Shown here in pieces: positions 1 through 64,000 of a stretch of DNA of 64,000 nt. Below the pieces are notes generated by a model. The model had not been told where the DNA came from. It saw only the letters and a program-made list of their open reading frames with translations, and searched no databases. Where the stretch lies: NCBI GenBank assembly GCA_016214955.1, contig JACRMN010000012.1, positions 673,901-737,900 of the forward strand, read 5' to 3'. Positions within the stretch are counted from its first letter, which is position 1, and each line of letters opens with the position of its first letter. The position numbers were made by a program, and so were the translations under genes. Origin of the DNA: Deltaproteobacteria bacterium. GTDB lineage: Bacteria; Myxococcota; Myxococcia; Myxococcales; Anaeromyxobacteraceae.

Positions 1-27
1 GGCTGCCTGCGGCGGGCGGACCCGTCG

Positions 28-552
28 CTACAGGACCTTCTCGTAGACGGTGACGCCTCGCTCCAGCCGCCCCACCGCGGCGAAGCCCACCCGCTCCCAG
101 AAGGCGTGGGCGCCGGTGTTCTCGTCCACCACCGAGAGGCGCAGCGCCCGCACCCCGCGCGCCGCCAGCGCCGCCTCCAGCGCGGCGGTGGTCTCGCGCC
201 CGTAGCCCTGCCCCTGGCAGCGCTCGCGGAAGAGCAGGAGCACGATCTGGGCGGTGTCCGGCTCCGGGTACTCGAGCTGCAGGTCGAGGAGCCCCACCGG
301 CGCGCCGCCGGCCCGCGGCGCCAGCAGGAAGAGCAGGCGCTGGGCGTCGGCCTCGGCGTCGGAGAGCAGGCGCTCGGCGGCGTCGGGGCCGGGCAGGGTA
401 CCCTCGGTGGCCAGGAAGTAGCCGGGGGCGCCGTCGAGGCAGGCCTGGAGGTGGCGGGCGTGGGCGGCGCTGGCCGGCAGCGCCCGGAGCCGCGGGCCGT
501 CGAGGGCCAGGGGCGCGAGGGCGCTGGCGCGAAGGTCGGCCGGCAGCCTCAC
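28..552 (-). CDS. GNAT-family N-acetyltransferase
   Basis: A 174-aa acetyl-CoA-dependent N-acetyltransferase; the acceptor cannot be told from sequence. The family core is visible: the strand QIVLLLF followed by the acetyl-CoA pyrophosphate loop RCQGQGYG (about residues 111-118), then NTGAHAFWERVGF near residues 146-158, the usual final GNAT motif. The GTG start at 552 is chosen because it overlaps the stop of the upstream HAD gene as GTGA, a 4-base coupling used throughout this window. It is the last gene of the smc/ftsY/HAD run. Family is secure; substrate could be a protein N-terminus, an amino acid or an antibiotic. Confidence 0.88.
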   Translation of the reverse strand: MRLPADLRASALAPLALDGPRLRALPASAAHARHLQACLDGAPGYFLATEGTLPGPDAAERLLSDAEADAQRLLFLLAPRAGGAPVGLLDLQLEYPEPDTAQIVLLLFRERCQGQGYGRETTAALEAALAARGVRALRLSVVDENTGAHAFWERVGFAAVGRLERGVTVYEKVL

Positions 553-1280
553 GGTGCCACCTCGCCGAGCATGGCCGCCAGCGCGCCCGGCGCCTCCAGC
601 GAGGGGAAGGCCCAGTGGGCCCCGGCGGCGCGAAGCTCCTCGGCGGTGAAGCGGCCGGTGGCCACCGCCAGCACCGGCACCCCCACCGCCTGGGCCCCGG
701 CCACGTCGCGCGGGGTGTCGCCGATGACCAGCGCCTGGCCGGGCTCCACGGCTCGGCCCAGGGCCCGGGCCGCTCGCCGGAGCGCCGCGGCCACGATGCG
801 CTCCCGCTCCTCGCCGTCGTGGGCGAAGCCCCAGATGCCCTCCTCGCCGAAGTCGAAGTAGCCGTCGAGCTTGCCGCGCCGCAGCTTGATGCGGGCCCCG
901 CGGGCCACGTTCCCGGTGCAGAGCCCCAGCGGCACGCCGCGCTCCGCCAGCAGGGCCAGCATCCGCTCCACGCCCGGCATCACCCGGAACCCGGGGCCGT
1001 CGATCTCCTCCTCGAGGAAGCCGACGTAGCTCTCCAGCACCGCGTCGCAGGTGGGGTCGTCGAAGGGCAGGTCCAGCGCCTCCATCACCAGCCGGATGAT
1101 GCGCCTGTCGGTCATGCCGTCGAGCCGCATGGCGCCCAGCGTCGCCGGCCGCGGGTGCACCTGCGAGCCGAAGTGGTGGTGCAGCGCCCGGTCCACGGCG
1201 CGGCGCCCGGCGCCGCCGGCGTGCAGGAGCGTGCCGTCGATGTCGAAGAGCAGGACCGGCGGGCGGGCGGGCGCGGTCAT
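549..1280 (-). CDS. HAD-superfamily hydrolase (phosphoglycolate phosphatase-like)
   Basis: A 243-aa soluble phosphatase of the HAD superfamily. All four motifs are visible: DIDGT with the nucleophilic Asp13, CTGN (about 121-124) for motif II, a lysine in the RRGKLDG region for motif III, and IGDTPRD (about 186-192) for motif IV. The alpha-helical cap between motifs I and II fits subclass C1, as in Gph-type phosphatases. It starts 6 nt after the ftsY stop without a clear Shine-Dalgarno and overlaps the GNAT gene by 4 bases, so it is probably co-transcribed with ftsY. The exact substrate (phosphoglycolate, a sugar phosphate or a nucleotide) is inference. Confidence 0.88.
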   Translation of the reverse strand: MTAPARPPVLLFDIDGTLLHAGGAGRRAVDRALHHHFGSQVHPRPATLGAMRLDGMTDRRIIRLVMEALDLPFDDPTCDAVLESYVGFLEEEIDGPGFRVMPGVERMLALLAERGVPLGLCTGNVARGARIKLRRGKLDGYFDFGEEGIWGFAHDGEERERIVAAALRRAARALGRAVEPGQALVIGDTPRDVAGAQAVGVPVLAVATGRFTAEELRAAGAHWAFPSLEAPGALAAMLGEVAP

Positions 1281-1286
1281 GGCGGG

Positions 1287-2708
1287 CTACTCGAAGAGGG
1301 CGGCCACGAACTCGTGCGGGTCGAAGGGGCGCAGGTCGGCCACCTTCTCGCCCACCCCGGCGAAGCGCACCGGCAGCTGGAGCTCGTCGCAGATGCCGAT
1401 GATCACGCCACCCTTGGCGGTGCCGTCGAGCTTGGTGAGCACCAGGCCCGTCACCCCCAGCGCCTCGTGGAACTGGCGCGCCTGGGCGATGGCGTTCTGG
1501 CCGTTGGTGGAGTCGAGCACCAGCAGCACCTCGTGGGGCGCCCCCTCGGCGGCCTTGGCCATGACCCGCTTCACCTTCTTCAGCTCCTCCATCAGCGGCG
1601 CCTTGGTGTGCAGCCGGCCGGCGGTGTCGCAGAGCACCACCTCGACGCCGCGGGCCACGCCCTCCTTCACCGCCTCGAAGCACACCGAGGCCGGGTCGGC
1701 CCCGTCCTTGCCGCGGACGCACGGGGCGCCCACCCGCTCGGCCCAGATCTCGAGCTGCTCCCCGGCGGCGGCGCGGAAGGTGTCGCCGGCGCCCAGCAGC
1801 ACGCTGCGGCCGCCGGCCTGGACGCGGGCCGCCAGCTTGCCGATGGTGGTGGTCTTCCCCGACCCGTTGACGCCGGCCACCATCACCACCCAGGGACGGG
1901 CGGCGCCGATGGCCAGGCCGTCGGGGCCGGCCGAGGTGGGCACCGAGACGATGCGCTCGATCTCGGCCCGCAGCGCCGCCTTGAGCTTCACCGGGTCGGT
2001 GAGCTCCTTGCGGCGCACCTTCTCGCGCACCGCCTCCAGCAGCCGGGTGGCGGTCTTGACGCCGATGTCGGCGGTGAAGAGCACCTCCTCCAGCTCGGCC
2101 AGGGTGCGGTCGTCCACCGCCGGGCCGGCGAAGAGCGAGCCCAGCCGGGCCATGAAGCCACCGCGGGTTCGGGCCAGGCCGGCCGCCAGCGTCTGGCCAG
2201 CCTCCGCCTCCGCCTTCTTCCGCTGCTCCTCCAGCGCCCGCTGCCGCGCCTCCTCCGCCTGCCGCGCCCGCAGCTCCTCGGCCTCGCGGGCCCGCCTCGC
2301 CTCCTCCTCCCGCTCCTGCGCCCGGCGCTCCTTCTCGGCGCGCTCCGCCTCCTTCTTGCGGCGGTACTCCTCCTTCTTGCGCGCCTCCTCCTCTTCCCGC
2401 GCCTGACGCGCCGCCGAAGGTTCGGTCGCGGTCGGTATCGAGATCGGGGTCGGGATCGAGGTCGGCTTCCCGGTCGGCTTCACCGGCTGCGCCTCTGCCT
2501 CCTCTTCCTCCGCCTCCGGCAGCTGCGCCCCGGCCAGCTCCTTCTCGATCTCCGCCTGCGGCGCGGGCGCGGCCGGCGGCTTCTGGTGGCCGCGGGCCAG
2601 GCGGAGGGCGACGAGCACCAGCAGGACGGCCAGCGCCGCCAGGACGGCGAGACCGCCGGCGTCGCTCCAGGCGAGGGCCAGGGGCAGGGCAGGGGAGGAA
2701 AAAGCCAT
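1287..2708 (-). CDS. ftsY: Signal recognition particle receptor FtsY, membrane-anchored
   Basis: The 473-aa SRP receptor GTPase docks ribosome-nascent chain-SRP complexes at the inner membrane. Order: one N-terminal membrane segment (about residues 16-36), a variable region with a Pro/Thr/Ser/Ile repeat coded by the hexamer tract, a long charged coiled coil (about 95-165), then the NG domain with P-loop [10 protein letters not shown] (about 280-290), [20 protein letters not shown] (G3) and [10 protein letters not shown] (G4). The ATG at 2708 is preferred over one at 2747 because the latter would lie inside the promoter. A true TM anchor, rather than an amphipathic helix, is the variant known from actinobacteria and some deltaproteobacteria. 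Confidence 0.96.
2424..2477. repeat. Degenerate GGTCGN hexamer tract inside ftsY
   Basis: Nine consecutive 6-nt units with an NNTCNN frame, mostly GGTCGN or GATCGN, starting GGTCGCGGTCGGT. Read as ftsY it codes a Pro-Thr/Ser-Ile repeat in the linker between the membrane anchor and the coiled coil. The same unit occurs at 31844-31891 outside a gene, with an identical first 13 bases. Confidence 0.75.
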
Positions 2709-2718
2709 AGGGCGCCCC

Positions 2719-2747
2719 GGTATAGGGGGCCCCCACCACCGTGTCAA
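2719..2747 (-). promoter_or_regulatory. sigma70-type promoter of ftsY, likely leaderless
   Basis: On the minus strand: TTGACA (2747-2742), a 17-nt spacer, TATACC (2724-2719), then 10 nt to the ATG at 2708. The -35 is perfect and the -10 matches 4 of 6. Start of transcription would fall within a few bases of the ATG, leaving no room for a Shine-Dalgarno, and none is present. Confidence 0.6.
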
Positions 2748-2763
2748 CGAGCGCGGCGCCCGG

Positions 2764-5700
2764 CTAGGCGGCGGCCGGCTGGGTCCGCCCGGAGAGCCGC
2801 ACCGACACCAGCTTGGAGACGCCCGGCTCCTCCATCGTCACCCCGTAGAGCGTGTCCACCATCTCCATGGTGCGCTTGTTGTGGGTGATGAGGATGAACT
2901 GGCTCTGGTGGGACATCTCCTTCACCAGTTCGTTGTAGCGGCCGACGTTGGCGTCGTCGAGCGGCGCGTCCACCTCGTCGAGGAGGCAGAACGGGGTGGG
3001 CTTGATGAGGAAGATGGCGAAGATGAGGGAAACCGCGGTGAGGGCCTTCTCCCCGCCGGAGAGCAGGTTGACGCTCTGCAGCTTCTTGCCCGGGGGCTGG
3101 GCGAAGATCTCCACGCCGGCGTCCAGCTCCGAGCCGGCGGTGTCCTGGGTGAGCGCCAGCCCGGCCCGGCCGCCGTTGAAGAGGCGCGGGAACACCTGCT
3201 GGAACTTCTCGTTGACCCTGTCGAAGGTCTCGCGAAAGCGCTCCCGCGAGGCCCGGTTGATCTTGACGATGGCGGCCTGCAGGTCGGCGAGCGAGGCCTC
3301 CAGGTCGGCTTTCTGGCGCCCCATGAACTCGTGGCGGGTGGCCAGCTCGTCGTACTCCTCGATGGCGGTGAGGTTGATGGCCCCCATCCGCTCGGCCTGG
3401 GCCTTCAGCTCCTCGAGCCGCTGGCGGTCGGCCTCGCCGGGAGGCGGCGCCAGGTGGAACCGGGCCACCTCCCACTTGAGCTCGGCCTGGCACCGCTCGC
3501 GCACCTGCTCCTCCAGGTGCACCAGCTCCAGCGCCTGCTCGCGAGCGGTGAGGGCCGCCTCGGAGAGGGCCTGGCCCACCGACTCGGCCCGCTTGCGCAG
3601 CTCGCGGGTCTCGGCGTCGCGGACCCGGACCACCTCGGCGGCCTGCTCGTGGGCCTGGCGCGCGCCCACCAGCGCCTGGCGCGCCTCCTCCAGCTCGGCG
3701 GCGAGGCGCGACAGGTCCCCGTGGGTGCCCTCGATGCGGCCGGTGAGCTCGGCGGCCCGGGCGTTGCCCTCGGAGAGGGCGGCGAAGAGCCGGGCGCGCC
3801 GCTCCTCGAGCTCCAGGCGAGAGCTCTCGATGCGGCGCAGGGCCGCCGCCAGCGACTCGCGCCGCTCGGCGTCGGCCGCCGCCTTGACCTTGAGGGCCAT
3901 GAGCTGGGCGGTGGCGCCGTCGGCCTCGCTCTTGAGCGCCTCGGCGCGCGTGCCGGCCTCGCGGGCCCGCTCCTCGGCGCGCGACTGCTCGGCCTCGGCG
4001 GCGGCGGCGGAGAGCCGGTGCTCCTCCTCCTCGCGGGCCAGCATCGCCAGCGCCTCCTCCAGCTGCCCGCGCTCGGCGCCCAGCTGGGCCTCGCGGGCCG
4101 CCAGCCGCTCCAGCTCCTCGCCCACCCGGGCCAGGTCCTTCTCCTGCTCCAGCACCGCCAGGTCCTTCTCCCGGCCGTCGCGGTCCAGCCCCTTGAGCGC
4201 CGCCTCGAGCTGCAGCACCCGAGCCTGCAGGGCGCGGTGGCGCTCCTGGGCCAGCTGGAACTCGGCCTCGAAGGAGCGGACCGTCTCCTCCAGCTCCTGG
4301 ACCTCGCGGCGGCGCTGCAGGGCGCCGTGCCCTTCGCCCTCCAGCGGGCCGCCGGTGACCACGCCCGAGGGGTCGAGCACCTCGCCGTCGAGGGTCACCA
4401 GCGTGCGGCCGGACGCCCCCTGCTGCCACAGCTCCAGCGCCGAGGGCAGGTCGCGCACCAGCAGGGCGTCGCCCAGCAGCCAGCGCACCAGCTTCTCGAA
4501 GGAGGGCTCGAAGCGCACCACCTCCAGCACCGGCGCCACCACGCCCGGCGGCCGCTCCCCCTCGCCGCCGGCGGCGTCCGGCTCGCGCAGGCGGGCCAGC
4601 GGAACCAGCGAGGCGCGCCCCTCGGCGGCGCTCTTCAGCCAGTCGATGGCCTCCACGCCCTGGGCGTGGCTCTCGACGATGACGTACTGGAGCCGCTCGC
4701 CCAGCACCGCCTCCACCGCGGTCTCGTACTCGGGCGGCGCCGAGACCACGTCGGCCACCAGGCCGAAGACGCCGCGGTCGCGGGCCTCGCCCTGGCCGGC
4801 CCGGGTCATCAGGCTGCGGACGCCGCGGCCGTACCCCTCGTAGTTGCGCATCACCTCGCGCAGCGAGTGGAGCCGGGCCTTCTTGTCCTGCAGCTCCTCG
4901 CGCAGGGTGATGAGCTTGGCCTCGTTCTGGATGAACTCGGAGCGGGTGCGCTCCAGCAGCTCCTCCTGGGCCCCGCGCTGCTCCTCGAGGCGGAGCTTGA
5001 GCTGGCGGGTCTTGCCCAGCTGCTCCAGGTGCCGGGAGCGGGTGCCGTCGAGCTCGGCGGCCCGGGCGGCCAGCTCCTCGGCCTCGGCCCGGGCCCGGGC
5101 CAGGCGCCCGGTCAGGTCGGCGTGCTGGCGGGTGAGCTGCGCCAGCTGGCTGCGGTGCGAGGAGGCGCGGGAGAGGGCGGTGGCCGACTCGGCCCGCGAG
5201 CCCTCCACCTGCCCGAGCAGCGCCCCCTGCTCGCGCGCCAGCTCGCGGAGCCGCACCTCGGCCTCGCCCAGGCGTGCCTCGTCGGCGCCCGAGAGGGCGG
5301 TGAGGCTGTCGCGCTGGGCCTCGAGGCCGTCCCGCTCGGAGGCCAGCGCCTCGGCCTGGGCCTTCAGCGCCTCGACCTCGGCGGCCTGCAGCCGGGTGCG
5401 CTCGCCGATCTGCTCCCGCTCGCGCTGCGCCGCTTCCACCGAGACCTGCGAGACCCTGAGGCCGCTCTCCAGCTCGTGCTGCCGGGCCGCCAGCTCCGCC
5501 AGCCGCCGCTCCCCCTCGGCCAGCGCCGTCCGCTCCGACTCGATGGCCTGCTCCAGCTCGGCGAGGCGCCCCTGCTGCTCGCCCTGCTCGGCCTCGCACT
5601 GGGCCCGCCGCTCCTCGGCGGCGCGCCGGGTGGCGCTGAGCTCCAGGAAGCGGGCTGCGGCCTGGGAGAGCTCCAGCTCGCGGATCTGGGCGCGCAGCGC

Positions 5701-6360
5701 CTTGTACTTCTCGGCCTTGCGGGCCTGGCGGTTGAGGCTCTCGAGCTGCTTGCCCAGCTCCTGGACGATGTCCGCCACCCGGGTGAGGTTCTGCTGGGTG
5801 GCCTCCATCTTCCGCTCGGCGGCCTCGCGGCGCTTCTTGTACTTGGTGATGCCGGCCGCCTCCTCGATGATGGCGCGCCGGTCCTCGGGGCGGGCGGAGA
5901 CGATCTGGCCGATGCGCCCCTGCTCGATGATGGAGTAGGCGGTGCGCCCCACGCCCGAGCCCAGGAAGATGTCCTGCACGTCGAGGAGCCGGGCCGGGGC
6001 CTTGTTGACCAGGTACTCCGACTCGCCGGTTCGGAAGAGGCGGCGGCCCACCGTGATCTCGGCGAAGCCCTGGAACTGCGGCGGCAGCTCCGAGGGGCGG
6101 TCGTTCTCGAAGGTGAGCATGACCTCGGCCATCGAGAGCGGCGGCTTCGACTCGGAGCCGTTGAAGATCACGTCCTCCATCGACCGCCCGCGGAGCTGCC
6201 GGGCCGACTGCTCGCCCAGCACCCATCGGATGGCGTCGGCGACGTTCGACTTGCCGCAGCCGTTGGGGCCGACGACGCCCGTGACCCCGTCGTCGAAGCA
6301 GACGACGGTCCTGTCCATGAAGGACTTGAAGCCCACGACGTCGAGACGGCGGATCCTCAT
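2764..6360 (-). CDS. smc: Chromosome segregation protein SMC
   Basis: The 1198-aa structural maintenance of chromosomes ATPase forms the core of SMC-ScpAB and compacts and segregates the chromosome. The N-terminal P-loop GPNGCGKSN (Lys37) is followed by about 450 residues of coiled coil, a hinge near residues 520-640 (around GVFGLVADVV), the returning coiled coil, then the signature LLSGGEKALTAVSL near 1098 and Walker B LLDEVDAPLDD near 1125. Length is typical for bacterial SMC. The ATG at 6360 fits the conserved first residues MRIRRLDVVGFKSF; an in-frame extension to 6984 has no family similarity and crosses the divergent MCP gene. scpA and scpB are not adjacent. Confidence 0.97.
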   Translation of the reverse strand: MRIRRLDVVGFKSFMDRTVVCFDDGVTGVVGPNGCGKSNVADAIRWVLGEQSARQLRGRSMEDVIFNGSESKPPLSMAEVMLTFENDRPSELPPQFQGFAEITVGRRLFRTGESEYLVNKAPARLLDVQDIFLGSGVGRTAYSIIEQGRIGQIVSARPEDRRAIIEEAAGITKYKKRREAAERKMEATQQNLTRVADIVQELGKQLESLNRQARKAEKYKALRAQIRELELSQAAARFLELSATRRAAEERRAQCEAEQGEQQGRLAELEQAIESERTALAEGERRLAELAARQHELESGLRVSQVSVEAAQREREQIGERTRLQAAEVEALKAQAEALASERDGLEAQRDSLTALSGADEARLGEAEVRLRELAREQGALLGQVEGSRAESATALSRASSHRSQLAQLTRQHADLTGRLARARAEAEELAARAAELDGTRSRHLEQLGKTRQLKLRLEEQRGAQEELLERTRSEFIQNEAKLITLREELQDKKARLHSLREVMRNYEGYGRGVRSLMTRAGQGEARDRGVFGLVADVVSAPPEYETAVEAVLGERLQYVIVESHAQGVEAIDWLKSAAEGRASLVPLARLREPDAAGGEGERPPGVVAPVLEVVRFEPSFEKLVRWLLGDALLVRDLPSALELWQQGASGRTLVTLDGEVLDPSGVVTGGPLEGEGHGALQRRREVQELEETVRSFEAEFQLAQERHRALQARVLQLEAALKGLDRDGREKDLAVLEQEKDLARVGEELERLAAREAQLGAERGQLEEALAMLAREEEEHRLSAAAAEAEQSRAEERAREAGTRAEALKSEADGATAQLMALKVKAAADAERRESLAAALRRIESSRLELEERRARLFAALSEGNARAAELTGRIEGTHGDLSRLAAELEEARQALVGARQAHEQAAEVVRVRDAETRELRKRAESVGQALSEAALTAREQALELVHLEEQVRERCQAELKWEVARFHLAPPPGEADRQRLEELKAQAERMGAINLTAIEEYDELATRHEFMGRQKADLEASLADLQAAIVKINRASRERFRETFDRVNEKFQQVFPRLFNGGRAGLALTQDTAGSELDAGVEIFAQPPGKKLQSVNLLSGGEKALTAVSLIFAIFLIKPTPFCLLDEVDAPLDDANVGRYNELVKEMSHQSQFILITHNKRTMEMVDTLYGVTMEEPGVSKLVSVRLSGRTQPAAA

Positions 6361-6369
6361 CGATCCGAG

Positions 6370-6398
6370 GCGATAGCACCTCCCCGTCAAGTTTTCAA
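6370..6398 (-). promoter_or_regulatory. Candidate smc promoter, likely leaderless
   Basis: Minus strand TTGAAA (6398-6393), 17-nt spacer, TATCGC (6375-6370), then 9 nt to the smc ATG at 6360. The GGGGAGG sequence lies too far upstream of the ATG (about 18 nt) to act as a ribosome binding site. Confidence 0.4.
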
Positions 6399-6530
6399 GG
6401 AAGCCCTGGAAAGTCCTGAGGAAAAGAGCGATCTGCCGGGACGGAAACTGCCCTCGGAATGCGACCTTGCATGACCTGCCATGTATCGTCGTTTCCGGGC
6501 CAAAAACGGGGCCCCTCGGCCCACCCGGGA

Positions 6531-6536
6531 TAGACT
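6531..6536 (+). promoter_or_regulatory. -10 box TAGACT of the MCP gene
   Basis: TAGACT lies 8 nt before the ATG at 6545. No Shine-Dalgarno is present and no good -35 is seen, so the mRNA may begin at or next to the start codon, as at several other genes here. Confidence 0.4.
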
Positions 6537-6544
6537 CGCGCCGG

Positions 6545-8689
6545 ATGGCTCCCGCGCGTCCTCCCCTCCTCCAGCTCACCGCGGCTTTCGCCCTCCCGGT
6601 GGTCGCGGAGGTGCTCTTCATTCGGGTGGCGCTCTCGCGCCTGCCCGCGGCGCGCGACGCCGCCACCCTGCGGACGGTGCTGGCCGCCCTGGTGGCCGCG
6701 CTCTCCCTCGGGGCCTCGCGCGCGCTCCTCTCCTCGCTGCAGCGCGGGCGGCGCGCCAGCGCCGAGCCCAGCGAGCGGGCGGCGGCGGCTGCGGCGGCGG
6801 TGCGGCTCCCGGAGCGGGTGGCGGTGCTGGTGATCCTGCTGGCGCTGGCGGCCGTGGGCGCGGGCACCGCGGTGCAGCTGGCCGGGCGCGCGCCCCCGGC
6901 CACGGTGCTGGCCCATGCCTCGGCGGCGCTGGCCTTCGCGCTGCTGGGCGCGCTGCTGGGCGCCGGAGTGCTGGGAAGCCACACGCTGAAGGTGCTGCGG
7001 GAGCTGGGGCCGGTGGAGCTCCCCTGCCCGGCGAGCTACCGCGCCCGCGCCTTCCTGCTCTTCGCGGCCATCGCCGCCTTCGCCCTGCTGCTGGCCGGCC
7101 CCGCGGCCTACGCCCGCTTCGGCGCGGTGCCGGGCGAGCCGGCGCTGCTGGTGCTCGCCGCCGGCGGGCTGCTCACCTGGATGGTCGCCGGGTGGCTCGC
7201 CGAGCCGGTGCGGCAGCTGCAGCAGCAGGCGGCGCGGCTGGCCGCCGGCGACCTGCGGGAGCCGCCGCCGAGCCTCACCGACGACGAGCTGGGGCAGCTG
7301 GCCGGCGACGTGCGCCGCGGCGCGCTGGTCCAGCGCGACCTGGCCCGCGACCTCCGCCAGGGCGGTCGCGGCGTGGGCGAGGCGGCGAGCGAGGTCGCCG
7401 CGCTGAGCGCCCAGCTCCGGGAGGGGGCCGGCGAGGCGCGCGCCCAGCTGGGCGCGGTCCAGTCGGCCACCGACGCCATGCACGGGGAGGTGACCCAGGT
7501 GAACCGCGGCGTGGAGGGGCTCTCGGAGCAGCTCACCTCCACCGCCGGCGCCGCCGCCCAGGTGACCCGCGCCCTGGCCGAGGTGCAGCGGCAGGCGGGC
7601 GAGCTGGGGCGGCTGGGGGAGGCCGCGGGCCGGGACATCGAGAGGCTCACCGAGGTGGGGCAGCGGGCCCAGCGGCAACTCCAGGCGCTGGAGGCTCTGG
7701 CCGGCAGCTCGGGCAAGAGCCTGGCGGCGGTGTCGGGCTCGCTGGAGAGCCTGGAGCGCAGCACGGTGGCCTCCCAGCTGGCCGCGGCCCAGGCGGCGGA
7801 GCTGGCGGACCACGCCGGCGAGGTGGTGCGCGAGGCGGCGGCCGGCATGGACGGCGTGCGGGCCGCGGTGGGCGACGCCCAGCGCAGGGTGGTGGCGCTG
7901 GGCCACCGCTCCGACGACATCGACCAGATCCTCACCTTCATCAACGACGTGGCCGGGCGCACCAACCTGCTCTCGCTCAACGCCTCGATCATCGCCACCC
8001 AGGCGGGCGAGCACGGCAAGGCCTTCGCGGTGGTGGCCGAGCAGATCCGCGACCTGGCCGCCCAGATCTCCAGCTCCACCCGGTCCATCGGCGAGATCAT
8101 CGGCGCGGTGCGCGACGACGTGCAGGGCACCGCGGCCCTCATCGACCGCGGCGACGCCCTGGCGGCCGGCGGCGTGGCCATGGCCCAGAAGTCGCTGGGG
8201 GCGCTCGAGGAGATCCGCACCGCCACCGGCAAGGGGCACGAGACCGCCGCCGCCATCCAGGAGAGTCTGGCGGCCCACGGTGCCGCCACCCGCGAGGTGG
8301 GGGAGCTGGTGGCCTCGGTGGCCCACAACTCCCGGGCCCTCTCCGAGGCGGTGCAGGTGGTGGGCCGCAGCGTCGACAGCGTGCGCACCATCACCGGCGG
8401 CGTCCACCAGCTCGCCGGCCGCGTGGTCTCGGCGCTGGAGGAGCACGCCGAGCTGGGGCGGCAGCAGCTCGGGGCGCTCGACGGCGTGGACGGCACGCTG
8501 CGGGCACTGGCCGGGGCCATGGCCCGCCATGCCCAGGCCGAGCAGGACGTGCGCCTGGCCCTGCAGCGCCTGGAGGGGGCGGTGGCGCGCCGCGAGGCGG
8601 CGGCCCAGGCGCTGGAGAGCTTCTCCGACGGGCTGGCGCGGCGCGCCCGGGCGCTCGTCGAGCGCTCCGAGCGCTTCCGCCTGGAGTAA
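6545..8689 (+). CDS. Methyl-accepting chemotaxis-type signal transducer, six TM segments
   Basis: A 714-aa membrane transducer that would feed a CheA/CheW kinase. The N-terminus holds about six hydrophobic segments (from residue 10 to about 218) with only short loops, so there is no periplasmic ligand domain. A HAMP domain follows ([17 protein letters not shown] region, about 218-270), then the long helical signalling domain whose hairpin tip reads [12 protein letters not shown] near residue 471 and continues [20 protein letters not shown]. The tip deviates from the usual QTNLLALNAAIEAA form (S, S, I in place of A, A, E), so coupling may differ. No che genes are nearby. It ends 2 bp from the convergent gspN stop. 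Confidence 0.93.
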
Positions 8690-8691
8690 CG

Positions 8692-9600
8692 CTACTGCCC
8701 GGGCCGCGCCTGCGGCTGGGCCAGCGTGCCGAACACCTGGAAGTGGTAGGCGCCGTCGCGCCCGCGCGAGGGGGCCAGCGCCGCCTCGGCCACCGACCTG
8801 AGGCCGGCGGTGCCGCTCTTCTGCCAGAAGCCGTCCTGGAGCTTGAGCTGCGCCTTGCCGAACACCGGCGAGTAGGCGAGGCGCGCCTGCAGGGTGACGG
8901 CGATGCCCTCGCCCCGGGCCTCGACGTCGGCCCCCTTGGCCTCGAGCTTGTCGAAGGCGGCCTTCCCGTCCTGGATGGTGGCGTGGGCCACCACCTGGCC
9001 CAGATCGGCCCGGGGCACCGTCAGCGCCCCGCCCAGCGAGGCCAGCTGCAGCTGGCCGCCGAGCAGCACCGCCTTCTCCACCCGCAGGTCGACCTGCCCC
9101 TGCGAGCGGGCCGGCTCGCGGGCGTCGAGCAGCACGTCCAGCTCGCCGGCCAGGGTGCCGCCCAGCTCCAGCCCGGTGGCCTTGCGCACCGCCGTGGCCC
9201 GGGCCAGCTCGACGCCGCTGGCCCTGGCCGTCAGCCAGCGGCGGCCGCCGCTGCGCTCCTCGAAGGCGCCCTTCACCTTCCCCTCGTAGAGACTGGCGTC
9301 GAAGTCGAAGCCGCGCCGCCCCAGGAAGAGCGGCAGGATACGGGCCGAGGCCTTGAGCTCCTCGATGGCGATGCGGGTGCCGTCGCGCGACTCCAGCGAC
9401 ATGGCGCTGAAGCGCACGCCCAGCAGGCCGGCCGGCCCGGTGTCGGCCACCCTCATCTGCCAGCCCTGGGCGGCGGCCTCCAGCACCAGCCGCTCCCGCA
9501 CCGCCTCGGCCGGGAAGGTCTGGCGCAGCGCCACCAGGAAGGCCACCACGAAGAGCGCGGTGTAGGCGGCGTACTTCCTCGATCCCTTGAGCTCGATCAT
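8692..9600 (-). CDS. gspN: Type II secretion system protein GspN
   Basis: A 302-aa inner-membrane protein and the last gene of the gsp operon. One N-terminal membrane segment (about residues 11-28) is followed by a long periplasmic beta-rich domain of repeated strands such as LYEGKVKGAF and GELDVLLDAR, the GspN fold distantly related to AsmA-type proteins. GspN is an accessory component absent from some T2SS and its exact role is not settled. It starts 8 nt after the gspM stop. Assignment rests on operon position, topology and length; primary-sequence motifs in this family are weak. Confidence 0.82.
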   Translation of the reverse strand: MIELKGSRKYAAYTALFVVAFLVALRQTFPAEAVRERLVLEAAAQGWQMRVADTGPAGLLGVRFSAMSLESRDGTRIAIEELKASARILPLFLGRRGFDFDASLYEGKVKGAFEERSGGRRWLTARASGVELARATAVRKATGLELGGTLAGELDVLLDAREPARSQGQVDLRVEKAVLLGGQLQLASLGGALTVPRADLGQVVAHATIQDGKAAFDKLEAKGADVEARGEGIAVTLQARLAYSPVFGKAQLKLQDGFWQKSGTAGLRSVAEAALAPSRGRDGAYHFQVFGTLAQPQARPGQ

Positions 9601-9608
9601 GCGCGCCC

Positions 9609-10169
9609 TCAGCGCTTCATCTGCCAGGTGGAGACCACCAGGGTGACGTCCACGGCGGCGGGGTCGTCGCTGCGGCCGCGCACCGCCAGCCGGCGCACCT
9701 TGACGATGCCGGGGCCGCGCTCCAGCTCGCCGAGGAGCGAGGCCAGGCGGGGCAGGTCGAGCTTGGCCAGGCTCACCTCGACGCTGTCCTCGGTCACCTT
9801 GTCGGAGCTGGGGGTCCCGGGCTGGCCCGGGCGCAGGTCGTTGACCGGGACGCCGAGCCGGGTGCCGGCCTGGGAGACGAAGCTCATGAGCTGCACCGGC
9901 GGGCCACCGAGCTTGCCCTCGAGCACGGCGCGCTCGGCCTGGGCCCGGCGGTAGCCCTGGGCCAGCTGGCCGACCTGGGAGAGCACCAGCGTCTTCTGCT
10001 CGATGCGCGCCTCGCGGGCCGAGACCGACCGCGAGACCCCGAGCGAGACCAGGAAGAGCACGAAGGCCACGGTGGCGGCGGCCGCCGCCGAGACCAGCAC
10101 CTTCTCGCGCGGCGAGAGGCCGGCGAAGAGGGCCTCGAGGTCGGCGCGCAGCCTCTGGAGCCGTTCCAT
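9609..10169 (-). CDS. gspM: Type II secretion system protein GspM
   Basis: A 186-aa bitopic inner-membrane protein that pairs with GspL in the assembly platform. The cytoplasmic start contains LSPREKVLV, the usual lead-in of GspM, followed by one TM segment (about residues 24-46), a short coiled coil, and a periplasmic ferredoxin-like domain (about 95-186). The ATG at 10169 is 2 nt after the gspL stop, so translation is probably coupled. Confidence 0.88.
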   Translation of the reverse strand: MERLQRLRADLEALFAGLSPREKVLVSAAAAATVAFVLFLVSLGVSRSVSAREARIEQKTLVLSQVGQLAQGYRRAQAERAVLEGKLGGPPVQLMSFVSQAGTRLGVPVNDLRPGQPGTPSSDKVTEDSVEVSLAKLDLPRLASLLGELERGPGIVKVRRLAVRGRSDDPAAVDVTLVVSTWQMKR

Positions 10170-10171
10170 GG

Positions 10172-11875
10172 CTAGCCCCTCCCCCCGGCGGCGCCGAGGT
10201 CGCAGGAGAGCTCGGCGTCCACCGTGAACTCGAACTTCTGGTCCGACCCGCGGCGGCGGGCGCCGCCGCTGCGGGCGTCGGCGAAGCAGCGCGAGCCCCG
10301 CAGGGCGGCGACGATGCGGTCGACGTTCTCGGCGGCGTCGGTGGTGCCCTGCAGGTGCAGCTTGTCGCGCGTGATCTCGATGCGGTCGTAGCGCAGCTCC
10401 ACCTCCTTGGGCTGGTGGAGCGAGATCTCGTTGAACACGTCCACCGCCGAGACCCGCGGGACGGCGGCGGCGGCGGTGCCCTTGCCCTTCAGCACCGAGA
10501 CCGCCACGTCGAAGTCCTCGTAGCACTTGCCCACCAGCTTCTGGGTGGTGTCGCACAGCGCCCGGTCGAGCAGTGCCTCCTGCCGGGAGAGGGCGAAGAT
10601 CCGCACCCCCGAGGAGACAGCCGCCAGGAGCAGCACCAGGCCGGCGTAGACGGCGAGCCGGACCACCTTGCCGCGCACGTGCTCGAAGTCGCGGGTGTAG
10701 GCCATGTCGCCGCGCCGCAGGTTCATGCGCGGGGCGCGCGAGCCCTGGTGGCCGCGCAGCGCCAGCGCCAGCGCCAGTGCCATGCCCGGGGCCACGGGTG
10801 CCGGCAGCTTGCCGGTGACCTCGGCCGAGAGCGCCAGCGGCTCGACGGGCCCGTCGCACAGGCCGCGGAACAGCTCCGGCAGGCCGGGCAGCGCCGCCAG
10901 CTCGCCGGCCAGCAGCAGCCGGCCCGGGGCCCCGCTGGCGTGGCGGGAGCGCCAGGCGCCCAGCGTGGCCCGCAGCTCGCGCACCACCGGCTGCAGCCCC
11001 TTGCGCACCGCCGCCTCGGCCCGCGGGTCGGAGGCCAGCGCCGCCAGCTCGGCGGGGGGTGCGGCCCCGGCGGCCGCGGCGCCCAGCAGCCGCTCGGCGT
11101 CGGCCTCGGAGATGCCGAGGTCGCGGGAGAGGGCGCGGACCACCTCGCCGGTGCCCAGCGCCACGGTGCGGGCCGCCTCGCAGAGGCCGGCGCGCACCAC
11201 GCAGAACGAGGTGCGGGCGTGGCCCAGGTCGAGGAGCACCTCGGCGGGGGCTGGGGCGGGCGCGGAGGCGGCGGGTGCAGCGGCGGGCACCGCCGGGGTG
11301 GGCGTGCCCTCGGCAGGCGGGGGCTCCGGCTCGGCCGGCGCCGCGGCGCTGGCGAGTGGCGCGATCGCCGCGGTTGCCCAGAGCGAGGCGTAGGCCGGCC
11401 CCGCCGGCACCACCGCCCGCGGATCGATGCCGGCCCCCGCCAGGTCCGCCAGCAGCCCGGAGAGCTCCTCCTTCTTCACCACCCCCACCAGGAGCTCGCT
11501 CTGCTCGGCGGTGCTGGAGAGCGGCTGCCAGTCCCACGCCACCTCGGCGAGATCGAAGGGGATCTGGGCCTCGACCTCGAAGCCGATGGTCTGCTCGATG
11601 CGGCGCGGGTCGGAGAAGGGCAGGGTGACGACCTGGGCCGCGGCCACGCCCGGGAAGGCGGCGATGGCCGTCTCCACGTGCCAGCCGCGGGCCGCCAGCA
11701 GCCGCTGCAGCGCCTGGACCTGCCGCTGCCGCAGCGGCTCCTCGGCGCCGGCCGCCGCCGGGGCCACCGGCTCGGCGGCGGCGTCCACCACGGTGAAGCC
11801 GCGGTAGCTGCTCTCCAGCAGCACCCCCTTCACGCGACTCGCTCCGATGTCCAGCCCCAGGATGTGCTGAGCCAT
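10172..11875 (-). CDS. gspL: Type II secretion system protein GspL (PilM-like actin fold)
   Basis: A 567-aa assembly-platform protein that recruits the ATPase GspE. The N-terminus begins with the actin-like phosphate loop LGLDIGASRVKGVLL and continues as a PilM/GspL cytoplasmic domain. An Ala/Pro-rich disordered stretch (about residues 180-225) interrupts that domain before VLLDLGHARTSF, its second phosphate-loop region. One TM segment lies near residues 393-415, followed by a periplasmic ferredoxin-like domain that partners GspM. Usual GspL is about 400-450 aa; the extra length comes mainly from the inserted linker. It sits 2 nt after gspK and 2 nt before gspM. Confidence 0.9.
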   Translation of the reverse strand: MAQHILGLDIGASRVKGVLLESSYRGFTVVDAAAEPVAPAAAGAEEPLRQRQVQALQRLLAARGWHVETAIAAFPGVAAAQVVTLPFSDPRRIEQTIGFEVEAQIPFDLAEVAWDWQPLSSTAEQSELLVGVVKKEELSGLLADLAGAGIDPRAVVPAGPAYASLWATAAIAPLASAAAPAEPEPPPAEGTPTPAVPAAAPAASAPAPAPAEVLLDLGHARTSFCVVRAGLCEAARTVALGTGEVVRALSRDLGISEADAERLLGAAAAGAAPPAELAALASDPRAEAAVRKGLQPVVRELRATLGAWRSRHASGAPGRLLLAGELAALPGLPELFRGLCDGPVEPLALSAEVTGKLPAPVAPGMALALALALRGHQGSRAPRMNLRRGDMAYTRDFEHVRGKVVRLAVYAGLVLLLAAVSSGVRIFALSRQEALLDRALCDTTQKLVGKCYEDFDVAVSVLKGKGTAAAAVPRVSAVDVFNEISLHQPKEVELRYDRIEITRDKLHLQGTTDAAENVDRIVAALRGSRCFADARSGGARRRGSDQKFEFTVDAELSCDLGAAGGRG

Positions 11876-11877
11876 GC

Positions 11878-13107
11878 CTACTCCTCGTGGAAGTGGAGGA
11901 CGCGCCCCAGGTCCTGCTGCAGCCCGAGCGCGCGCCGATCGAAGGTGACCACCTGGTCCACCGTGCGCTTCACGTCGCCGACGGTGCCGGTGGCCCGGAT
12001 GCGGAAGGTGCTGGAGCGCTGCCCGAAGGCGCTGGAGACGCCGGTGTTGGCGGCGGCCGCGTACTCGGGCGCCACCTTCACGCCCAGCCCCTGGAGCACC
12101 TGGGCGAACTGCACGGGGGTGACGGCCAGGAAGGGGAAGGGGCGGGCCAGCACCAGCGCCTGGCGCAGCTTGTCGACGAAGGCCGGGTCGGCCATCACCG
12201 GCTGCACCACGCCGCCGCCCATGACCACGGCGTTGAGCAGGAGCTCGCGCGAGTCGTCGGTGTTGACGTTGATGGTGGCCGAGAGGTCCGGGTAGACGGT
12301 GAGCCGCTCGCCGAAGGCGGCCATGAAGGGGTCGGAGATCCCGGCCACCAGGTAGAGCTCGTCGACGGAGTCGAAGGGGGCGTTCTTGGCCTTGTAGCGC
12401 TCCGGCAGCCGATCGTAGAGGCCGTTCTCGTCGCCGTAGTTGGGCTCGAAGGGCTGGTAGGGACTGGCGGTGAAGGTCGAGCCGGTCTCGTCCTCGTCGA
12501 TCCAGTCCTTGAGGTAGGCGAACAGCTCCTTGCGCGCCACCCGCAGGCCGTTGGCGTCGTCCCTGTCGAAGAGGAAGTCCCAGCGCGGGTCCTGGATGAG
12601 CTCTGCCAGGCGCGCCGCCTGGGCCCAGTGGAAGGGGCGGATGCCGTCGAGCTGGCGAACGTTGATCTTGCGGTCCTCGTCCTCCACCTTGGCCGAGAAG
12701 TTGCCGTCGAAGGCGCCGAAGGAGGCGAACTCGGAGTCGGCCTGTGCCCCCGGGGCGGCCCCACCCAGGAAGGAGAGGGTGGAGGCGTCGAGGGGCACCA
12801 GCTCCCAGAGCCGGATGCCGAGGTTGAGCCCGGGGATGGCGCCACCGCCGGCGCGCCCGGGCGTGCTGCCGCCGTCGAGCTGCTGCTGGAAGTGGAGCAC
12901 CAGCCGCGAGAGGTTGGCGCCGCTCCGCGCCAGGTACTCGGCCCTCAGCTCGTCGCGGGCGTTGGCCGCCAGCTGCACCGAGACCCGGGTGTTGTAGGCC
13001 AGGTCGAGGGTCAGGGCGGTGATGACCGCGATCGAGGCCACCACCAGCAGGAGGGCGGCGCCCGGCTGGCGGGAGGCGGAGCGAGGGCGGGCGGGGCGGC
13101 GGGCCAT
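11878..13107 (-). CDS. gspK: Type II secretion minor pseudopilin GspK
   Basis: A 409-aa minor pseudopilin expected at the pseudopilus tip with GspI and GspJ. After a basic start, the hydrophobic helix PGAALLLVVASIAVITALTL (about residues 16-35) lacks the Glu5 of other prepilins, as is normal for GspK. A large globular domain follows, with KINVRQLDGI, the DDANGLRVAR region and YPDLSATINVNT, typical of GspK. The ATG at 13107 is 2 nt after the gspJ stop; longer upstream reading is not supported. Confidence 0.92.
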   Translation of the reverse strand: MARRPARPRSASRQPGAALLLVVASIAVITALTLDLAYNTRVSVQLAANARDELRAEYLARSGANLSRLVLHFQQQLDGGSTPGRAGGGAIPGLNLGIRLWELVPLDASTLSFLGGAAPGAQADSEFASFGAFDGNFSAKVEDEDRKINVRQLDGIRPFHWAQAARLAELIQDPRWDFLFDRDDANGLRVARKELFAYLKDWIDEDETGSTFTASPYQPFEPNYGDENGLYDRLPERYKAKNAPFDSVDELYLVAGISDPFMAAFGERLTVYPDLSATINVNTDDSRELLLNAVVMGGGVVQPVMADPAFVDKLRQALVLARPFPFLAVTPVQFAQVLQGLGVKVAPEYAAAANTGVSSAFGQRSSTFRIRATGTVGDVKRTVDQVVTFDRRALGLQQDLGRVLHFHEE

Positions 13108-13109
13108 GG

Positions 13110-13772
13110 TCAGAAGTCCAGCGGGCGGATGATGGCGATGCGGGCCTGGGTCTCGAAGCTGCGGTCCTTGCCGTCGGGCATGGAGAGCTTCACCCTCAGG
13201 CGAACGCGCGTGGGCAGCATGCCCTGGCGCTCCACCCGCGAGCTGTCCCACTCCCGCACCCACTCCTGCTTCTTCCAGTCCCAGTACTCGGCGTCGAAGC
13301 CCTTGACGTGCTCCAGCACCAGGGCGCGGGCGCCGCCGCGGTCGGGCTCGTCGTCGATCTTGGCCTTCTCGCGGCGGAAGAGGGCCTGCTCGCCGGGGCG
13401 CTGCGGGTCGGCGTCGAGCCGGTACTCGACCACCGCCTGGTCCGACTCCTTGGCGTCGCGCCGCAGCCGGGCGTGGGTGAAGGTGGCGAAGAGCAGCTCG
13501 TCGCGATCGCCCGAGTCCTTGCCCCGGAAGACGGTGAGTCGCTCGCGGAAGCGCTTGCGGTCGTAGTGCTCGGAGAGGAAGGCCTCGGAGACCTCGCGGG
13601 CCATGCGGGAGAGGGCCAGCCGGGCTCCGGTGAAGCGCTCGTCCTGCGCCTCGGCCAGCTCGCGGGCGTCGGCGGCGCGCCGGAAGGCGCCGGCCACCGT
13701 GACGGCGATGACCGCGGTGATGGCCACCGCGATGGTCACCTCCACCAGCGTGAAGCCGCGGGCCCGGGTCAC
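13110..13772 (-). CDS. gspJ: Type II secretion minor pseudopilin GspJ
   Basis: A 220-aa minor pseudopilin. The class III signal RARGFTLVEVTIAVA starts at residue 3, so the leader peptide before the Gly-Phe cleavage site is only six residues long; Glu at mature position 5 is present. The soluble domain follows. The GTG start at 13772 overlaps the gspI stop as GTGA. Cleavage and methylation need a prepilin peptidase, which is not encoded in this window. Confidence 0.92.
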   Translation of the reverse strand: MTRARGFTLVEVTIAVAITAVIAVTVAGAFRRAADARELAEAQDERFTGARLALSRMAREVSEAFLSEHYDRKRFRERLTVFRGKDSGDRDELLFATFTHARLRRDAKESDQAVVEYRLDADPQRPGEQALFRREKAKIDDEPDRGGARALVLEHVKGFDAEYWDWKKQEWVREWDSSRVERQGMLPTRVRLRVKLSMPDGKDRSFETQARIAIIRPLDF

Positions 13773-14557
13773 CTGGTGACTCCCCCGCGGGGAAAGGCGG
13801 TCGGCGGCGGAACCCCCACCGTCGAGCCGGGCCGGAAGCCGGGCGGCGCCACCGGCAGGCCCGGCACCCCGGTGCTGCCCGCCGGCGGCACCACCGCCAC
13901 CGGCGCTGCCAGCGCGGCCGGCACGTCCGGCGAGTCGCCGCGGGCGCCGCCGGGCGCGCGCGGGTTGAGGACCACCAGGTGGGTGACGATGGTGAAGGAG
14001 CTGGCCTTCTTGCCCGAGCTCCAGCTCACGGTGAGCCGCATCTCGCGCAGCGAGCGCTTCACCTTCTCGGCGAAGCCGGTGACCTGCGCCTGCAGTGCGG
14101 TGGAGAGCAGGGCCAGGGCCTGACCGCCGCCGGCCGGCGAGAGGCCGGCGCCGCCGGCGCCCGCGGCGCCGCCCATGAGCTTCTTGGCCAGCTCGTCGGC
14201 GCTGCCGCTGCCGGTGGCGCCGGTGAGCAGGCCCACCACCTGGTCCGCGGTGAGGCTGGGCGCGGGGCGCAGCACCTCCAGCTTCCAGCGGAACCCGGGC
14301 CAGCCCTCGGCCGAGAAGTCTCCCTGGTCCGACTCGTCGGAGTCCTTGAAGCCCTGGTCCTCGTACTGCTCCTCGACCTGGGCCATGCGGCCGCGGGCCA
14401 GCAGCACGGCGGCGTTGAGGTCCCGGGCCATCTCGTGGTTGCGCAGCGCCGCGCCGGCGAGATCGGTGGCGGCCATGAGGGCGGCGGCCAGCAGCACCAG
14501 GGCCACCATCACCTCCAGCAGCGTGAAGCCGCCGCGCTGGCGACCGCCGGTGCTCAC
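13769..14557 (-). CDS. gspI: Type II secretion minor pseudopilin GspI with long Pro/Gly tail
   Basis: A 262-aa minor pseudopilin with signal RGGFTLLEVMVALVLL at the N-terminus (leader of nine residues, Glu5 present). The family is usually about 120-130 aa. Here the pilin domain is interrupted by a Gly/Ala-rich loop (about residues 115-150) and followed by a Pro/Gly/Ala/Val tail of about 65 residues that looks disordered. The GTG start at 14557 overlaps the gspH stop as GTGA. The family call rests on operon position and the signal; the extensions are unusual. Confidence 0.85.
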   Translation of the reverse strand: MSTGGRQRGGFTLLEVMVALVLLAAALMAATDLAGAALRNHEMARDLNAAVLLARGRMAQVEEQYEDQGFKDSDESDQGDFSAEGWPGFRWKLEVLRPAPSLTADQVVGLLTGATGSGSADELAKKLMGGAAGAGGAGLSPAGGGQALALLSTALQAQVTGFAEKVKRSLREMRLTVSWSSGKKASSFTIVTHLVVLNPRAPGGARGDSPDVPAALAAPVAVVPPAGSTGVPGLPVAPPGFRPGSTVGVPPPTAFPRGGVTR

Positions 14558-15192
14558 GGGCGCGGCACCTCGGGCAGCCCGGTGACCACCCGGGCCCTGC
14601 CGGTGAACGGCTGGAGCACCGCCGAGTAGACGGTGTCGCCGTCGCGCACCGGCACCCGCGCCTCCTCGGTGCGCCCCTGGGGGAAGAAGTAGACGTAGGC
14701 CATGCCCTTGTCGAAGGGCTCGCGCTGGTGCTCGGTCCAGACCTCGGAGAAGCGCACCGCGCCGGGCAGGGTCCGCTTCCTGGCCAGCCGGTCGCTGAAC
14801 TGCCCGAACTTGGCCCGGGCCAGGAGGCGCCGCCGCTCGGCGTCGCGCTCGTCGGGGAAGCGGTCGGCGAGCTCGTCCTCCTCCTCGCGCCAGCCGGCCG
14901 CCTGCTTCTCGGCGGAGACGGTGTAGCGGTCCTTGGTGCACTCGGCCCACCAGCTGCCGCCGTCGATGTCGATGGCCAGCCGGCAGGTCTCGCGGCGCAG
15001 GGCGGCGGTCTCGAAGAGGTAGCGCATGGCGCCGGCCAGCTCGCCGGCCGCGGCCCGGGCGTTGGCGCCGGTCACCGAGTTGAGGGTGGGCAAGGCCGCC
15101 GCCGCCAGGAGCCCGATCACCGCGACGACGATGACCAGCTCGATGAGCGTGTAGCCCCGCGGGGCGGAGCGCGATGTGCGGCGTGCGGCCAT
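14554..15192 (-). CDS. gspH: Type II secretion minor pseudopilin GspH
   Basis: A 212-aa minor pseudopilin that joins the major pseudopilus to the tip complex. The prepilin signal is RGYTLIELVIVVAVIGLL (Gly-Tyr cleavage, Glu5 present) after a basic leader of about 13 residues. The C-terminal domain includes the GSWWAEC and GMAYVYFFPQG strands common to GspH. It starts 7 nt after the gspG stop and overlaps gspI by 4 bases. Confidence 0.9.
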   Translation of the reverse strand: MAARRTSRSAPRGYTLIELVIVVAVIGLLAAAALPTLNSVTGANARAAAGELAGAMRYLFETAALRRETCRLAIDIDGGSWWAECTKDRYTVSAEKQAAGWREEEDELADRFPDERDAERRRLLARAKFGQFSDRLARKRTLPGAVRFSEVWTEHQREPFDKGMAYVYFFPQGRTEEARVPVRDGDTVYSAVLQPFTGRARVVTGLPEVPRP

Positions 15193-15199
15193 CCATTCC

Positions 15200-15604
15200 C
15201 TATGGGTTGACGATGTCAGCGTTCATCCCGTCGCCGCCGGGCTTGCCGTCGGCGCCGTAGCTCTTGATGTCGAAGGAGTCGGCGTGGGCCTGCCCGGGGT
15301 ACAGGTAGACGTAGTCGTTCTTCCAGGGGTCCTTCACGTTCTTGCACTTGCCGGCGGCCACCACCGCGCCCAGCCCCTCCTCGGTGGTGGGGTAGCGCCC
15401 CTTGTCCAGCTTGTAGAGGTCGAGGCAGTTCTCGATGGTGTGCAGGTCGGTCTTGGCCTGGGTGACCTTGGCCTCGTCGAGCCGGCCCATGACGTTGACG
15501 GCCACGGCGCCGGCGATGAGGCCGATGATCACCAGGACCACCATGATCTCGATGAGGGTCATGCCGCGCTCCAGGGCGCGGCGGGTCTTGCGGTGAACGG
15601 ACAT
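15200..15604 (-). CDS. gspG: Type II secretion major pseudopilin GspG
   Basis: The 134-aa major pseudopilin that polymerises into the T2SS pseudopilus. Signal RGMTLIEIMVVLVIIGLI has Met at mature position 1, a common GspG variant. Hallmarks follow: RYPTTEEGLGAV, KNVKDPWKNDYVYLYPG and the C-terminal calcium-binding loop SYGADGKPGGDGMNADI. Length is standard. It lies 3 nt after gspF, matching the order F-G in other gsp operons. Confidence 0.97.
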   Translation of the reverse strand: MSVHRKTRRALERGMTLIEIMVVLVIIGLIAGAVAVNVMGRLDEAKVTQAKTDLHTIENCLDLYKLDKGRYPTTEEGLGAVVAAGKCKNVKDPWKNDYVYLYPGQAHADSFDIKSYGADGKPGGDGMNADIVNP

Positions 15605-15607
15605 GAG

Positions 15608-16837
15608 CTAGCCTCCCGCCAGCGTGTTGATCTGCAGAATGGGCATGAGGATGGAGAACACCATGAAGGCCACCACCACACCCATGAAGACGATCATCAG
15701 CGGCTCGAGCAGCGAGGTGAGCGCGCCCACCTTGGTCTCGACCTGGGCCTCGTAGGCGTTGGCCACGTTGTTGAGCATCTCCTCGAGCTGGCCCGATTTC
15801 TCGCCGATGGCCACCATGTGGTAGACGAGCGGCGGGAACTCGCCGGAGCGCTTGAGCGGCGCGGCGATGCTCTCTCCCTCCTGGATCGAGGTCCGGGCCT
15901 CGTCGATCACCGTGGCCAGGCGAACGTTTCCCACGATGTTCTTCACGATCTCCATCGAGGTGAGGAGCGGCACGCCGCTCTTCAGCAGCGTGGCCAGGGT
16001 GCGCGAGAAGCGGGCCAGGGCGATCTGGCGGATGAGCGACCCGAAGATGGGGAGCCTGAGGAGCCGCTGGTCGTAGACGGCGCGCCCCGCGGGCGTGGCC
16101 CGCCAGCGCACGAAGAGCCAGGCGCCCAGCGCCGCCGCCAGGATGGCCGCCCACCAGTAGCCCTGCACCAGGGTGGTGAAGCCGATGAGGGCCTTGGTGG
16201 TCCAGGGGAGGGTGATCTTGGTCTCCTCGAAGATGCGGATGATCTTGGGGATGACCACGGTGAAGAGGATGCCCAGCACCACGCCGGAGAGGATCAGCAT
16301 CAGCATCGGGTAGGTGAGCGCACCCATGACCCGCGAGCGCAGGCGCGCCTGGCTCTCGGTGAAGTCGGCGAGGCGCACCAGCACCACGTCGAGGGCGCCC
16401 GACGACTCGCCGGCCCGGATCATGTTGACGTAGAGGGTGCCGAAGGCCTTGGGGTGGGCCGCCATGGCGTCGGCCAGCGAGGCGCCCTCGTTGACCCGCT
16501 GCTTCACCTCCGAGACCACCCGCTTCATGCGCTCGTGGTCCACCTGGTCCACCAGAGCCGTCAGCGCCTCCACCAGCGGGATGCCGGCGCCCACCAGCAC
16601 CGCCAGCTGGCGGGTGGTGATGGATACGTCCTCCACCGAGATGCGCCCGCCCACGAAGCGCTTCACCGAGACGTCGCGCTTCTGGGCGGCGGCCGCCTCC
16701 TTCTGGCCCAGCACCTCGGTGAGGAAGACGCCGTCGCGGCGCAGCGCCGCGCGCAGCCCCTTGGGCGAGTCGGCCTCGCGCAGGCCGGCCACCTGCCGCC
16801 CGCGCTGGTCCAGCGCCTTGTACTCGAAGACCGGCAT
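15608..16837 (-). CDS. gspF: Type II secretion inner-membrane platform protein GspF
   Basis: The 409-aa polytopic platform protein around which the ATPase assembles pseudopilin. It opens with VFEYKALDQRGRQVAG, the usual GspF start, and has two homologous cytoplasmic GspF domains (about residues 70-195 and 275-395) with TM segments near 170-195, 220-245 and 380-405. GESSGALDVVL in the first half and GEKSGQLEEML in the second are the duplicated family motifs. Starts 3 nt after gspE. Confidence 0.97.
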   Translation of the reverse strand: MPVFEYKALDQRGRQVAGLREADSPKGLRAALRRDGVFLTEVLGQKEAAAAQKRDVSVKRFVGGRISVEDVSITTRQLAVLVGAGIPLVEALTALVDQVDHERMKRVVSEVKQRVNEGASLADAMAAHPKAFGTLYVNMIRAGESSGALDVVLVRLADFTESQARLRSRVMGALTYPMLMLILSGVVLGILFTVVIPKIIRIFEETKITLPWTTKALIGFTTLVQGYWWAAILAAALGAWLFVRWRATPAGRAVYDQRLLRLPIFGSLIRQIALARFSRTLATLLKSGVPLLTSMEIVKNIVGNVRLATVIDEARTSIQEGESIAAPLKRSGEFPPLVYHMVAIGEKSGQLEEMLNNVANAYEAQVETKVGALTSLLEPLMIVFMGVVVAFMVFSILMPILQINTLAGG

Positions 16838-16840
16838 GGC

Positions 16841-18622
16841 CTAGTGGATGTCCTCGGCGGTCACCGAGAGCACCTCGGCGGCGGTCGTCAGCCCCAGGGC
16901 CACCTTGTAGGCGCCGTGGTCGAGCAGCGTGCGCATGCCCGACTTCACCGCCCGGCTCTTGATGGTGTTGGAGTCCACGTTCTTGAGGATGAGCTGGCGG
17001 ACGTCGTCGTCCACCATCATCATCTCGTAGATGCCGGTCCGCCCCTGGTACCCGGTGTGCTGGCAGGCGGCGCAGCCCACCGAGCGGTAGAGCGTCGCGG
17101 GGTTCCCGGCCTCGGCCAGGATCTGGGGCGTGATGCTGGCCTGGGAGAGCTCCTCGGCGGTGGGCCGGTAGGCCTGCTTGCAGGCCGGGCACAGCACCCG
17201 CACCAGGCGCTGGGCCAGCACGCCCACCAGCGAGCTGGCCACCAGGAAGGGCTGGACCCCCATGTCGACGAGGCGGGTGATGGCGCCGGCGGCGTCGTTG
17301 GTGTGGACGGTGGAGAACACCAGGTGGCCCGTGAGCGAGGCCTGGATGGCGATCTCGGCCGTCTCCAGGTCGCGGATCTCGCCCACCATGATGACGTCCG
17401 GGTCCTGGCGCAGGAACGAGCGCAGCCCGTTGGCGAAGGTGAGCTCGATCTTGGGGTTGATCTGCACCTGCCCCACGCCCTTCAGCGGGATCTCGACCGG
17501 GTCCTCGATGGTGAGGATGTTGAGGTCGGGCGAGTTGATCTTGGAGAGCGCGGCGTAGAGCGTGGTGGTCTTGCCGCTGCCGGTGGGGCCGGTGACCAGG
17601 ATGATGCCGTGGGAGCGGGTGATGAGCCCGTCCATGACCTTGAGCTGCCAGGGCTCGAAACCGATGTCCTCGAGGGAGAGCAGGACGTTCGACTTGTCGA
17701 GGAGCCGCATGACGATGCGCTCGCCGTGGGCGGTGGGGACGGTGGAGAGGCGGATGTCCACGTCCTTGCCGGCGATCTTGATGCGGATGCGCCCGTCCTG
17801 GGGCAGCCGCTTCTCGGCGATGTTGAGCCCACCCATGATCTTGATGCGGGAGGCCAGCGCCGCCTGGATGCGCTTCGGAGGGCGGATGATTTCCCGAAGC
17901 ACGCCGTCGATGCGGTAGCGCACCGAGAGGTCGCGCTCCTCGGGGTTGATGTGGACGTCGCTGGCTCGCTCCTTCACCGCCCGGAAGAGCAGGGAGTTCA
18001 CCAGCCGGATGATGGGGGCCTCGTCGTCGGCCTCCAGGAGGTCGGTGGGCTCCTCCAGCTCGTGGGCCACGCTCTCGAGGTCCTCGGTCTCGAGGCCCTC
18101 CATGATCTTCTCGTGCTCGTCGGCGGCGCGGTCGTAGAGGCCGTTGATGGCGTCGAGGATGGCCTGGGGCGGGGCCACGAGCGGCTCGGGCCGCGTGCCC
18201 AGCAGCATCGCCAGGCTGTCGAGGGCGGCGGTGTCGAGCGGGTCGGCCACCGCCACGCGCACCGTGCCGCCGGCCTCGTCGAGGGGCAGCACCCGGGCCT
18301 GCTTGGCGAAGTTGATGGGGACCTTCTTGGCCAGCTCCTGCGAGCAGCTCTCGGGGTCGATGGTGGCCTGGAAGGGCAGCTCCAGCTGCCGGGCCAGGGC
18401 CCGCAGCGTCTGCTCCTCGGTGCAGGCCTTCTGCCGCACCAGCACCTCGCCGATGCGCTGCCCGGCCATCTCGCCGGCCTGGGCCGCCAGCGCCTCGGCG
18501 AGCCGCGCGGGGTCGAGCCCCTCGGTGAGCACCAGGATCTCCCCGAGTGGCCTGCCGCCGAGATTGGCGGGTGCGGGGGCGCCGGCCGACGGGCGGGCCG
18601 GGGCGGAGACGTCGATGGCCAT
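16841..18622 (-). CDS. gspE: Type II secretion ATPase GspE
   Basis: The 593-aa cytoplasmic motor that drives pseudopilus assembly. N-terminal N1E domain binds GspL; then comes the RecA-like core with Walker A GPTGSGKTTT (Lys351), an Asp box DPVEIPLKGVGQVQ, Walker B region DPDVIMVGEIRD and a His box GHLVFSTVHTNDA. The tetracysteine zinc module of GspE is present (CPAC near 450, CAAC about 37 residues later) and ends GRTGIYEMM. It starts 14 nt after gspD. Confidence 0.97.
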   Translation of the reverse strand: MAIDVSAPARPSAGAPAPANLGGRPLGEILVLTEGLDPARLAEALAAQAGEMAGQRIGEVLVRQKACTEEQTLRALARQLELPFQATIDPESCSQELAKKVPINFAKQARVLPLDEAGGTVRVAVADPLDTAALDSLAMLLGTRPEPLVAPPQAILDAINGLYDRAADEHEKIMEGLETEDLESVAHELEEPTDLLEADDEAPIIRLVNSLLFRAVKERASDVHINPEERDLSVRYRIDGVLREIIRPPKRIQAALASRIKIMGGLNIAEKRLPQDGRIRIKIAGKDVDIRLSTVPTAHGERIVMRLLDKSNVLLSLEDIGFEPWQLKVMDGLITRSHGIILVTGPTGSGKTTTLYAALSKINSPDLNILTIEDPVEIPLKGVGQVQINPKIELTFANGLRSFLRQDPDVIMVGEIRDLETAEIAIQASLTGHLVFSTVHTNDAAGAITRLVDMGVQPFLVASSLVGVLAQRLVRVLCPACKQAYRPTAEELSQASITPQILAEAGNPATLYRSVGCAACQHTGYQGRTGIYEMMMVDDDVRQLILKNVDSNTIKSRAVKSGMRTLLDHGAYKVALGLTTAAEVLSVTAEDIH

Positions 18623-18636
18623 GGCGCTCCTCGGTC

Positions 18637-21357
18637 CTAGCGGGCCGGCTCGCCGGATGCGGGAGCCGGCGCCGGCGCCGGCGCGTCGGCCGGAGAGGCC
18701 CCCTCCGGCGCCTGCGGCGCGACCGGAGCGGGGATCTGGGGGGCGGGCGCCGGGGCCGGCATCGGGGTCCGTGCCGGATCGCGCCGCGGGATGGGGATGC
18801 CCCAGCGCGGCGTCGCCGGCGGGCTGCCGGTGGCGGGTGCCGGGGTCGGCCCGGTGGGCGGCGCGCTCGCCGGGGCGGGCGCCGGAGCCGGGGCGGCGCC
18901 GCGCCGGCCGTCGGGGCCGACGACCCCCTCGCCGGGAGCGCCGGGGCCGCCGTTCTCCAGCTTGAGGGCCTCGTTCTCCACGTCGCGGTGCATGCGGGAG
19001 TACGGGCCGGGCTTGCGCTCGTAGTCCACGTTGACGCGGTACTCGGGCTGGTCGCCGTAGAACTCGCGGATGAACTCCTGCTGCTCCTTGCGCTTTCGCT
19101 CCAGGATGCGCCGGTAGTCGGACTGGTCCCGGATGATGTAGGGCGTGAGGAAGAGGAGCAGGTTGGTCTTGGTCTTGGTGGCGGTCTGGTCGCGGAAGAG
19201 CCAGCCCAGCACCGGGATGTCGCCCAGCAGCGGGGTCTTGCGGACGCCGGTGACCACGCGGTCCTGGATGAGGCCGCCGATGACGATGGTGGACTGATCC
19301 TTGACGGTGATCTTGGTCTTCACCGAGCGCTTGGCGGTGGTGGGCCCGAGCTGCGGGTCCTTGGAGGCGATCTCCTCGGTCTGCTCGTCGAGCTGCAGGG
19401 TGACGGTGTCGCCCTCGTTGATCTGGGGCTTCACCTTGAGCCGCAGCTCCACGTTCTGCCGCTGGATGGGGGCGAAGAGGCCGGAGGTCAGGCCGCCGGA
19501 GAGCAGGCCGCTCGCCAGGCCGGCGGTGGCGGCGCTGTTCGCGCCGGTGGTGGTGGCCTGCGAGAGCAGATTCTGGATGCCAGGCTGGGCCACCGCCGCC
19601 TGGAAGGGCACGTTCTGGCCCACGGTGATCTCGGCGTCCTCGTTGTCCGAGGCCAGCAGGTGCGGGGTGGAGATGACGTTGACGTCGGAGGAGGTCTGCA
19701 GCGCCTGGAGCAGGACGGTGAAGCTGGAGACGCCCGGCAGCAGGTCCTTGAGCTCGGCCGAGGCCGGGCCGGAGAGGCCGGTGAGGAAGCCGCCCAGCGA
19801 CAGCAGGCTGGCGGGGTTGAAGGAGTTGATGCGGCCGGTCTCGGAGGCCAGGGGCAGGTAGCCCTTGCCCGAGGGGGTGTTCACCGGCACCACGCCGTGC
19901 ATCGAGACGCCGAACTGGTTCTCGTTGTTGAGGTTGACCTCGAGGATCACCGCCTCGACGAAGACCTGGCGCCGCGGCCGGTCGAGCTTGTCGATGAGCC
20001 GCTGCATGGTGGCGAAGTCGGAGCCGCTGGCCATGATGATGAGCGAGTTGGAGACCTTGTCGGCGGTGACCTTGACGTCGCCGGAGAAGAGGGCGGCGCT
20101 CGTGGCCCCGGCCGCGCCCGCCGGCTGGGCCCCCGGCTGCGGCGGGATGTTGCCGGGGACGCCGCCGGGGCGCCGCGTCGACGACTGGCCCGAGGCCAGC
20201 GACGAGAGCGTCTGGGCCAGGTCCTCGGCGTTGGCGTTCTTCATGTAGACGACGTGGATCTGTCCCTCGCCGGCGGTGGGCTGGTCGAGCTGGGCCACCA
20301 GCTCCTGGATGCGCTGGAAGCTCTTCTCGTCGGCGATGACCACCAGCTTGTTGGTGCGCTCGTCGGCCAGCACCTTGGAGATGGAGAGCTCGGTGGGGCC
20401 CTCGGCCGAGGGGGCGGGCGCCGGCTGGCCCGGGGCCCCGCCGACGCCGCCGATGATCGGCCGCCGCGCCGGCTTGCCCGGGCTGCCCGGGCTCGACTGG
20501 AAGATCTGGTTGATCTTCTCGGCCAGGTCGCGGGCCGGCGCGTGCTTCACCTGGATGAAGCGCACCAGGTCGCCGCCGCCGGGCCGGTCGATGGTCTCCA
20601 GCAGCTTCTCGATGCGGAGCAGGTTGAGGCCGATGTCGGTGATGATGAGCAGGTCGGGCGGCACCGACTGGATGTCGGCCCCCTGCGGCGAGGTGTAGTT
20701 GCCGAGCAGGCCGCGCAGCATGTCGGGGTCGGCGTGGCGCAGCCGGATGAGCCGGGTGACCGGCTGCTCCTGGGCCGGCGGCTCGCCGTCGGGGGAGATC
20801 ACCGGGATGGGCGTCTTCTTGGCGTCGGCGATGCGGGTCAGCCTCCAGTAGCGGCCCGACTGGAAGATGGCGATGTTGTTGGCGGTCAGGGCCGAGAGGA
20901 AGGCGGCGTAGGCCTCCTCGGCGGTGACCGGCGCCTTGGAGAGCAGGGTGATCTTCCCGCGGGCGATGTCCTCGGTGTAGGCGAAGTTGCGGCAGGTCCA
21001 GCGGCTGGCCTGCTCCAGCACGTCGACGATGTCGGCCTTGTTGAAGGCCAGCAGGAACTTCCCCTGCAGCGGCTGGCAGCGGCCCTCGCCGCCGGTGGGC
21101 ACCGACTCGGCGCTGGAGACGCCGGGGCGCGGGGCCGAGGGAGGGGCGCCGGGCGTGCCAGGCGGGGGCGCTCCCGGCACGCCGGCGGGAGCGGGCGCCG
21201 GGGCCACCTGGCCGGGCGGCGGCACCGCCGGGGCCACGCGCCCGGGCGAGCGCGGGCTGAGCGGCACGCTCGGAGTCCCGGGCACGGGCGACCGGGAGGG
21301 GGCCTGCGCGAGGGCCATCGCAGGGGCGAGCAGCAGGACGGCGAAGAGGAGGCGCAT
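18637..21357 (-). CDS. gspD: Type II secretion outer-membrane secretin GspD with Pro-rich ends
   Basis: A 906-aa secretin forming the outer-membrane channel. A signal peptide (cleaving after MALA, about residue 17) is followed by about 60 Pro/Gly-rich residues, the N0 domain, three N-domains, and the secretin core with VPFQAAVA, GGLIQDR and LGDIPVLGWLFR. The last 100 residues after VENEALKLENGG form a Pro/Ala tail with repeated PAPAP, where pilotin-binding tails normally sit. GspD is typically 650-750 aa, so both ends are extended. It starts 22 nt after gspC. Confidence 0.96.
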   Translation of the reverse strand: MRLLFAVLLLAPAMALAQAPSRSPVPGTPSVPLSPRSPGRVAPAVPPPGQVAPAPAPAGVPGAPPPGTPGAPPSAPRPGVSSAESVPTGGEGRCQPLQGKFLLAFNKADIVDVLEQASRWTCRNFAYTEDIARGKITLLSKAPVTAEEAYAAFLSALTANNIAIFQSGRYWRLTRIADAKKTPIPVISPDGEPPAQEQPVTRLIRLRHADPDMLRGLLGNYTSPQGADIQSVPPDLLIITDIGLNLLRIEKLLETIDRPGGGDLVRFIQVKHAPARDLAEKINQIFQSSPGSPGKPARRPIIGGVGGAPGQPAPAPSAEGPTELSISKVLADERTNKLVVIADEKSFQRIQELVAQLDQPTAGEGQIHVVYMKNANAEDLAQTLSSLASGQSSTRRPGGVPGNIPPQPGAQPAGAAGATSAALFSGDVKVTADKVSNSLIIMASGSDFATMQRLIDKLDRPRRQVFVEAVILEVNLNNENQFGVSMHGVVPVNTPSGKGYLPLASETGRINSFNPASLLSLGGFLTGLSGPASAELKDLLPGVSSFTVLLQALQTSSDVNVISTPHLLASDNEDAEITVGQNVPFQAAVAQPGIQNLLSQATTTGANSAATAGLASGLLSGGLTSGLFAPIQRQNVELRLKVKPQINEGDTVTLQLDEQTEEIASKDPQLGPTTAKRSVKTKITVKDQSTIVIGGLIQDRVVTGVRKTPLLGDIPVLGWLFRDQTATKTKTNLLLFLTPYIIRDQSDYRRILERKRKEQQEFIREFYGDQPEYRVNVDYERKPGPYSRMHRDVENEALKLENGGPGAPGEGVVGPDGRRGAAPAPAPAPASAPPTGPTPAPATGSPPATPRWGIPIPRRDPARTPMPAPAPAPQIPAPVAPQAPEGASPADAPAPAPAPASGEPAR

Positions 21358-21379
21358 AGGGCGGGGTTCTCAGGACGGG

Positions 21380-22360
21380 TCAGGGCCCGGTGATGTTGTA
21401 GTCCATCTTCTTGGGCTGGCCGTTGCGCTCGACCTCGATGGTGATGTGCGAGGCCTCCCGCAGCTTCTGGTAGATCTCGAGCGCCTTGTCGGGGGAGTTG
21501 ATCTCGTAGCCGTTGATGCGCTGGATGACGTCGCCGTTCTCGATGCCGATGGCCGAGTAGAGCGAGCCGGGCTGGATGGAGAAGAGCTTGAAGCCGTTGG
21601 CCACGCCGTTCTTGAAGCTGGGGACGATGCGCGCCTGGGTGGCGATGTTGTTGAGGTTGGAGAGGCTCTGGTCCACCACCCGCTTCTGCAGCTCGTACCG
21701 ATTCTCGGTGATCTTCTTCACGCCCGAGAGGTCCAGCGCCCCGGACGGATCCGCGGGGACGGCGGCCCCGGGGGCGGCGGCGAAGGCGGTGGCCGTCGCG
21801 CCGGGCTCGGCGCCGAAGTCGACGTACTCCTTGGTTCCGCCGTTGCAGATCACCGCCACCACCTGGTAGCCGGCGCCGGTGGCGTCGCGCGGATCGCGCA
21901 CCCGGTCCACGCGCAGCAGGGTGGCGCCCTGGACGCTGTCGCCCACGCCGTAGACGCGGGTCTCGCGGGTGGTGAGGTCGGTGAGCGAGGCGATGGACCA
22001 CTCGGGCCGCTCGGCGATCACCCCGGCCACGAGCTGGAGCCGCAGCGTGGTGCGGCTGGGTACCGACCGGGTGTCGAAGCAGTTCTGGGGAGTGGTCGGG
22101 GCAGGGGCGGACGCCGCGGCCACCTCCTGCGGCCTGGGCGGCGTGAGCCCGAAGAGCCGGTACAGCCGCTCGGCCTCGAGCGGCGGCGTGGGCGGCCCGG
22201 CGGGCGCCGCGGCCGGCAGCGCCGTCAGGTCCACTTGCGGCCGAGGCCGGATCACGGTGGCCACCACCGTGTTCACGGTTCGTGCAGTGAGCCAGGCCGC
22301 CGCCGCCAGCAGCAGGGCGTTGGCGATCCAGGCGTACTTGCGAAAGTAGACGTCGAGCAT
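21380..22360 (-). CDS. gspC: Type II secretion protein GspC
   Basis: A 326-aa inner-membrane protein linking the platform to GspD. One TM segment (about residues 9-28), a Pro/Ala linker, the HR domain (about 60-170, beginning AERLYRLFGLTPP and including RVYGVGDSVQGATLL), and a C-terminal PDZ domain (about 240-326) with GFKLFSIQPGSLYSAIGIENGDVI. Start at ATG 22360 (MLDVYFRK); an upstream ATG would put Gln/Pro residues before the anchor. It is the first structural gene of the operon, 219 bp downstream of the activator gene, with a dense regulatory region between. Confidence 0.95.
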   Translation of the reverse strand: MLDVYFRKYAWIANALLLAAAAWLTARTVNTVVATVIRPRPQVDLTALPAAAPAGPPTPPLEAERLYRLFGLTPPRPQEVAAASAPAPTTPQNCFDTRSVPSRTTLRLQLVAGVIAERPEWSIASLTDLTTRETRVYGVGDSVQGATLLRVDRVRDPRDATGAGYQVVAVICNGGTKEYVDFGAEPGATATAFAAAPGAAVPADPSGALDLSGVKKITENRYELQKRVVDQSLSNLNNIATQARIVPSFKNGVANGFKLFSIQPGSLYSAIGIENGDVIQRINGYEINSPDKALEIYQKLREASHITIEVERNGQPKKMDYNITGP

Positions 22361-22485
22361 GAGGTGCCGGTTCCCCGGCGGCTGCGAAAAGCAACGCACG
22401 TGCCAGGGGGCGGCTCGATGCTACCAGCCATCCGGCTGGAACCACGGGAGAAAGTGGAGGCGGGCGGCCCGCCGGCCGGGTGCCG

Positions 22486-22501
22486 CGCTCCGCCGGTGCC
22501 A
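22486..22501 (-). promoter_or_regulatory. Candidate sigma54 (-24/-12) promoter of the gsp operon
   Basis: Minus strand TGGCAC (22501-22496), 5 nt, GAGCG (22490-22486): GG and GC are separated by exactly 10 nt. The -24 element is perfect, the -12 element lacks the TT before GC. Predicted start near 22475, giving a leader of about 115 nt for gspC. The adjacent upstream gene encodes a sigma54 activator. Confidence 0.45.
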
Positions 22502-22551
22502 ATTTGGCAAACCGGCCGGTCACCGGTCCGGGGCGCTGCCAGTTTGGCAGC
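22497..22551. promoter_or_regulatory. Tandem dyads upstream of gspC (TGCCA-N3-TGGCA pair)
   Basis: TGCCAA-T-TTGGCA (22497-22509) and GCTGCCA-GTT-TGGCAGC (22535-22551) are two perfect inverted repeats with centres 40 bp apart. Between them lies the 10-bp palindrome ACCGGCCGGT (22511-22520) and a CACCGGT. The layout resembles paired binding sites of a dimeric activator. Confidence 0.55.
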
Positions 22552-22579
22552 CGGATCGCGGGTCCGGGAACCGGAGCCC

Positions 22580-23974
<1,395 letters not shown>

Positions 23975-23980
23975 GGGGCC

Positions 23981-23986
23981 ATGATA
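23981..23986 (-). promoter_or_regulatory. -10 box TATCAT of the activator gene
   Basis: Minus-strand TATCAT is followed by 6 nt (GGCCCC) and the GTG at 23974. Five of six -10 bases match. The mRNA would begin at the start codon; no Shine-Dalgarno is present. Confidence 0.5.
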
Positions 23987-24063
23987 GCGCGAGACGGCAG
24001 CATGGACGGCCCCGGAGCCGGATGGTAGAAGCGGCCACCCGACTTCGCAGAGGAGACGCGAGA

Positions 24064-24876
24064 ATGATGCGCCCGGCCGTACTCTCCGCCCTGGTCGCCC
24101 TGGCCGCCTGTGGCCCCGCCGTGAAGCAGGTGGACGTCGTGCCCGCAGAGATCACGCTGGAGGCCGTCGGGGCCACCGCCCGGGTCGAGGCCGTGCCCCG
24201 CGACTTCGGCGGCGGCGCCGTGCCGCTGCCGGTCCGCTGGCAGAGCTCCCGGCCCGAGGTGGCCGAGGTCGACGCCGCCGGCCGCGTCACCGCCCGCAAG
24301 AGCGGCGAGGCCGAGTTGCGGGCCGTCGTCGGCTCGCTCTCGGCGGTGGTGGCGGTGCGGGTCTCCATCCCTTCGCGGGCCGTCATCGAGCCGGCCTCGG
24401 TGCTGCTCACCGGCGTGCCCTCGAACCAGCAGCTCAGGCTCAGGCTCCTCGACGACGCCGGGCGCGAGATCGCCGCCCGCGACCCGAGCTGGTCGAGCGC
24501 CGACGTGGGCGTGGCCCGCGTGGTGGCCGGCGTGGTCTCCGCCTTCGGCCCGGGCCAGACGCAGGTGACCGCCAGCGCCGCCGGCCTCACCGCCACCGCG
24601 GCGGTCGAGGTGAGGCTCCCGCCCTTCGCCGCGCTCCGGGCCGAGCCGGCCCGGCTGCAGCTCGCCCCCGGGGCCACCGCCAAGGTGACCGCCCGGGCGG
24701 TGGACGCCGCCGGCAGGCCGGTGGCCGGCGTGCCGGTTCGCTACGCCTCCTCGGACGAGCGCGTCGTCCGGGTCACGGGGGACGGCACCGTCACCGCGGG
24801 CCCCAAGGGCAAGGCGCGCATCCTCGCCACCGGTGGCGGGCGCAGCGTCGCCGTCGAGGTCAGCGTCCGGAAGTAG
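24064..24876 (+). CDS. Ig-like (BIG2-type) repeat lipoprotein
   Basis: A 270-aa predicted lipoprotein: a short signal with lipobox LAAC (Cys near residue 16), then about three tandem Ig-like beta domains. BIG2-type signatures recur: RWQSSRPEVAEVDAAGRVTA, SWSSADVGVARV and VRYASSDERVVRVTGDGTVTA. Such domains are common in surface and periplasmic proteins and often mediate adhesion, but no partner is evident. GGAGACG about 8 nt before the ATG at 24064 is an adequate ribosome binding site. Its tail overlaps the convergent small lipoprotein by 17 bp. Confidence 0.85.
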   Translation: MMRPAVLSALVALAACGPAVKQVDVVPAEITLEAVGATARVEAVPRDFGGGAVPLPVRWQSSRPEVAEVDAAGRVTARKSGEAELRAVVGSLSAVVAVRVSIPSRAVIEPASVLLTGVPSNQQLRLRLLDDAGREIAARDPSWSSADVGVARVVAGVVSAFGPGQTQVTASAAGLTATAAVEVRLPPFAALRAEPARLQLAPGATAKVTARAVDAAGRPVAGVPVRYASSDERVVRVTGDGTVTAGPKGKARILATGGGRSVAVEVSVRK

Positions 24877-25060
24877 TCGGCGCCCCGGGCGGCGGATCCT
24901 CGGGGGCCGCCGGTGGGAGCGGCATCGGCGGCAGGGTGGGCTCGACGGCCATCGCCGCCGGCACCCGCGCCGCCGGCACCCGCTGGCGGCCGTGGCCACG
25001 ATCCTCGGGGCAGCCGGCCAGCGCCGCGGCCGCCGCCAGCGCCAGCGCCGCGCGCCTCAC
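24860..25060 (-). CDS. Small Pro-rich lipoprotein
   Basis: A 66-aa predicted lipoprotein, unrecognised. Signal of about 15 hydrophobic residues ending with lipobox LAGC, then a Pro/Ala-rich mature part. The GTG start at 25060 overlaps the stop of the 42-aa upstream gene as GTGA, the coupling used elsewhere in this genome, which supports both reading frames. The 3' end overlaps the convergent Ig-domain lipoprotein gene by 17 bp. Small size makes this less certain than the larger genes. Confidence 0.55.
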   Translation of the reverse strand: MRRAALALAAAAALAGCPEDRGHGRQRVPAARVPAAMAVEPTLPPMPLPPAAPEDPPPGAPTTSGR

Positions 25061-25185
25061 CGCGACCCCTCCGCGCCGGCGATCGGAGCCTCGCTCCCGA
25101 AGAGCGCCACCGCGCCGCCCGCGGCCAGCAGCAGGAAGGCCGCCGCCAGCACCGCCTCGGTCCAGCCTCCCGGCGTCCGCGACAT
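25057..25185 (-). CDS. 42-aa single-TM membrane protein
   Basis: A 42-aa open frame starting at ATG 25185: a short polar start (MSRTPGGWTE), one hydrophobic helix of about 20 residues (AVLAAAFLLLAAGGAVALFG) and a short polar tail. It ends in TGA that overlaps the GTG of the following lipoprotein. TACCCA lies 6 nt before the ATG and no Shine-Dalgarno is seen, like other possible leaderless starts here. Function unknown; it may anchor or assist the lipoprotein. Confidence 0.5.
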   Translation of the reverse strand: MSRTPGGWTEAVLAAAFLLLAAGGAVALFGSEAPIAGAEGSR

Positions 25186-25250
25186 GGGCAGTGGGTACAC
25201 CGGCGCGGCCCGTCGGGCAACCGCCTCGCGCCGCCTCCCGGAAACGGGAC

Positions 25251-25278
25251 GCGGCGGCGGCCGGAGGGCCGTCGCCGC
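25251..25278 (-). terminator. Terminator-like hairpin after rpmE
   Basis: GCGGCG (25251-25256) pairs with CGCCGC (25273-25278), with an inner GGCC/GGCC stem. It lies 22 nt past the rpmE stop on the minus strand. There is no U-tract. Confidence 0.4.
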
Positions 25279-25300
25279 GCGGGAGAGGCCAGCGGGTGGG

Positions 25301-25681
25301 CTACTCGGCCTTGGGTTCGGCGGCCTCGGCCGGCTTGGCCTCGGGCTCCGGCTTGGGCTCGGGCTTCGGCTTGCCGGCGTTGGCCTTGGCGCGCTTCGCG
25401 GCCCGGTTCTCCTGCTTGGCCTCGGCCTTCCTGGGTGCCGGAGCCGGCTCGGCCTTCTTGGGAGCCGGGGCAGCGGCGGCCGGGGTCGCCGAGTAGCGGG
25501 TCTTGAAGCGCTCGATGCGGCCGGCGGTGTCCATCAGCTTCTGCTTCCCGGTGAAGAACGGGTGGCAGGCAGCGCAGATCTCGATGTGGAAGTCGCCGCG
25601 CGTCGAGCGGGTCTCGATGACGTTCCCGCAGGCGCAGACGACCTTGGCCGGCTTGTAGTCGGGGTGGATGGCTTCCTTCAT
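25301..25681 (-). CDS. rpmE: 50S ribosomal protein L31 with Ala/Pro/Lys/Glu tail
   Basis: A 126-aa zinc-type L31 of the large ribosomal subunit. The core (residues 1-70) has the four zinc cysteines, CAC at 16-18 and CAAC at 37-40, plus HPFFTGKQK and [10 protein letters not shown]31 normally ends near residue 70; here about 55 more residues of Ala, Pro, Lys and Glu repeats ([10 protein letters not shown]) follow and should be disordered. A strong ribosome binding site (GGAAGG) precedes the ATG. The cysteine-bearing form is the zinc-replete paralogue in species with two L31 genes. It lies downstream of rho in the same direction. Confidence 0.95.
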
Positions 25682-25704
25682 GACGTCCTTCCAGTCGCCA
25701 CTTG

Positions 25705-25723
25705 CACGGCGTCAGGTGCCGTG
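25705..25723 (-). promoter_or_regulatory. Hairpin in the rho-rpmE spacer
   Basis: Minus-strand CACGGC-ACCTGAC-GCCGTG forms a 6-bp stem with a 7-nt loop, 23 nt before the rpmE start. No U-tract follows, so a leader structure (possibly an L31 contact) is more likely than a terminator. Function is inference. Confidence 0.35.
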
Positions 25724-25776
25724 GTCCGGGCGAGCCGCGGGATCTAGTCGTTCTGGGCCCTTGGGTCAAGCTCCGG

Positions 25777-27099
25777 CTACTTGCCGCCGCCGACCATCAT
25801 CTTGAAGAACTCGGCGTGGTCCTTCACCTGGCGGAACTTGTCGAGCATGAACTTCATGGCCTCGACGTTGTCGAGCCCGTTCAGGATGGTCTGCCGCAGG
25901 ATGTAGATCTTGGAGAGCCAGTCGGGGGGCAGCAGCAGCTCCTCCTTCCGGGTTCCGCTCTTGCCGATGTCCATGCAGGGGAAGATGCGCTTCTCCATCA
26001 GCTTGCGGTCGAGGACGATCTCGGAGTTGCCGGTGCCCTTGAACTCCTCGAAGATCACCTCGTCCATGCGGCTGCCGGTGTCGACGAGGGCGGTGCCGAT
26101 GATGGTGAGCGAGCCTCCCTCCTCGATGTTGCGGGCGGCGCCGAAGAAGCGCTTGGGCTTGTGGAGGGCGTTGGAGTCCACGCCGCCGGAGAGGATCTTG
26201 CCGGAGGGCGGCACCACCGAGTTGTAGGCGCGGGCCAGGCGGGTGATGGAGTCGAGGAGGATCACCACGTCGCGCTTGTGCTCCACCAGGCGCCGCGCCT
26301 TCTCGATGACCATCTCGGCCACCTGCACGTGGCGCGTGGCCGGCTCGTCGAAGGTCGAGGCCACCACCTCGCCCTTCACCGTCCGCTCCATGTCGGTCAC
26401 CTCCTCGGGCCGCTCGTCGATGAGCAGCACGATGAGGGTGACCTCGGGATGGTTGGCGGTGATGGCGTGGGCGATGTTCTGCAGCAGCACCGTCTTGCCG
26501 GCGCGGGGCGGCGAGACGATGAGGCAGCGCTGCCCCTTGCCGATGGGCGAGAAGAGATCCACCACCCGGGTGGTCATCTCGTTGGAGTCGTGCTCCAGGC
26601 GCAGGCGCGAGGTGGGGTAGAGCGGGGTGAGGTTGTCGAAGAGGACCTTGCTCTGGTTCTCCTCCGGCGGGCCGCCGTTGATCTCGTCCACCTTGAGGAG
26701 GGCGAAGTAGCGCTCGCCGTCCTTGGGCTGCCGCACCGTGCCGCGGACGGTGTCGCCGGTGCGCAGGTTGAAGCGGCGGATCTGCGAGGGCGACACGTAG
26801 ATGTCGTCGGGGCCGGGCAGGTAGCTGAAGTCGGGGCTGCGCAGGAAGCCGAAGCCGTCGGGCAGCACCTCGAGCGTGCCCTCGCCCCCGACCTCCATCT
26901 CCTCCTTCTTCTCCTCGGCCACCTTCGACTGGGCCTGGAGGATGGCGAAGATCAGGTCCTGCTTCTTCATGGCCCCGGCGGCCTCCACCTGGAGGCTGCG
27001 CGCCAGCTCGGCGAGCTCGGCCACCTTCTTGTGCTTCAGATCGGTGATGCTCGACGGGGCGGCGGGAGCGGACGGGGCGGCGGGAGTGGCTGCGGGCAT
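25777..27099 (-). CDS. rho: Transcription termination factor Rho
   Basis: The 440-aa hexameric RNA helicase that ends untranslated transcripts. An Ala/Pro start (about 18 residues) leads into the Rho N domain ([16 protein letters not shown]), the cold-shock RNA-binding fold with [29 protein letters not shown] split across residues 75-105, then the ATPase core: Walker [11 protein letters not shown] (about 200), Walker [18 protein letters not shown]-loop [11 protein letters not shown] and R-loop [30 protein letters not shown] region. Length is close to E. coli Rho. ATG 27099 is the best start; further upstream is a C-rich leader. Confidence 0.97.
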
Positions 27100-27248
27100 G
27101 TCGCGTCTCGGGGAGTAGCGCGCCGGTGCCGAAAAATGCTCGCGGATTCGACTCGGGGGGTCCGGCGGGACTCTACGGGGTGTGCGGAGGGCTGCGGAGG
27201 AACGACTGGTACGGGGGGTGACGCCCGGGGGAAGGAACCCCATTCGTA
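27100..27248 (-). promoter_or_regulatory. C-rich 5' leader of rho
   Basis: About 140 nt between the promoter and the rho ATG. On the sense strand C clearly exceeds G, with runs such as TTCCTTCCCCC and TCACCCCCC and pyrimidine-rich CCAGTCGTTCCTCCGCAG, the composition of a rut site. Rho autoregulates through its leader in other bacteria; the same here is inference. The rest of the 318-bp gap to the next gene holds the promoters listed separately. Confidence 0.4.
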
Positions 27249-27272
27249 GGTCACGTCCGGTCGAGATGTCAA
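27243..27272 (-). promoter_or_regulatory. Candidate rho promoter
   Basis: Minus strand TTGACA (27272-27267), 18-nt spacer, TACGAA (27248-27243). The -35 is perfect and the -10 weak. It would give a leader of about 140 nt. Confidence 0.45.
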
Positions 27273-27369
27273 CCACTTGCGCCGCGGGGTGCGACCTTCT
27301 GGCGCGTGTAGGTGCGCTCCACCCATGGGCCCTTCGCGTGCCATGAACGCGGTGCAGGGGCTCAGGTCG

Positions 27370-27385
27370 TGGCACACACGGCGCA
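27370..27385 (+). promoter_or_regulatory. Candidate sigma54 promoter of the receiver/pilin pair
   Basis: TGGCAC (27370-27375), 5 nt, GCGCA (27381-27385); GG and GC are 10 nt apart. Predicted start near 27396, just before the strong GGAGGAGG ribosome binding site at 27400-27407. A TAGCGT at 27391 is an alternative -10 but would start transcription inside the ribosome binding site. Confidence 0.4.
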
Positions 27386-27417
27386 TGGGGTAGCGTTCCG
27401 GAGGAGGTCGGGGTCCA

Positions 27418-28827
27418 GTGATCGAATCGGTGGTGGCAGGCAGGCCGGAGTTCGTCGCCCAGGTGTGTCCCACGGTGAAGACGCACGCCGGGGCCGAACC
27501 GCGAGTGACGAGCGACCCGCGCCAGGCGTTCAACCTCTGCGCACAGACGGGCGGGCTCCTGGTGGTGCAGTACGACAGCCCGGAGTGGCTGCCGGTGGTG
27601 CGGGACCTGCGGAGCCTCTGCGGCGACGCCATCTCGCTGGTTGTGACGGTGCCCCCGGAGCGGCTCGCCGAGGTGCGGCAGCTGCAGCACGCCGGCGCCG
27701 ACGAGGTGGTTCCCTGGGAGGGCAAGTCCGAGTCGGTGGGCTGGGCCGTCCAGCGGGCGCTCGCGGCCCGCGGCCAGGGCACCTCCCGCACCACCCCCAC
27801 CCCGGCACCGCCGGTGGTCACCTACGTCGCGCCCGCCGGCTCCCCGCCCCCGATCCTCCAGCGCGGCGCGGTGGCATCGGCGGCACCGCCGCCCGGCGGC
27901 TCCGCCCCGCCGGCCGCGCCCCCCGCGCCCGGCGGCCAGGCCGCGACGCCCCCGCTGCCGCCGCGAGCACAGGCCGCGCCCCCGGCCTGGCCCGCCCACC
28001 TGCCCGGCGCCGAGGAGGCCGCGCGCCTGCTCGCCGCGGCCGTGACCGGCGAGGCCGGCAGCGGCCCGCGGGCCGAGGCTGCACTGAAGGCCGTCCAGAG
28101 GCTCTCCCAGCAGGAGCGCGACGCCATCGCCGGCGCCAGCCTCCCGGTGGACGCGTCGGCCGTGCACCGCGCTGCGGTGCTGCGGTTCCGGGTGGCGCTG
28201 GGGCTCGCCACCGCGCCCCAGCAGCCCGGCGAAGGGGCGGACGGCGCGGCCGTCCAGGCCCTCCTCGCCGAGATCGACGGGGTGCTGGCGGAGCTCAAGG
28301 CGCTGGAGGAAGGGGCCCCGGAGGCGGCGCGCGCCGGGCTCGACGCCATCCGCTCCGGCCTGGTGAGCGAGGCCATCGACCTCACCGAGGCGGTGCAGCG
28401 GCTGGCGCCGGCCAGGGTGCCCGAGGCCGCCCCCGCGCCGGTGGCGCGGAAACCGGCCGAGAAGAAGGGGGAGCGGGCGCCGAACGCGGAGCTGGCGCAG
28501 TTCGATGGGCTGAAGTCGCAGAGGAGCGCCCGCACCAAGCTGCTGGGGGTCATGGTCGTTGCCGCGCTGGCGGCCGCCGGGTACCACCTGAAGGAGCGGC
28601 TGACGGCGAAGGCGCCGGCGGAGCGGCCCACCATGGCCGGAGCGCCATCCGGATCGGTGGCGCCCACCAACAGCCGCTCGGGCACACGCGTCGTCACCTC
28701 GCTGGACGGCAAGCCCTTCGAGCGCGAGCAGGTGGAGCGCTTCCGCAAGGAGCAGGCAGAGCGCGGCAACGACGTTGTCCAGGTCTCGCCCACCACGCTG
28801 GTCGTCAAGCCAGCGAGCGGGAAGTAG
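27418..28827 (+). CDS. Receiver-like, Pro-rich, single-TM protein of unknown function
   Basis: A 469-aa protein I do not recognise. Residues 1-118 alternate strands and helices like a receiver domain ([39 protein letters not shown]) but no clear phospho-acceptor Asp pocket is present. A Pro/Ala linker (about 120-195) and a helical region (about 195-330) follow, then a basic stretch and one TM helix (about 375-395, [15 protein letters not shown]) and an extracytoplasmic tail with a [12 protein letters not shown] segment. GTG 27418 has GGAGGAGG 10 nt upstream. The next gene, 10 nt away, is a pilin-like protein, so a joint role in pilus or secretion control is likely but unproven. Confidence 0.8.
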
Positions 28828-28837
28828 GGAGGAGCAC

Positions 28838-31834
<2,997 letters not shown>

Positions 31835-31843
31835 GGCCGGTCC

Positions 31844-31891
31844 GGTCGCGGTCGGTCTCACGGTCGTGGTCGTGGTCGTGGTCGAGATCGC
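31844..31891. repeat. GGTCGN hexamer tract, intergenic
   Basis: Eight consecutive 6-nt units, GGTCGC, GGTCGG, TCTCAC, then GGTCGT three times, GGTCGA and GATCGC. It begins 10 nt after the acylphosphatase stop. Its first 13 bases equal those of the tract inside ftsY (2424-2477). Confidence 0.75.
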
Positions 31892-31902
31892 CCCCGCTCG
31901 CT

Positions 31903-31931
31903 TGAACGGCCCGATCGGGCCGTGGTACGTG
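31903..31931 (+). promoter_or_regulatory. Promoter with an 18-bp perfect palindrome before the radical SAM gene
   Basis: TTGAAC (31903-31908) and TACGTG (31926-31931) are 17 nt apart. The perfect palindrome ACGGCCCGATCGGGCCGT (31906-31923) fills the spacer, where a repressor would block polymerase. The -10 is weak, so the promoter call is tentative; the palindrome is plain. Confidence 0.4.
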
Positions 31932-31941
31932 TGCCGCCCCT

Positions 31942-32006
31942 GGCCGCCCTCGGGCGGCCCCGACGTGCACCCTCGCGGCGGGCAACAGGCGGTTCCAACC
32001 CGCCGC
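31942..32006 (+). promoter_or_regulatory. Two GC hairpins in the radical SAM leader
   Basis: GGCCGCCC-TC-GGGCGGCC (31942-31959) and GCGGCGGG-16 nt-CCCGCCGC (31975-32006) are both perfect 8-bp stems. The second ends 10 nt before the ATG at 32017, where no Shine-Dalgarno is seen. They could control translation or just lie in a short leader. Confidence 0.45.
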
Positions 32007-32016
32007 CCGGCGAACC

Positions 32017-34683
32017 ATGCAGACCTCTCCCCTCCTCGACGAGCTGATCCTCCGTGCGCAGAAGCCGTCCCGCTACGTGGGCGGCGAGTTCGGCGCCATC
32101 CACAAGGACCTCTCGGCGGTGCGCTGCCGCTTCGCGCTCGCCTTCCCGGACACCTACGAGGTGGGGATGTCGAACCTCGGGTTCCGGCTCCTCTACCACG
32201 CGCTCAACGACGTGCCCGGCATCGCCTGCGAGCGCGTCTTCCTGCCCTGGCCCGACATGGAGGGCATGCTGCGCGAGCGCGGCATGCCGCTCTTCTCGCT
32301 GGAGTCGCGCGCCGCGCTCCGCGACTTCGACGTGCTGGGCGTGAGCCTGCAGTTCGAGCTGGCCTACACCAGCGCGCTGGCGCTCATCGACCTCGGCGGC
32401 ATCCCGCTGCTGGCGCGCCAGCGCGGCCCGCGCGACCCGGTGGTGGTGGGCGGCGGCCCCTGCGCCCTCAACCCCGAGCCCATCGCCGACTTCTTCGACT
32501 GCTTCGCGGTGGGCGACGGCGAGGAGGTGGCGGTGGAGATCGCCGAGGCCGTCGCCACCTGGCGCGCCGCCGGCGGCAGCCGCGCCGAGGTGCTGGAGGC
32601 GCTGGCCCGCATCCCCGGCGTCTACGTGCCCTCCTTCTTCGCGCCCCGCTACGACCCGGCGACGCGGCTGCTGGTGGCCATGGAGCCGCTGCGGCCCGGC
32701 TACGAGAAGGTGGGGCGGCGGGTGATGCCCGACCTCGACGCCCTCTCGGTGAGCGCCTACGAGCGGCCGGTGGTGCCGTTCATGCAGACGGTGCACGACC
32801 GGCTGCCCATCGAGCTGCAGCGCGGCTGCACCCGCGGCTGCCGCTTCTGCCAGGTGGGCATGATCACGCGCCCGACGCGGCAGCGCAGCCCGGCCGAGGT
32901 GCTGCGGGTGGCCGAGGTGGGGCTCAAGGCCTCGGGCTACGAGGAGGTGGGGCTGCTCTCGCTCTCCTCCGGCGACTACGACTGCCTCAACCCGCTGCTG
33001 GACGACTTCCTGGCCCGCTGGGAGGGCGAGCGCATCTCCATGTCGCTGCCGTCGCTCCGCACCGAGACCATGAGCGACTCGCTGGCGGAGCGCATCGGCC
33101 GGGTGCGCCGCACCGGCTTCACCCTGGCGCCCGAGGCGGCCACCGAGCGGATGCGCGCGGTCATCAACAAGGGCAACCGCGAGGAGGACCTGCTCCGCGC
33201 GGTGGAGTCGATCTTCAAGAACGGCTGGTCGCTCCTCAAGCTCTACTTCATGATCGGCCTGCCCGAGGAGCGGGACGAGGACGTGGCCGCCATCGCCCAG
33301 CTGGCGCGCAGGTCGCTCGCGGCCGCGCGCCGCGCGCTCCCCAAGGGGCAGGGCTCGGCCCAGATCAACCTGGCGGCCAGCACCTTCGTGCCCAAGCCCT
33401 TCACGCCCTTCCAGTGGGAGCCGATGATCTCGGCCGACGAGACCCGCCGGCGGCAGCAGATCATCCACGCCGAGCTGGGCGGCCGCCACGGCGCCATCCA
33501 CTTCAAGCCGCACGACTCGCGCCAGAGCTGGGTCGAGGGGGCCCTGGCGCTGGGCGACAGGCGCGTGGGCACCGCGGTGCTGGCCGCCTTCCGCGCCGGC
33601 CAGCGGCTCGACGGCTGGACCGAGTGGTTCGACGAGAAGCGCTGGCTCGAGGCCTTCGCCGCCTGCGAGCGGGAGCACGGCGTGGGCATGGACTTCTTCG
33701 CCCGGCGCCGCCGCCGGCTCGACGAGGTGCTGCCCTGGGACCGCATCGACTGCGGCGTGGAGAAGAGCTACCTGCAGAAGCAGGCGGCCGCGGCGCGCAA
33801 CCTGGCCGAGGTGGTGGACTGCGTCCTCGCGCCCTGCACCGTCTGCGGCGCCTGCGACTACGACGAGGTGAAGAACCGCGTGCACCTCGCCAGGGACTAC
33901 ACGCCGGCGCCGCCCCCGCCGCCGCGCCCCCCGCCGCCGGTGGAGCGCACCCACGTGCGGGTGCGCTACGCCAAGCTCGGGCGCCTGGTGGCCCTCTCGC
34001 ACCTCGAGACCATGCACACCGTGCTGCGCGCCATCCGGCGCGCCGGGCTGCCGGTGGCCTTCTCGCAGGGCTACCACCCCAAGCCGCGCGTCTCCTTCGG
34101 GCCGGCGCTGCCGGTGGGGCTGGAGAGCCACTGCGAGCACATGGACCTCGAGCTCGTCGGCCTCCACGACGCCGCGGCGGTCGCCGGGCGACTCGGCCCC
34201 CAGCTTCCCGAGGGGATGCCGATCCACGAGGCCCGGGTCATCGACCCCCGCAGCCCCTCGATCAGCGAGGCGCTCCGGGCGGTTCACTATCTTGCCGAAT
34301 TCCCAGAGGATTGGAGCGCCGCCCGGCTCGGGGAGCAGGTCCAGGCCTTCCTCGCGGCGGAGCGCTCCACGGTCCGCCGGCAGGCCCCCCCCAAGGAGAG
34401 CGGGCGGCGCCGGGGAGAGAAGATTGCGCCGGGGAAGCAAAGAGAGATAAACCTGAAGGAAATCGTGACCCATCTGGCCGTGGAGGTCGATGGACGGGTC
34501 GCGTTCAGCTTGAAGGCGGATCCCTCGGGGAGCGCCAAGCCAGCCGAGGTGCTGGCGGCCATCTTCGGAGAAGGGACGCCGCCCAGGGGAGTCAGGGTCT
34601 TGAAGGAAGGCGTCAGCTTCGCGAGAGCGCCAGCGGCCCGGGAGCCCGGGTCCCCTCGCGCTCCTCGGTACATCGACGCCTAG
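32017..34683 (+). CDS. B12-binding-type radical SAM protein fused to DUF2344 (TIGR03960/TIGR03936 type)
   Basis: An 888-aa two-part protein. The N-terminal part begins with a B12-binding-like region (FALAFPDTYEVGMSNLG) and has the 4Fe-4S radical SAM triad C271-x3-C275-x2-C278 in RGCTRGCRFCQVG. After a CTVCGACDY cysteine cluster and a Pro-rich linker (about 625-645) comes DUF2344 (about 648-840), recognisable by LGRLVALSHLETMHTVLRA and QGYHPKPRVSFGPAL. In many bacteria the two parts are adjacent to or fused before rne/rng, as here, which suggests a role in tRNA or rRNA modification, but the reaction is not known. About 45 residues at the C-terminus look variable. Confidence 0.92.
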   Translation: MQTSPLLDELILRAQKPSRYVGGEFGAIHKDLSAVRCRFALAFPDTYEVGMSNLGFRLLYHALNDVPGIACERVFLPWPDMEGMLRERGMPLFSLESRAALRDFDVLGVSLQFELAYTSALALIDLGGIPLLARQRGPRDPVVVGGGPCALNPEPIADFFDCFAVGDGEEVAVEIAEAVATWRAAGGSRAEVLEALARIPGVYVPSFFAPRYDPATRLLVAMEPLRPGYEKVGRRVMPDLDALSVSAYERPVVPFMQTVHDRLPIELQRGCTRGCRFCQVGMITRPTRQRSPAEVLRVAEVGLKASGYEEVGLLSLSSGDYDCLNPLLDDFLARWEGERISMSLPSLRTETMSDSLAERIGRVRRTGFTLAPEAATERMRAVINKGNREEDLLRAVESIFKNGWSLLKLYFMIGLPEERDEDVAAIAQLARRSLAAARRALPKGQGSAQINLAASTFVPKPFTPFQWEPMISADETRRRQQIIHAELGGRHGAIHFKPHDSRQSWVEGALALGDRRVGTAVLAAFRAGQRLDGWTEWFDEKRWLEAFAACEREHGVGMDFFARRRRRLDEVLPWDRIDCGVEKSYLQKQAAAARNLAEVVDCVLAPCTVCGACDYDEVKNRVHLARDYTPAPPPPPRPPPPVERTHVRVRYAKLGRLVALSHLETMHTVLRAIRRAGLPVAFSQGYHPKPRVSFGPALPVGLESHCEHMDLELVGLHDAAAVAGRLGPQLPEGMPIHEARVIDPRSPSISEALRAVHYLAEFPEDWSAARLGEQVQAFLAAERSTVRRQAPPKESGRRRGEKIAPGKQREINLKEIVTHLAVEVDGRVAFSLKADPSGSAKPAEVLAAIFGEGTPPRGVRVLKEGVSFARAPAAREPGSPRAPRYIDA

Positions 34684-34809
34684 GGAATTTCGAAACGCCC
34701 CAGGCCTGCCGCCACAGCGCGGCTGCCGGGCGCACAGGGATGCGATGCTGAGCACCACAGGCTCACCAGCCGAGGGGCAGAGACCGGATCCACCCGGTCC
34801 GCTCCCCTC

Positions 34810-34872
34810 GCGGTCCTTCGCGGACCTCGCTCCTCGTGCGACCGGCGAAGGTCCGCCGGGCAAGCGAGGTCC
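34810..34872 (+). promoter_or_regulatory. Alternative hairpins over the RNase E/G ribosome binding site
   Basis: GGACCTCGCT (34822-34831) is perfectly complementary to AGCGAGGTCC (34863-34872), which contains the GAGG ribosome binding site 5-6 nt before the ATG at 34876. The same GGACC can instead pair with GGTCC (34812-34816). A further near-perfect pairing joins 34810-34821 with 34845-34856. The pairings exclude each other, as in a translational switch. Confidence 0.45.
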
Positions 34873-34875
34873 GAC

Positions 34876-37191
34876 ATGGCTGGGACGAGCATCCTGGTGA
34901 TCAACGCCGCCGGCGCGGAGACCCGCGTCGCGCTGGTGGAGAGCGGCAACATCCACGAGTTCTATCTCGAGCGGAAGCGCGAGAAGGGAATCGTCGGCAA
35001 CATCTACAAGGGGCGCGTGGTCCGGGTGCTCCCGGGCATGCAGGCCGCCTTCGTGGACATCGGCCTGGAGAAGGCCGCCTTCCTCTACGTGGGCGACGTC
35101 TACGGCGACCCGGACTTCTCCGAGGAGTTCGAGCTCACCGAGGGCGAGCACGCGCCGCACCCGCACGAGGTGCCCACCGAGCAGGAGGCCGAGGAGCAGG
35201 AGGCCCGCGCCCTCGAGAGCCCGCCCCCGGCCGCCGAGGCCGCGCCCGCGGGCGACGCGCTCACGCCGTCGCCGGCCGCGGAGGCCGCTCCGGTCGAGGC
35301 GGCGCCCGCCGTCGCTCCGGCTGCCGAGGCCGCTCCTGCCGAGCCGCCGCCGGCTCCCGCGCCCACGCTCGTCCCGGCGCCCACGCCGGTGCCCGCCGCC
35401 GACACGGCGCCCCAGCCGGCCCCGGTGCAAGTCGATCCCTTCGCCGCCCTGGCCGCCGCCCCTGTGCCGGCCGCCGAGCCGGTGGCGCAGGCGGCGCCCG
35501 AGCCCGCCGCGGCCGCTCCCACGCCGGCGCCCGCCAACGAGCCGTCGCCCGCTGCCGCCGCGGGCGGGCCCGCCGAGGCTGGCGCTGCCGAGGCTGGCGC
35601 TGCCGGCGCCATCGCCGCCCGGCCCACCGAGGCGGCGCGCGAGGCCCGCGAGCCGCGCGAGCGAGATCGGGATCGCGGCGGCCGCCGCGAGCGCAACCGG
35701 GGCGAGCGAGGCGATCGGGACCGGGGCGATCGCGGCGACCGCGACCGGGACAGAGGCGAGCGGGGCGACCGCGACCGCGGCGACAAGGAGCGCGGAGAGA
35801 AGGAGCGCGGGGACAAGGAGCGCGGCGAGCGCGGTGAGCGCGACCACCGGCGCAACGGCGGGCGGCGCGACGACGAGGGGCGCAAGGCCCGCGAGCCCAA
35901 GAGCATCCAGGACCTGCTCAAGGAAGGACAGGAGGTCATCGTCCAGGTCGCCAAGGATCCCATCGGCACCAAGGGCGCCCGCATCACCAGCCACATCTCG
36001 CTGCCCGGCCGCCACCTGGTGTTCATGCCCACGGTGGACCACATCGGCATCTCGCGGCGCATCGAGAAGGAGGGCGAGCGCCGCCGGCTCCGCGAGATCG
36101 TGGACCGGATGCGCCCCGACGGCACCGGCTTCATCGTCCGCACCGTGGCCGAGAACGTGGAGGCGCAGAAGCTCGAGGCCGACATCCGCTTCCTCATCCA
36201 GGTGTGGAACGAGATCATCCGCCAGAAGGACAAGGTGGGCGCGCCGGCGCTGCTCCACCCGGACCTGGACCTCATCCTCCGCGCCACCCGCGACCTCTTC
36301 ACCGCCGACGTCAACAAGCTGGTGATCGACGACCGCGACGAGTACGAGCGCATCCTGCGCTTCGTGCACGAGCAGGCGCCGCACCTGGAGAGCAGCATCG
36401 AGCTCTACCAGGGCGACGAGCCCATCTTCGACGCCTACGGCATCGAGCAGGAGCTGAAGCGGGCCAGCCAGCGCAAGGTGTGGCTCAAGAGCGGCGGCTA
36501 CATCATCATCGACCAGGCCGAGGCGCTCACCGCGGTGGACGTCAACTCGGGCCGCTACGTCGGCAAGAAGAATCTCGAGGAGACGATCACCAAGATCAAC
36601 ACCGAGGCGGCCAAGGAGATCGTCTACCAGCTCAGGCTCCGCAACATCGGCGGCATCATCATCATCGACTTCATCGACATGGACAAACCCGGGAACCGCG
36701 ACAAGGTCTTCCGGGCGCTGCAGGACGCCCTGGGGCGCGACAAGGCCAAGACCAACGTCCTCAAGATCTCCGAGCTGGGCCTGGTGGAGATGACGCGCAA
36801 GCGCGTGCGCGAGTCGGTCACCCGGGTGATGAACGAGCCCTGCGGCTACTGCGACGGCAAGGGCCACATCAAGTCGAAGACCACGGTGGCCTACGAGATC
36901 CTCCGCGACATCCGCCGAGAGGCGGCCCACTTCGGCGAGCCGGCCCTGGTGGTGAACTGCCACCCGGAGGTGGCCCGCGTGCTCCAGGGCACCGAGCGCG
37001 ACGAGGTCCGCTACCTGATGGACCGCTTCAACAAGACCATCCAGGTGAAGCCGCAGCAGCACTACCACCAGGAGCAGTTCGACCTCTACGGCCGCCAGGA
37101 GCGGTCGGAGAAGGAACAGCGCCGCGGAGGCGGGCAGGGCGGGCGCCGCGACCCCGGCGGCGAGGGCGAGCCGGCGGCCGGGAAGGGCTAG
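34876..37191 (+). CDS. rng: Ribonuclease E/G with a disordered insert in the S1 domain
   Basis: A 771-aa endoribonuclease of the RNase E/G family, for mRNA decay and rRNA maturation. The N-terminal strands (ETRVALVESGNIHEFY, GNIYKGRVVRVLPGMQAAFVDIG) start the S1 domain, which is then interrupted at about residues 80-340 by an Ala/Pro region and an Arg/Asp/Gly/Glu repeat (GERGDRDRGD type). The fold resumes at LLKEGQEVIVQVAKDPIGTKGARIT. Catalytic metal ligands sit in AVDVNSG and IIDFIDM; the zinc link is CGYCDGKGH. There is no long C-terminal scaffold, so the body is RNase G-like; the symbol rne is an alternative. Confidence 0.93.
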   Translation: MAGTSILVINAAGAETRVALVESGNIHEFYLERKREKGIVGNIYKGRVVRVLPGMQAAFVDIGLEKAAFLYVGDVYGDPDFSEEFELTEGEHAPHPHEVPTEQEAEEQEARALESPPPAAEAAPAGDALTPSPAAEAAPVEAAPAVAPAAEAAPAEPPPAPAPTLVPAPTPVPAADTAPQPAPVQVDPFAALAAAPVPAAEPVAQAAPEPAAAAPTPAPANEPSPAAAAGGPAEAGAAEAGAAGAIAARPTEAAREAREPRERDRDRGGRRERNRGERGDRDRGDRGDRDRDRGERGDRDRGDKERGEKERGDKERGERGERDHRRNGGRRDDEGRKAREPKSIQDLLKEGQEVIVQVAKDPIGTKGARITSHISLPGRHLVFMPTVDHIGISRRIEKEGERRRLREIVDRMRPDGTGFIVRTVAENVEAQKLEADIRFLIQVWNEIIRQKDKVGAPALLHPDLDLILRATRDLFTADVNKLVIDDRDEYERILRFVHEQAPHLESSIELYQGDEPIFDAYGIEQELKRASQRKVWLKSGGYIIIDQAEALTAVDVNSGRYVGKKNLEETITKINTEAAKEIVYQLRLRNIGGIIIIDFIDMDKPGNRDKVFRALQDALGRDKAKTNVLKISELGLVEMTRKRVRESVTRVMNEPCGYCDGKGHIKSKTTVAYEILRDIRREAAHFGEPALVVNCHPEVARVLQGTERDEVRYLMDRFNKTIQVKPQQHYHQEQFDLYGRQERSEKEQRRGGGQGGRRDPGGEGEPAAGKG

Positions 37192-37197
37192 CGCGCC

Positions 37198-38439
37198 GTG
37201 GGGGGCCGGCTCCCGCAGATCGCTCGGCTCGCCTGGGACGGCGCCAGGAACGTGCTGCGGGCGCTCTCCGCCGAGGACCTGCGGCTGCGGGCGCTGGCGC
37301 TCACCACCATCACCCTCTTCGCGGTGGTGCCGGCGCTGGTGGTGGCCTTCAGCTTCCTGCAGGCCTTCGCCGGCATGGACGCCATGTGGCAGCGGGCCCG
37401 GGACTTCCTGCTGGCCAACCTGGCGGTGGGCGCGCGCGCCAGCGTCGAGCCCTACCTGGAGCGCACCATCGCCAACGCCCACGCCACCAGCGCCGGGCTG
37501 GTGGGCGCCGCGCTGCTGGTGGGCTCGGCGGTGAGCCTGCTGGGCTACGTGGAGCGGGCGCTCAACGAGCTCTGGGCGGTGCGCAAGAAGCGGCCGCTGG
37601 TGCAGAAGATCCTCATCTACTGGGCGGCGCTGACGCTGGGCCCGCTGCTGCTGGCCGGCTCCCTCACCCTGGCCCACCAGGTGGAGGGGCAGGTGGGCAA
37701 GGCGGTGGCGCGGCTCCTGGGGAGGGGCGCCTCGGTGGCGCTCACCTGCGCCTTCTTCGCCGTGCTCTACGCCATCGTCCCGGCCACCAAGGTGCGGCTC
37801 AAGGCGGCGGTGGCCGGCGGGGTGGTGGCCGGCATCTCCTGGGAGCTGGCCAAGGGGCTCTACACCTGGGTCGTCTCCCGCTTCTTCCAGTACGACGCCA
37901 TCTACGGCTCCGTGGCGGCGGTGCCGATCTTCCTCCTCTGGCTCTACATCTCCTGGACGCTGCTGCTCTTCGGCGCCCGGGTGGCCTTCGTGGTCCAGCA
38001 CGCGCGGCAGCTGGTGCGGGGCCGCGAGCCCGAGGAGACGCCGCTCGGCCGCGAGCTGCTCGGGGCGAGGGCGCTCCTGGAGGTGGCCCGCGCCTTCCGG
38101 CGCGGCGCGCCGCCCCCCGAACCGGGCGAGGTGGCAACGGCGCTCCTGAGCCCGGCCGAGCCGGTGCGCGAGGTGCTCTCTCGCATGCGCGCGGCCGGGC
38201 TGCTGCACGAGGCCGGGAGCGGCGGGCTCGTCCCGGCGCGCCCCCTCGACCAGCTCTCCCTGGCCGACGTGCGGCGGGCGCTCTCGGGCGGTGGACCGGG
38301 CGCCGGCCCCGGCCCGGCGGAGGCGCTGGTGACGGCCGTCCTCCTCGACGCAGAGGGGGCCGCGGCCCGCGCGCTGGCCTCGGTGAGCTACGAGGAGCTG
38401 TGCCGCCGGCTCGACGGGGCAGGGTCGCCCGCCCCCTAG
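37198..38439 (+). CDS. YihY/BrkB-family inner-membrane protein
   Basis: A 413-aa polytopic protein of the YihY (formerly mis-named RNase BN) family, function unsettled. Six hydrophobic segments fill residues about 30-275, with family landmarks FAVVPALVVAFSF, VGSAVSLLGYVERALNELW, AIVPATKVRLKAAVAGGVVAGISWELAKGLYTW split over about 200-230, and FLLWLYISWTLLLFGARVAF. A cytoplasmic winged-helix-like tail (about 290-413) follows. GTG 37198 lies 6 nt after the RNase stop, so it is probably co-transcribed. Confidence 0.9.
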   Translation: MGGRLPQIARLAWDGARNVLRALSAEDLRLRALALTTITLFAVVPALVVAFSFLQAFAGMDAMWQRARDFLLANLAVGARASVEPYLERTIANAHATSAGLVGAALLVGSAVSLLGYVERALNELWAVRKKRPLVQKILIYWAALTLGPLLLAGSLTLAHQVEGQVGKAVARLLGRGASVALTCAFFAVLYAIVPATKVRLKAAVAGGVVAGISWELAKGLYTWVVSRFFQYDAIYGSVAAVPIFLLWLYISWTLLLFGARVAFVVQHARQLVRGREPEETPLGRELLGARALLEVARAFRRGAPPPEPGEVATALLSPAEPVREVLSRMRAAGLLHEAGSGGLVPARPLDQLSLADVRRALSGGGPGAGPGPAEALVTAVLLDAEGAAARALASVSYEELCRRLDGAGSPAP

Positions 38440-38459
38440 TGGCGAACCCGGTGGAACCC

Positions 38460-38504
38460 TTGCTGATTTCGGAATCCTGCGCTAGGCTTCGAACGTTTCG
38501 TTCG
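38460..38504 (+). promoter_or_regulatory. Promoter of the HU/IHF gene with a start-site palindrome
   Basis: TTGCTG (38460-38465), 17-nt spacer, TAGGCT (38483-38488). The predicted start falls inside the perfect dyad CGAACG-TTT-CGTTCG (38490-38504), which could be an operator or a 5' RNA stem. Confidence 0.6.
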
Positions 38505-38540
38505 CCTCCCGTACGGCCCGGAACCCGGAGACGCGGCTCC

Positions 38541-38882
38541 ATGCTCAAGTCGGACCTCATCAACATTCTCGTGGTGAAGCGCGGTGTTACACAGAAGCAG
38601 GCCGAGGCCACCATCGAGAACATCTTCGAGTCGATGAAGACCGCCCTGTGCAAGGGGGAAAACATCGAGATCCGCGGGCTTGGCGCCTTCCACGTGAAGC
38701 ACTACGAGGGCTACCAGGGGCGGAATCCCAAGACCGGCGAGGTCATCCCGGTGAAGCCGAAGCGCGGCATCCTGTTCCGCACCGGCAAGGAGCTGCGCGA
38801 CCGCGTGAACCGCCCCGAAGACGACCAGGGCGGCGGGTCCGGCACCGGCTCGGGCACTCCGCCTGCCGCGTCCGGCACGTAG
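38541..38882 (+). CDS. HU/IHF-family DNA-binding protein
   Basis: A 113-aa nucleoid protein. Residues 1-95 form the usual HU/IHF fold: MLKSDLINILVVKRGVTQKQA, a GENIEIRGLGAFHVK strand pair and the beta arm with GRNPKTGEVIPVKPKRGILF, where Pro after Asn inserts into the DNA minor groove. The RNPKTGE and VKPKR pattern is closer to IHF than to HU. A Gly/Ser/Thr tail of about 18 residues follows. It has its own promoter and a GGAG ribosome binding site 10 nt before the ATG. Confidence 0.94.
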   Translation: MLKSDLINILVVKRGVTQKQAEATIENIFESMKTALCKGENIEIRGLGAFHVKHYEGYQGRNPKTGEVIPVKPKRGILFRTGKELRDRVNRPEDDQGGGSGTGSGTPPAASGT

Positions 38883-38911
38883 CCGATCGCTCACGAATCC
38901 GTCCGTTCCGG

Positions 38912-38937
38912 GCGCCCCTCGCGACTGCGGGGGGCGC
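38912..38937. terminator. Convergent terminator hairpin
   Basis: GCGCCCC (38912-38918) pairs with GGGGCGC (38931-38937) around a 12-nt loop. It lies between the ends of the HU/IHF gene and sctV and could serve both strands. No U-tract. Confidence 0.45.
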
Positions 38938-39030
38938 TCTGCGCTTGCGGGCGGCCCGATTCCCGGATCGCTCGCCCTGACGCGCTGGCCGCGAAGCGGA
39001 AGCACCGGTGGGCGGCAGGCGCGCACCACG

Positions 39031-41037
39031 TCAGGCGGCGAGCCCGATGCGCGCGCGGGGGACCACGGGCCAGTCGGCCGGCAGCTCGCCATAGGCCAGC
39101 ACCGGCAGGCGCGGCAGCCGAGGGGCCACGAGCTCGCGGACGGCGCGGCGAACGTCGGGGACGGTGAGCAGCGCGGGCGGCCGCTCGGCGGCGGCCACCT
39201 CGCCGGCGAGTCGCTCCACCAGGTCGCGGACCGCGGCCGGATCGAGGGGCGGCCCCCCGGGCGCGAGCGAGCCGCGGACCAGGGCCTCGGCCTCGGGGTC
39301 GAGCAGCAGCACCTCGAGGGGCCCGCCGGCCGAGAGCCGGTGAGCGATCTGCCGACCCACGGCGCGGCGGCAGCTCTCGGCGAGTGCCGCGGCCGGCCGG
39401 GCTGCGCCCCCGGCCTCGAGCATCGCCTGCACCACGGCGCGGAGCGCGCGAACCGGGACGCCCTCCTCGAGCAGGCGGCGCACCACCTCGGCGAGCAGCG
39501 CGGGCGGAAGCTGCCGGGCCGCCTCGCGGGCCAGCGCCGGGGCCTGCCCCTCCAGCGCGCCGAGGAGCGCCTGGGCCTCCTCCACGCCCACCAGCAGGTG
39601 AGCCGAGCGGCAGAGGCCGGCGGCGGCGCCGGCCAGCACCCGCTCCAGCGGTCCGAGCACCGGACCCAGCGCCTCGGCCCGCGCGGACAGCGTGGCGTCG
39701 ATGACCGCGGCCCGGCTCCCGGTGACCGGGTGGGCCGAGGGCAGCGCCTCGATGCCGGCGAGCCGGAGCTCCTCCTCGCCGGCGAGCACCAGGGCGCGGT
39801 CGGCCTCGGCGCGGCCGGCGGCAGCGGGGGCCTCCTCGAGGAGGAGGCGCCAGGAGCCGGGCGGGAGCGGCGCTTCGCGCACCGCCACCGGCGGCACCGC
39901 CACGCCCAGCTCGCGCCACAGCGCCTGGCGCAGCGCCGGGCCCGCCTCCTCGCGGAAACCGGCCGCGGCCGCCAGGCCGTGGAGGTCGGTCGCCAGCTCC
40001 AGAACCACCGGCGGCGCGGGCGGGAGGGCCTCGGGGCCCTCCTCCTCCGGAGGCAGGGCCGGCTGGTCACCGGCGGTGAATGCCCGGCGCGCCGCCAGGC
40101 CGGCCCCCGCTCCGAGGAGCAGGAAGGGGAGGGCCGGCAGACCGGGCAGCACCGCCAGCCCGCCGCAAAGGCCGGCCACCGCGGCCAGGGCCCGCGGCTC
40201 GCTCCGCACCAGGCCCACCAGGTCGCCGGCCAGCGAGCCGCCCTCCTCCTCCGGGGCGACGCGGGTCACCGCCACGCCCGCCGCCACCGCGGCCAGCAGC
40301 CCGGGCACCTGCGAGGCCAGTCCGTCGCCCACCGCCAGCAGGAGGTACCTCCGCGCCGCCACCGCCGGTTCCATGCCGCGCCACAGGCCGGAGGCGACCC
40401 CGCCGGCCAGGTTGACGAGGGCGATGGCCACGCCGGCCACCGCGTCGCCCTTCACGAACTTGAGTGCGCCGTCCATGGCCCCGTGGAGCTGGCCCTCGCG
40501 CTCCAGCGCCCGCCGGCGCCGGCGGGCCTCGGCGCCGTCGATGGCGCCGTTGCGCAGGTCGGCGTCGATGGCCATCTGCTTGCCCGGCAGCGCGTCGAGG
40601 GCGAAGCGGGCGGCCACCTCGGCCACGCGCTCGGCACCCTTGGCCACCACCAGGAGCTGCACCAGCGTCACCACCGCGAAGACCACCGCGCCGGCCACCG
40701 GGCTCCCGCGCACCAGCACCTCGCCCAGCGCCTGGACCACGCGGCCCGCCTCGCCGCGGGAGAGGACCAGGCGCGTCGAGGCCACCGAGAGGGAGAGCCG
40801 CAGCAGGGTGCCGAGCAGCAGCAGCGCCGGAAGTGCCGCCAGCCGGAGCGGGTCGCGCGCCAGCAGCGCGGTCACCAGTACGCCGGCCGAGAGCGCCATG
40901 GAGAGGGCCACCCCCAGGTCGACGAGCCAGGGCGGCGCCGGGGTCACGAGCAGGGCCACCGCGCCCAGCGCCAGGGCGGCCACCGCCAGCTCGCCGGCGC
41001 TCCGGGGGCGCGCCAGCAGCGCCAGGAGGCGGCTCAC
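39031..41037 (-). CDS. sctV: Type III export gate protein SctV (FlhA family)
   Basis: A 668-aa export gate subunit and the last gene of the T3SS-like operon. About eight TM segments occupy residues 15-315. The FHIPEP-family loop is well kept: GKQMAIDADLRNGAIDGAEARRRR followed by GAMDGALKFVKGDAVAG. The cytoplasmic ring-forming domain (about 345-668) includes the LARQL-type helix region and PVLAYGELPADWPV near the end. GTG 41037 overlaps the sctU stop as GTGA. The length is right for SctV/FlhA; sequence alone does not separate the two, the neighbours (SctJ, SctI) favour the non-flagellar type. Confidence 0.94.
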   Translation of the reverse strand: MSRLLALLARPRSAGELAVAALALGAVALLVTPAPPWLVDLGVALSMALSAGVLVTALLARDPLRLAALPALLLLGTLLRLSLSVASTRLVLSRGEAGRVVQALGEVLVRGSPVAGAVVFAVVTLVQLLVVAKGAERVAEVAARFALDALPGKQMAIDADLRNGAIDGAEARRRRRALEREGQLHGAMDGALKFVKGDAVAGVAIALVNLAGGVASGLWRGMEPAVAARRYLLLAVGDGLASQVPGLLAAVAAGVAVTRVAPEEEGGSLAGDLVGLVRSEPRALAAVAGLCGGLAVLPGLPALPFLLLGAGAGLAARRAFTAGDQPALPPEEEGPEALPPAPPVVLELATDLHGLAAAAGFREEAGPALRQALWRELGVAVPPVAVREAPLPPGSWRLLLEEAPAAAGRAEADRALVLAGEEELRLAGIEALPSAHPVTGSRAAVIDATLSARAEALGPVLGPLERVLAGAAAGLCRSAHLLVGVEEAQALLGALEGQAPALAREAARQLPPALLAEVVRRLLEEGVPVRALRAVVQAMLEAGGAARPAAALAESCRRAVGRQIAHRLSAGGPLEVLLLDPEAEALVRGSLAPGGPPLDPAAVRDLVERLAGEVAAAERPPALLTVPDVRRAVRELVAPRLPRLPVLAYGELPADWPVVPRARIGLAA

Positions 41038-42071
41038 GGCGCCCCCTCCGGCGCGCGGCGGTGGAGCTGCACCAGCACCTCGGCAGCCGCCTGGTACAGC
41101 TCCTCGGGGACGGCGTCGCCCACCTCGGCCAGCCGGTAGAGGGAGCGGGCCAGCCCGACGTTGCGGACCACCGGCACCCCCAGCCGGCGAGCCTCGGCCC
41201 GCAGCCGGGCCGCCGCCGCTCCCGCCCCCTTGGCGACCACGGTTGGCGCGGACTCGCTCCGGCCGTCGTGAGCCATGGCCACCGCCAGGTGCGTCGGGTT
41301 GACCACCAGAACGGCGGCCCGGGCGAGCGGCGGCGCCAGGGCCAGGGCGCGCTGCGCCCGGCGCCGCTCCTGGCGGAGCAGGGGCTCGCCCTCGTCGTCC
41401 CGCTGCTCCCGCATCACCTCCTGGCGCGTCATGCGGAGCCGCGCCTGCAGGCGGTGGCGCGCCAGAAGCAGGTCGGCGAGTCCGAGGAAGAGGAGGAGGC
41501 CCGCCAGCCCGAGCACCGCGGGCCAGAGGCGGAGGGACCAGGCGGACGGGAGCGCGCCGGCGGAGCCGCGCGGCAGGGAGGCCAGGGCCGGCAGGGCGCG
41601 GAGCGCGAGCCACCCGCCAGCGGCCAGCACGCCGAGCGCGCGGGCGAGGCCCAGGAGCGCCGTGCCCCAGGCCTGGGCAGAGGCCACCCTCCCCAGCCCC
41701 GCGGCGAGATCGAGCCGCTCCAGCCGGGGGGCTGCGAGGGCCGGCGCCAGGAGGAAGCGGGTCTGCAGGAGGCCCGCCAGCGCGCCGGCAGCCACGGCCG
41801 CCGCCATGGCCGGAGCTGCCGCGCGCAGCGCTGCGCCGGCGGCGCGGGTCAGGGCCGGGAGGGCGGCGGGCTCGCCGGATGCGGCCTCGGCGAGCGAGGT
41901 GCGGAGCAGCCGTGCCAGGTCCCCTGCGGTCGCGGCGCCGGTCCCGCCCAGGGCCGCGAGCCCGCCGGCCAGGGCCGCGGCCCCGGTGAGCTCGCGGCTC
42001 ACCGCCACCTCCCCGCGCCGCCGCGCCTCGCGGAGCCGGCGCGGCGTGGGCCGCTCGGTGCGGGCGCTCAC
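41034..42071 (-). CDS. sctU: Type III export switch protein SctU (FlhB family)
   Basis: A 345-aa export switch. It starts with the family lead ERPTPRRLREARRRGEVAVSREL, has four TM segments (about 25-210), and a cytoplasmic domain with the self-cleaving NPTH motif in VVNPTHLAVAM (cleavage between Asn and Pro), then KGAGAAAARLRAEARRLGVP and the Pro-Glu/Tyr end PEELYQAAAEVL. An intact NPTH implies that substrate switching, or at least maturation, is kept. GTG start overlaps the sctT stop as GTGA. Confidence 0.95.
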   Translation of the reverse strand: MSARTERPTPRRLREARRRGEVAVSRELTGAAALAGGLAALGGTGAATAGDLARLLRTSLAEAASGEPAALPALTRAAGAALRAAAPAMAAAVAAGALAGLLQTRFLLAPALAAPRLERLDLAAGLGRVASAQAWGTALLGLARALGVLAAGGWLALRALPALASLPRGSAGALPSAWSLRLWPAVLGLAGLLLFLGLADLLLARHRLQARLRMTRQEVMREQRDDEGEPLLRQERRRAQRALALAPPLARAAVLVVNPTHLAVAMAHDGRSESAPTVVAKGAGAAAARLRAEARRLGVPVVRNVGLARSLYRLAEVGDAVPEELYQAAAEVLVQLHRRAPEGAP

Positions 42072-42847
42072 GGCCCACCCCGGGCCAGCGCCGAGACGAG
42101 GCGGGCGCCCACGGCCACCTCCTCCACCAGCCGGCCGCCCAGCGCCGAGGCGGCGAGCGCCAGCGGCAGGAGGCCCAGCCCCGCGCGCCCGGGCTGGAGG
42201 GCGGCGGCAGCGCCGGAGCCCGATGCGGCCCGGGCCGCCAGGGCCAGCGCCAGGTCGGCGCAGAGCACGCCGGCCGCGGCAGGCGCGCCGAGCAGGAGGC
42301 CGGCGGAGAGGATCTCCGACGAGGCCGCGAGCCCGGCCTCCAGGATGCGCGGGCCGGAGGCGCCCGCCCCGACCGGCAGCGGGGCGAAGGTGCCGAGGAG
42401 GGCGGCGAGGAGGAGCCTGTCGGCCCCGGCGGCGGCGGCGAGCGGCAGCGCCCACTGCACCAGGAGATCCCCGCTGGCGCTCTCCCGCTGCCGGACCGGC
42501 GCGGCGTGGAGCTCGCCCAGCGTGGCGCCGCGCAGCTGGTCGGCCAGCCGCCCGCCGGTGCGGGCCGCCTCGGTGGGCAACGCCGCGCACAGGCCGAGGG
42601 CGAGGCCCAGGGCGAGCTCGCGCACCGCTGCGGCGAGCAGCACCGGGCCGGAGGGAGCACTCCAGCCGGCGGCTGAGGCCCCGGCCGCGCCCAACCCGAA
42701 GGCGAGCGCCAGCCGTGCCGGGGCGGGGACGCCCGGGCCGCCGAGGAACGGCGAGAGGAGCGCTGCGGGGAGCAGCCGGAGGCCGCCGAGGAAGGCGGCC
42801 GCGGCGAGCGGCTCGACCTGCCGCAGCAGCGCCGACGCCGGGCTCAG
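42068..42847 (-). CDS. sctT: Type III export protein SctT (FliR family), apparent CTG start
   Basis: A 259-aa inner-membrane export protein of the FliR/SctT family, mostly hydrophobic, with ELALGLALGLCAALPTEAARTGGRLADQLRG, the best-conserved FliR stretch, here near residues 75-105. No ATG or GTG lies between the end of sctS and the first conserved residues. A CTG at 42847 overlaps the sctS stop as CTGA and gives exactly the usual family length; a GTG at 42913 would overlap sctS by 70 bp. The CTG start is therefore preferred but unproven. Confidence 0.85.
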   Translation of the reverse strand: MSPASALLRQVEPLAAAAFLGGLRLLPAALLSPFLGGPGVPAPARLALAFGLGAAGASAAGWSAPSGPVLLAAAVRELALGLALGLCAALPTEAARTGGRLADQLRGATLGELHAAPVRQRESASGDLLVQWALPLAAAAGADRLLLAALLGTFAPLPVGAGASGPRILEAGLAASSEILSAGLLLGAPAAAGVLCADLALALAARAASGSGAAAALQPGRAGLGLLPLALAASALGGRLVEEVAVGARLVSALARGGP

Positions 42848-43110
42848 GGCAGCCCCCGCTGCGAGATCTCGAAGGACGCCGCCGCGAAGCGCAGCAGGCG
42901 GGCCCCGATCCACGGGGCGGTGACGAGGAGCGCCCCCAGCGCGGCCGCGGTTCGCGGCAGCACGCCGAGCGCCGGCTCCTGCACCTGAGTGGCGGCCTGG
43001 AGGACGCCGACGAGCAGCCCCACCAGCAGCGCGGCGAGGAGGGGCGGGACCGAGAGGAGGAGCGAGAGCAGGAGCGCTTCGCGGCCGAGGGCGAGGAGGG
43101 CGGCGTCCAC
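42844..43110 (-). CDS. sctS: Type III export protein SctS (FliQ family)
   Basis: An 88-aa export-gate protein with two TM helices, the usual FliQ/SctS size. The helix pair is LLLSLLLSVPPLLAALLVGL and, after the conserved LQAATQVQEPAL turn (here VGVLQAATQVQEPALGVLPR), AALGALLVTAPWIGARLL. GTG start at 43110; the stop overlaps the presumed CTG of sctT. Confidence 0.94.
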   Translation of the reverse strand: MDAALLALGREALLLSLLLSVPPLLAALLVGLLVGVLQAATQVQEPALGVLPRTAAALGALLVTAPWIGARLLRFAAASFEISQRGLP

Positions 43111-43119
43111 CGGTGCGCC

Positions 43120-43791
43120 TCAGGGCAGGTAGCCGAGGACCAGGCCGCGCGCCAGGAGGCGCCAGCCGTCCACCGCCACGAAGAGCAGCAGCTTGAAGGG
43201 GAGCGAGACGCTGGTGGGGGAGAGCTGGGTGAGGCCCAGCGCCAGGAGGACGTTGGCCACCACCAGGTCCACCACCAGGAAGGGGAGGAAGACGAGGAAG
43301 CCGATGGTGAAGGCGCGCCGGAGCTCCGAGACCACGAAGGCCGGGGCCACCACCGAGAGGTCCGCATCGCCGGCCGGGGCGGAGGGCCTGGCCCTGCGGG
43401 CCAGGTCGAGGAAGGTGGCGCGGTCGTCCGGGCGGGCGTGCCGCAGCAGGAATGCCCGGAGCGGCTCGACCGCCCGCCCGGCGGCGGCCAGGGCGGCCTC
43501 GGCGCCGCGCGGCTCCGGGGCCGCCTGCAGCGCGCGCCAGGTGTCCTCGGCCACCGGACCCATGGCCACGGCGGTGAGGAGCAGCGCCAGGCCGGTCACC
43601 GCCGTGGAGGGCGGCACCTGCGGCGCACCCAGCGCCGACCGGGCCACCGAGAGGACCACGGCCATCTTCAAGAAGGAGGTGAGGGTGACGAGGAGGAGCG
43701 GCGCCACCGCCACCGCGCCGAGGAGCAGCAGCAGCTCGGCGGGGCGATCGCTCCAGGGGCTCGCCGACGGGAGGAGGAGCGGGGAGGTCAC
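43120..43791 (-). CDS. sctR: Type III export protein SctR (FliP family)
   Basis: A 223-aa core protein of the export pore. Four TM helices, with the family signature TSFLKMAVVLSVARSALGAPQ followed by VPPSTAVTGLALLLTAVAM, and later FLVFLPFLVVDLVVANVLLALG and SLPFKLLLFVAVDGWRLLARGL. GTG 43791 overlaps the FliO-like stop as GTGA. There is a 9-nt gap to sctS. Together with SctS and SctT it would form the helical export gate. Confidence 0.95.
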   Translation of the reverse strand: MTSPLLLPSASPWSDRPAELLLLLGAVAVAPLLLVTLTSFLKMAVVLSVARSALGAPQVPPSTAVTGLALLLTAVAMGPVAEDTWRALQAAPEPRGAEAALAAAGRAVEPLRAFLLRHARPDDRATFLDLARRARPSAPAGDADLSVVAPAFVVSELRRAFTIGFLVFLPFLVVDLVVANVLLALGLTQLSPTSVSLPFKLLLFVAVDGWRLLARGLVLGYLP

Positions 43792-44117
43792 GGCCGCGTC
43801 CCCGGCGTGAGGTCCGCCACCAGCGTGGTGCCGGCGGGCGCCCAGCCGAGCAGGAGGCGGCGCCCGTCCACCTCCACGAGCGCCAGCCCGCCGCCGCGCC
43901 CCAGCGGCTCGCGCTCCAGGACCGCCAGGGCCCGGCCGGTGGCCGCCTCGGGCCGCAGGGCCCGTCCGGCCGCGGCCAGCGCCGCCAGGAGGCCGCAGGC
44001 GCGGAGCGCGGAGCCTCCCAGGCCCTCGGCCGGGACGATGAAGGCGGCAGCGCAGAGGAGCGCAGCCGCGGCCAGCAGCCGGTTGCGCCGCCCCGCCAGC
44101 CAGGCGGGCGCGGTCAC
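43788..44117 (-). CDS. FliO-like membrane protein in the T3SS operon
   Basis: A 109-aa protein with one or two N-terminal hydrophobic helices (about residues 13-30 and 37-52) and a small C-terminal beta domain, LEREPLGRGGGLALVEVDGRRLLLGWAPAG split across about 66-96. That pattern, a membrane anchor plus a V-E-V-x-G-R-x-L-L-L-G strand pair, is what FliO shows in flagellar operons, where FliO sits directly before FliP. Here it sits directly before sctR. FliO helps FliP assembly and is generally missing from injectisome clusters. The call is by topology, motif and position. Confidence 0.65.
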   Translation of the reverse strand: MTAPAWLAGRRNRLLAAAALLCAAAFIVPAEGLGGSALRACGLLAALAAAGRALRPEAATGRALAVLEREPLGRGGGLALVEVDGRRLLLGWAPAGTTLVADLTPGTRP

Positions 44118-45112
44118 GGCTGCCCCTCCAGCGCCTCGATGCGGACGCCCAGCGCTCCCTCGATGTCCACGAGCTGGCCGCGGGCCACCGGCCGCCCGTC
44201 GAGCCGGAGCACCACGCTGCCGTCCCGCGGTGCCGGCAGGGGCAGGGCGCTCCCGGGCTCGAGCCGCCAGAGCTCGCCCAGCGTGAGCGAGAGCCGGGCG
44301 ACCTCCACGGCGAGGGTGACAGGCAACGAGGCGGCTGAGCGTTCCATGGCGAGGTCCTCCACGACGAAGTGGCCTTCCTCCTCGCGGCCCGGGAGGGCGA
44401 AGCCGGGGAAGGCCAGGGTGGTGCGCGGGCCCGGGGGCTCGTCGAGGAGCACGACGTCGCCGGGGGCGAGGGTGGCCAGGTCATCGACGGGCAGCGCGGC
44501 CGACCCGCTCTCCAGCCAGCCGTCGAGCAGCCAGCCCTCGGCCGGGGCCGGCGGGGGCGCGGGGGCCGCGAGGCGGCGGAGAACCGGGGCAGCGAGCAGC
44601 AGCCGGGCGCGTCCGCGCAGCCCCGCGGCCGAGAGGGCCAGGTCGACGGCGAGCGGCTCCTCGAGCGGCTCCTCGTCGCCCCGGAGGCGCGGCGCCAGCG
44701 CAGCGACCGCCGGGACCTCGGCAGCGCCGTCGATGGCGACGAGCGCGAGCAGCTCGACGGCGGCCCACTCCAGCGGGGTGAGGTCGAGCGCGGGAGGGAG
44801 CTGGCCGTCGCCGCCGGCGACCCTGTCCACGAGCCGGACGGCGAAGGCGGCGTCGACCTCCAGCGAGAGGCGCGCCGGCAAGGCCTCCAGCTCCAGCGGG
44901 AGCCGGACCAGGCCCGCGGGCGCGGACCCGGCGGCCGGGAGGGGCCGCCCCTCGACGGTCACGGCCTCGCCCAGGAGCCGGGAGAGCGCGCCGGCGGCGC
45001 CGGCGGCCGCCTCGCGCCCCAGCAGGCGGGCGGCCGGGGAGAGGGTGGCGAAGCCGCTCGCGATCCGGGGAAGCGGGAAGGGGAAGGCGCTCACGCAGGC
45101 CGGACACTTCAC
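44114..45112 (-). CDS. sctQ: Type III cytoplasmic ring protein SctQ (FliM/FliN family)
   Basis: A 332-aa sorting-platform protein. The middle region (about residues 200-265, GWLLDGWLESGSAALPVDDL) looks like a first SpoA domain and the C-terminus (about 268-332, LPVTLAVEVARLSLTLGELW, then RGQLVDIEGALGVRIEAL) is a clear second SpoA domain. The N-terminus starts with KCPACVSAF, whose two cysteines are unusual. GTG 45112 is chosen because it overlaps the upstream stop as GTGA; a start at 45151 would overlap by 43 bp. Confidence 0.87.
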   Translation of the reverse strand: MKCPACVSAFPFPLPRIASGFATLSPAARLLGREAAAGAAGALSRLLGEAVTVEGRPLPAAGSAPAGLVRLPLELEALPARLSLEVDAAFAVRLVDRVAGGDGQLPPALDLTPLEWAAVELLALVAIDGAAEVPAVAALAPRLRGDEEPLEEPLAVDLALSAAGLRGRARLLLAAPVLRRLAAPAPPPAPAEGWLLDGWLESGSAALPVDDLATLAPGDVVLLDEPPGPRTTLAFPGFALPGREEEGHFVVEDLAMERSAASLPVTLAVEVARLSLTLGELWRLEPGSALPLPAPRDGSVVLRLDGRPVARGQLVDIEGALGVRIEALEGQP

Positions 45113-45546
45113 CGATCGTGCCGCCGGGAGGGCTCCTGGCCTCGCGGACATGCGCGCGGCGCGCCGTCCGCGGCGCGGGCCCGCGTCCGCTCCGCGGGCG
45201 TCAGGTGGCGGGGCGCGTCGGTGGCGAGCCGCTCGCGAAGGAGGCGGAGGAGGAAGGGAGCGACGTCCGGCGGTGGCGCTGCGCCGTCCGCCAGCCGCTG
45301 GATGAGCGCCGCCAGCCGCGCCCGCTCCTGGGCCGCGGCGTCGGCGGCGCGCCGGCGCTGGTCGGGCCAGGGCGGAGTGCTGGCGTGGCTCAGGCGGCGG
45401 AGCAGTGCCACCCGCCCCTCGGACCGAAGGGCGGCGCCGTCGTCCGGCCCCGCGGGGCCGGGCGGTCCCAGGGCCAGGAGCCGCTCCGCCGCCGCCGGCA
45501 GGAGCAGCGTGGCCAGGAGCGGGAGGAGCTCCGCGTCGCGGATCAC
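45109..45546 (-). CDS. Unknown 145-aa protein between sctJ and sctQ
   Basis: I do not recognise this protein. It is helical and rich in Leu, Ala and Arg, without TM segment or signal: RDAELLPLLATLLLPAAAERL at the start, a RRRAADAAAQERARLAALIQRL helix in the middle, and a basic tail (DGAPRACPRGQEPSRRHDR). It overlaps sctJ and sctQ by 4 bases on each side, so it is clearly part of the operon. In the Yersinia-type order this place belongs to SctK and SctL, so a diverged platform or stator protein is a reasonable guess only. Confidence 0.7.
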   Translation of the reverse strand: MIRDAELLPLLATLLLPAAAERLLALGPPGPAGPDDGAALRSEGRVALLRRLSHASTPPWPDQRRRAADAAAQERARLAALIQRLADGAAPPPDVAPFLLRLLRERLATDAPRHLTPAERTRARAADGAPRACPRGQEPSRRHDR

Positions 45547-46283
45547 GGTGCGCGGCGCACGAGCATGCGCGGCAGGCGCCAGCCGAGCCGGCGGGCCGCG
45601 GCCGCGAGGAGCGCCAGGCCCAGGGTGGCCGCGACGGCGGAGGAGGCCAGCGCGGCGGTGCTCCTGGCGGGGGGCGGCGCAGGTGGGGCCGGCGGCGCGG
45701 ACTCGGCGATCACCACCGCCACCTGGCCGGGCTCGAGCCCGGGGACGGCGCCCGCCACCAGCGCCTGCAGGCCGGCCACGAGCGGCTCCACCCGGGCGCG
45801 GTGCCCGGCCCGGACCCGCGCCAGCAGCGCGGCCCGCGCCGCTGGCGCCGCGCCCGTGCGCAGCGGGTCCTCGGGCGCGGGGGCGAGGTGCACCCGCGCC
45901 TCCACCACGCCGTCGACCGCCTCGACCGAGCGCGCCAGCTCGCCCGACAGGGCGTGGAGGATCCGGGCCCGCTCCTCGGCCGGCGTGGGCACGAGCCCTC
46001 CCTGCCCCAGCACCGCGGCGAAGCCAGTGGCCTCCTGGCGCGGCAGGGCGCGCTCGGCCAGCAGCCGCCGCGCCGCGGCCGTGGCGCCGGCAGGGACCTC
46101 GACCCGCCACGCGCCCTCGCTCGCCTCGTCGCGGCGCACGGCGGCCCGGATGCCCGCCTCGTCGAGGGCCACCGCCACCTGGTTGGCCTGCCGCTCGGCG
46201 AGGCCGTGGGCCACAGGCTCTCCGCCGCAGCCGCCGGCGAGGAGGAAGGCGAGGGCCGCCGGGCGGGGGAGCAGGGCGCGCAC
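45543..46283 (-). CDS. sctJ: Type III inner-ring lipoprotein SctJ (YscJ/PrgK family)
   Basis: A 246-aa ring lipoprotein. Signal with lipobox LAGGC (Cys near residue 19), then two small ring-building domains: LAERQANQVAVALDEAGIRAA is the first, and HALSGELARSVEAVDGVVEARVHLA the second, the latter being the motif shared by SctJ and FliF. A Pro/Ala stretch and one C-terminal TM helix (about residues 208-228) with a basic tail follow. Lipobox plus single C-terminal TM distinguishes SctJ from FliF. GTG start; overlaps the next gene by 4 bases. Confidence 0.9.
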   Translation of the reverse strand: MRALLPRPAALAFLLAGGCGGEPVAHGLAERQANQVAVALDEAGIRAAVRRDEASEGAWRVEVPAGATAAARRLLAERALPRQEATGFAAVLGQGGLVPTPAEERARILHALSGELARSVEAVDGVVEARVHLAPAPEDPLRTGAAPAARAALLARVRAGHRARVEPLVAGLQALVAGAVPGLEPGQVAVVIAESAPPAPPAPPPARSTAALASSAVAATLGLALLAAAARRLGWRLPRMLVRRAP

Positions 46284-46286
46284 CGA

Positions 46287-46622
46287 TCACACCTGGGTGT
46301 TCACGGCCTGCCGCACCGACTGGGCACCCTGCTCCACCAGCCGGGAGGCGAGCTCGAGCGTCTGGCCGGCCCGGTAGGCGTCGCCCTGCAGGGAGAGCAG
46401 CTCGCCGGCCGTGAAGCTCCGGCCGCGGCGCGCCTCGGCCAGGGCGGCGTCGAGCCGCGCCCGCGCCTGCTCCACCTTCTCGAGCAGGCGGACTCCTGCG
46501 GGGCGGACCTCCGGCGCTGCCGGGAGCCGCACCCGCAGGAGCTCGCCGAAGGAGGCCCGGGACGGGGAGACGGCGCCGGGCGGCGCCACGGGCGCGGCAG
46601 CGCCCACCGGGAGGACGGTCAC
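46287..46622 (-). CDS. sctI: Inner rod protein SctI-like
   Basis: A 111-aa small protein. A variable Pro/Ala start precedes a helical C-terminal half with FTAGELLSLQGDAYRAGQTLEL then ASRLVEQGAQSVRQAVNTQV. This has the layout of SctI/YscI proteins, where LLxLQ, a short turn and ELASKVxxQ..QAVNTL close the chain. It is encoded directly before sctJ, the position of the rod gene in Yersinia-type clusters. It has a GGAG about 7 nt before the GTG start. The call is by motif and synteny; the family is small and poorly conserved. Confidence 0.72.
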   Translation of the reverse strand: MTVLPVGAAAPVAPPGAVSPSRASFGELLRVRLPAAPEVRPAGVRLLEKVEQARARLDAALAEARRGRSFTAGELLSLQGDAYRAGQTLELASRLVEQGAQSVRQAVNTQV

Positions 46623-46634
46623 GGGGCGCTCCGC

Positions 46635-47033
46635 CTAGTGGATGTTGCCGATGGCCGCCTTGGCCGCGTCGTGCTTCACCTTCATCACGTTGGAGAGCGC
46701 CTGGAACTCCCGGCTCTCGCGCTGCATGTTCTCCTGCAGCTCCAGGTACTGGAGGTTGAAGCTCTGCGACTGCAGCTGCAGGGCCCGGCTGGCTTCCAGG
46801 AGGTCCTGGCCGCCGCCAGGCGCCGGCACCGGCGCGGTGGCGCCGGCCACCGCCCCGCGAACGGCGCCGGCCAGCACCGGCCCCCCGGGCAGGTGAGGGG
46901 CGGCGAAGGCCACGGTGGCGGCGAAGCCCTGGGCGGCGCCGCGCGAGGCGGCCTGGAGCACGGTGTCGAAGCGCGAGGGCTCGGCGGTGCGGTGGGCGGT
47001 GGGGGCGACGGAGACGGGGGTGAGGGTGCTCAT
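46635..47033 (-). CDS. Needle-like or filament protein, first gene of the T3SS operon
   Basis: A 132-aa protein with a low-complexity Ala/Gly/Pro start and a C-terminal amphipathic helical hairpin (about residues 80-132): LQLQSQSFNLQYLELQENMQ then FQALSNVMKVKHDAAKAAIGNI. The end matches the spacing of needle subunits (SNxxK, KD, AAIxN), and the gene precedes sctI and sctJ as yscF precedes yscI and yscJ. Needle proteins are usually about 80 aa, so the first 75 residues are extra. It is the only ATG-started gene of the operon, with a strong AAAGGAG 5 nt upstream, and should be the best-translated. Confidence 0.6.
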   Translation of the reverse strand: MSTLTPVSVAPTAHRTAEPSRFDTVLQAASRGAAQGFAATVAFAAPHLPGGPVLAGAVRGAVAGATAPVPAPGGGQDLLEASRALQLQSQSFNLQYLELQENMQRESREFQALSNVMKVKHDAAKAAIGNIH

Positions 47034-47059
47034 GGCTGCTCCTTTCGGACCGCGGCCAT

Positions 47060-47075
47060 CGCAACCGGCGTGCCT
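47060..47075 (-). promoter_or_regulatory. sigma54 (-24/-12) promoter of the T3SS operon
   Basis: Minus strand AGGCACG (47075-47069), CCGG, TTGCG (47064-47060). Against the consensus TGGCACG-N4-TTGCW only the first and last positions differ, and GG to GC spacing is exactly 10. Predicted start near 47050, 17 nt before the ATG at 47033, with AAAGGAG in between. An imperfect repeat GTGC-N8-GCAC overlaps the -24 element. Confidence 0.8.
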
Positions 47076-47153
47076 GTGGCAGCACCCGTGATCTCGCCCC
47101 GTTTGGCGCGAAGGGCGGCCGCCTGCCGGCCCCTTGGTCCGCGCCCTGGCCTG

Positions 47154-48353
47154 TCAGCGAGCGGCAGCCCGGAGCGCGCCCTTCTCCACCAGCACCTTGC
47201 CGTCCACCTCCACGGTGGCTCCCGGCAGGAAGGCCCAGGTACCGAAGGTGCTCGAGCTGGAGCCGCCGAGGGAGGTGTCGTCGCCCAGGGCCAGCGTCAC
47301 CATGCCTGCCGGAATGAAGTTGAGGAGGACCTTCTTGCCCGGGGCCCTGGCGTTGGGGTGGAGCCCGAAGTCGATACCAGCGAAGAGGTCCTTGCCGTCG
47401 CCCGCCGCCTCGTACAGCTCCTTCCACCGCGTGTAGGCAGCACCGGGCGCCGCCTGGTGGGCGGTGAGACGGCCCTTCTGGAAGGTCCAGCGCAGCTTCT
47501 CGATGGCGCCCGGGCCAAATGGCACCCTGTCGAACACCACCGTGCCCTCGGCGGTTCCGGCCACCGGGGCGATCATCGCCTCCCCGGCCGGCAGGTACAC
47601 GACAGCCGCCGCGCCACCCCTGGCGGCTCGCTCCGGCGTGATCGCGCCGTCGCTCAGCACCACGGGGCGGCCCTCGATGCCGAAGCGGAGGTCGGTCCCG
47701 CTGGGATGGGTGACGCGCACCTGGCGAGCGCCGGCCAGCGCTGCCAACACTGCGGCCCCGTTGGCCTGGATCTGGGCCGGGGGTGTGGCGAGCGCGGTCC
47801 AGAACAGCCTGGAGAGCTCGGCGCGCGTGAGCCCCAGGAGCTTGGCCGCGCCCTCGGTCGGGTAGAGGCCGTTGCCGACGTAGATCTGCTTCAGCCCCTT
47901 CTGCAGGGCGCGCTGGTTCCAGGCCACGAAGCCCTTGCCGACGGTGGCGATCCGCGATGCGGGCACGTCCCGGTACAGGCCGGGGTCCTCCAGCCCCTGC
48001 ACCGAGACATAGGCGTCCAGCGACTCCACGAGCTTGAGAGCGAAGCTGGCGCGGGCGGCGTCGTACTTCTCCGGCACCTCGGTGTAGTAGCGCTTGCCGG
48101 TCCGCTCGCGCCCCAGCGTCTGCAGCGGGTGGGCGCCGCGGCGGGCCACGGCCAGGGAGAGCTCCTCGACCAGATCCAGGTCACGGACCTGGCCCTCGAC
48201 CAGCACGAGATCGCCCTCCTTGATGCCGGAGGCCTCGCCGACGATCCGCTCGGCGATTCCCCTGGCGTCGACCTTGGCATCGGCGGCAGCGCGCGGCGCG
48301 AGGCCGAGCGCGAACAGGGCCACCAGGGTGGCCCGCGCGGCGTGACGGTTCAT
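47154..48353 (-). CDS. Exported aminopeptidase (M29-like)
   Basis: A 399-aa protein with a signal peptide (residues 1-24, cleaving after RAAA), then an aminopeptidase T-like fold. Family-like features are GDLVLVEGQVRDLDLVEELSLAV near the start, the GIDFGLHPNARAPGKKVLLNFIPAG stretch (about 315-340) and GDDTSLGGSSSSTFGTWAF near 352-370 where M29 enzymes keep metal ligands. M29 enzymes are usually cytoplasmic, so the signal peptide is notable. Start ATG 48353 has GGGGGAG 4 nt upstream. The symbol is left blank because the metal ligands cannot be assigned with confidence. Confidence 0.72.
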   Translation of the reverse strand: MNRHAARATLVALFALGLAPRAAADAKVDARGIAERIVGEASGIKEGDLVLVEGQVRDLDLVEELSLAVARRGAHPLQTLGRERTGKRYYTEVPEKYDAARASFALKLVESLDAYVSVQGLEDPGLYRDVPASRIATVGKGFVAWNQRALQKGLKQIYVGNGLYPTEGAAKLLGLTRAELSRLFWTALATPPAQIQANGAAVLAALAGARQVRVTHPSGTDLRFGIEGRPVVLSDGAITPERAARGGAAAVVYLPAGEAMIAPVAGTAEGTVVFDRVPFGPGAIEKLRWTFQKGRLTAHQAAPGAAYTRWKELYEAAGDGKDLFAGIDFGLHPNARAPGKKVLLNFIPAGMVTLALGDDTSLGGSSSSTFGTWAFLPGATVEVDGKVLVEKGALRAAAR

Positions 48354-48484
48354 GACGCTCCCCCGGCGCGCGCCCGCCTGCGGCGCGCGCGGCACGTGAC
48401 GACGGGTGAGATGCTACGCCTCGCCTGCGAGAGGAGTCCGGGCCGCCGTCCGCTCATTCGGGTTCCCGCCGAGGGACCGCCGCA

Positions 48485-49765
48485 GTGGTATGGTCTGCCG
48501 GCGTGGCCGCCGCCGAACACCTGCGCCGCCTCTCCGACGCCGTCGTCGCCGCGCAGCGTCCCATCCGCATCCTCAAGGCCATCAACTGGGGGCAGCGGGT
48601 CCACGAGCAGTTCTTCAAGGCCGGCGCCTGCGAGCTGCCCCGCCCCGAGTACCCGCCGCTGGGCTTCGACCCCGGCGAGAAGGCGCGGGAGCTGCGCGCC
48701 CTCTCGCGCAGGATGCGGGGCCACAACCCGGTGGAGAAGCTGCTCCGCGACAAGTGCGCCGAGTACCTCACCATCGTGCGGATGCTGGAGGCCCGCGCCA
48801 CCCGCCGCTTCTACGAGCTCTCGCGCCAGATCTACGGCGAGCCGCGCCAGCGCTTCCCCGACCACGCGGTGGACAACCTGGCCATCGCCCGGCTCTGGGC
48901 CGCCCGGCCGCGGGCCCGCGCCGAGGAGCCCTGCATCCCGGCCGAGGAGGCCGCCGAGCAGGTGGCCCGCATCTGCGCCCCCTACCTGGGCGGCAAGGTG
49001 ACGGTGGCGGTGCGCAGCCGGCTCACCGCCAACGCCGCCTCGGGCGCCACCAAGATCTCGCTCAAGAAGGGGGTGCTCTTCACGCCCCGGCAGGTGAAGG
49101 CCCTGGCCCACCACGAGGGGCTCTGGCACGTGCTCACCAGCAAGAACGGCTTCGCCCAGCCGGTGCTCACGGTGCTGGGCGTGGGGCTGCCGCGCCACGT
49201 GGAGAGCCAGGAGGGCGGCGGCGTGGTGGCCGAGTTCCTCTCCGGCAACATCACCGACGAGCGGTACATCGAGCTGGGCGAGCGGACCATCTGCGTGGAC
49301 ATGGCCGCCCGCGGCGCCGACTACCTGGAGGTGTACCGCTACCTCCAGAGCCGCTTCGCCCCGCAGCGGGCGGCGCAGCTCTGCGAGCGGGTGTTCCGCG
49401 GCGGCGTGCTCACCGGCGGCGCGCCGTTCACCAAGGACGCCGCCTACCAGCGCGGCTACTGCCGGACCTTCAACTTCCTGCGGGCGGCGCTGGAGCAGCG
49501 CGACGTGGACCTGGTGCGCGCCTTCCTCTGCGGCAAGATGAGCGTGGACCAGGCGGAGCAGGTGCGCGACCTCACCGAGGAGGGCATCGTCGCCGGGCCG
49601 GTGCACCTGCCGGCCTGGTTCGACGACCTCGACCGGCTCCACGCCATGGTCACCCACTCGGTGACCATGAACCGCTTCTCGCTGCCGGTCATCCACCGCT
49701 ACTACGCCCGCCGCAAGGTGGGCCGCGCCGACCCGCAGGATCCGGGCGGCTGGCCCGGGGGCTAG
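48485..49765 (+). CDS. DUF1704 / QEGLA-motif metallopeptidase (MATCAP-like)
   Basis: A 426-aa protein of the DUF1704 family (TIGR02421, flavohemoglobin expression-modulating QEGLA motif), now known to include the eukaryotic tubulin tyrosine carboxypeptidases MATCAP. The zinc motif is HHEGLWHVLTSKNG, matching HExxxH; the second motif reads ESQEGGGVVAEF, so QEGLA is changed to QEGGG but the zinc-binding Glu remains. Start is ambiguous: GTG 48485 has GAGGGA 8 nt upstream; GTG 48503 lies 8 nt after a TATGGT and could be a leaderless start. Substrate in bacteria is unknown. It is followed after 3 nt by the OCD gene. Confidence 0.87.
   Translation: MVWSAGVAAAEHLRRLSDAVVAAQRPIRILKAINWGQRVHEQFFKAGACELPRPEYPPLGFDPGEKARELRALSRRMRGHNPVEKLLRDKCAEYLTIVRMLEARATRRFYELSRQIYGEPRQRFPDHAVDNLAIARLWAARPRARAEEPCIPAEEAAEQVARICAPYLGGKVTVAVRSRLTANAASGATKISLKKGVLFTPRQVKALAHHEGLWHVLTSKNGFAQPVLTVLGVGLPRHVESQEGGGVVAEFLSGNITDERYIELGERTICVDMAARGADYLEVYRYLQSRFAPQRAAQLCERVFRGGVLTGGAPFTKDAAYQRGYCRTFNFLRAALEQRDVDLVRAFLCGKMSVDQAEQVRDLTEEGIVAGPVHLPAWFDDLDRLHAMVTHSVTMNRFSLPVIHRYYARRKVGRADPQDPGGWPGG
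48489..48494 (+). promoter_or_regulatory. -10-like TATGGT before GTG 48503
   Basis: TATGGTCTGCCGGC then GTG. It resembles the hisC arrangement (TAGTCTGCCG...ATG). If used, the DUF1704 protein would start at 48503 rather than 48485. Confidence 0.35.
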
Positions 49766-49768
49766 CCC

Positions 49769-50698
49769 ATGTCCGGCGGGCGCATCCCGTTCCTCACGGC
49801 CGAGGAGGTCCACGCGGCGCTGCCGCTCGGGGCGCTGGTGGGGGCGCTGTGGGAGGCCTTCCGGCGCGGGGCCGAGGTGCCGCTGCGCCACGTCCACGCC
49901 CTCGACGGCGGGCGGCTCCTGCTCATGCCGGCCTGGGAGCGGGGTGGCCCGGCGGGCGTGAAGCTGGCGACGGTGTTCCCGGAGAACGGGGCCCGCGGAC
50001 TGCCCACGGTGTCGGCGCTCTACGTGCTGCTCGACGAGCGCGGCCAGCCGCGGGCGGTCCTCGACGGCGAGGCGCTGACGCTGCGCCGGACCGGGGCGGC
50101 CTCGGCGCTGGCGGCCGGCTACCTGGCGCGCCCGGAGAGCAAGGTGCTGCTGGTGGTGGGCACGGGGCGGCTCGCCCCCTGGATGGCCCGGGCCCATGCG
50201 GCGGTGTGCAGCTTCGAGAAGGTGCTGGTGTGGGGGAGGGCCTGGGAGAAGGCGGTGCTCACCGCGGCGGAGCTGGCGCGGGACGGCCTGCCGGCCCGGG
50301 CCGCGCCCGACCTCGCCGAGGCCCTCTCCGAGGCCGACGTGGTCACCGCCGCCACCACCTCGCGGGAGCCGCTCCTCCTCGCCTCGCAGGTGCGCCCCGG
50401 CACCCACCTCGACCTGGTGGGCGGGTTCACGCCGGAGATGCGCGAGGCGGACGACGCGCTCGTGGCCCGGGCCTCGCTGTTCGTGGACACGCGGGAGGGC
50501 GCGCTCGCCGAGGCCGGCGACCTGGTCCAGCCGATCTCCCGCGGTCTCCTGCAGCCCGCGGCGGTGCGGGCCGACCTGGCCGATCTCTGCGCCGAGCGCC
50601 ACCCCGGGCGGCGTTCGCTCGGCGAGATCACCCTCTTCAAGTCGGTGGGCACCGGGCTCGAGGACCTGGCCGCGGCGCGGCTGGCGGTGGGAGGGTAG
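49769..50698 (+). CDS. Ornithine cyclodeaminase / mu-crystallin family protein
   Basis: A 309-aa NAD(P)-binding enzyme of the OCD/mu-crystallin family. Landmarks: VPLRHVHALDGGRLLLMPA, GVKLATVFPENGARGLPTVSA, the conserved LDGEALTLRRTGAASALAAGYLARPES stretch split over about 92-117, and the Rossmann loop VVGTGRLAPWMARAH. The typical GxGxQA is replaced by GTGRLA. Members act as ornithine cyclodeaminases, ketimine reductases or alanine dehydrogenases; the substrate here is open. It begins 3 nt after the DUF1704 gene and is very likely co-transcribed. Confidence 0.9.
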   Translation: MSGGRIPFLTAEEVHAALPLGALVGALWEAFRRGAEVPLRHVHALDGGRLLLMPAWERGGPAGVKLATVFPENGARGLPTVSALYVLLDERGQPRAVLDGEALTLRRTGAASALAAGYLARPESKVLLVVGTGRLAPWMARAHAAVCSFEKVLVWGRAWEKAVLTAAELARDGLPARAAPDLAEALSEADVVTAATTSREPLLLASQVRPGTHLDLVGGFTPEMREADDALVARASLFVDTREGALAEAGDLVQPISRGLLQPAAVRADLADLCAERHPGRRSLGEITLFKSVGTGLEDLAAARLAVGG

Positions 50699-50790
50699 GG
50701 GCCCGCCAGGGGCCCCGCCCGGCACGGCCCGGAGAGACAGCGCCGGCGCACCTGTGGTCTGCTCCCCGTGAACCCGCACCCGGAGCCCGC

Positions 50791-51165
50791 ATGCGCCTCC
50801 TCGCCCTTCTCGCCGTCCTCTCCTCCTCGGGCTGCGTTGCCCATGCCGTCAGCCCCCTGTTCGCCCTCCCCAAGGAACGGGCCACCGAGTGCGCTGCCCA
50901 CTGCGCCGCGCTCGACATGCGCCTCGCGGCGGTGGTCCTGGTCATGAACGCCGCCGGCTGCGTCTGCGAGCCCCGTACGGCCGCCGCCTCCCTGAGCGGG
51001 GGAGCGGCCGCCGCCGCCGGGGGCGCGACCATCGCCGCGCTCCAGCAGCAACAACAGCAACAGCAGTCGCAGCGGCCGGGCCAGCCGCCCGGGACGCCGC
51101 CCTACACCGCGCCCCCGCACGCGCCTCCATACACGCCGCCGTACACGCCGCCCGCGCACCGCTGA
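50791..51165 (+). CDS. Small lipoprotein with poly-Gln and PPYT repeats
   Basis: A 124-aa predicted lipoprotein. The signal ends at lipobox SSGC (Cys near residue 15). The mature part has four more cysteines (C-x3-C and C-x-C), a Gly/Ala-rich segment, eight consecutive Gln coded by mixed CAG and CAA, and a Pro tail with repeated APPHAPPYTPP motifs. CCGGAG precedes the ATG. No family recognised. A strong hairpin follows the gene. Confidence 0.75.
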   Translation: MRLLALLAVLSSSGCVAHAVSPLFALPKERATECAAHCAALDMRLAAVVLVMNAAGCVCEPRTAAASLSGGAAAAAGGATIAALQQQQQQQQSQRPGQPPGTPPYTAPPHAPPYTPPYTPPAHR

Positions 51166-51200
51166 GCGCGCCGCCCGCGCGGGCCGTGTCCGCGCCCACA

Positions 51201-51233
51201 GCGCCGCCGTGTCCGGCGGTACACCGGCGGCGC
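51201..51233 (+). terminator. Terminator-like hairpin
   Basis: GCGCCGCCG (51201-51209) pairs with CGGCGGCGC (51225-51233), extended by TGT/ACA with one bulged C. It lies 36 nt after the poly-Gln lipoprotein stop. No U-tract. Confidence 0.45.
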
Positions 51234-51338
51234 GAGCGGGCCGTGACGACGCCACTTCGCGCGCGGCACGCCCGCTGCAGTCACCAGGGAGGACGGCCGG
51301 AGCAAGGTCGCCCCGGCCGCAACTCCCTGGAGCCTCCC

Positions 51339-51578
51339 ATGGCCGCACCTCGCAAGACGCTGGTCCTCTTCCTCCTCGCCATCGCCGTCGCCATCAGCCT
51401 CGCCGTGGCCGTGCTCACCGAGCCGGAGCGGGAGCGCAGCGCCGCGGTCCAGGCGGTGATCCCCACCGCCGCCGCGGCGACGCCCGCGCCCTCGAAGCCG
51501 CCGCCCCCTCCGGCCGAGCCCGCCCCCGAGCCCACGGCCGAGGAGGTCGCCGCCTTCGAGAAGCCGGCGCCGAAGTAG
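51339..51578 (+). CDS. 79-aa single-TM Pro-rich protein
   Basis: A small membrane protein: basic start (MAAPRKT), one TM helix (about residues 7-27, LVLFLLAIAVAISLAVAVL), then an extracytoplasmic Ala/Pro/Glu tail (APSKPPPPPAEPAPEPTAEE). The arrangement resembles the N-terminal half of TonB-like linkers but no receptor-binding domain follows. A GGAG lies 6-7 nt before the ATG. Function unknown. Confidence 0.65.
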   Translation: MAAPRKTLVLFLLAIAVAISLAVAVLTEPERERSAAVQAVIPTAAAATPAPSKPPPPPAEPAPEPTAEEVAAFEKPAPK

Positions 51579-51595
51579 CCCGGCAGCCGGGCGGT

Positions 51596-51635
51596 CCGCC
51601 GGCCCTCGCCTGTGGTGCGGGGGGAGGGCCGGCGG
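51596..51635 (+). terminator. 12-bp-stem terminator hairpin before hisC
   Basis: CCGCCGGCCCTC (51596-51607) is perfectly complementary to GAGGGCCGGCGG (51624-51635), with a 16-nt loop. It lies 18 nt after the 79-aa gene and 32 nt before the hisC -10 box. No U-tract. Confidence 0.5.
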
Positions 51636-51666
51636 CCGCGCTTTCCGCGGCCCGCAGCCTGCGTGC

Positions 51667-51672
51667 TAGTCT
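51667..51672 (+). promoter_or_regulatory. -10 box TAGTCT of hisC
   Basis: TAGTCT is followed by GCCGCCGCC and the ATG at 51682 (9 nt). No Shine-Dalgarno is present, so the mRNA is probably leaderless or nearly so. Confidence 0.5.
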
Positions 51673-51681
51673 GCCGCCGCC

Positions 51682-52725
51682 ATGGACGCCTGGAAGCCCC
51701 ACCTGTCGCAGCTCGCGCCCTACCCGTACAAGCGGGTCGACGCGCGGGTGAAGCTGGATCAGAACGAGAGCCCGGAGGAGTTGCCGGCTGCCGTGAAGGA
51801 GCGGGCGCTGGCCCGCCTGGCCGCCCTGCCCTGGAACCGCTACCCGGACCTGCACGGCGAGGAGGTGCGCGAGGCCGTGGCCCGCTTCGCCGGCTGGCCG
51901 GCCGAGGGCGTGGCCGTGGCCCCGGGCTCCAACTTCCTGGTGCTGGCGCTGGGCCAGGCCGCGCGGCGCGTGCTCGATACCTCCCCCTCGTTCGCCTACT
52001 ACGAGGGGGCGGCCAGGCTCTCCGGCGTGGAGTACCGGGCGGTGAAGCTGGGCCAGGACTTCGGCCTCCCGGTCGGCGGCCTGCTCGCGGCCCTCTCCGG
52101 CGACCCGGGCGTCCTCTTCCTCTCCCAGCCCCACGCGCCCACCGGCAGGCTCTTCCCCCGCGCCGAGGTGGAGTCGCTGGTGAAGGCTGCCACCGAGCGC
52201 GGCTGGATGGTGGTGCTCGACGAGGCCTACCACCAGTTCGCGAGGAGCGACCTGCGCGACCTCGCCCGCCAGAACCCGCGCGTGGTCCTGCTCCGCACCT
52301 TCTCCAAGGCCTGGTGCCTGGGCGGCATCCGCGGCGGCTACCTGCTCGGCGCCCCCGAGGTGGCGGGCAAGATCCAGTCGATGCTGCCGCCGTTCCTCAT
52401 CCCGGCCCACACCGGCGCCATCCTGCTCTCCGCGCTGGAGTCGCCCGGCTACGTGGAGGCGCTCGCCGGCCGCATCGCTGCCGAGCGGGAGCGGCTGCAG
52501 GCGGGCCTGGCGCGCCACCCCACCTGGAAGGCGAGCCCCAGCGCCACCAACTTCGTGCTCATCCGCACGCCCGACGCCAGGGCCGCCTACGAGGGGCTGC
52601 TCTCGAGGAGCGTGCTGGTGCGCCGGCAGGACCACTACCCGGGCCTCCAGGGCTGCATCCGGGTGACGGTGGGCTCGCCGGCCGAGAACGACGCCTTCCT
52701 GGCGGCCGCCCTGGCGCTGCCGTAG
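51682..52725 (+). CDS. hisC: Histidinol-phosphate aminotransferase
   Basis: A 347-aa PLP-dependent class I/II aminotransferase that converts imidazole-acetol phosphate to histidinol phosphate. Landmarks: KLDQNESPEELP at the substrate arm, APGSNFLVLAL, SQPHAPTGRLFP, VVLDEAYHQFA with the PLP-ring Asp, and LRTFSKAWCLGGIRGGY with Schiff-base Lys209. Length is typical. It is 6 kb away from hisDBHA, so the pathway genes are split. Narrow substrate calls in this family can be wrong, but the match is to HisC. Confidence 0.93.
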   Translation: MDAWKPHLSQLAPYPYKRVDARVKLDQNESPEELPAAVKERALARLAALPWNRYPDLHGEEVREAVARFAGWPAEGVAVAPGSNFLVLALGQAARRVLDTSPSFAYYEGAARLSGVEYRAVKLGQDFGLPVGGLLAALSGDPGVLFLSQPHAPTGRLFPRAEVESLVKAATERGWMVVLDEAYHQFARSDLRDLARQNPRVVLLRTFSKAWCLGGIRGGYLLGAPEVAGKIQSMLPPFLIPAHTGAILLSALESPGYVEALAGRIAAERERLQAGLARHPTWKASPSATNFVLIRTPDARAAYEGLLSRSVLVRRQDHYPGLQGCIRVTVGSPAENDAFLAAALALP

Positions 52726-52742
52726 GGGGCAAGGAGGCTTTC

Positions 52743-53354
52743 GTGAAGCCTGTCTCGCCCGGCAATCCCTGCCCCTTCCTGCGCGCGCTGGTGGCGGTGG
52801 GGCTGCTCTCCGACGAGGTGGAGCCGCTCGGCCGGCTGTCCGCCACCGTGGCCCGGGTCGCGGCCGCCGGCGACGGCCGGCCACGGCTGCCGGCCCTGGC
52901 CATCCGGGCCATCGCCCTCGTCGCCGCCGGGCTCGGCCCGGCGCAGCTCGCCCGGACCGGGCTGGGCGGGCTCCGGCTCGGGGCCCTGCGCGGGGGGCCG
53001 CTCGACAAGCGGGGCGCAGGCTCCGGCATCCTCGACGCGCGCGGCGAGGTGGTCGAGGCGGAGCTGGCGCGGCTCGACACCTTCGCCAGCGACAAGGAGT
53101 CGCCCGACGGGACCACCGAGCGCGGCCTCTCGCTCGCCGAGCTCACCCGCTTCATGGACGCCAACTTCGCGCGGGCCGCCGGACGCCGCCGCATCGTGGA
53201 CCGCAAGCTGATGGACGGCGAGTGGCCGGTGCTCCTCCAGGTGCTGGGCCGCGACGGGGCCGAGGGGCGCTACCTCCCGGTGGCCGACGTCGGGAGGCTG
53301 TTCGCCGAGCGCAAGCTGCCACGGCGGATGCTCGACCGCCTGGCGCTGCCGTAG
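52743..53354 (+). CDS. Conserved unknown protein with an N-terminal PCP motif
   Basis: A 203-aa soluble protein, not recognised with confidence. It opens VSPGNPCPFLRALVAVGLL, resembling the Pro-Cys-Pro motif whose Cys ligates heme in family-2 peroxidases and unspecific peroxygenases. Other marked stretches are RGGPLDKRGAGSGILD, LTRFMDANFARAAGRRR and LMDGEWPVLLQVLG. There is no signal peptide. GTG 52743 has AAGGAGG 5 nt upstream and lies 17 nt after hisC, so the two are probably co-transcribed. The peroxygenase link is inference from one motif. Confidence 0.75.
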   Translation: MKPVSPGNPCPFLRALVAVGLLSDEVEPLGRLSATVARVAAAGDGRPRLPALAIRAIALVAAGLGPAQLARTGLGGLRLGALRGGPLDKRGAGSGILDARGEVVEAELARLDTFASDKESPDGTTERGLSLAELTRFMDANFARAAGRRRIVDRKLMDGEWPVLLQVLGRDGAEGRYLPVADVGRLFAERKLPRRMLDRLALP

Positions 53355-53397
53355 CCGCAGCCGGCCGGCGGCCGCGCCTTCTCGGGGCTCGGAGAAG

Positions 53398-54186
53398 ATG
53401 CAGAATGGCCGGATGCGAACCGCCCCCTCCGGCTGGAAGGCGCTGCTCCTCACCCCGGTGCAGGTGCTGCTCACCCTCGGCCTCTTCGCCGAGGTGTCCC
53501 TCCTCCTCGGCCTGGCCGCCTGGCCCGCAACGGCCGCCTGGCTCTGGGTGGCGGGGCGCCTCCCGGCCGAGGGGCCGCTCCGGCTTCTGGGCCTGTGCGT
53601 GGCCTCGGCCGGGGCCTACTTCGTCTTCGGGCTCGCGCTCCTCGCGGTGCTGCCGCTCGCCCGCTGGGCCACGCTGGCGCCGGGAACGCCGGTGGGCCGC
53701 TACGACTACTTCTCCCTGCGCGCCTGGCGCTGGGCCAGCTTCAACGCCCTCACGCTGGCGCTCCGCTTCTCGTTCGTGAACTGGGTGCGGCTCACGCCCT
53801 TCCTGCCGCTCTACCACCGGCTCATGGGGGCGCGCATCGGCCGGCGGGTGCAGATCAACACCGCGGTGATGGCCGACCAGAACCTCATCACCATCGGCGA
53901 CGACACCGTCATCGGAGGCGACGTCACCCTGGTGGCCCACTCGGCCGAGCGCGGCCGAATCGTCGCCGCCCCGGTGCACATCGGCAGCCGGGTGACGGTG
54001 GGGCTCATGGCCGTCATCCTCCCGGGCTGCCACATCGGCGACGGCGCGGTCATCGCCGCCGGCGCGGTGCTCTCCAAGGGGGCGCGGGTGGGTCCGGGCG
54101 AGGTCTGGGCCGGCGTGCCGGCGCGCCGGGTGGGGCGCCGCCGCGCGGTCCGCACCCCGGCGGGATCCCCGCCGCCGGCGACCTGA
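53398..54186 (+). CDS. Hexapeptide-repeat (left-handed beta-helix) acyltransferase with two TM segments
   Basis: A 262-aa membrane-attached acyltransferase. Two hydrophobic segments (about residues 20-50 and 62-88) precede the LbetaH repeat domain: ARIGRRVQINTAV, NLITIGDDTVIGGDVTL, VHIGSRVTVGLMAVILPG, CHIGDGAVIAAGAV and the closing PGEVWAGVPARRVG. This architecture is seen at the C-terminus of some peptide-synthetase and polysaccharide acetyltransferases. Start is uncertain: ATG 53398 or ATG 53413, neither with a well-spaced ribosome binding site. The acceptor is unknown. Confidence 0.86.
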   Translation: MQNGRMRTAPSGWKALLLTPVQVLLTLGLFAEVSLLLGLAAWPATAAWLWVAGRLPAEGPLRLLGLCVASAGAYFVFGLALLAVLPLARWATLAPGTPVGRYDYFSLRAWRWASFNALTLALRFSFVNWVRLTPFLPLYHRLMGARIGRRVQINTAVMADQNLITIGDDTVIGGDVTLVAHSAERGRIVAAPVHIGSRVTVGLMAVILPGCHIGDGAVIAAGAVLSKGARVGPGEVWAGVPARRVGRRRAVRTPAGSPPPAT

Positions 54187-54264
54187 CCCGGACGGGAGCC
54201 AGGGAAGGTTTCCTGGCAGGTCTCCGTAGGCTCGGGTGTAGCCCCACCGACCACGGAGATCGAC

Positions 54265-54678
54265 ATGAAGCGCCTCGCCCCGCTGCTCCTCCTCGCGCTC
54301 GCCACCCCCGCCTTCGCGGGCCCCGCCGACGACGCCCACAAGCACTTCCAGGCCATCGCCGCCGGAGACCTCGCCGCCCTGTCCTCGGCCTACGCCGAGA
54401 ACGCCCGGCTGGAGTGGGTGGGCGGGCCGCTCGACGGCGCCTACGCGGGCTCGGCCGCCATCCAGGGGGTCTGGGAGAAGTTCGCCAGGGCCCAGGGCCC
54501 GCTCACCGTCGCCGTGGCCAGGGTGGAGGAGTCGGCCAACCCCAAGGGAAGCACCGTCTCCGCCCACGTGATGTTCACCGGCAAGGCGCCGATCAAGGTC
54601 CGCTACGTCCTCACCTACCGCGACGGGAAGATCGCCAGCGAGACCTGGCAGATCGACCCGAAGCTGGCGATCCAGTAG
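54265..54678 (+). CDS. Secreted SnoaL/NTF2-like protein
   Basis: A 137-aa exported protein: signal peptide residues 1-18 (cleaving after AFA), then a small alpha-plus-beta NTF2-like fold (HKHFQAIAAGDLAALSSAYAEN, a typical first helix pair; closing RYVLTYRDGKIASETWQID). Such folds bind small ligands or act as enzymes without a fixed motif, so no function is assigned. A GGAG lies 5 nt before the ATG. It lies 24 nt upstream of the ECF sigma gene and may belong to its operon or regulon. Confidence 0.83.
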   Translation: MKRLAPLLLLALATPAFAGPADDAHKHFQAIAAGDLAALSSAYAENARLEWVGGPLDGAYAGSAAIQGVWEKFARAQGPLTVAVARVEESANPKGSTVSAHVMFTGKAPIKVRYVLTYRDGKIASETWQIDPKLAIQ

Positions 54679-54702
54679 GGCCGCGGGAAGCGCCGGGGCG
54701 CC

Positions 54703-55209
54703 ATGAGCGACCGCGACCGCATCGTCGAGCTGATCCCCCGCCTGCGCCGCTATGCCCGGGCGCTCTCGGGGGGCCGCGGCGAGGCGGACGACCTGGTCCA
54801 GGACACCCTGGCCCGCGCCTTCGACAAGCTGCACCTCTGGCGGCCCGAGCGCGACCTGCGGGTGTGGCTCTTCTCGGTGATGCACAACCTGCACGTGGAC
54901 CAGGGCAGGGCGCGGCGCGCCCGCCCCGAGGTGCCCATGGGCGGCGAGGCGCTCCTCGCGCCCGCGTCCGGCGGCCCCGGCGACGTGCTGGAGCGGCAGC
55001 GCCTCATCCGGGCGCTGGAGTGGCTGCCCGCCCCACAGAAGCAGGTGCTCCTGCTGGTGGCGCTCGAGCAGCTGAGCTACGACGAGGTGGCCCGCGCCCT
55101 GGGGATCCCGGTCGGGACGGTGATGTCCCGCCTCTCCCGTGCGCGCGCCACGCTGCGGGCGCTCCTGGCCGGTGACGGGCGCGCCCCGACGCTCGAGGTG
55201 GTCAGATGA
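54703..55209 (+). CDS. ECF-type RNA polymerase sigma factor
   Basis: A 168-aa sigma70-family group 4 factor. Region 2 contains RYARALSGGRGEADDLVQDTLARAFDKL and VWLFSVMHNLHVDQGR; region 4 contains LPAPQKQVLLLVALEQLSYDEVA and ALGIPVGTVMSRLSRARATLR, the -35-binding helix-turn-helix. The stop overlaps the next gene as ATGA, the common sigma/anti-sigma coupling. The target promoter is not known. Confidence 0.95.
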   Translation: MSDRDRIVELIPRLRRYARALSGGRGEADDLVQDTLARAFDKLHLWRPERDLRVWLFSVMHNLHVDQGRARRARPEVPMGGEALLAPASGGPGDVLERQRLIRALEWLPAPQKQVLLLVALEQLSYDEVARALGIPVGTVMSRLSRARATLRALLAGDGRAPTLEVVR

Positions 55210-55979
55210 CCTCAGGGGACGAAAGCCGGCCCGTGACCGAGGAGGAGCTGCACGCGCACGCGGACGGCCTCCTGCCCGACGGGCGCCGCGCGGCGGTGGA
55301 GCAGTACCTGGCCGCGCATCCGGAGGAGGCGGCGCGGGTCGAGGGGTGGATGAGGATCACCGCCTCGCTCCACGACACCTTCGACGAGGTGCTGGACGAG
55401 CCGGTGCCGGCCCGCCTGTCGGGCCTGCGCCCGCCCTCGCGCCTCTGGCCGCGCCTGGCGGCGGCCGCCGCCCTGCTGCTCGCCGGGCTGGCGGGCTGGT
55501 GGCTGCGCGGCGCCCTCCCCGGCGGCGACGCCTACCGCGAGGCGATGCTTCCGCACCGCGCGGCGGTGGCCCACGCCGTCTACTCCCCGGAGGTGCGCCA
55601 CCCGGTGGAGGTGGGCTCCGACCAGGAGGCCCACCTGGTGGCCTGGCTCTCCAAGCGGCTCGGCACCACGCTGCGCGTGCCGCGGCTCGGCCCGCTGGGC
55701 TACGACCTGCTGGGCGGCCGCCTGCTCCCGGGCGACCGCGGGCCGGTGGCGCAGTTCATGTACGCCGACCCCGCCGGCAAGCGGCTCACGCTCTACGTGG
55801 CCCGCGCCGAGAGCGGCGAGACCGGCACCGCCTTCCGCTTCTCGCAGGAGGGGGCGGTGGGCGTCTTCTACTGGGTGGACCGCAGCATGGGGTACGCGCT
55901 CTCGGCCGAGCTGCCGCGGGCGGAGCTGCTGCGGGTGGCCGATGCCGTCTACGCCCAGATCGAGAAGGTGCCGGGCTAG
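55206..55979 (+). CDS. Transmembrane anti-sigma factor
   Basis: A 257-aa single-pass membrane protein paired with the ECF sigma factor. The N-terminal 60 residues (EEELHAHADGLLPDGRRAAVEQYLAAHPE) have the anti-sigma helical layout but lack the HxxxCxxC zinc motif. One TM helix lies at about residues 83-99 (LAAAAALLLAGLAGWWL), and the extracytoplasmic domain (about 105-257) is probably the sensor. The stop codon shares the bases CTAG with the convergent ferritin-VIT1 gene. Confidence 0.9.
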   Translation: MTSGDESRPVTEEELHAHADGLLPDGRRAAVEQYLAAHPEEAARVEGWMRITASLHDTFDEVLDEPVPARLSGLRPPSRLWPRLAAAAALLLAGLAGWWLRGALPGGDAYREAMLPHRAAVAHAVYSPEVRHPVEVGSDQEAHLVAWLSKRLGTTLRVPRLGPLGYDLLGGRLLPGDRGPVAQFMYADPAGKRLTLYVARAESGETGTAFRFSQEGAVGVFYWVDRSMGYALSAELPRAELLRVADAVYAQIEKVPG

Positions 55980-57094
55980 CTGACGGCCACGCCCAGCAGC
56001 CGGCCCACGCCGTAGGTGATGCCGGCGGCCAGCGCTGCCAGCCCCACCATGCGCAGGGCGGAGCGCAGCGGCGAGACGCCGGAGAGGAAGCCCACCAGCC
56101 CGCCGACGCAGGCCAGCACCGCGAAGGCCAGGCCCGTCGCCAGGCCCACCGCCGCGCGCCCCTGCAGGAAGAGGAAGGGGACCACCGGGACGGTGGCACC
56201 GACCGCGAAGGTGAAGAAGGAGGAGACGGCGGCGCCCATGGGCGAGCCCAGGTCGTCGGGGTCGAGCCCCAGCTCCTCGCGGACCAGGGTGTCGACGGCC
56301 TGCTCCGGGTTCTTCAGGATCTCGGCGGCGGTGCGGGAGGCCTGCTCGGTGGAGAGCCCCTTCTGCTTGAAGATGAGCGCCAGCTCCGCCGCCTCCTCCT
56401 CCGGCGCCTCCATGACCTCGCGCCGCTCCAGCTCCACCTGGCGCGCCAGCAGGTCCCGCTGGCCGGCCACCGAGCTGTACTCGCCCACCGCCATCGAGGA
56501 GGCTCCGGCCAGCAGGCCGGCCAGGCCGGTGACCAGGATGCTGTCGCCCGAGACGCCGGCGCCGGCCACGCCCAGCACCAGCGAGAGGTTGGAGATGAGG
56601 CCGTCGTTGATGCCGAAGATGGCGGCGCGGATGGACCCGGCCCGGCCGGACCGGTGCCAGCGCTCGCGCTCGGCGATGAGCCCGCGGGCCTCGGTGGTGG
56701 TGCCCTTGCCCATGCCCTGGAGCACGGCGCGGTGCTCGTGCTCCTCGGCGGCGATGGCCTCGGCGTCCTTGTCGCCGCCCATGGAGAGGTACTTGTCGGC
56801 GTCCTTGGTCTCGGCGTCGACCACCATGGGCAGCACCGACGCCGTGCCCAGGCGGCGCGCCAGCCAGAGCAGCGCCCGCACCCGGGAGCTGGGCCTGTCG
56901 GGCGGCAGGGCCACCCCCTCCTTCTGCAGGCGGCGCACCCAGATGTCGGCGTGGCGGCGCTCGGCGTCGGCGATCTCGCGGAAGCTCCTCGCCTTGGCGG
57001 CGTCGCGTTCCAGCGTGGCCAGCCCCTCGTAGAGGGCGGCGCCGTCGCGCTCGTCGAGGAGGTTCTGGAGCCAGAGGTCGGTGCGGGGTGCCAT
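55976..57094 (-). CDS. Ferritin-like domain fused to VIT1/CCC1 transporter (MbfA-type)
   Basis: A 372-aa iron (or manganese) membrane transporter. Residues 1-140 form a rubrerythrin/ferritin-like di-iron domain with carboxylate and His ligands in EIADAERRHADIW and AAEEHEHRAVL. The rest is a VIT1/CCC1 domain: FGINDGLISNLSLVLGVAGA, LAGASSMAVGEYSSV and three further TM helices at the C-terminus. MbfA in alphaproteobacteria exports iron; the same is likely here. It has its own -10 box (TAGGCT) 9 nt before the ATG and no Shine-Dalgarno. Confidence 0.9.
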   Translation of the reverse strand: MAPRTDLWLQNLLDERDGAALYEGLATLERDAAKARSFREIADAERRHADIWVRRLQKEGVALPPDRPSSRVRALLWLARRLGTASVLPMVVDAETKDADKYLSMGGDKDAEAIAAEEHEHRAVLQGMGKGTTTEARGLIAERERWHRSGRAGSIRAAIFGINDGLISNLSLVLGVAGAGVSGDSILVTGLAGLLAGASSMAVGEYSSVAGQRDLLARQVELERREVMEAPEEEAAELALIFKQKGLSTEQASRTAAEILKNPEQAVDTLVREELGLDPDDLGSPMGAAVSSFFTFAVGATVPVVPFLFLQGRAAVGLATGLAFAVLACVGGLVGFLSGVSPLRSALRMVGLAALAAGITYGVGRLLGVAVS

Positions 57095-57103
57095 GGGAGC
57101 GGC

Positions 57104-57109
57104 AGCCTA
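57104..57109 (-). promoter_or_regulatory. -10 box TAGGCT of the ferritin-VIT1 gene
   Basis: Minus-strand GTGCTAGGCTGCCGCTCCC then ATG 57094. It is nearly the same string as upstream of hisC (GTGCTAGTCTGCCGCCGCC then ATG). Probable leaderless start. Confidence 0.5.
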
Positions 57110-57135
57110 GCACCCCGCGCGGGCCGCCGCCGCCG

Positions 57136-58074
57136 TCAGTCGGCGCCGCCGGGCCGCCTGATCTCCAGCCAGGCGAGGCAGCCGGTGGCGTCGCGCCAGG
57201 CGCGGGCGCCCATGCGGGCCCGCTGCGAGACCTCGCCGGCCAGGCCGAGGAGCTGGGTCTCGTCGCGGCAGGCCAGCTTCCAGTCCATGAAGGCCTGCAT
57301 CAGCTCGTGGGCCAGGAAGCCGTCCACGAAGTTGGAGATCAGGAGGCGGCCGCCGGGCCGCAGGGTGTGGAGCAGCGCGGCGGTCACGGCGCGGGCCTCG
57401 CCGTCGTCGAGCCGCTCGAAGAGACCGGCGGAGTAGACGAGGTCGAAGCCGCCGAGCTGGAGCTTCCCGGCGGCCACCTCGGCCACGCCGGCGAAGACGG
57501 TCTTCACCTTGGTGGCCGGGCCGAACTCGCGGCTCACCACCCGCAGGTGCTCGCGGTCGCCGTCGAGCGCCACCAGCTCGCCCAGGGTGCCGGAGGTGAC
57601 GGCGCGGGAGAGGCGGGCCTCGCGCAGGTGGCCGCAGCCGGCGGCCATGACCCGCGCGCCGCTCACGCTGGAGGCCACCTCGTCGATGGCCAGGGAGAGG
57701 GTGTTGCGCCGCTGGCGCACCGCCACCGCCGCCGCCGAGCAGCCGGCCGTGTAGGCGAAGACCGCGCGGCCGAGCCGCGAGGTGGTCTGGCGGATGGCCG
57801 AGGGCATCCCGGCGTACATGAAGTCCATCGCCACGGCGTCGCCTGGGTAGCCGCGGGGCCGGGCCCGGGCGCGGTCGGTGAGCGGGTCCTCGCGCAGCAG
57901 GGCGGCGAGCGGGTGCTCCCGGGCGTCGCGCATGAGCTCGTCCCACTCGGCCTCGCCGAGCGAGGTGCGCCTGTCGCGCAGCGCCTGGGAGAGGGCGTGC
58001 ATCGCCTGGATGGCGTTGTCGGGAGCCAGGCTGGCGTGGGCCTGGTCGAGGATGTCTCTGAGGTCGGGAGGCAT
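57136..58074 (-). CDS. SAM-dependent methyltransferase, PhcB-like
   Basis: A 312-aa (from ATG 58074) class I methyltransferase. The segment ARARPRGYPGDAVAMDFMYAG is typical of the PhcB group, which in Ralstonia makes the quorum signal 3-hydroxypalmitate methyl ester. The SAM site follows: VMAAGCGHLREARLS (motif I), VALDGDREHLRVV, FDLVYSAGLFERLDD and LRPGGRLLISNF. Start is uncertain: AAGGAG lies 5 nt before a CTG at 58095, which would add seven residues; ATG 58074 has no good ribosome binding site. Signal synthesis is inference from family only. Confidence 0.82.
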   Translation of the reverse strand: MPPDLRDILDQAHASLAPDNAIQAMHALSQALRDRRTSLGEAEWDELMRDAREHPLAALLREDPLTDRARARPRGYPGDAVAMDFMYAGMPSAIRQTTSRLGRAVFAYTAGCSAAAVAVRQRRNTLSLAIDEVASSVSGARVMAAGCGHLREARLSRAVTSGTLGELVALDGDREHLRVVSREFGPATKVKTVFAGVAEVAAGKLQLGGFDLVYSAGLFERLDDGEARAVTAALLHTLRPGGRLLISNFVDGFLAHELMQAFMDWKLACRDETQLLGLAGEVSQRARMGARAWRDATGCLAWLEIRRPGGAD

Positions 58075-58230
58075 GGTGCCCTGTCTGATGGACAGAGCCG
58101 CTCCTTCGGGCGATGTGACGATCTGCACACCGCGCGGCCAAGGGGCTGATATTGCTGTTGTTTGAGTGGTGCCGGACACGGGGCTCCCGCCGGCCTCCAA
58201 AGGGGGCCGGTGGCCGCGCTGCGCCGGAGT

Positions 58231-58236
58231 TACCTA
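58231..58236 (+). promoter_or_regulatory. -10-like TACCTA before the secreted beta-barrel gene
   Basis: TACCTA is followed by GCCCCC and ATG 58243 (6 nt), with no Shine-Dalgarno. The -10 match is weak at the last position. Confidence 0.3.
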
Positions 58237-58242
58237 GCCCCC

Positions 58243-58761
58243 ATGACCCGAGCGACCGCCGCCCTCGCCGCCCTGCTCCTCGCCACCGCCGCTCGCGCCG
58301 AGGAGCCCAAGAAGGCCACCGCCGCCAGGGCGCAGCTCGAGAAGCTGAAGGCGCTCGCCGGCACCTGGAAGGGCAAGGCCGGCGAGCCGGGCAGCGACAA
58401 GACCTTCGACGCCGTGGTCACCTACCGCGTCACCGGCGCCGGGAGCGCGGTGGTCGAGATCATCGGCCCGGGCACGCCGCACGAGATGGTCACCGTCTAC
58501 CACCTCGACGGCGACGACCTCCTGCTCACGCACTACTGCGCCGCCGGCAACCAGCCCACCATGCGCGCCGTGAAGAGCGACGCCCCGGACGTCCTGGCGT
58601 TCGACTTCCTGCGCGGCAGCAACATGAAGCCCACCGACGTGCACATGCACTCGGCCCGCATCCAGCTCCCCGGGCCCGACAAGGTGATCGGCGACTGGGT
58701 GAGCTGGCAGGACGGCAAGCCCGCCAGCACCATGCGCTTCGACCTGGCGCGCCAGAAGTAG
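58243..58761 (+). CDS. Secreted beta-barrel (lipocalin-like) protein
   Basis: A 172-aa exported protein: signal peptide residues 1-20 (cleaving after ARA), then LEKLKALAGTWKGKAGEPGS, the LAGxWxG opening of small lipocalin-like or DUF1579-type barrels, and a run of beta strands ending ASTMRFDLARQK. No catalytic motif. It is transcribed alone, divergent from the PhcB-like gene and upstream of hisD. Function unknown. Confidence 0.78.
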   Translation: MTRATAALAALLLATAARAEEPKKATAARAQLEKLKALAGTWKGKAGEPGSDKTFDAVVTYRVTGAGSAVVEIIGPGTPHEMVTVYHLDGDDLLLTHYCAAGNQPTMRAVKSDAPDVLAFDFLRGSNMKPTDVHMHSARIQLPGPDKVIGDWVSWQDGKPASTMRFDLARQK

Positions 58762-58801
58762 GGGCCCGGCCGTCGCCCTCGCCCCGGGAGGGGCCGCCTG
58801 C

Positions 58802-58807
58802 TATACA
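58802..58807 (+). promoter_or_regulatory. -10 box TATACA of the hisDBHA operon
   Basis: TATACA lies 30 nt before the GTG at 58838, with GAGGAG (58822-58827) between, so this operon has an ordinary leader and ribosome binding site. No clear -35. Confidence 0.5.
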
Positions 58808-58837
58808 CTCCGGCCTTCCCCGAGGAGCCGGAGCGCC

Positions 58838-60259
58838 GTGAAAGTCCTCAGCACCAAGGATTCCCTGTTCGAGCCGGAGTGGAAGAAGCTCTGCGCCCGC
58901 GGTTCGCGCGACGACGAGGGCCCCATCCTGCTGGTGGTGGGCCGCACGGTGGGCGACGTCCGCGCCCGCGGCGACGCCGCGCTCTTCGAGCTCACCGAGC
59001 GCTTCGACGGCTGGCGCCCGAGGGACGGCGCCGCCATCACCGCCGGCGCGCCCGAGTTCGAGGCCGCCTTCGCCTCGCTGCCGAGGGAGGGCCAGGCGGC
59101 GCTGCGCCTGGCCGCGAAGCGCATCGCCGACTTCCACGAGCGGGAGCGGGACGCCGAGGTGCCGCCGCGCCGCGACCGCCAGGGCTCGACGCTGGGCCAG
59201 GTGACGCGGCCGCTCGGGCGCGTGGGCCTCTACGTCCCCGGCGGCACGGCCCGCTACCCCTCCACCGTGCTCATGACCGCCATCCCGGCCCGCATCGCCG
59301 GAGTGGCCGAGGTCTTCGCCTGCTCGCCGGCCATGAAGCCGGCCGAGGCCGGCGGGGCCGAGGGCGTGGTGGACGCCTGGACCCTGGCGGCCTGCCACGT
59401 GGCCGGCGTGGCCCGTCTCTTCAAGGTGGGCGGGGCGCAGGCGGTGGCTGCGCTCGCCTACGGGACCGCCACCATCCCGGCGGTGGACAAGATCTGCGGC
59501 CCGGGCAACGCCTACGTCACCGCCGCCAAGCGGCTGGTCTTCGGCACCGTGGACATCGACATGCTGGCCGGCCCCACCGAGATCGCCGTGGTGGCGGCTC
59601 CGGAGGCCGATCCGGCCGAGTGCGCCGCCGACCTGCTGGCCCAGGCGGAGCACGACGTGCGGGCGGTGGCGGTGCTCTTCACCCCCTCGGCCCAGCTCGC
59701 CGCGGCGGTGGAGGCCGAGGTGAAGCGGCAGCTCGAGACCCTGCCGCGCCGGGCCATCGCCGAGCGCTCGGTGGAGGACCGCGGCGCGCTCATCGTCACC
59801 CGCGACCTCGCCGAGGCCGTCCGGCTCGCGGACGAGTTCGCCCCCGAGCACCTGGCGCTGCTGGTGCCCGACGCCCAGCGCTGGGTGCCGCGCATCGCCC
59901 GCGCCGGCGCCGTCTTCGCCGGCAGCCACACCCCCGAGGCGGTGGGCGACTACGTCGCCGGCCCCTCCCACGTGCTCCCCACCGCCGGCACGGCCCGCTT
60001 CGCCTCTCCGCTCTCGGTGGCCACCTTCCGGCGCCGCATGAGCGTGGTGGACTTCTCGCCCCGGGCGCTGGCCCAGGTGGCGCCCGCCGTCGAGGCGCTG
60101 GCGGCGGCCGAGGGGCTGGAGGGGCACGCCCGCGCGGTGCGGATGCGCGTGGCCGCGGCCGGCGCGGTGCCGGCGCGGCGCCGGCCGGCGGCGCGGCGGG
60201 TGAAGGCGGCGAAGCCGAAGGCGCGGGCCCGGGCCCGCACCGGGGGGAAGCGGCGATGA
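58838..60259 (+). CDS. hisD: Histidinol dehydrogenase with basic tail
   Basis: A 473-aa zinc enzyme that oxidises histidinol to histidine in the last two pathway steps. The catalytic pair is Glu337-His338 in EFAPEHLAL; zinc ligands lie in LLAQAEHD, the AVGDYVAGPSHVLPT loop (Asp) and GLEGHARAVR (His). HisD is usually about 430 aa; here about 35 extra residues form an Ala/Arg/Lys tail (RRVKAAKPKARARARTGGKRR region). The stop overlaps hisB as ATGA. Confidence 0.96.
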   Translation: MKVLSTKDSLFEPEWKKLCARGSRDDEGPILLVVGRTVGDVRARGDAALFELTERFDGWRPRDGAAITAGAPEFEAAFASLPREGQAALRLAAKRIADFHERERDAEVPPRRDRQGSTLGQVTRPLGRVGLYVPGGTARYPSTVLMTAIPARIAGVAEVFACSPAMKPAEAGGAEGVVDAWTLAACHVAGVARLFKVGGAQAVAALAYGTATIPAVDKICGPGNAYVTAAKRLVFGTVDIDMLAGPTEIAVVAAPEADPAECAADLLAQAEHDVRAVAVLFTPSAQLAAAVEAEVKRQLETLPRRAIAERSVEDRGALIVTRDLAEAVRLADEFAPEHLALLVPDAQRWVPRIARAGAVFAGSHTPEAVGDYVAGPSHVLPTAGTARFASPLSVATFRRRMSVVDFSPRALAQVAPAVEALAAAEGLEGHARAVRMRVAAAGAVPARRRPAARRVKAAKPKARARARTGGKRR

Positions 60260-60855
60260 AGGCGAAGGTCGCGAGGCGGCAGGGGCGCATCGCCCGGAAG
60301 ACGAAGGAGACCGACGTCGCGGTGGCGCTCTCGCTGGGCCCCGGCCCGGCGGCCATCGGTACCGGAGTCCCCTTCTTCGACCACATGCTGGAGCAGCTCT
60401 CGAAGCACGGCGGCATGGCGCTGCGCGTGAGGGCCCGGGGCGACCTCCCGGTCGACGCGCACCACACCGTCGAGGACGTGGGCATCGCCATCGGCGAGGC
60501 GCTGCGCCAGGCGGTGGCCGACAAGACGGGCCTGGCCCGCTACGGCAACGCGGTGGTGCCGCTCGACGAGGCGCTGGTGGAGGCCGTGGTGGACCTCTCG
60601 GGCCGCCCGCACCTCACCTGGAACGCCAGCCTGCCCAGCGGCAAGCGCTTCATCGGCAGCTTCGACGTGGACCTGACCCAGGACTTCTTCCAGGCGCTGG
60701 TGAACCACGCCCGCCTCACGCTCCACGTCAACGTCCGCTACGGCCGCAACCTGCACCACGTGGTCGAGGCCATCTTCAAGGCGGTGGCCCGGGCGCTGCG
60801 CGCCGCCACCGCCGTGGAGGGGACGGCGCTCCCCTCGACGAAGGGCATGCTGTGA
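60256..60855 (+). CDS. hisB: Imidazoleglycerol-phosphate dehydratase
   Basis: A 199-aa monofunctional IGP dehydratase (no histidinol-phosphatase domain). The manganese-binding repeats are DAHHTVEDVGIAIGEAL and LHHVVEAIFKAVARAL, and GTGVPFFDHMLEQLSKHG, SFDVDLTQDFFQALVNHA complete the fold. The start overlaps hisD as ATGA and the stop overlaps hisH as GTGA. Confidence 0.97.
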   Translation: MKAKVARRQGRIARKTKETDVAVALSLGPGPAAIGTGVPFFDHMLEQLSKHGGMALRVRARGDLPVDAHHTVEDVGIAIGEALRQAVADKTGLARYGNAVVPLDEALVEAVVDLSGRPHLTWNASLPSGKRFIGSFDVDLTQDFFQALVNHARLTLHVNVRYGRNLHHVVEAIFKAVARALRAATAVEGTALPSTKGML

Positions 60856-61457
60856 CCGGTCTCGTCGCCCTGGTGGACTACGGCGCCGGCAACCTGCGCT
60901 CGGTGGAGAACGCCCTGCGCGAGGTCGGGGCCGAGGTCGCCGTCACCCGCGACCCGGCGGTGGTGCGCTCCGCCGCCCGGGTGGTGGTGCCGGGGCAGGG
61001 CTCGATGCCGGAGTGCGCCGAGGCGATGCGGAAGAGCGGCGTCGCCGACGCGGTGGTCGAGGCCATCCGCGGCGGCAAGCCGGTGCTGGGCATCTGCGTC
61101 GGGCTGCAGATCCTCTTCGAGCGCGGGGTGGAGGCCGGCGGCGCCCGCGGCCTCGGGGTCCTGCCCGGGACCATCGAGCGGCTGCCCGACACCGTGAAGC
61201 TACCCCACATCGGCTGGAGCCGGGTGCGGGCCACGCCGAGCTGCCCGCCGCTCCTCCGGCCGCTCGACGGCCAGTACCTCTACTTCGCCCACAGCTACGC
61301 GGCCCCCGCCGACGCCCAGGGCGCGGCGCTGCTCTGCGACCACGGCCGCCCCTACTGCGCCGGGCTCTCGGTGGGTAACCTCACCGGCGTGCAGTTCCAC
61401 CCGGAGAAGAGCCAGGCGGTCGGGCTGGCGCTCCTCTCGAGGTTCCTGGCCTCGTGA
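60852..61457 (+). CDS. hisH: Imidazole glycerol phosphate synthase glutaminase subunit HisH
   Basis: A 201-aa class I glutamine amidotransferase that supplies ammonia to HisF. Nucleophile Cys82 in GICVGLQILFE, oxyanion strand VVVPGQGSMPECAEAM and the His-Glu pair in GVQFHPEKSQ are all present. GTG start overlaps hisB by 4 bases and its own stop overlaps hisA. Its partner HisF must be encoded elsewhere. Confidence 0.96.
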   Translation: MTGLVALVDYGAGNLRSVENALREVGAEVAVTRDPAVVRSAARVVVPGQGSMPECAEAMRKSGVADAVVEAIRGGKPVLGICVGLQILFERGVEAGGARGLGVLPGTIERLPDTVKLPHIGWSRVRATPSCPPLLRPLDGQYLYFAHSYAAPADAQGAALLCDHGRPYCAGLSVGNLTGVQFHPEKSQAVGLALLSRFLAS

Positions 61458-62170
61458 TCCTGCTCCCCGCCATCGACCTCATGGGCGGCCGCGTGGTGCG
61501 GCTCGCCAAGGGGGATTTCGAGAGCCAGACGGTCTACTCGTCCGACCCGGCGGCGGTGGCCGCCCGCTTCCGCGACGCCGGCGCCCAGCGGATCCACGTG
61601 GTGGACCTGGACGGCGCCCGCGCCGGCCGGCCGGTGAACGGCGAGGCCATCCGCGCCATCGCCGCCACCGGCGTGCCCTTCGAGGTGGGCGGCGGCCTGC
61701 GGAAGGTCGAGGACGTGGCCGAGGTGCTCTCCTGGGGCGCCGGCTGGGCGGTGCTGGGCACGGCGGCGGTGGAGCGGCTGGAGCTGGTGGCCCAGGCCTG
61801 CAGCCTCTTCCCCGGGCGCGTGGTCTGCGGCATCGACGCCAAGGGGGGCGAGGTGGCGGTGAAGGGCTGGGAGCAGGGCTCGGGCCTCCAGGTGGCCGAG
61901 GTGGCGCGCCGGGTGAAGCGGGTGGGGGTGTCGCTGGTCGAGTACACCGACGTGGCCCGCGACGGCATGTTCACCGGCGTCGACGTCGCCGGGGCCGCCC
62001 GGCTCCAGGCCGACGCCGGGGTGGAGGTGGTGGCCTCGGGCGGCGTGGCCACGCTCGACGACATCCGCGCCTGCCGGCAAGCCGGCCTCCACGGCGTCAT
62101 CGTGGGCAAGGCCCTCTACGAGGGGCGCATCGAGATCGGCGCGGCGCTGGCGGCGGCGCGGGGGGAGTAG
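61454..62170 (+). CDS. hisA: Phosphoribosylformimino-AICAR-phosphate isomerase HisA
   Basis: A 238-aa TIM barrel catalysing the Amadori isomerisation in histidine synthesis. Catalytic Asp residues sit in LLPAIDLMGGRVVRL and in VCGIDAKGG; EVGGGLRKVEDV, EYTDVARDGMFTG and VASGGVATLDDI form the phosphate-binding loops. GTG start overlaps hisH as GTGA. The operon stops here: instead of hisF there is a convergent sensor gene. Confidence 0.97.
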   Translation: MILLPAIDLMGGRVVRLAKGDFESQTVYSSDPAAVAARFRDAGAQRIHVVDLDGARAGRPVNGEAIRAIAATGVPFEVGGGLRKVEDVAEVLSWGAGWAVLGTAAVERLELVAQACSLFPGRVVCGIDAKGGEVAVKGWEQGSGLQVAEVARRVKRVGVSLVEYTDVARDGMFTGVDVAGAARLQADAGVEVVASGGVATLDDIRACRQAGLHGVIVGKALYEGRIEIGAALAAARGE

Positions 62171-62183
62171 GTGCGGGAGGCTC

Positions 62184-62200
62184 GGGCGAGCTCCTCGCCC
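62184..62200. terminator. Convergent terminator hairpin after hisA
   Basis: GGGCGAG-CTC-CTCGCCC, a perfect 7-bp stem with a 3-nt loop, lies 13 nt after the hisA stop and directly against the stop of the convergent sensor gene. No U-tract. Confidence 0.45.
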
Positions 62201-63565
62201 TCACGGCTCCGGCTTGGGCGGCGCCTCCGGCTCGACGAAGTCGGGGTAGAGCTTCCTCGCGCACTCGAGGCACAGGCCGTGGCTGAACCGGGCCTCGCTG
62301 TGCCGGCTCACGTAAGCCTCCACCTGCTCCCAGAACCCGGCGTCGTCCCGGACGCGCTTGCAGGCCGCGCAGATGGGGATGATGCCGCTCAGCGTCTTCA
62401 CCTCGTCGAGCGCCTTGCGGAGCGACTCGATGAGCTTCGCGCGCTCCCGCTCAGCCGCTTCCAGCTCCGCGACGTGGCGGGTGGCGGCCTCGTGCTCGCG
62501 CCGGAGGGCGACCTCGGCGACGCGGCGCTGCCAGGTGCGGGCCACGAGCCCGGCGGCGAGCGCCAGGAGCCCGACGAGCACCAGGAAGATCCACAGGAGG
62601 CCGGTGAGCGGCGCGTAGACCTCGGCCCGATCGACCTTGGAGATCAGCACCCACGGCGTTCCCTCCACCTGGCCGGCGTGGCCGAGCGAGGGGACGCCCC
62701 GGTAGTCCACGCCTTCCAGGATGCCAGCTGCGCCGCGCAGCGCCTGGGCGGCGAGCAGCCGGGGCGCGGCGAGCTCGACCGTCATGCGGAGGGCGGTGTC
62801 CGAGCGGTGGCGGAGGTCGTTGAGGTACCGGATCTGGTCGCCGTCCCGCATGACCAGGAGCGCCTCCGCGCTCGGGCTGTCGGTGGGCCAGGACTGGATG
62901 AGCGGGAAGAGGGCCTTGCGGGCGTCGACGCGATGCACCAGCGCTCCCACCGTGCGACTGCCGCGGCCGTCCACGGCCGTGAGCGGCGCGACCACGTCGA
63001 GGACGATGGCCGGGTCGGTCGGGCCGGCGGGGCGCTGGAGCGGCGCGACGACGGCGCCGCCGCCGTCGAGGGCCCGGCGGACGCCGCCCAGGTCGAGCGA
63101 GCGCAGGGGCCCGGCTGCGCCGGAGGCCGCGACCAGCACCCTGCCGTCGCGGTCGACGATGGCCACGTCCACGAGGTCGCCGATGAGCCGCAGGTTCTCG
63201 AGCCGGCCCCCGATCCAGGCCAGCTCGGCCGGGTCGGTCCTGCCGCGCTCCCTCCACCCATCCACGAGGAGGGCGATCCGGGGGCCCGACGCGGAGGCCA
63301 GGAGGCTCTCCCTGCGGCCGGCGAGCCAGCCGGCGATCTCCCGGGCCTTGAGCCTTCCCACCGCCTCGAGCTGGCGCTGCAGGTGGCGGCGCCCGCTCGC
63401 GACCTCCATCCGGTAACCGGCGTAGCCGAACGACGCACCTCCTCCCAGGAGCGTCGCGAACAGGAGCACGGCGAACCGCGACGTCCGAGGTCCGGAGAGC
63501 GCGGCACCCGGGCCGTCGGCCCCGGGGGCACCCTCCTTGCCGGATTTCCACGGGGTGACCTGCAC
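62201..63565 (-). CDS. Membrane sensor protein ending in a cysteine module, no output domain
   Basis: A 454-aa protein (from GTG 63565). A TM helix (about residues 32-50) is followed by a periplasmic Cache-like sensing domain (about 55-315, with VDVAIVDRDGRVLVAAS and GTPWVLISKVDRAEVYAPL), a second TM (about 320-342), a short coiled coil, and a C-terminal module LSGIIPICAACKRVRDDAGFW then SHGLCLECARKLYP. That CxxC...CxxC ending is common at the end of sensor proteins but no kinase, GGDEF or methyl-accepting domain is present. The start is uncertain; an open frame extends to 63742 across the divergent promoter region. Confidence 0.83.
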   Translation of the reverse strand: MQVTPWKSGKEGAPGADGPGAALSGPRTSRFAVLLFATLLGGGASFGYAGYRMEVASGRRHLQRQLEAVGRLKAREIAGWLAGRRESLLASASGPRIALLVDGWRERGRTDPAELAWIGGRLENLRLIGDLVDVAIVDRDGRVLVAASGAAGPLRSLDLGGVRRALDGGGAVVAPLQRPAGPTDPAIVLDVVAPLTAVDGRGSRTVGALVHRVDARKALFPLIQSWPTDSPSAEALLVMRDGDQIRYLNDLRHRSDTALRMTVELAAPRLLAAQALRGAAGILEGVDYRGVPSLGHAGQVEGTPWVLISKVDRAEVYAPLTGLLWIFLVLVGLLALAAGLVARTWQRRVAEVALRREHEAATRHVAELEAAERERAKLIESLRKALDEVKTLSGIIPICAACKRVRDDAGFWEQVEAYVSRHSEARFSHGLCLECARKLYPDFVEPEAPPKPEP

Positions 63566-63677
63566 GATCGGATCATCGCTCGGTGGCCGCTGCCTGGGAA
63601 CGGCCCGGTGGTCGCGGGACGGCGGAGCCGTTCCCCCCGGGACCGGTCCGTGCTTTCCTCTCCCCCCCGGAGACCGG

Positions 63678-64000
63678 ATGAACGACACCCATAGTGAACG
63701 TCGCAGCGCCGAGGAGCTGGAGCGGGAGTGGTTCCGGACCACCTACGCCGGCGACGCCGAGCCGCAGCTCACCCTGCGCGCGGTGCTGATGGGAAGCCTG
63801 CTGGGCGGCATCATGGCCCTCTCCAACCTGTACGTGGGCTTCAAGACGGGCTGGGCGCTGGGGGTGGCGGTCACCGCCTGCATCCTCTCCTACGCCGCCT
63901 TCCGGGTGGTGCCCATGAACGGGCTGCAGGCGCCGCGCTGGCTGCCGCTCTTCGACAGGCACCGCGACGGCCGGGTCTCCATCCTGGAGAACAACTGCAT
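63678..64000 (+). CDS. OPT-family oligopeptide transporter, 5' part
   Basis: The first 107 residues of an OPT-type transporter, cut by the window end. After an acidic cytoplasmic start (SAEELEREWFRTTY) come LTLRAVLMGSLLGGIMALSN and LYVGFKTGWALGVAVTACIL, the usual first OPT helix pair, and later SILENNC, the start of the conserved ExN segment. A GGAG lies 5-6 nt before the ATG. The substrate could be peptides or metal chelates; full length and remaining TM helices are outside the window. Confidence 0.87.
   Translation, partial: MNDTHSERRSAEELEREWFRTTYAGDAEPQLTLRAVLMGSLLGGIMALSNLYVGFKTGWALGVAVTACILSYAAFRVVPMNGLQAPRWLPLFDRHRDGRVSILENNC

Follow-up and report, generated by a model that had tools for sequence, protein, structure and literature searches.

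A secretin-less myxobacterial type III secretion system, split over several loci, whose operon begins with a gene for a putative needle-family protein

The window analyzed here, a DNA stretch of 64,000 nucleotides, carries on its minus strand, at positions 39031-47033, an operon of 11 intact open reading frames in the order g1-SctI-SctJ-g4-SctQ-FliO-SctR-S-T-U-V, with overlaps of a few bases between many neighbors (Table 1). Every reading frame of the 11-gene minus-strand export operon proposed by the sequence-only reading was recovered, and Pfam and NCBIfam models name eight of the genes. The SctI protein of the window gave no match in a single-sequence search, and its identity rests on the family level. 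SctJ has the sequence LAGGC close to its N-terminus and a single C-terminal transmembrane segment. When the Pfam and NCBIfam models were compared, SctV, T, U, R, J, and Q were nearer to the injectisome than to the flagellar models, and SctS was about equally near to both. For SctV, the NCBIfam model TIGR01399 came ahead of the FlhA model (6e-132). The mixture of injectisome and flagellar parts that had been noticed earlier is also found, as proteins of the SctI/SctJ type are accompanied by a FliO that scores over the PF04347 cut-off. For sctQ, translation could alternatively start from an ATG at 45151. The HU/IHF-like gene next to sctV is not a known component of the machine.

Table 1. Genes of the export operon and the adjacent HU/IHF-like gene in the window.
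Gene	Position	Strand	Observations
g1	46635..47033	-	132 aa; first gene of the operon; C-terminal helix ~82-132 attributed, with good support, to the SctF needle/axial family
sctI, inner rod protein	46287..46622	-	PF17001 T3SS_basalb_I matched by 14/15 orthologues
sctJ, inner ring lipoprotein	45543..46283	-	PF01514 (YscJ_FliF) 2e-23; TIGR02544 1e-33
g4	45109..45546	-	145 aa; SctK/FliG position; weakly FliG-N-like
sctQ, C-ring protein	44114..45112	-	PF01052 8e-21; TIGR02551 3e-27
fliO-like	43788..44117	-	PF04347 6e-7 (over cut-off); TIGR03500 9e-8
sctR	43120..43797	-	PF00813 8e-62
sctS	42844..43110	-	PF01313 7e-22
sctT	42068..42847	-	PF01311 3e-24; TIGR01401 1e-18
sctU	41034..42071	-	PF01312 2e-78; NPTH autocleavage motif read in the translation
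sctV, export gate	39031..41037	-	TIGR01399 2e-153; SctV tree
HU/IHF-like gene	38541..38882	+	convergent with sctV; neighbor kept beside the short operon in relatives

The class of the system was assessed with a SctV/FlhA tree of 62 rows with SH-aLRT support. The window SctV was found in a myxobacterial short clade (10 rows, support 100), outside both the FlhA clade (27 rows, 100) and the injectisome clade (21 rows, 99). This location agrees with the suggestion that the system is early-branching and non-flagellar, and no placement in a secretin-bearing clade was seen. Joining the short and long myxobacterial SctV proteins gave a tree that the test did not reject and whose score is better than that of the free quick tree. 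The 62-row tree also fits the findings of Abby and Rocha 2012 (PMC3459982), who reported a short locus in all sequenced Cystobacterineae, Anaeromyxobacter included, and argued for a flagellum-to-injectisome intermediate. More recently, FliO was described in both M. xanthus systems (PMC12403147, 2025). The features of the Myxo short system were all found here, namely the conserved SctIJ..QRSTUV order, the absence of a secretin and SctD, and an ATPase encoded in trans. The canonical-injectisome features, an own SctC and a SctD over the TIGR02500 cut-off, are absent; as for flagellar features, FliO is present and the export gate is not of the FlhA type. The operon is the known 'Myxo short' non-flagellar T3SS (NF-T3SS) and, since Abby and Rocha 2012 and PMC12403147 already describe it, the system itself is not new.

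As had been pointed out, none of the genes for SctN, SctL, SctC, and SctD lies within the operon. The idea that parts could be encoded elsewhere was borne out when the genome, a 5.3 Mb draft in 30 contigs, was searched. The short locus is its only NF-T3SS locus, in addition to a flagellar operon; compared with PMC2330069, this combination suggests that the Myxococcota genome belongs to the Anaeromyxobacteraceae. Among six ATP-synt_ab matches genome-wide, the one on contig C3 is FliI and the one on contig C17 is SctN. On contig C17, close to rpoC, a sigma-factor gene is followed directly by a sctL-sctN-sctO cluster, and NCBIfam models ranked SctN first for the ATPase and SctL first for its neighbor. 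The flagellar operon on contig C3, which includes FliI, FliF, FliG, FliH-like, and FliK-like proteins, is separate from sctL-sctN-sctO. In four f1 relatives examined, the sigma-sctL-sctN cluster also stands alone. The ATPase of the machine is present and encoded in trans, and the machine is split over loci.

The search of the full genome also agreed with the claim that the system lacks a secretin. There is no own SctC, and the genome has two secretins in all, named from their sequences as PilQ, which has an AMIN-type N-terminus, and GspD, which is followed by GspE; the GspD gene sits within the same 64-kb window as the operon. The SctD model TIGR02500 gave weak matches genome-wide, none of them over the cut-off. 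With no third secretin in the genome, there is no Tad/Kil secretin either, which makes it unlikely that the machine has a Kil-type partner like that of M. xanthus. A needle without secretin and SctD has no known outer-membrane port.

The gene order g1-I-J-g4-Q-O-R-S-T-U-V is kept in families f1, f6, and f7 of the order, and the convergent HU gene follows sctV in relatives where the contig reaches that far. In most of the relatives, g4 and fliO are too divergent for single-sequence search, and the g4 frames were read by position. All short operons examined start with g1, which lies beside the rod gene. Large f6 genomes contain an additional long locus with SctLN inside, and a g1 orthologue heads the long operon too. 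Complete f6 genomes (e.g., G042, G058, G068, G074, G101, G118) carry g1 twice, once in each operon, and a single SctN match at E<=1e-80; therefore, one ATPase may serve both export gates in trans in these genomes. The long locus also encodes a FliK-like protein (Flg_hook 7e-7) and an FHA/YscD-type SctD, and tandem ORFs of 72-90 aa near it are marked by the needle profile PF09392. SctN is retained in relatives having just one FliI/SctN-type match.

Gene g4 had been labeled unknown. The label stood for searches started from g4 itself, as direct profile comparison with FliG was negative (0.2-0.6%) and a fold search with AF2 and Foldseek was empty. It has to be amended after comparisons of orthologues and profiles, by which g4 is weakly FliG-N/SctK-like. 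The top Pfam match of a g4 orthologue is FliG_N (E 0.002). The long-locus protein at the g4 position is FliG-like: hhalign gave 94% across the middle and C-terminal domains of FliG, with controls <1%. The N-terminal part of this long-locus protein is matched by the g4 family at 82% (63% for the f6/f7 subset). The link between g4 and FliG consists of one weak Pfam hit plus this long-locus intermediate, and it hints that g4 may be FliG/SctK-like. With g4 and the long-locus parts, the arrangement parallels fliF-G-H-I-J-K-M/N-O-P-Q-R-flhB-flhA.

The first gene of the operon, g1, is conserved in 122 of the 145 genomes of the order. Its product has a variable, hydrophobic, Gly/Ala-rich N-terminal part and a conserved C-terminal part of ~50 residues. 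The window g1 had no match in Pfam or the PDB when searched as a single sequence, and the g1 family profile, full-length or C-terminus, found no needle in the PDB. The AF2 model consists of one helix (74-131, pLDDT mostly >85) and a low-confidence N-terminal part, and Foldseek found no match with it. The canonical helical hairpin of a needle subunit is not seen in this model, in which the N-terminal helix is not predicted; thus, as modeled, g1 departs from the textbook picture of a hairpin-shaped needle subunit. In many genomes, PF09392 partially matches g1 orthologues, by way of the C-terminal half of the profile. The profile had no match at E<=1 in the window genome, and its cut-off was passed in two genomes (G085, G139) by proteins whose C-terminus is needle-like. 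The Pfam families most matched by members of the g1 family were T3SS_needle_F, HrpA_pilin, HrpF, and SrfA, with five members each.

A profile, A1, was made from 11 needle-like proteins of other myxobacterial loci, none of them from the family of the window. Nine of the 11 match T3SS_needle_F (best 3e-8), and the best PDB matches of A1 are T3SS needles, an EscF-type subunit (E 4e-6) followed by PrgI and MxiH. Among 17,340 ORFs, A1 matched T3SS axial-type proteins only and recovered the undoubted SctF of a canonical Lampropedia injectisome (Pfam 1e-18). The g1 family and A1 aligned by hhalign at 98% (score 69) over the C-terminal 40-50 residues, while the controls reached 5% (SctI) and 4% or less (SctJ, Q, L, N, O, R, S, U, HU, 60 column shuffles, and the reversed alignment). 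All 24 genomes of the window's family were matched by A1, most of them exactly twice, with the window g1 at E 2.4e-7. At E<=1e-4, A1 matched 122/145 genomes across the order and had no match in f2-f5, families without NF-T3SS though some have a FliI/SctN-type ATPase, so that its distribution tracks T3SS. The motif of g1 keeps its register up to the C-terminus, and the best-conserved part is the helix common to needles. These comparisons, connected through the intermediate profile A1, support well the assignment of the g1 C-terminus to the SctF needle/axial family, in line with the needle-like label that g1 had been given, and we infer that g1 may polymerize. The Myxo systems were described as lacking SctF (PMC3459982), and the long one was called needleless (PMC12075869, PMC10433427). 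What is new is the needle-family domain recognized by profile comparison in g1, in systems described as needleless.

The second A1 match in the window genome is a 297 aa protein encoded on contig C19, with a hydrophobic middle and a needle-like C-terminus. The gene for a TPR protein comes after it, and the pair was found in 10/10 genomes of the family examined. In injectisomes, needle and translocator proteins likewise have chaperones encoded beside them. By analogy, the TPR protein is a putative chaperone of the C19 axial-domain protein.

Taken together, the operon is probably part of a split, pre-secretin T3SS, with SctLNO in trans, whose exported substrates are axial proteins of the needle family, namely g1 and possibly the C19 protein. 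The SctJ ring and the SctRST-U-V gate would be powered by SctLNO, encoded on contig C17, together with the proton motive force. The g1 protein, and perhaps the C19 protein too, would leave through SctRST, and the needle-family helix of g1 would pack onto SctI to give a short needle or rod. Because there is no own secretin, there would be no dedicated outer-membrane port, and the structure would either stop within the periplasm or on reaching the outer membrane, or borrow PilQ or GspD.

The lack of both an own secretin and SctD could instead mean that the machine exports across the inner membrane only, delivering substrates including g1 to the periplasm and forming no needle; the g1 helix would then serve only for docking or secretion of g1 as a translocator- or effector-like substrate. 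The hydrophobic Gly/Ala-rich N-terminal part of g1, which is unlike a needle subunit, is in keeping with this, as is the way Myxo systems are viewed in the literature (PMC3459982, PMC10433427). However, g1 is first, beside the rod gene, in all the short operons examined, conservation in it is highest along the helix common to needles, and related systems have needle-sized tandem copies and a FliK-like ruler. A needle-family protein heading the operon argues against a plain inner-membrane exporter, which we consider rather unlikely. That a needle-family structure crosses the outer membrane via a borrowed secretin is improbable: PilQ and GspD are the only candidates in the genome and GspD lies within the window, but their link to the machine is presence alone and a SctD-like bridge was not found. 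It is very improbable that the g1-needle similarity reflects convergence of coiled-coil helices, with g1 being an unrelated operon protein. The region is short and helical and the g1 profile was negative against the PDB, yet SctL, SctO, reversed, and shuffled alignments stayed at 4% or less against 98%, the motif is in register to the C-terminus, and the distribution follows T3SS. That the system is the decayed relic of an injectisome or of a flagellum is barely credible, as the missing secretin and SctD and the scattering of genes over loci are set against intact frames, an order kept across f1, f6, and f7, no frequent frameshifts or losses seen among close relatives, and a SctN kept where it is the only FliI/SctN-type match. 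A flagellar-accessory reading was rejected together with the relic, since the frames are intact, the order is conserved, and the operon and SctN persist without a second FliI-type match.

The split pre-secretin machine exporting needle-family proteins has a counterpart for the whole group, which we propose tentatively and hold at slightly less than an even chance: secretin-less Myxo T3SSs, including the predation system, would export and polymerize cryptic SctF-family subunits and so would not be needleless. The subunits would be g1 and the chaperone-paired protein in the short system, and, for the long system, its tandem copies of 72-90 aa. Myxo T3SSs are a reference point for the evolution from flagellum to injectisome, and the long system has a role in bacterial predation; according to the literature of both fields, they possess neither needle nor secretin. 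Should needle-family subunits occur in essentially all these genomes, the order of events would change, with the needle before the secretin, and a needle-before-secretin stage between flagellum and injectisome would be preserved in Myxo T3SSs. Substrate delivery by the 'needleless' T3SS* would also become testable.

Compared with the flagellar T3SS, the system shares FliO, a weakly FliG-N-like g4, and an arrangement, J-(G)-Q-O-R-S-T-U-V, that parallels fliF-G-M/N-O-P-Q-R-flhB-flhA. It differs in that SctJ is not a full-length FliF, SctI is present, the operon has no hook or filament genes, and the window genome has its own flagellar operon elsewhere. With canonical injectisomes (Ysc, Inv-Mxi-Spa, Hrp) it has in common SctIJQRSTUV, SctLNO, and a putative needle-family C-terminal helix, but it lacks SctC and SctD, has FliO, and its SctV lies outside the injectisome clade. 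The 'needleless' T3SS* of the M. xanthus long locus is reportedly the subject of work by Thiery in 2022. This T3SS* corresponds to the long locus mxan_2434-2464 (PMC12075869, PMC10433427). It is likewise a secretin-less Myxo T3SS with FliO and with a g1 orthologue first in the long operon, whereas the window cluster is without SctD, the ATPase, a second SctU C-terminal gene, and a FliK-like ruler, and the window genome has no Tad/Kil secretin. The closest match is the Myxo short system (PMC3459982), with which it shares the taxon group, the SctIJQRSTUV plus ATPase core, the absence of secretin and SctD, the gene order, and an early-branching SctV. Myxo short was described without SctF, whereas the window operon is headed by what appears to be a cryptic SctF-family domain, and the genome encodes elsewhere a second such domain together with a putative TPR chaperone. 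In addition, the gene between sctJ and sctQ now appears FliG-N/SctK-like, and SctLNO forms a separate sigma-linked module in the family of the window.

An HU/IHF-like gene, convergent with sctV, is one conserved neighbor of the window's short 11-gene operon in different families. In one relative (G022), an extra 248-aa ORF, not seen in other operons, lies between g4, the weakly FliG-N-like gene, and sctQ. The window also holds the type II secretion secretin GspD, one of only two secretins in the genome.

Distant from the T3SS operon, contig C19 of the same genome carries a two-gene unit, kept in 10/10 genomes examined, that consists of a 297-aa protein with a hydrophobic segment and a needle-like C-terminus, and a TPR protein. 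Two paralogous proteins of ~240-260 aa with the same needle-like C-terminus, one of them matching the needle family PF09392 (E 6e-6), are found in the canonical injectisome locus of Lampropedia aestuarii. Therefore, long axial proteins of this kind are not exclusively myxobacterial.

Locations of the features described (L, locus; G, genome; C, contig)
Feature	Location	Source
HU/IHF-like gene	38541-38882; also L040-L047, L050, L052, L055	window; other loci
Inserted 248-aa ORF	L042:7365-8108	G022
GspD secretin	19129-19704	window
297-aa protein + TPR protein unit	L134:9298-10782	G000:C19
Paralogous needle-like-C-terminus proteins	L154:1335-2863	Lampropedia aestuarii
Separate SctU C-terminal-domain gene	L051:5489-5779; L053:4530-4877	
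Long-locus regions with needle-like arrays	L051; L053	G042:C1:9324500-9343999; G058

In the long loci, the second myxobacterial T3SS type, SctU has the motif NPDH in place of NPTH, and a second SctU C-terminal domain is encoded by its own gene directly downstream of sctU. The long-locus T3SS regions of Myxococcaceae-like genomes also include tandem arrays of near-identical needle-like genes of 72-90 aa; G042 has seven of these genes, G043 has six and G058 three. These arrays are reminiscent of multi-copy flagellin.
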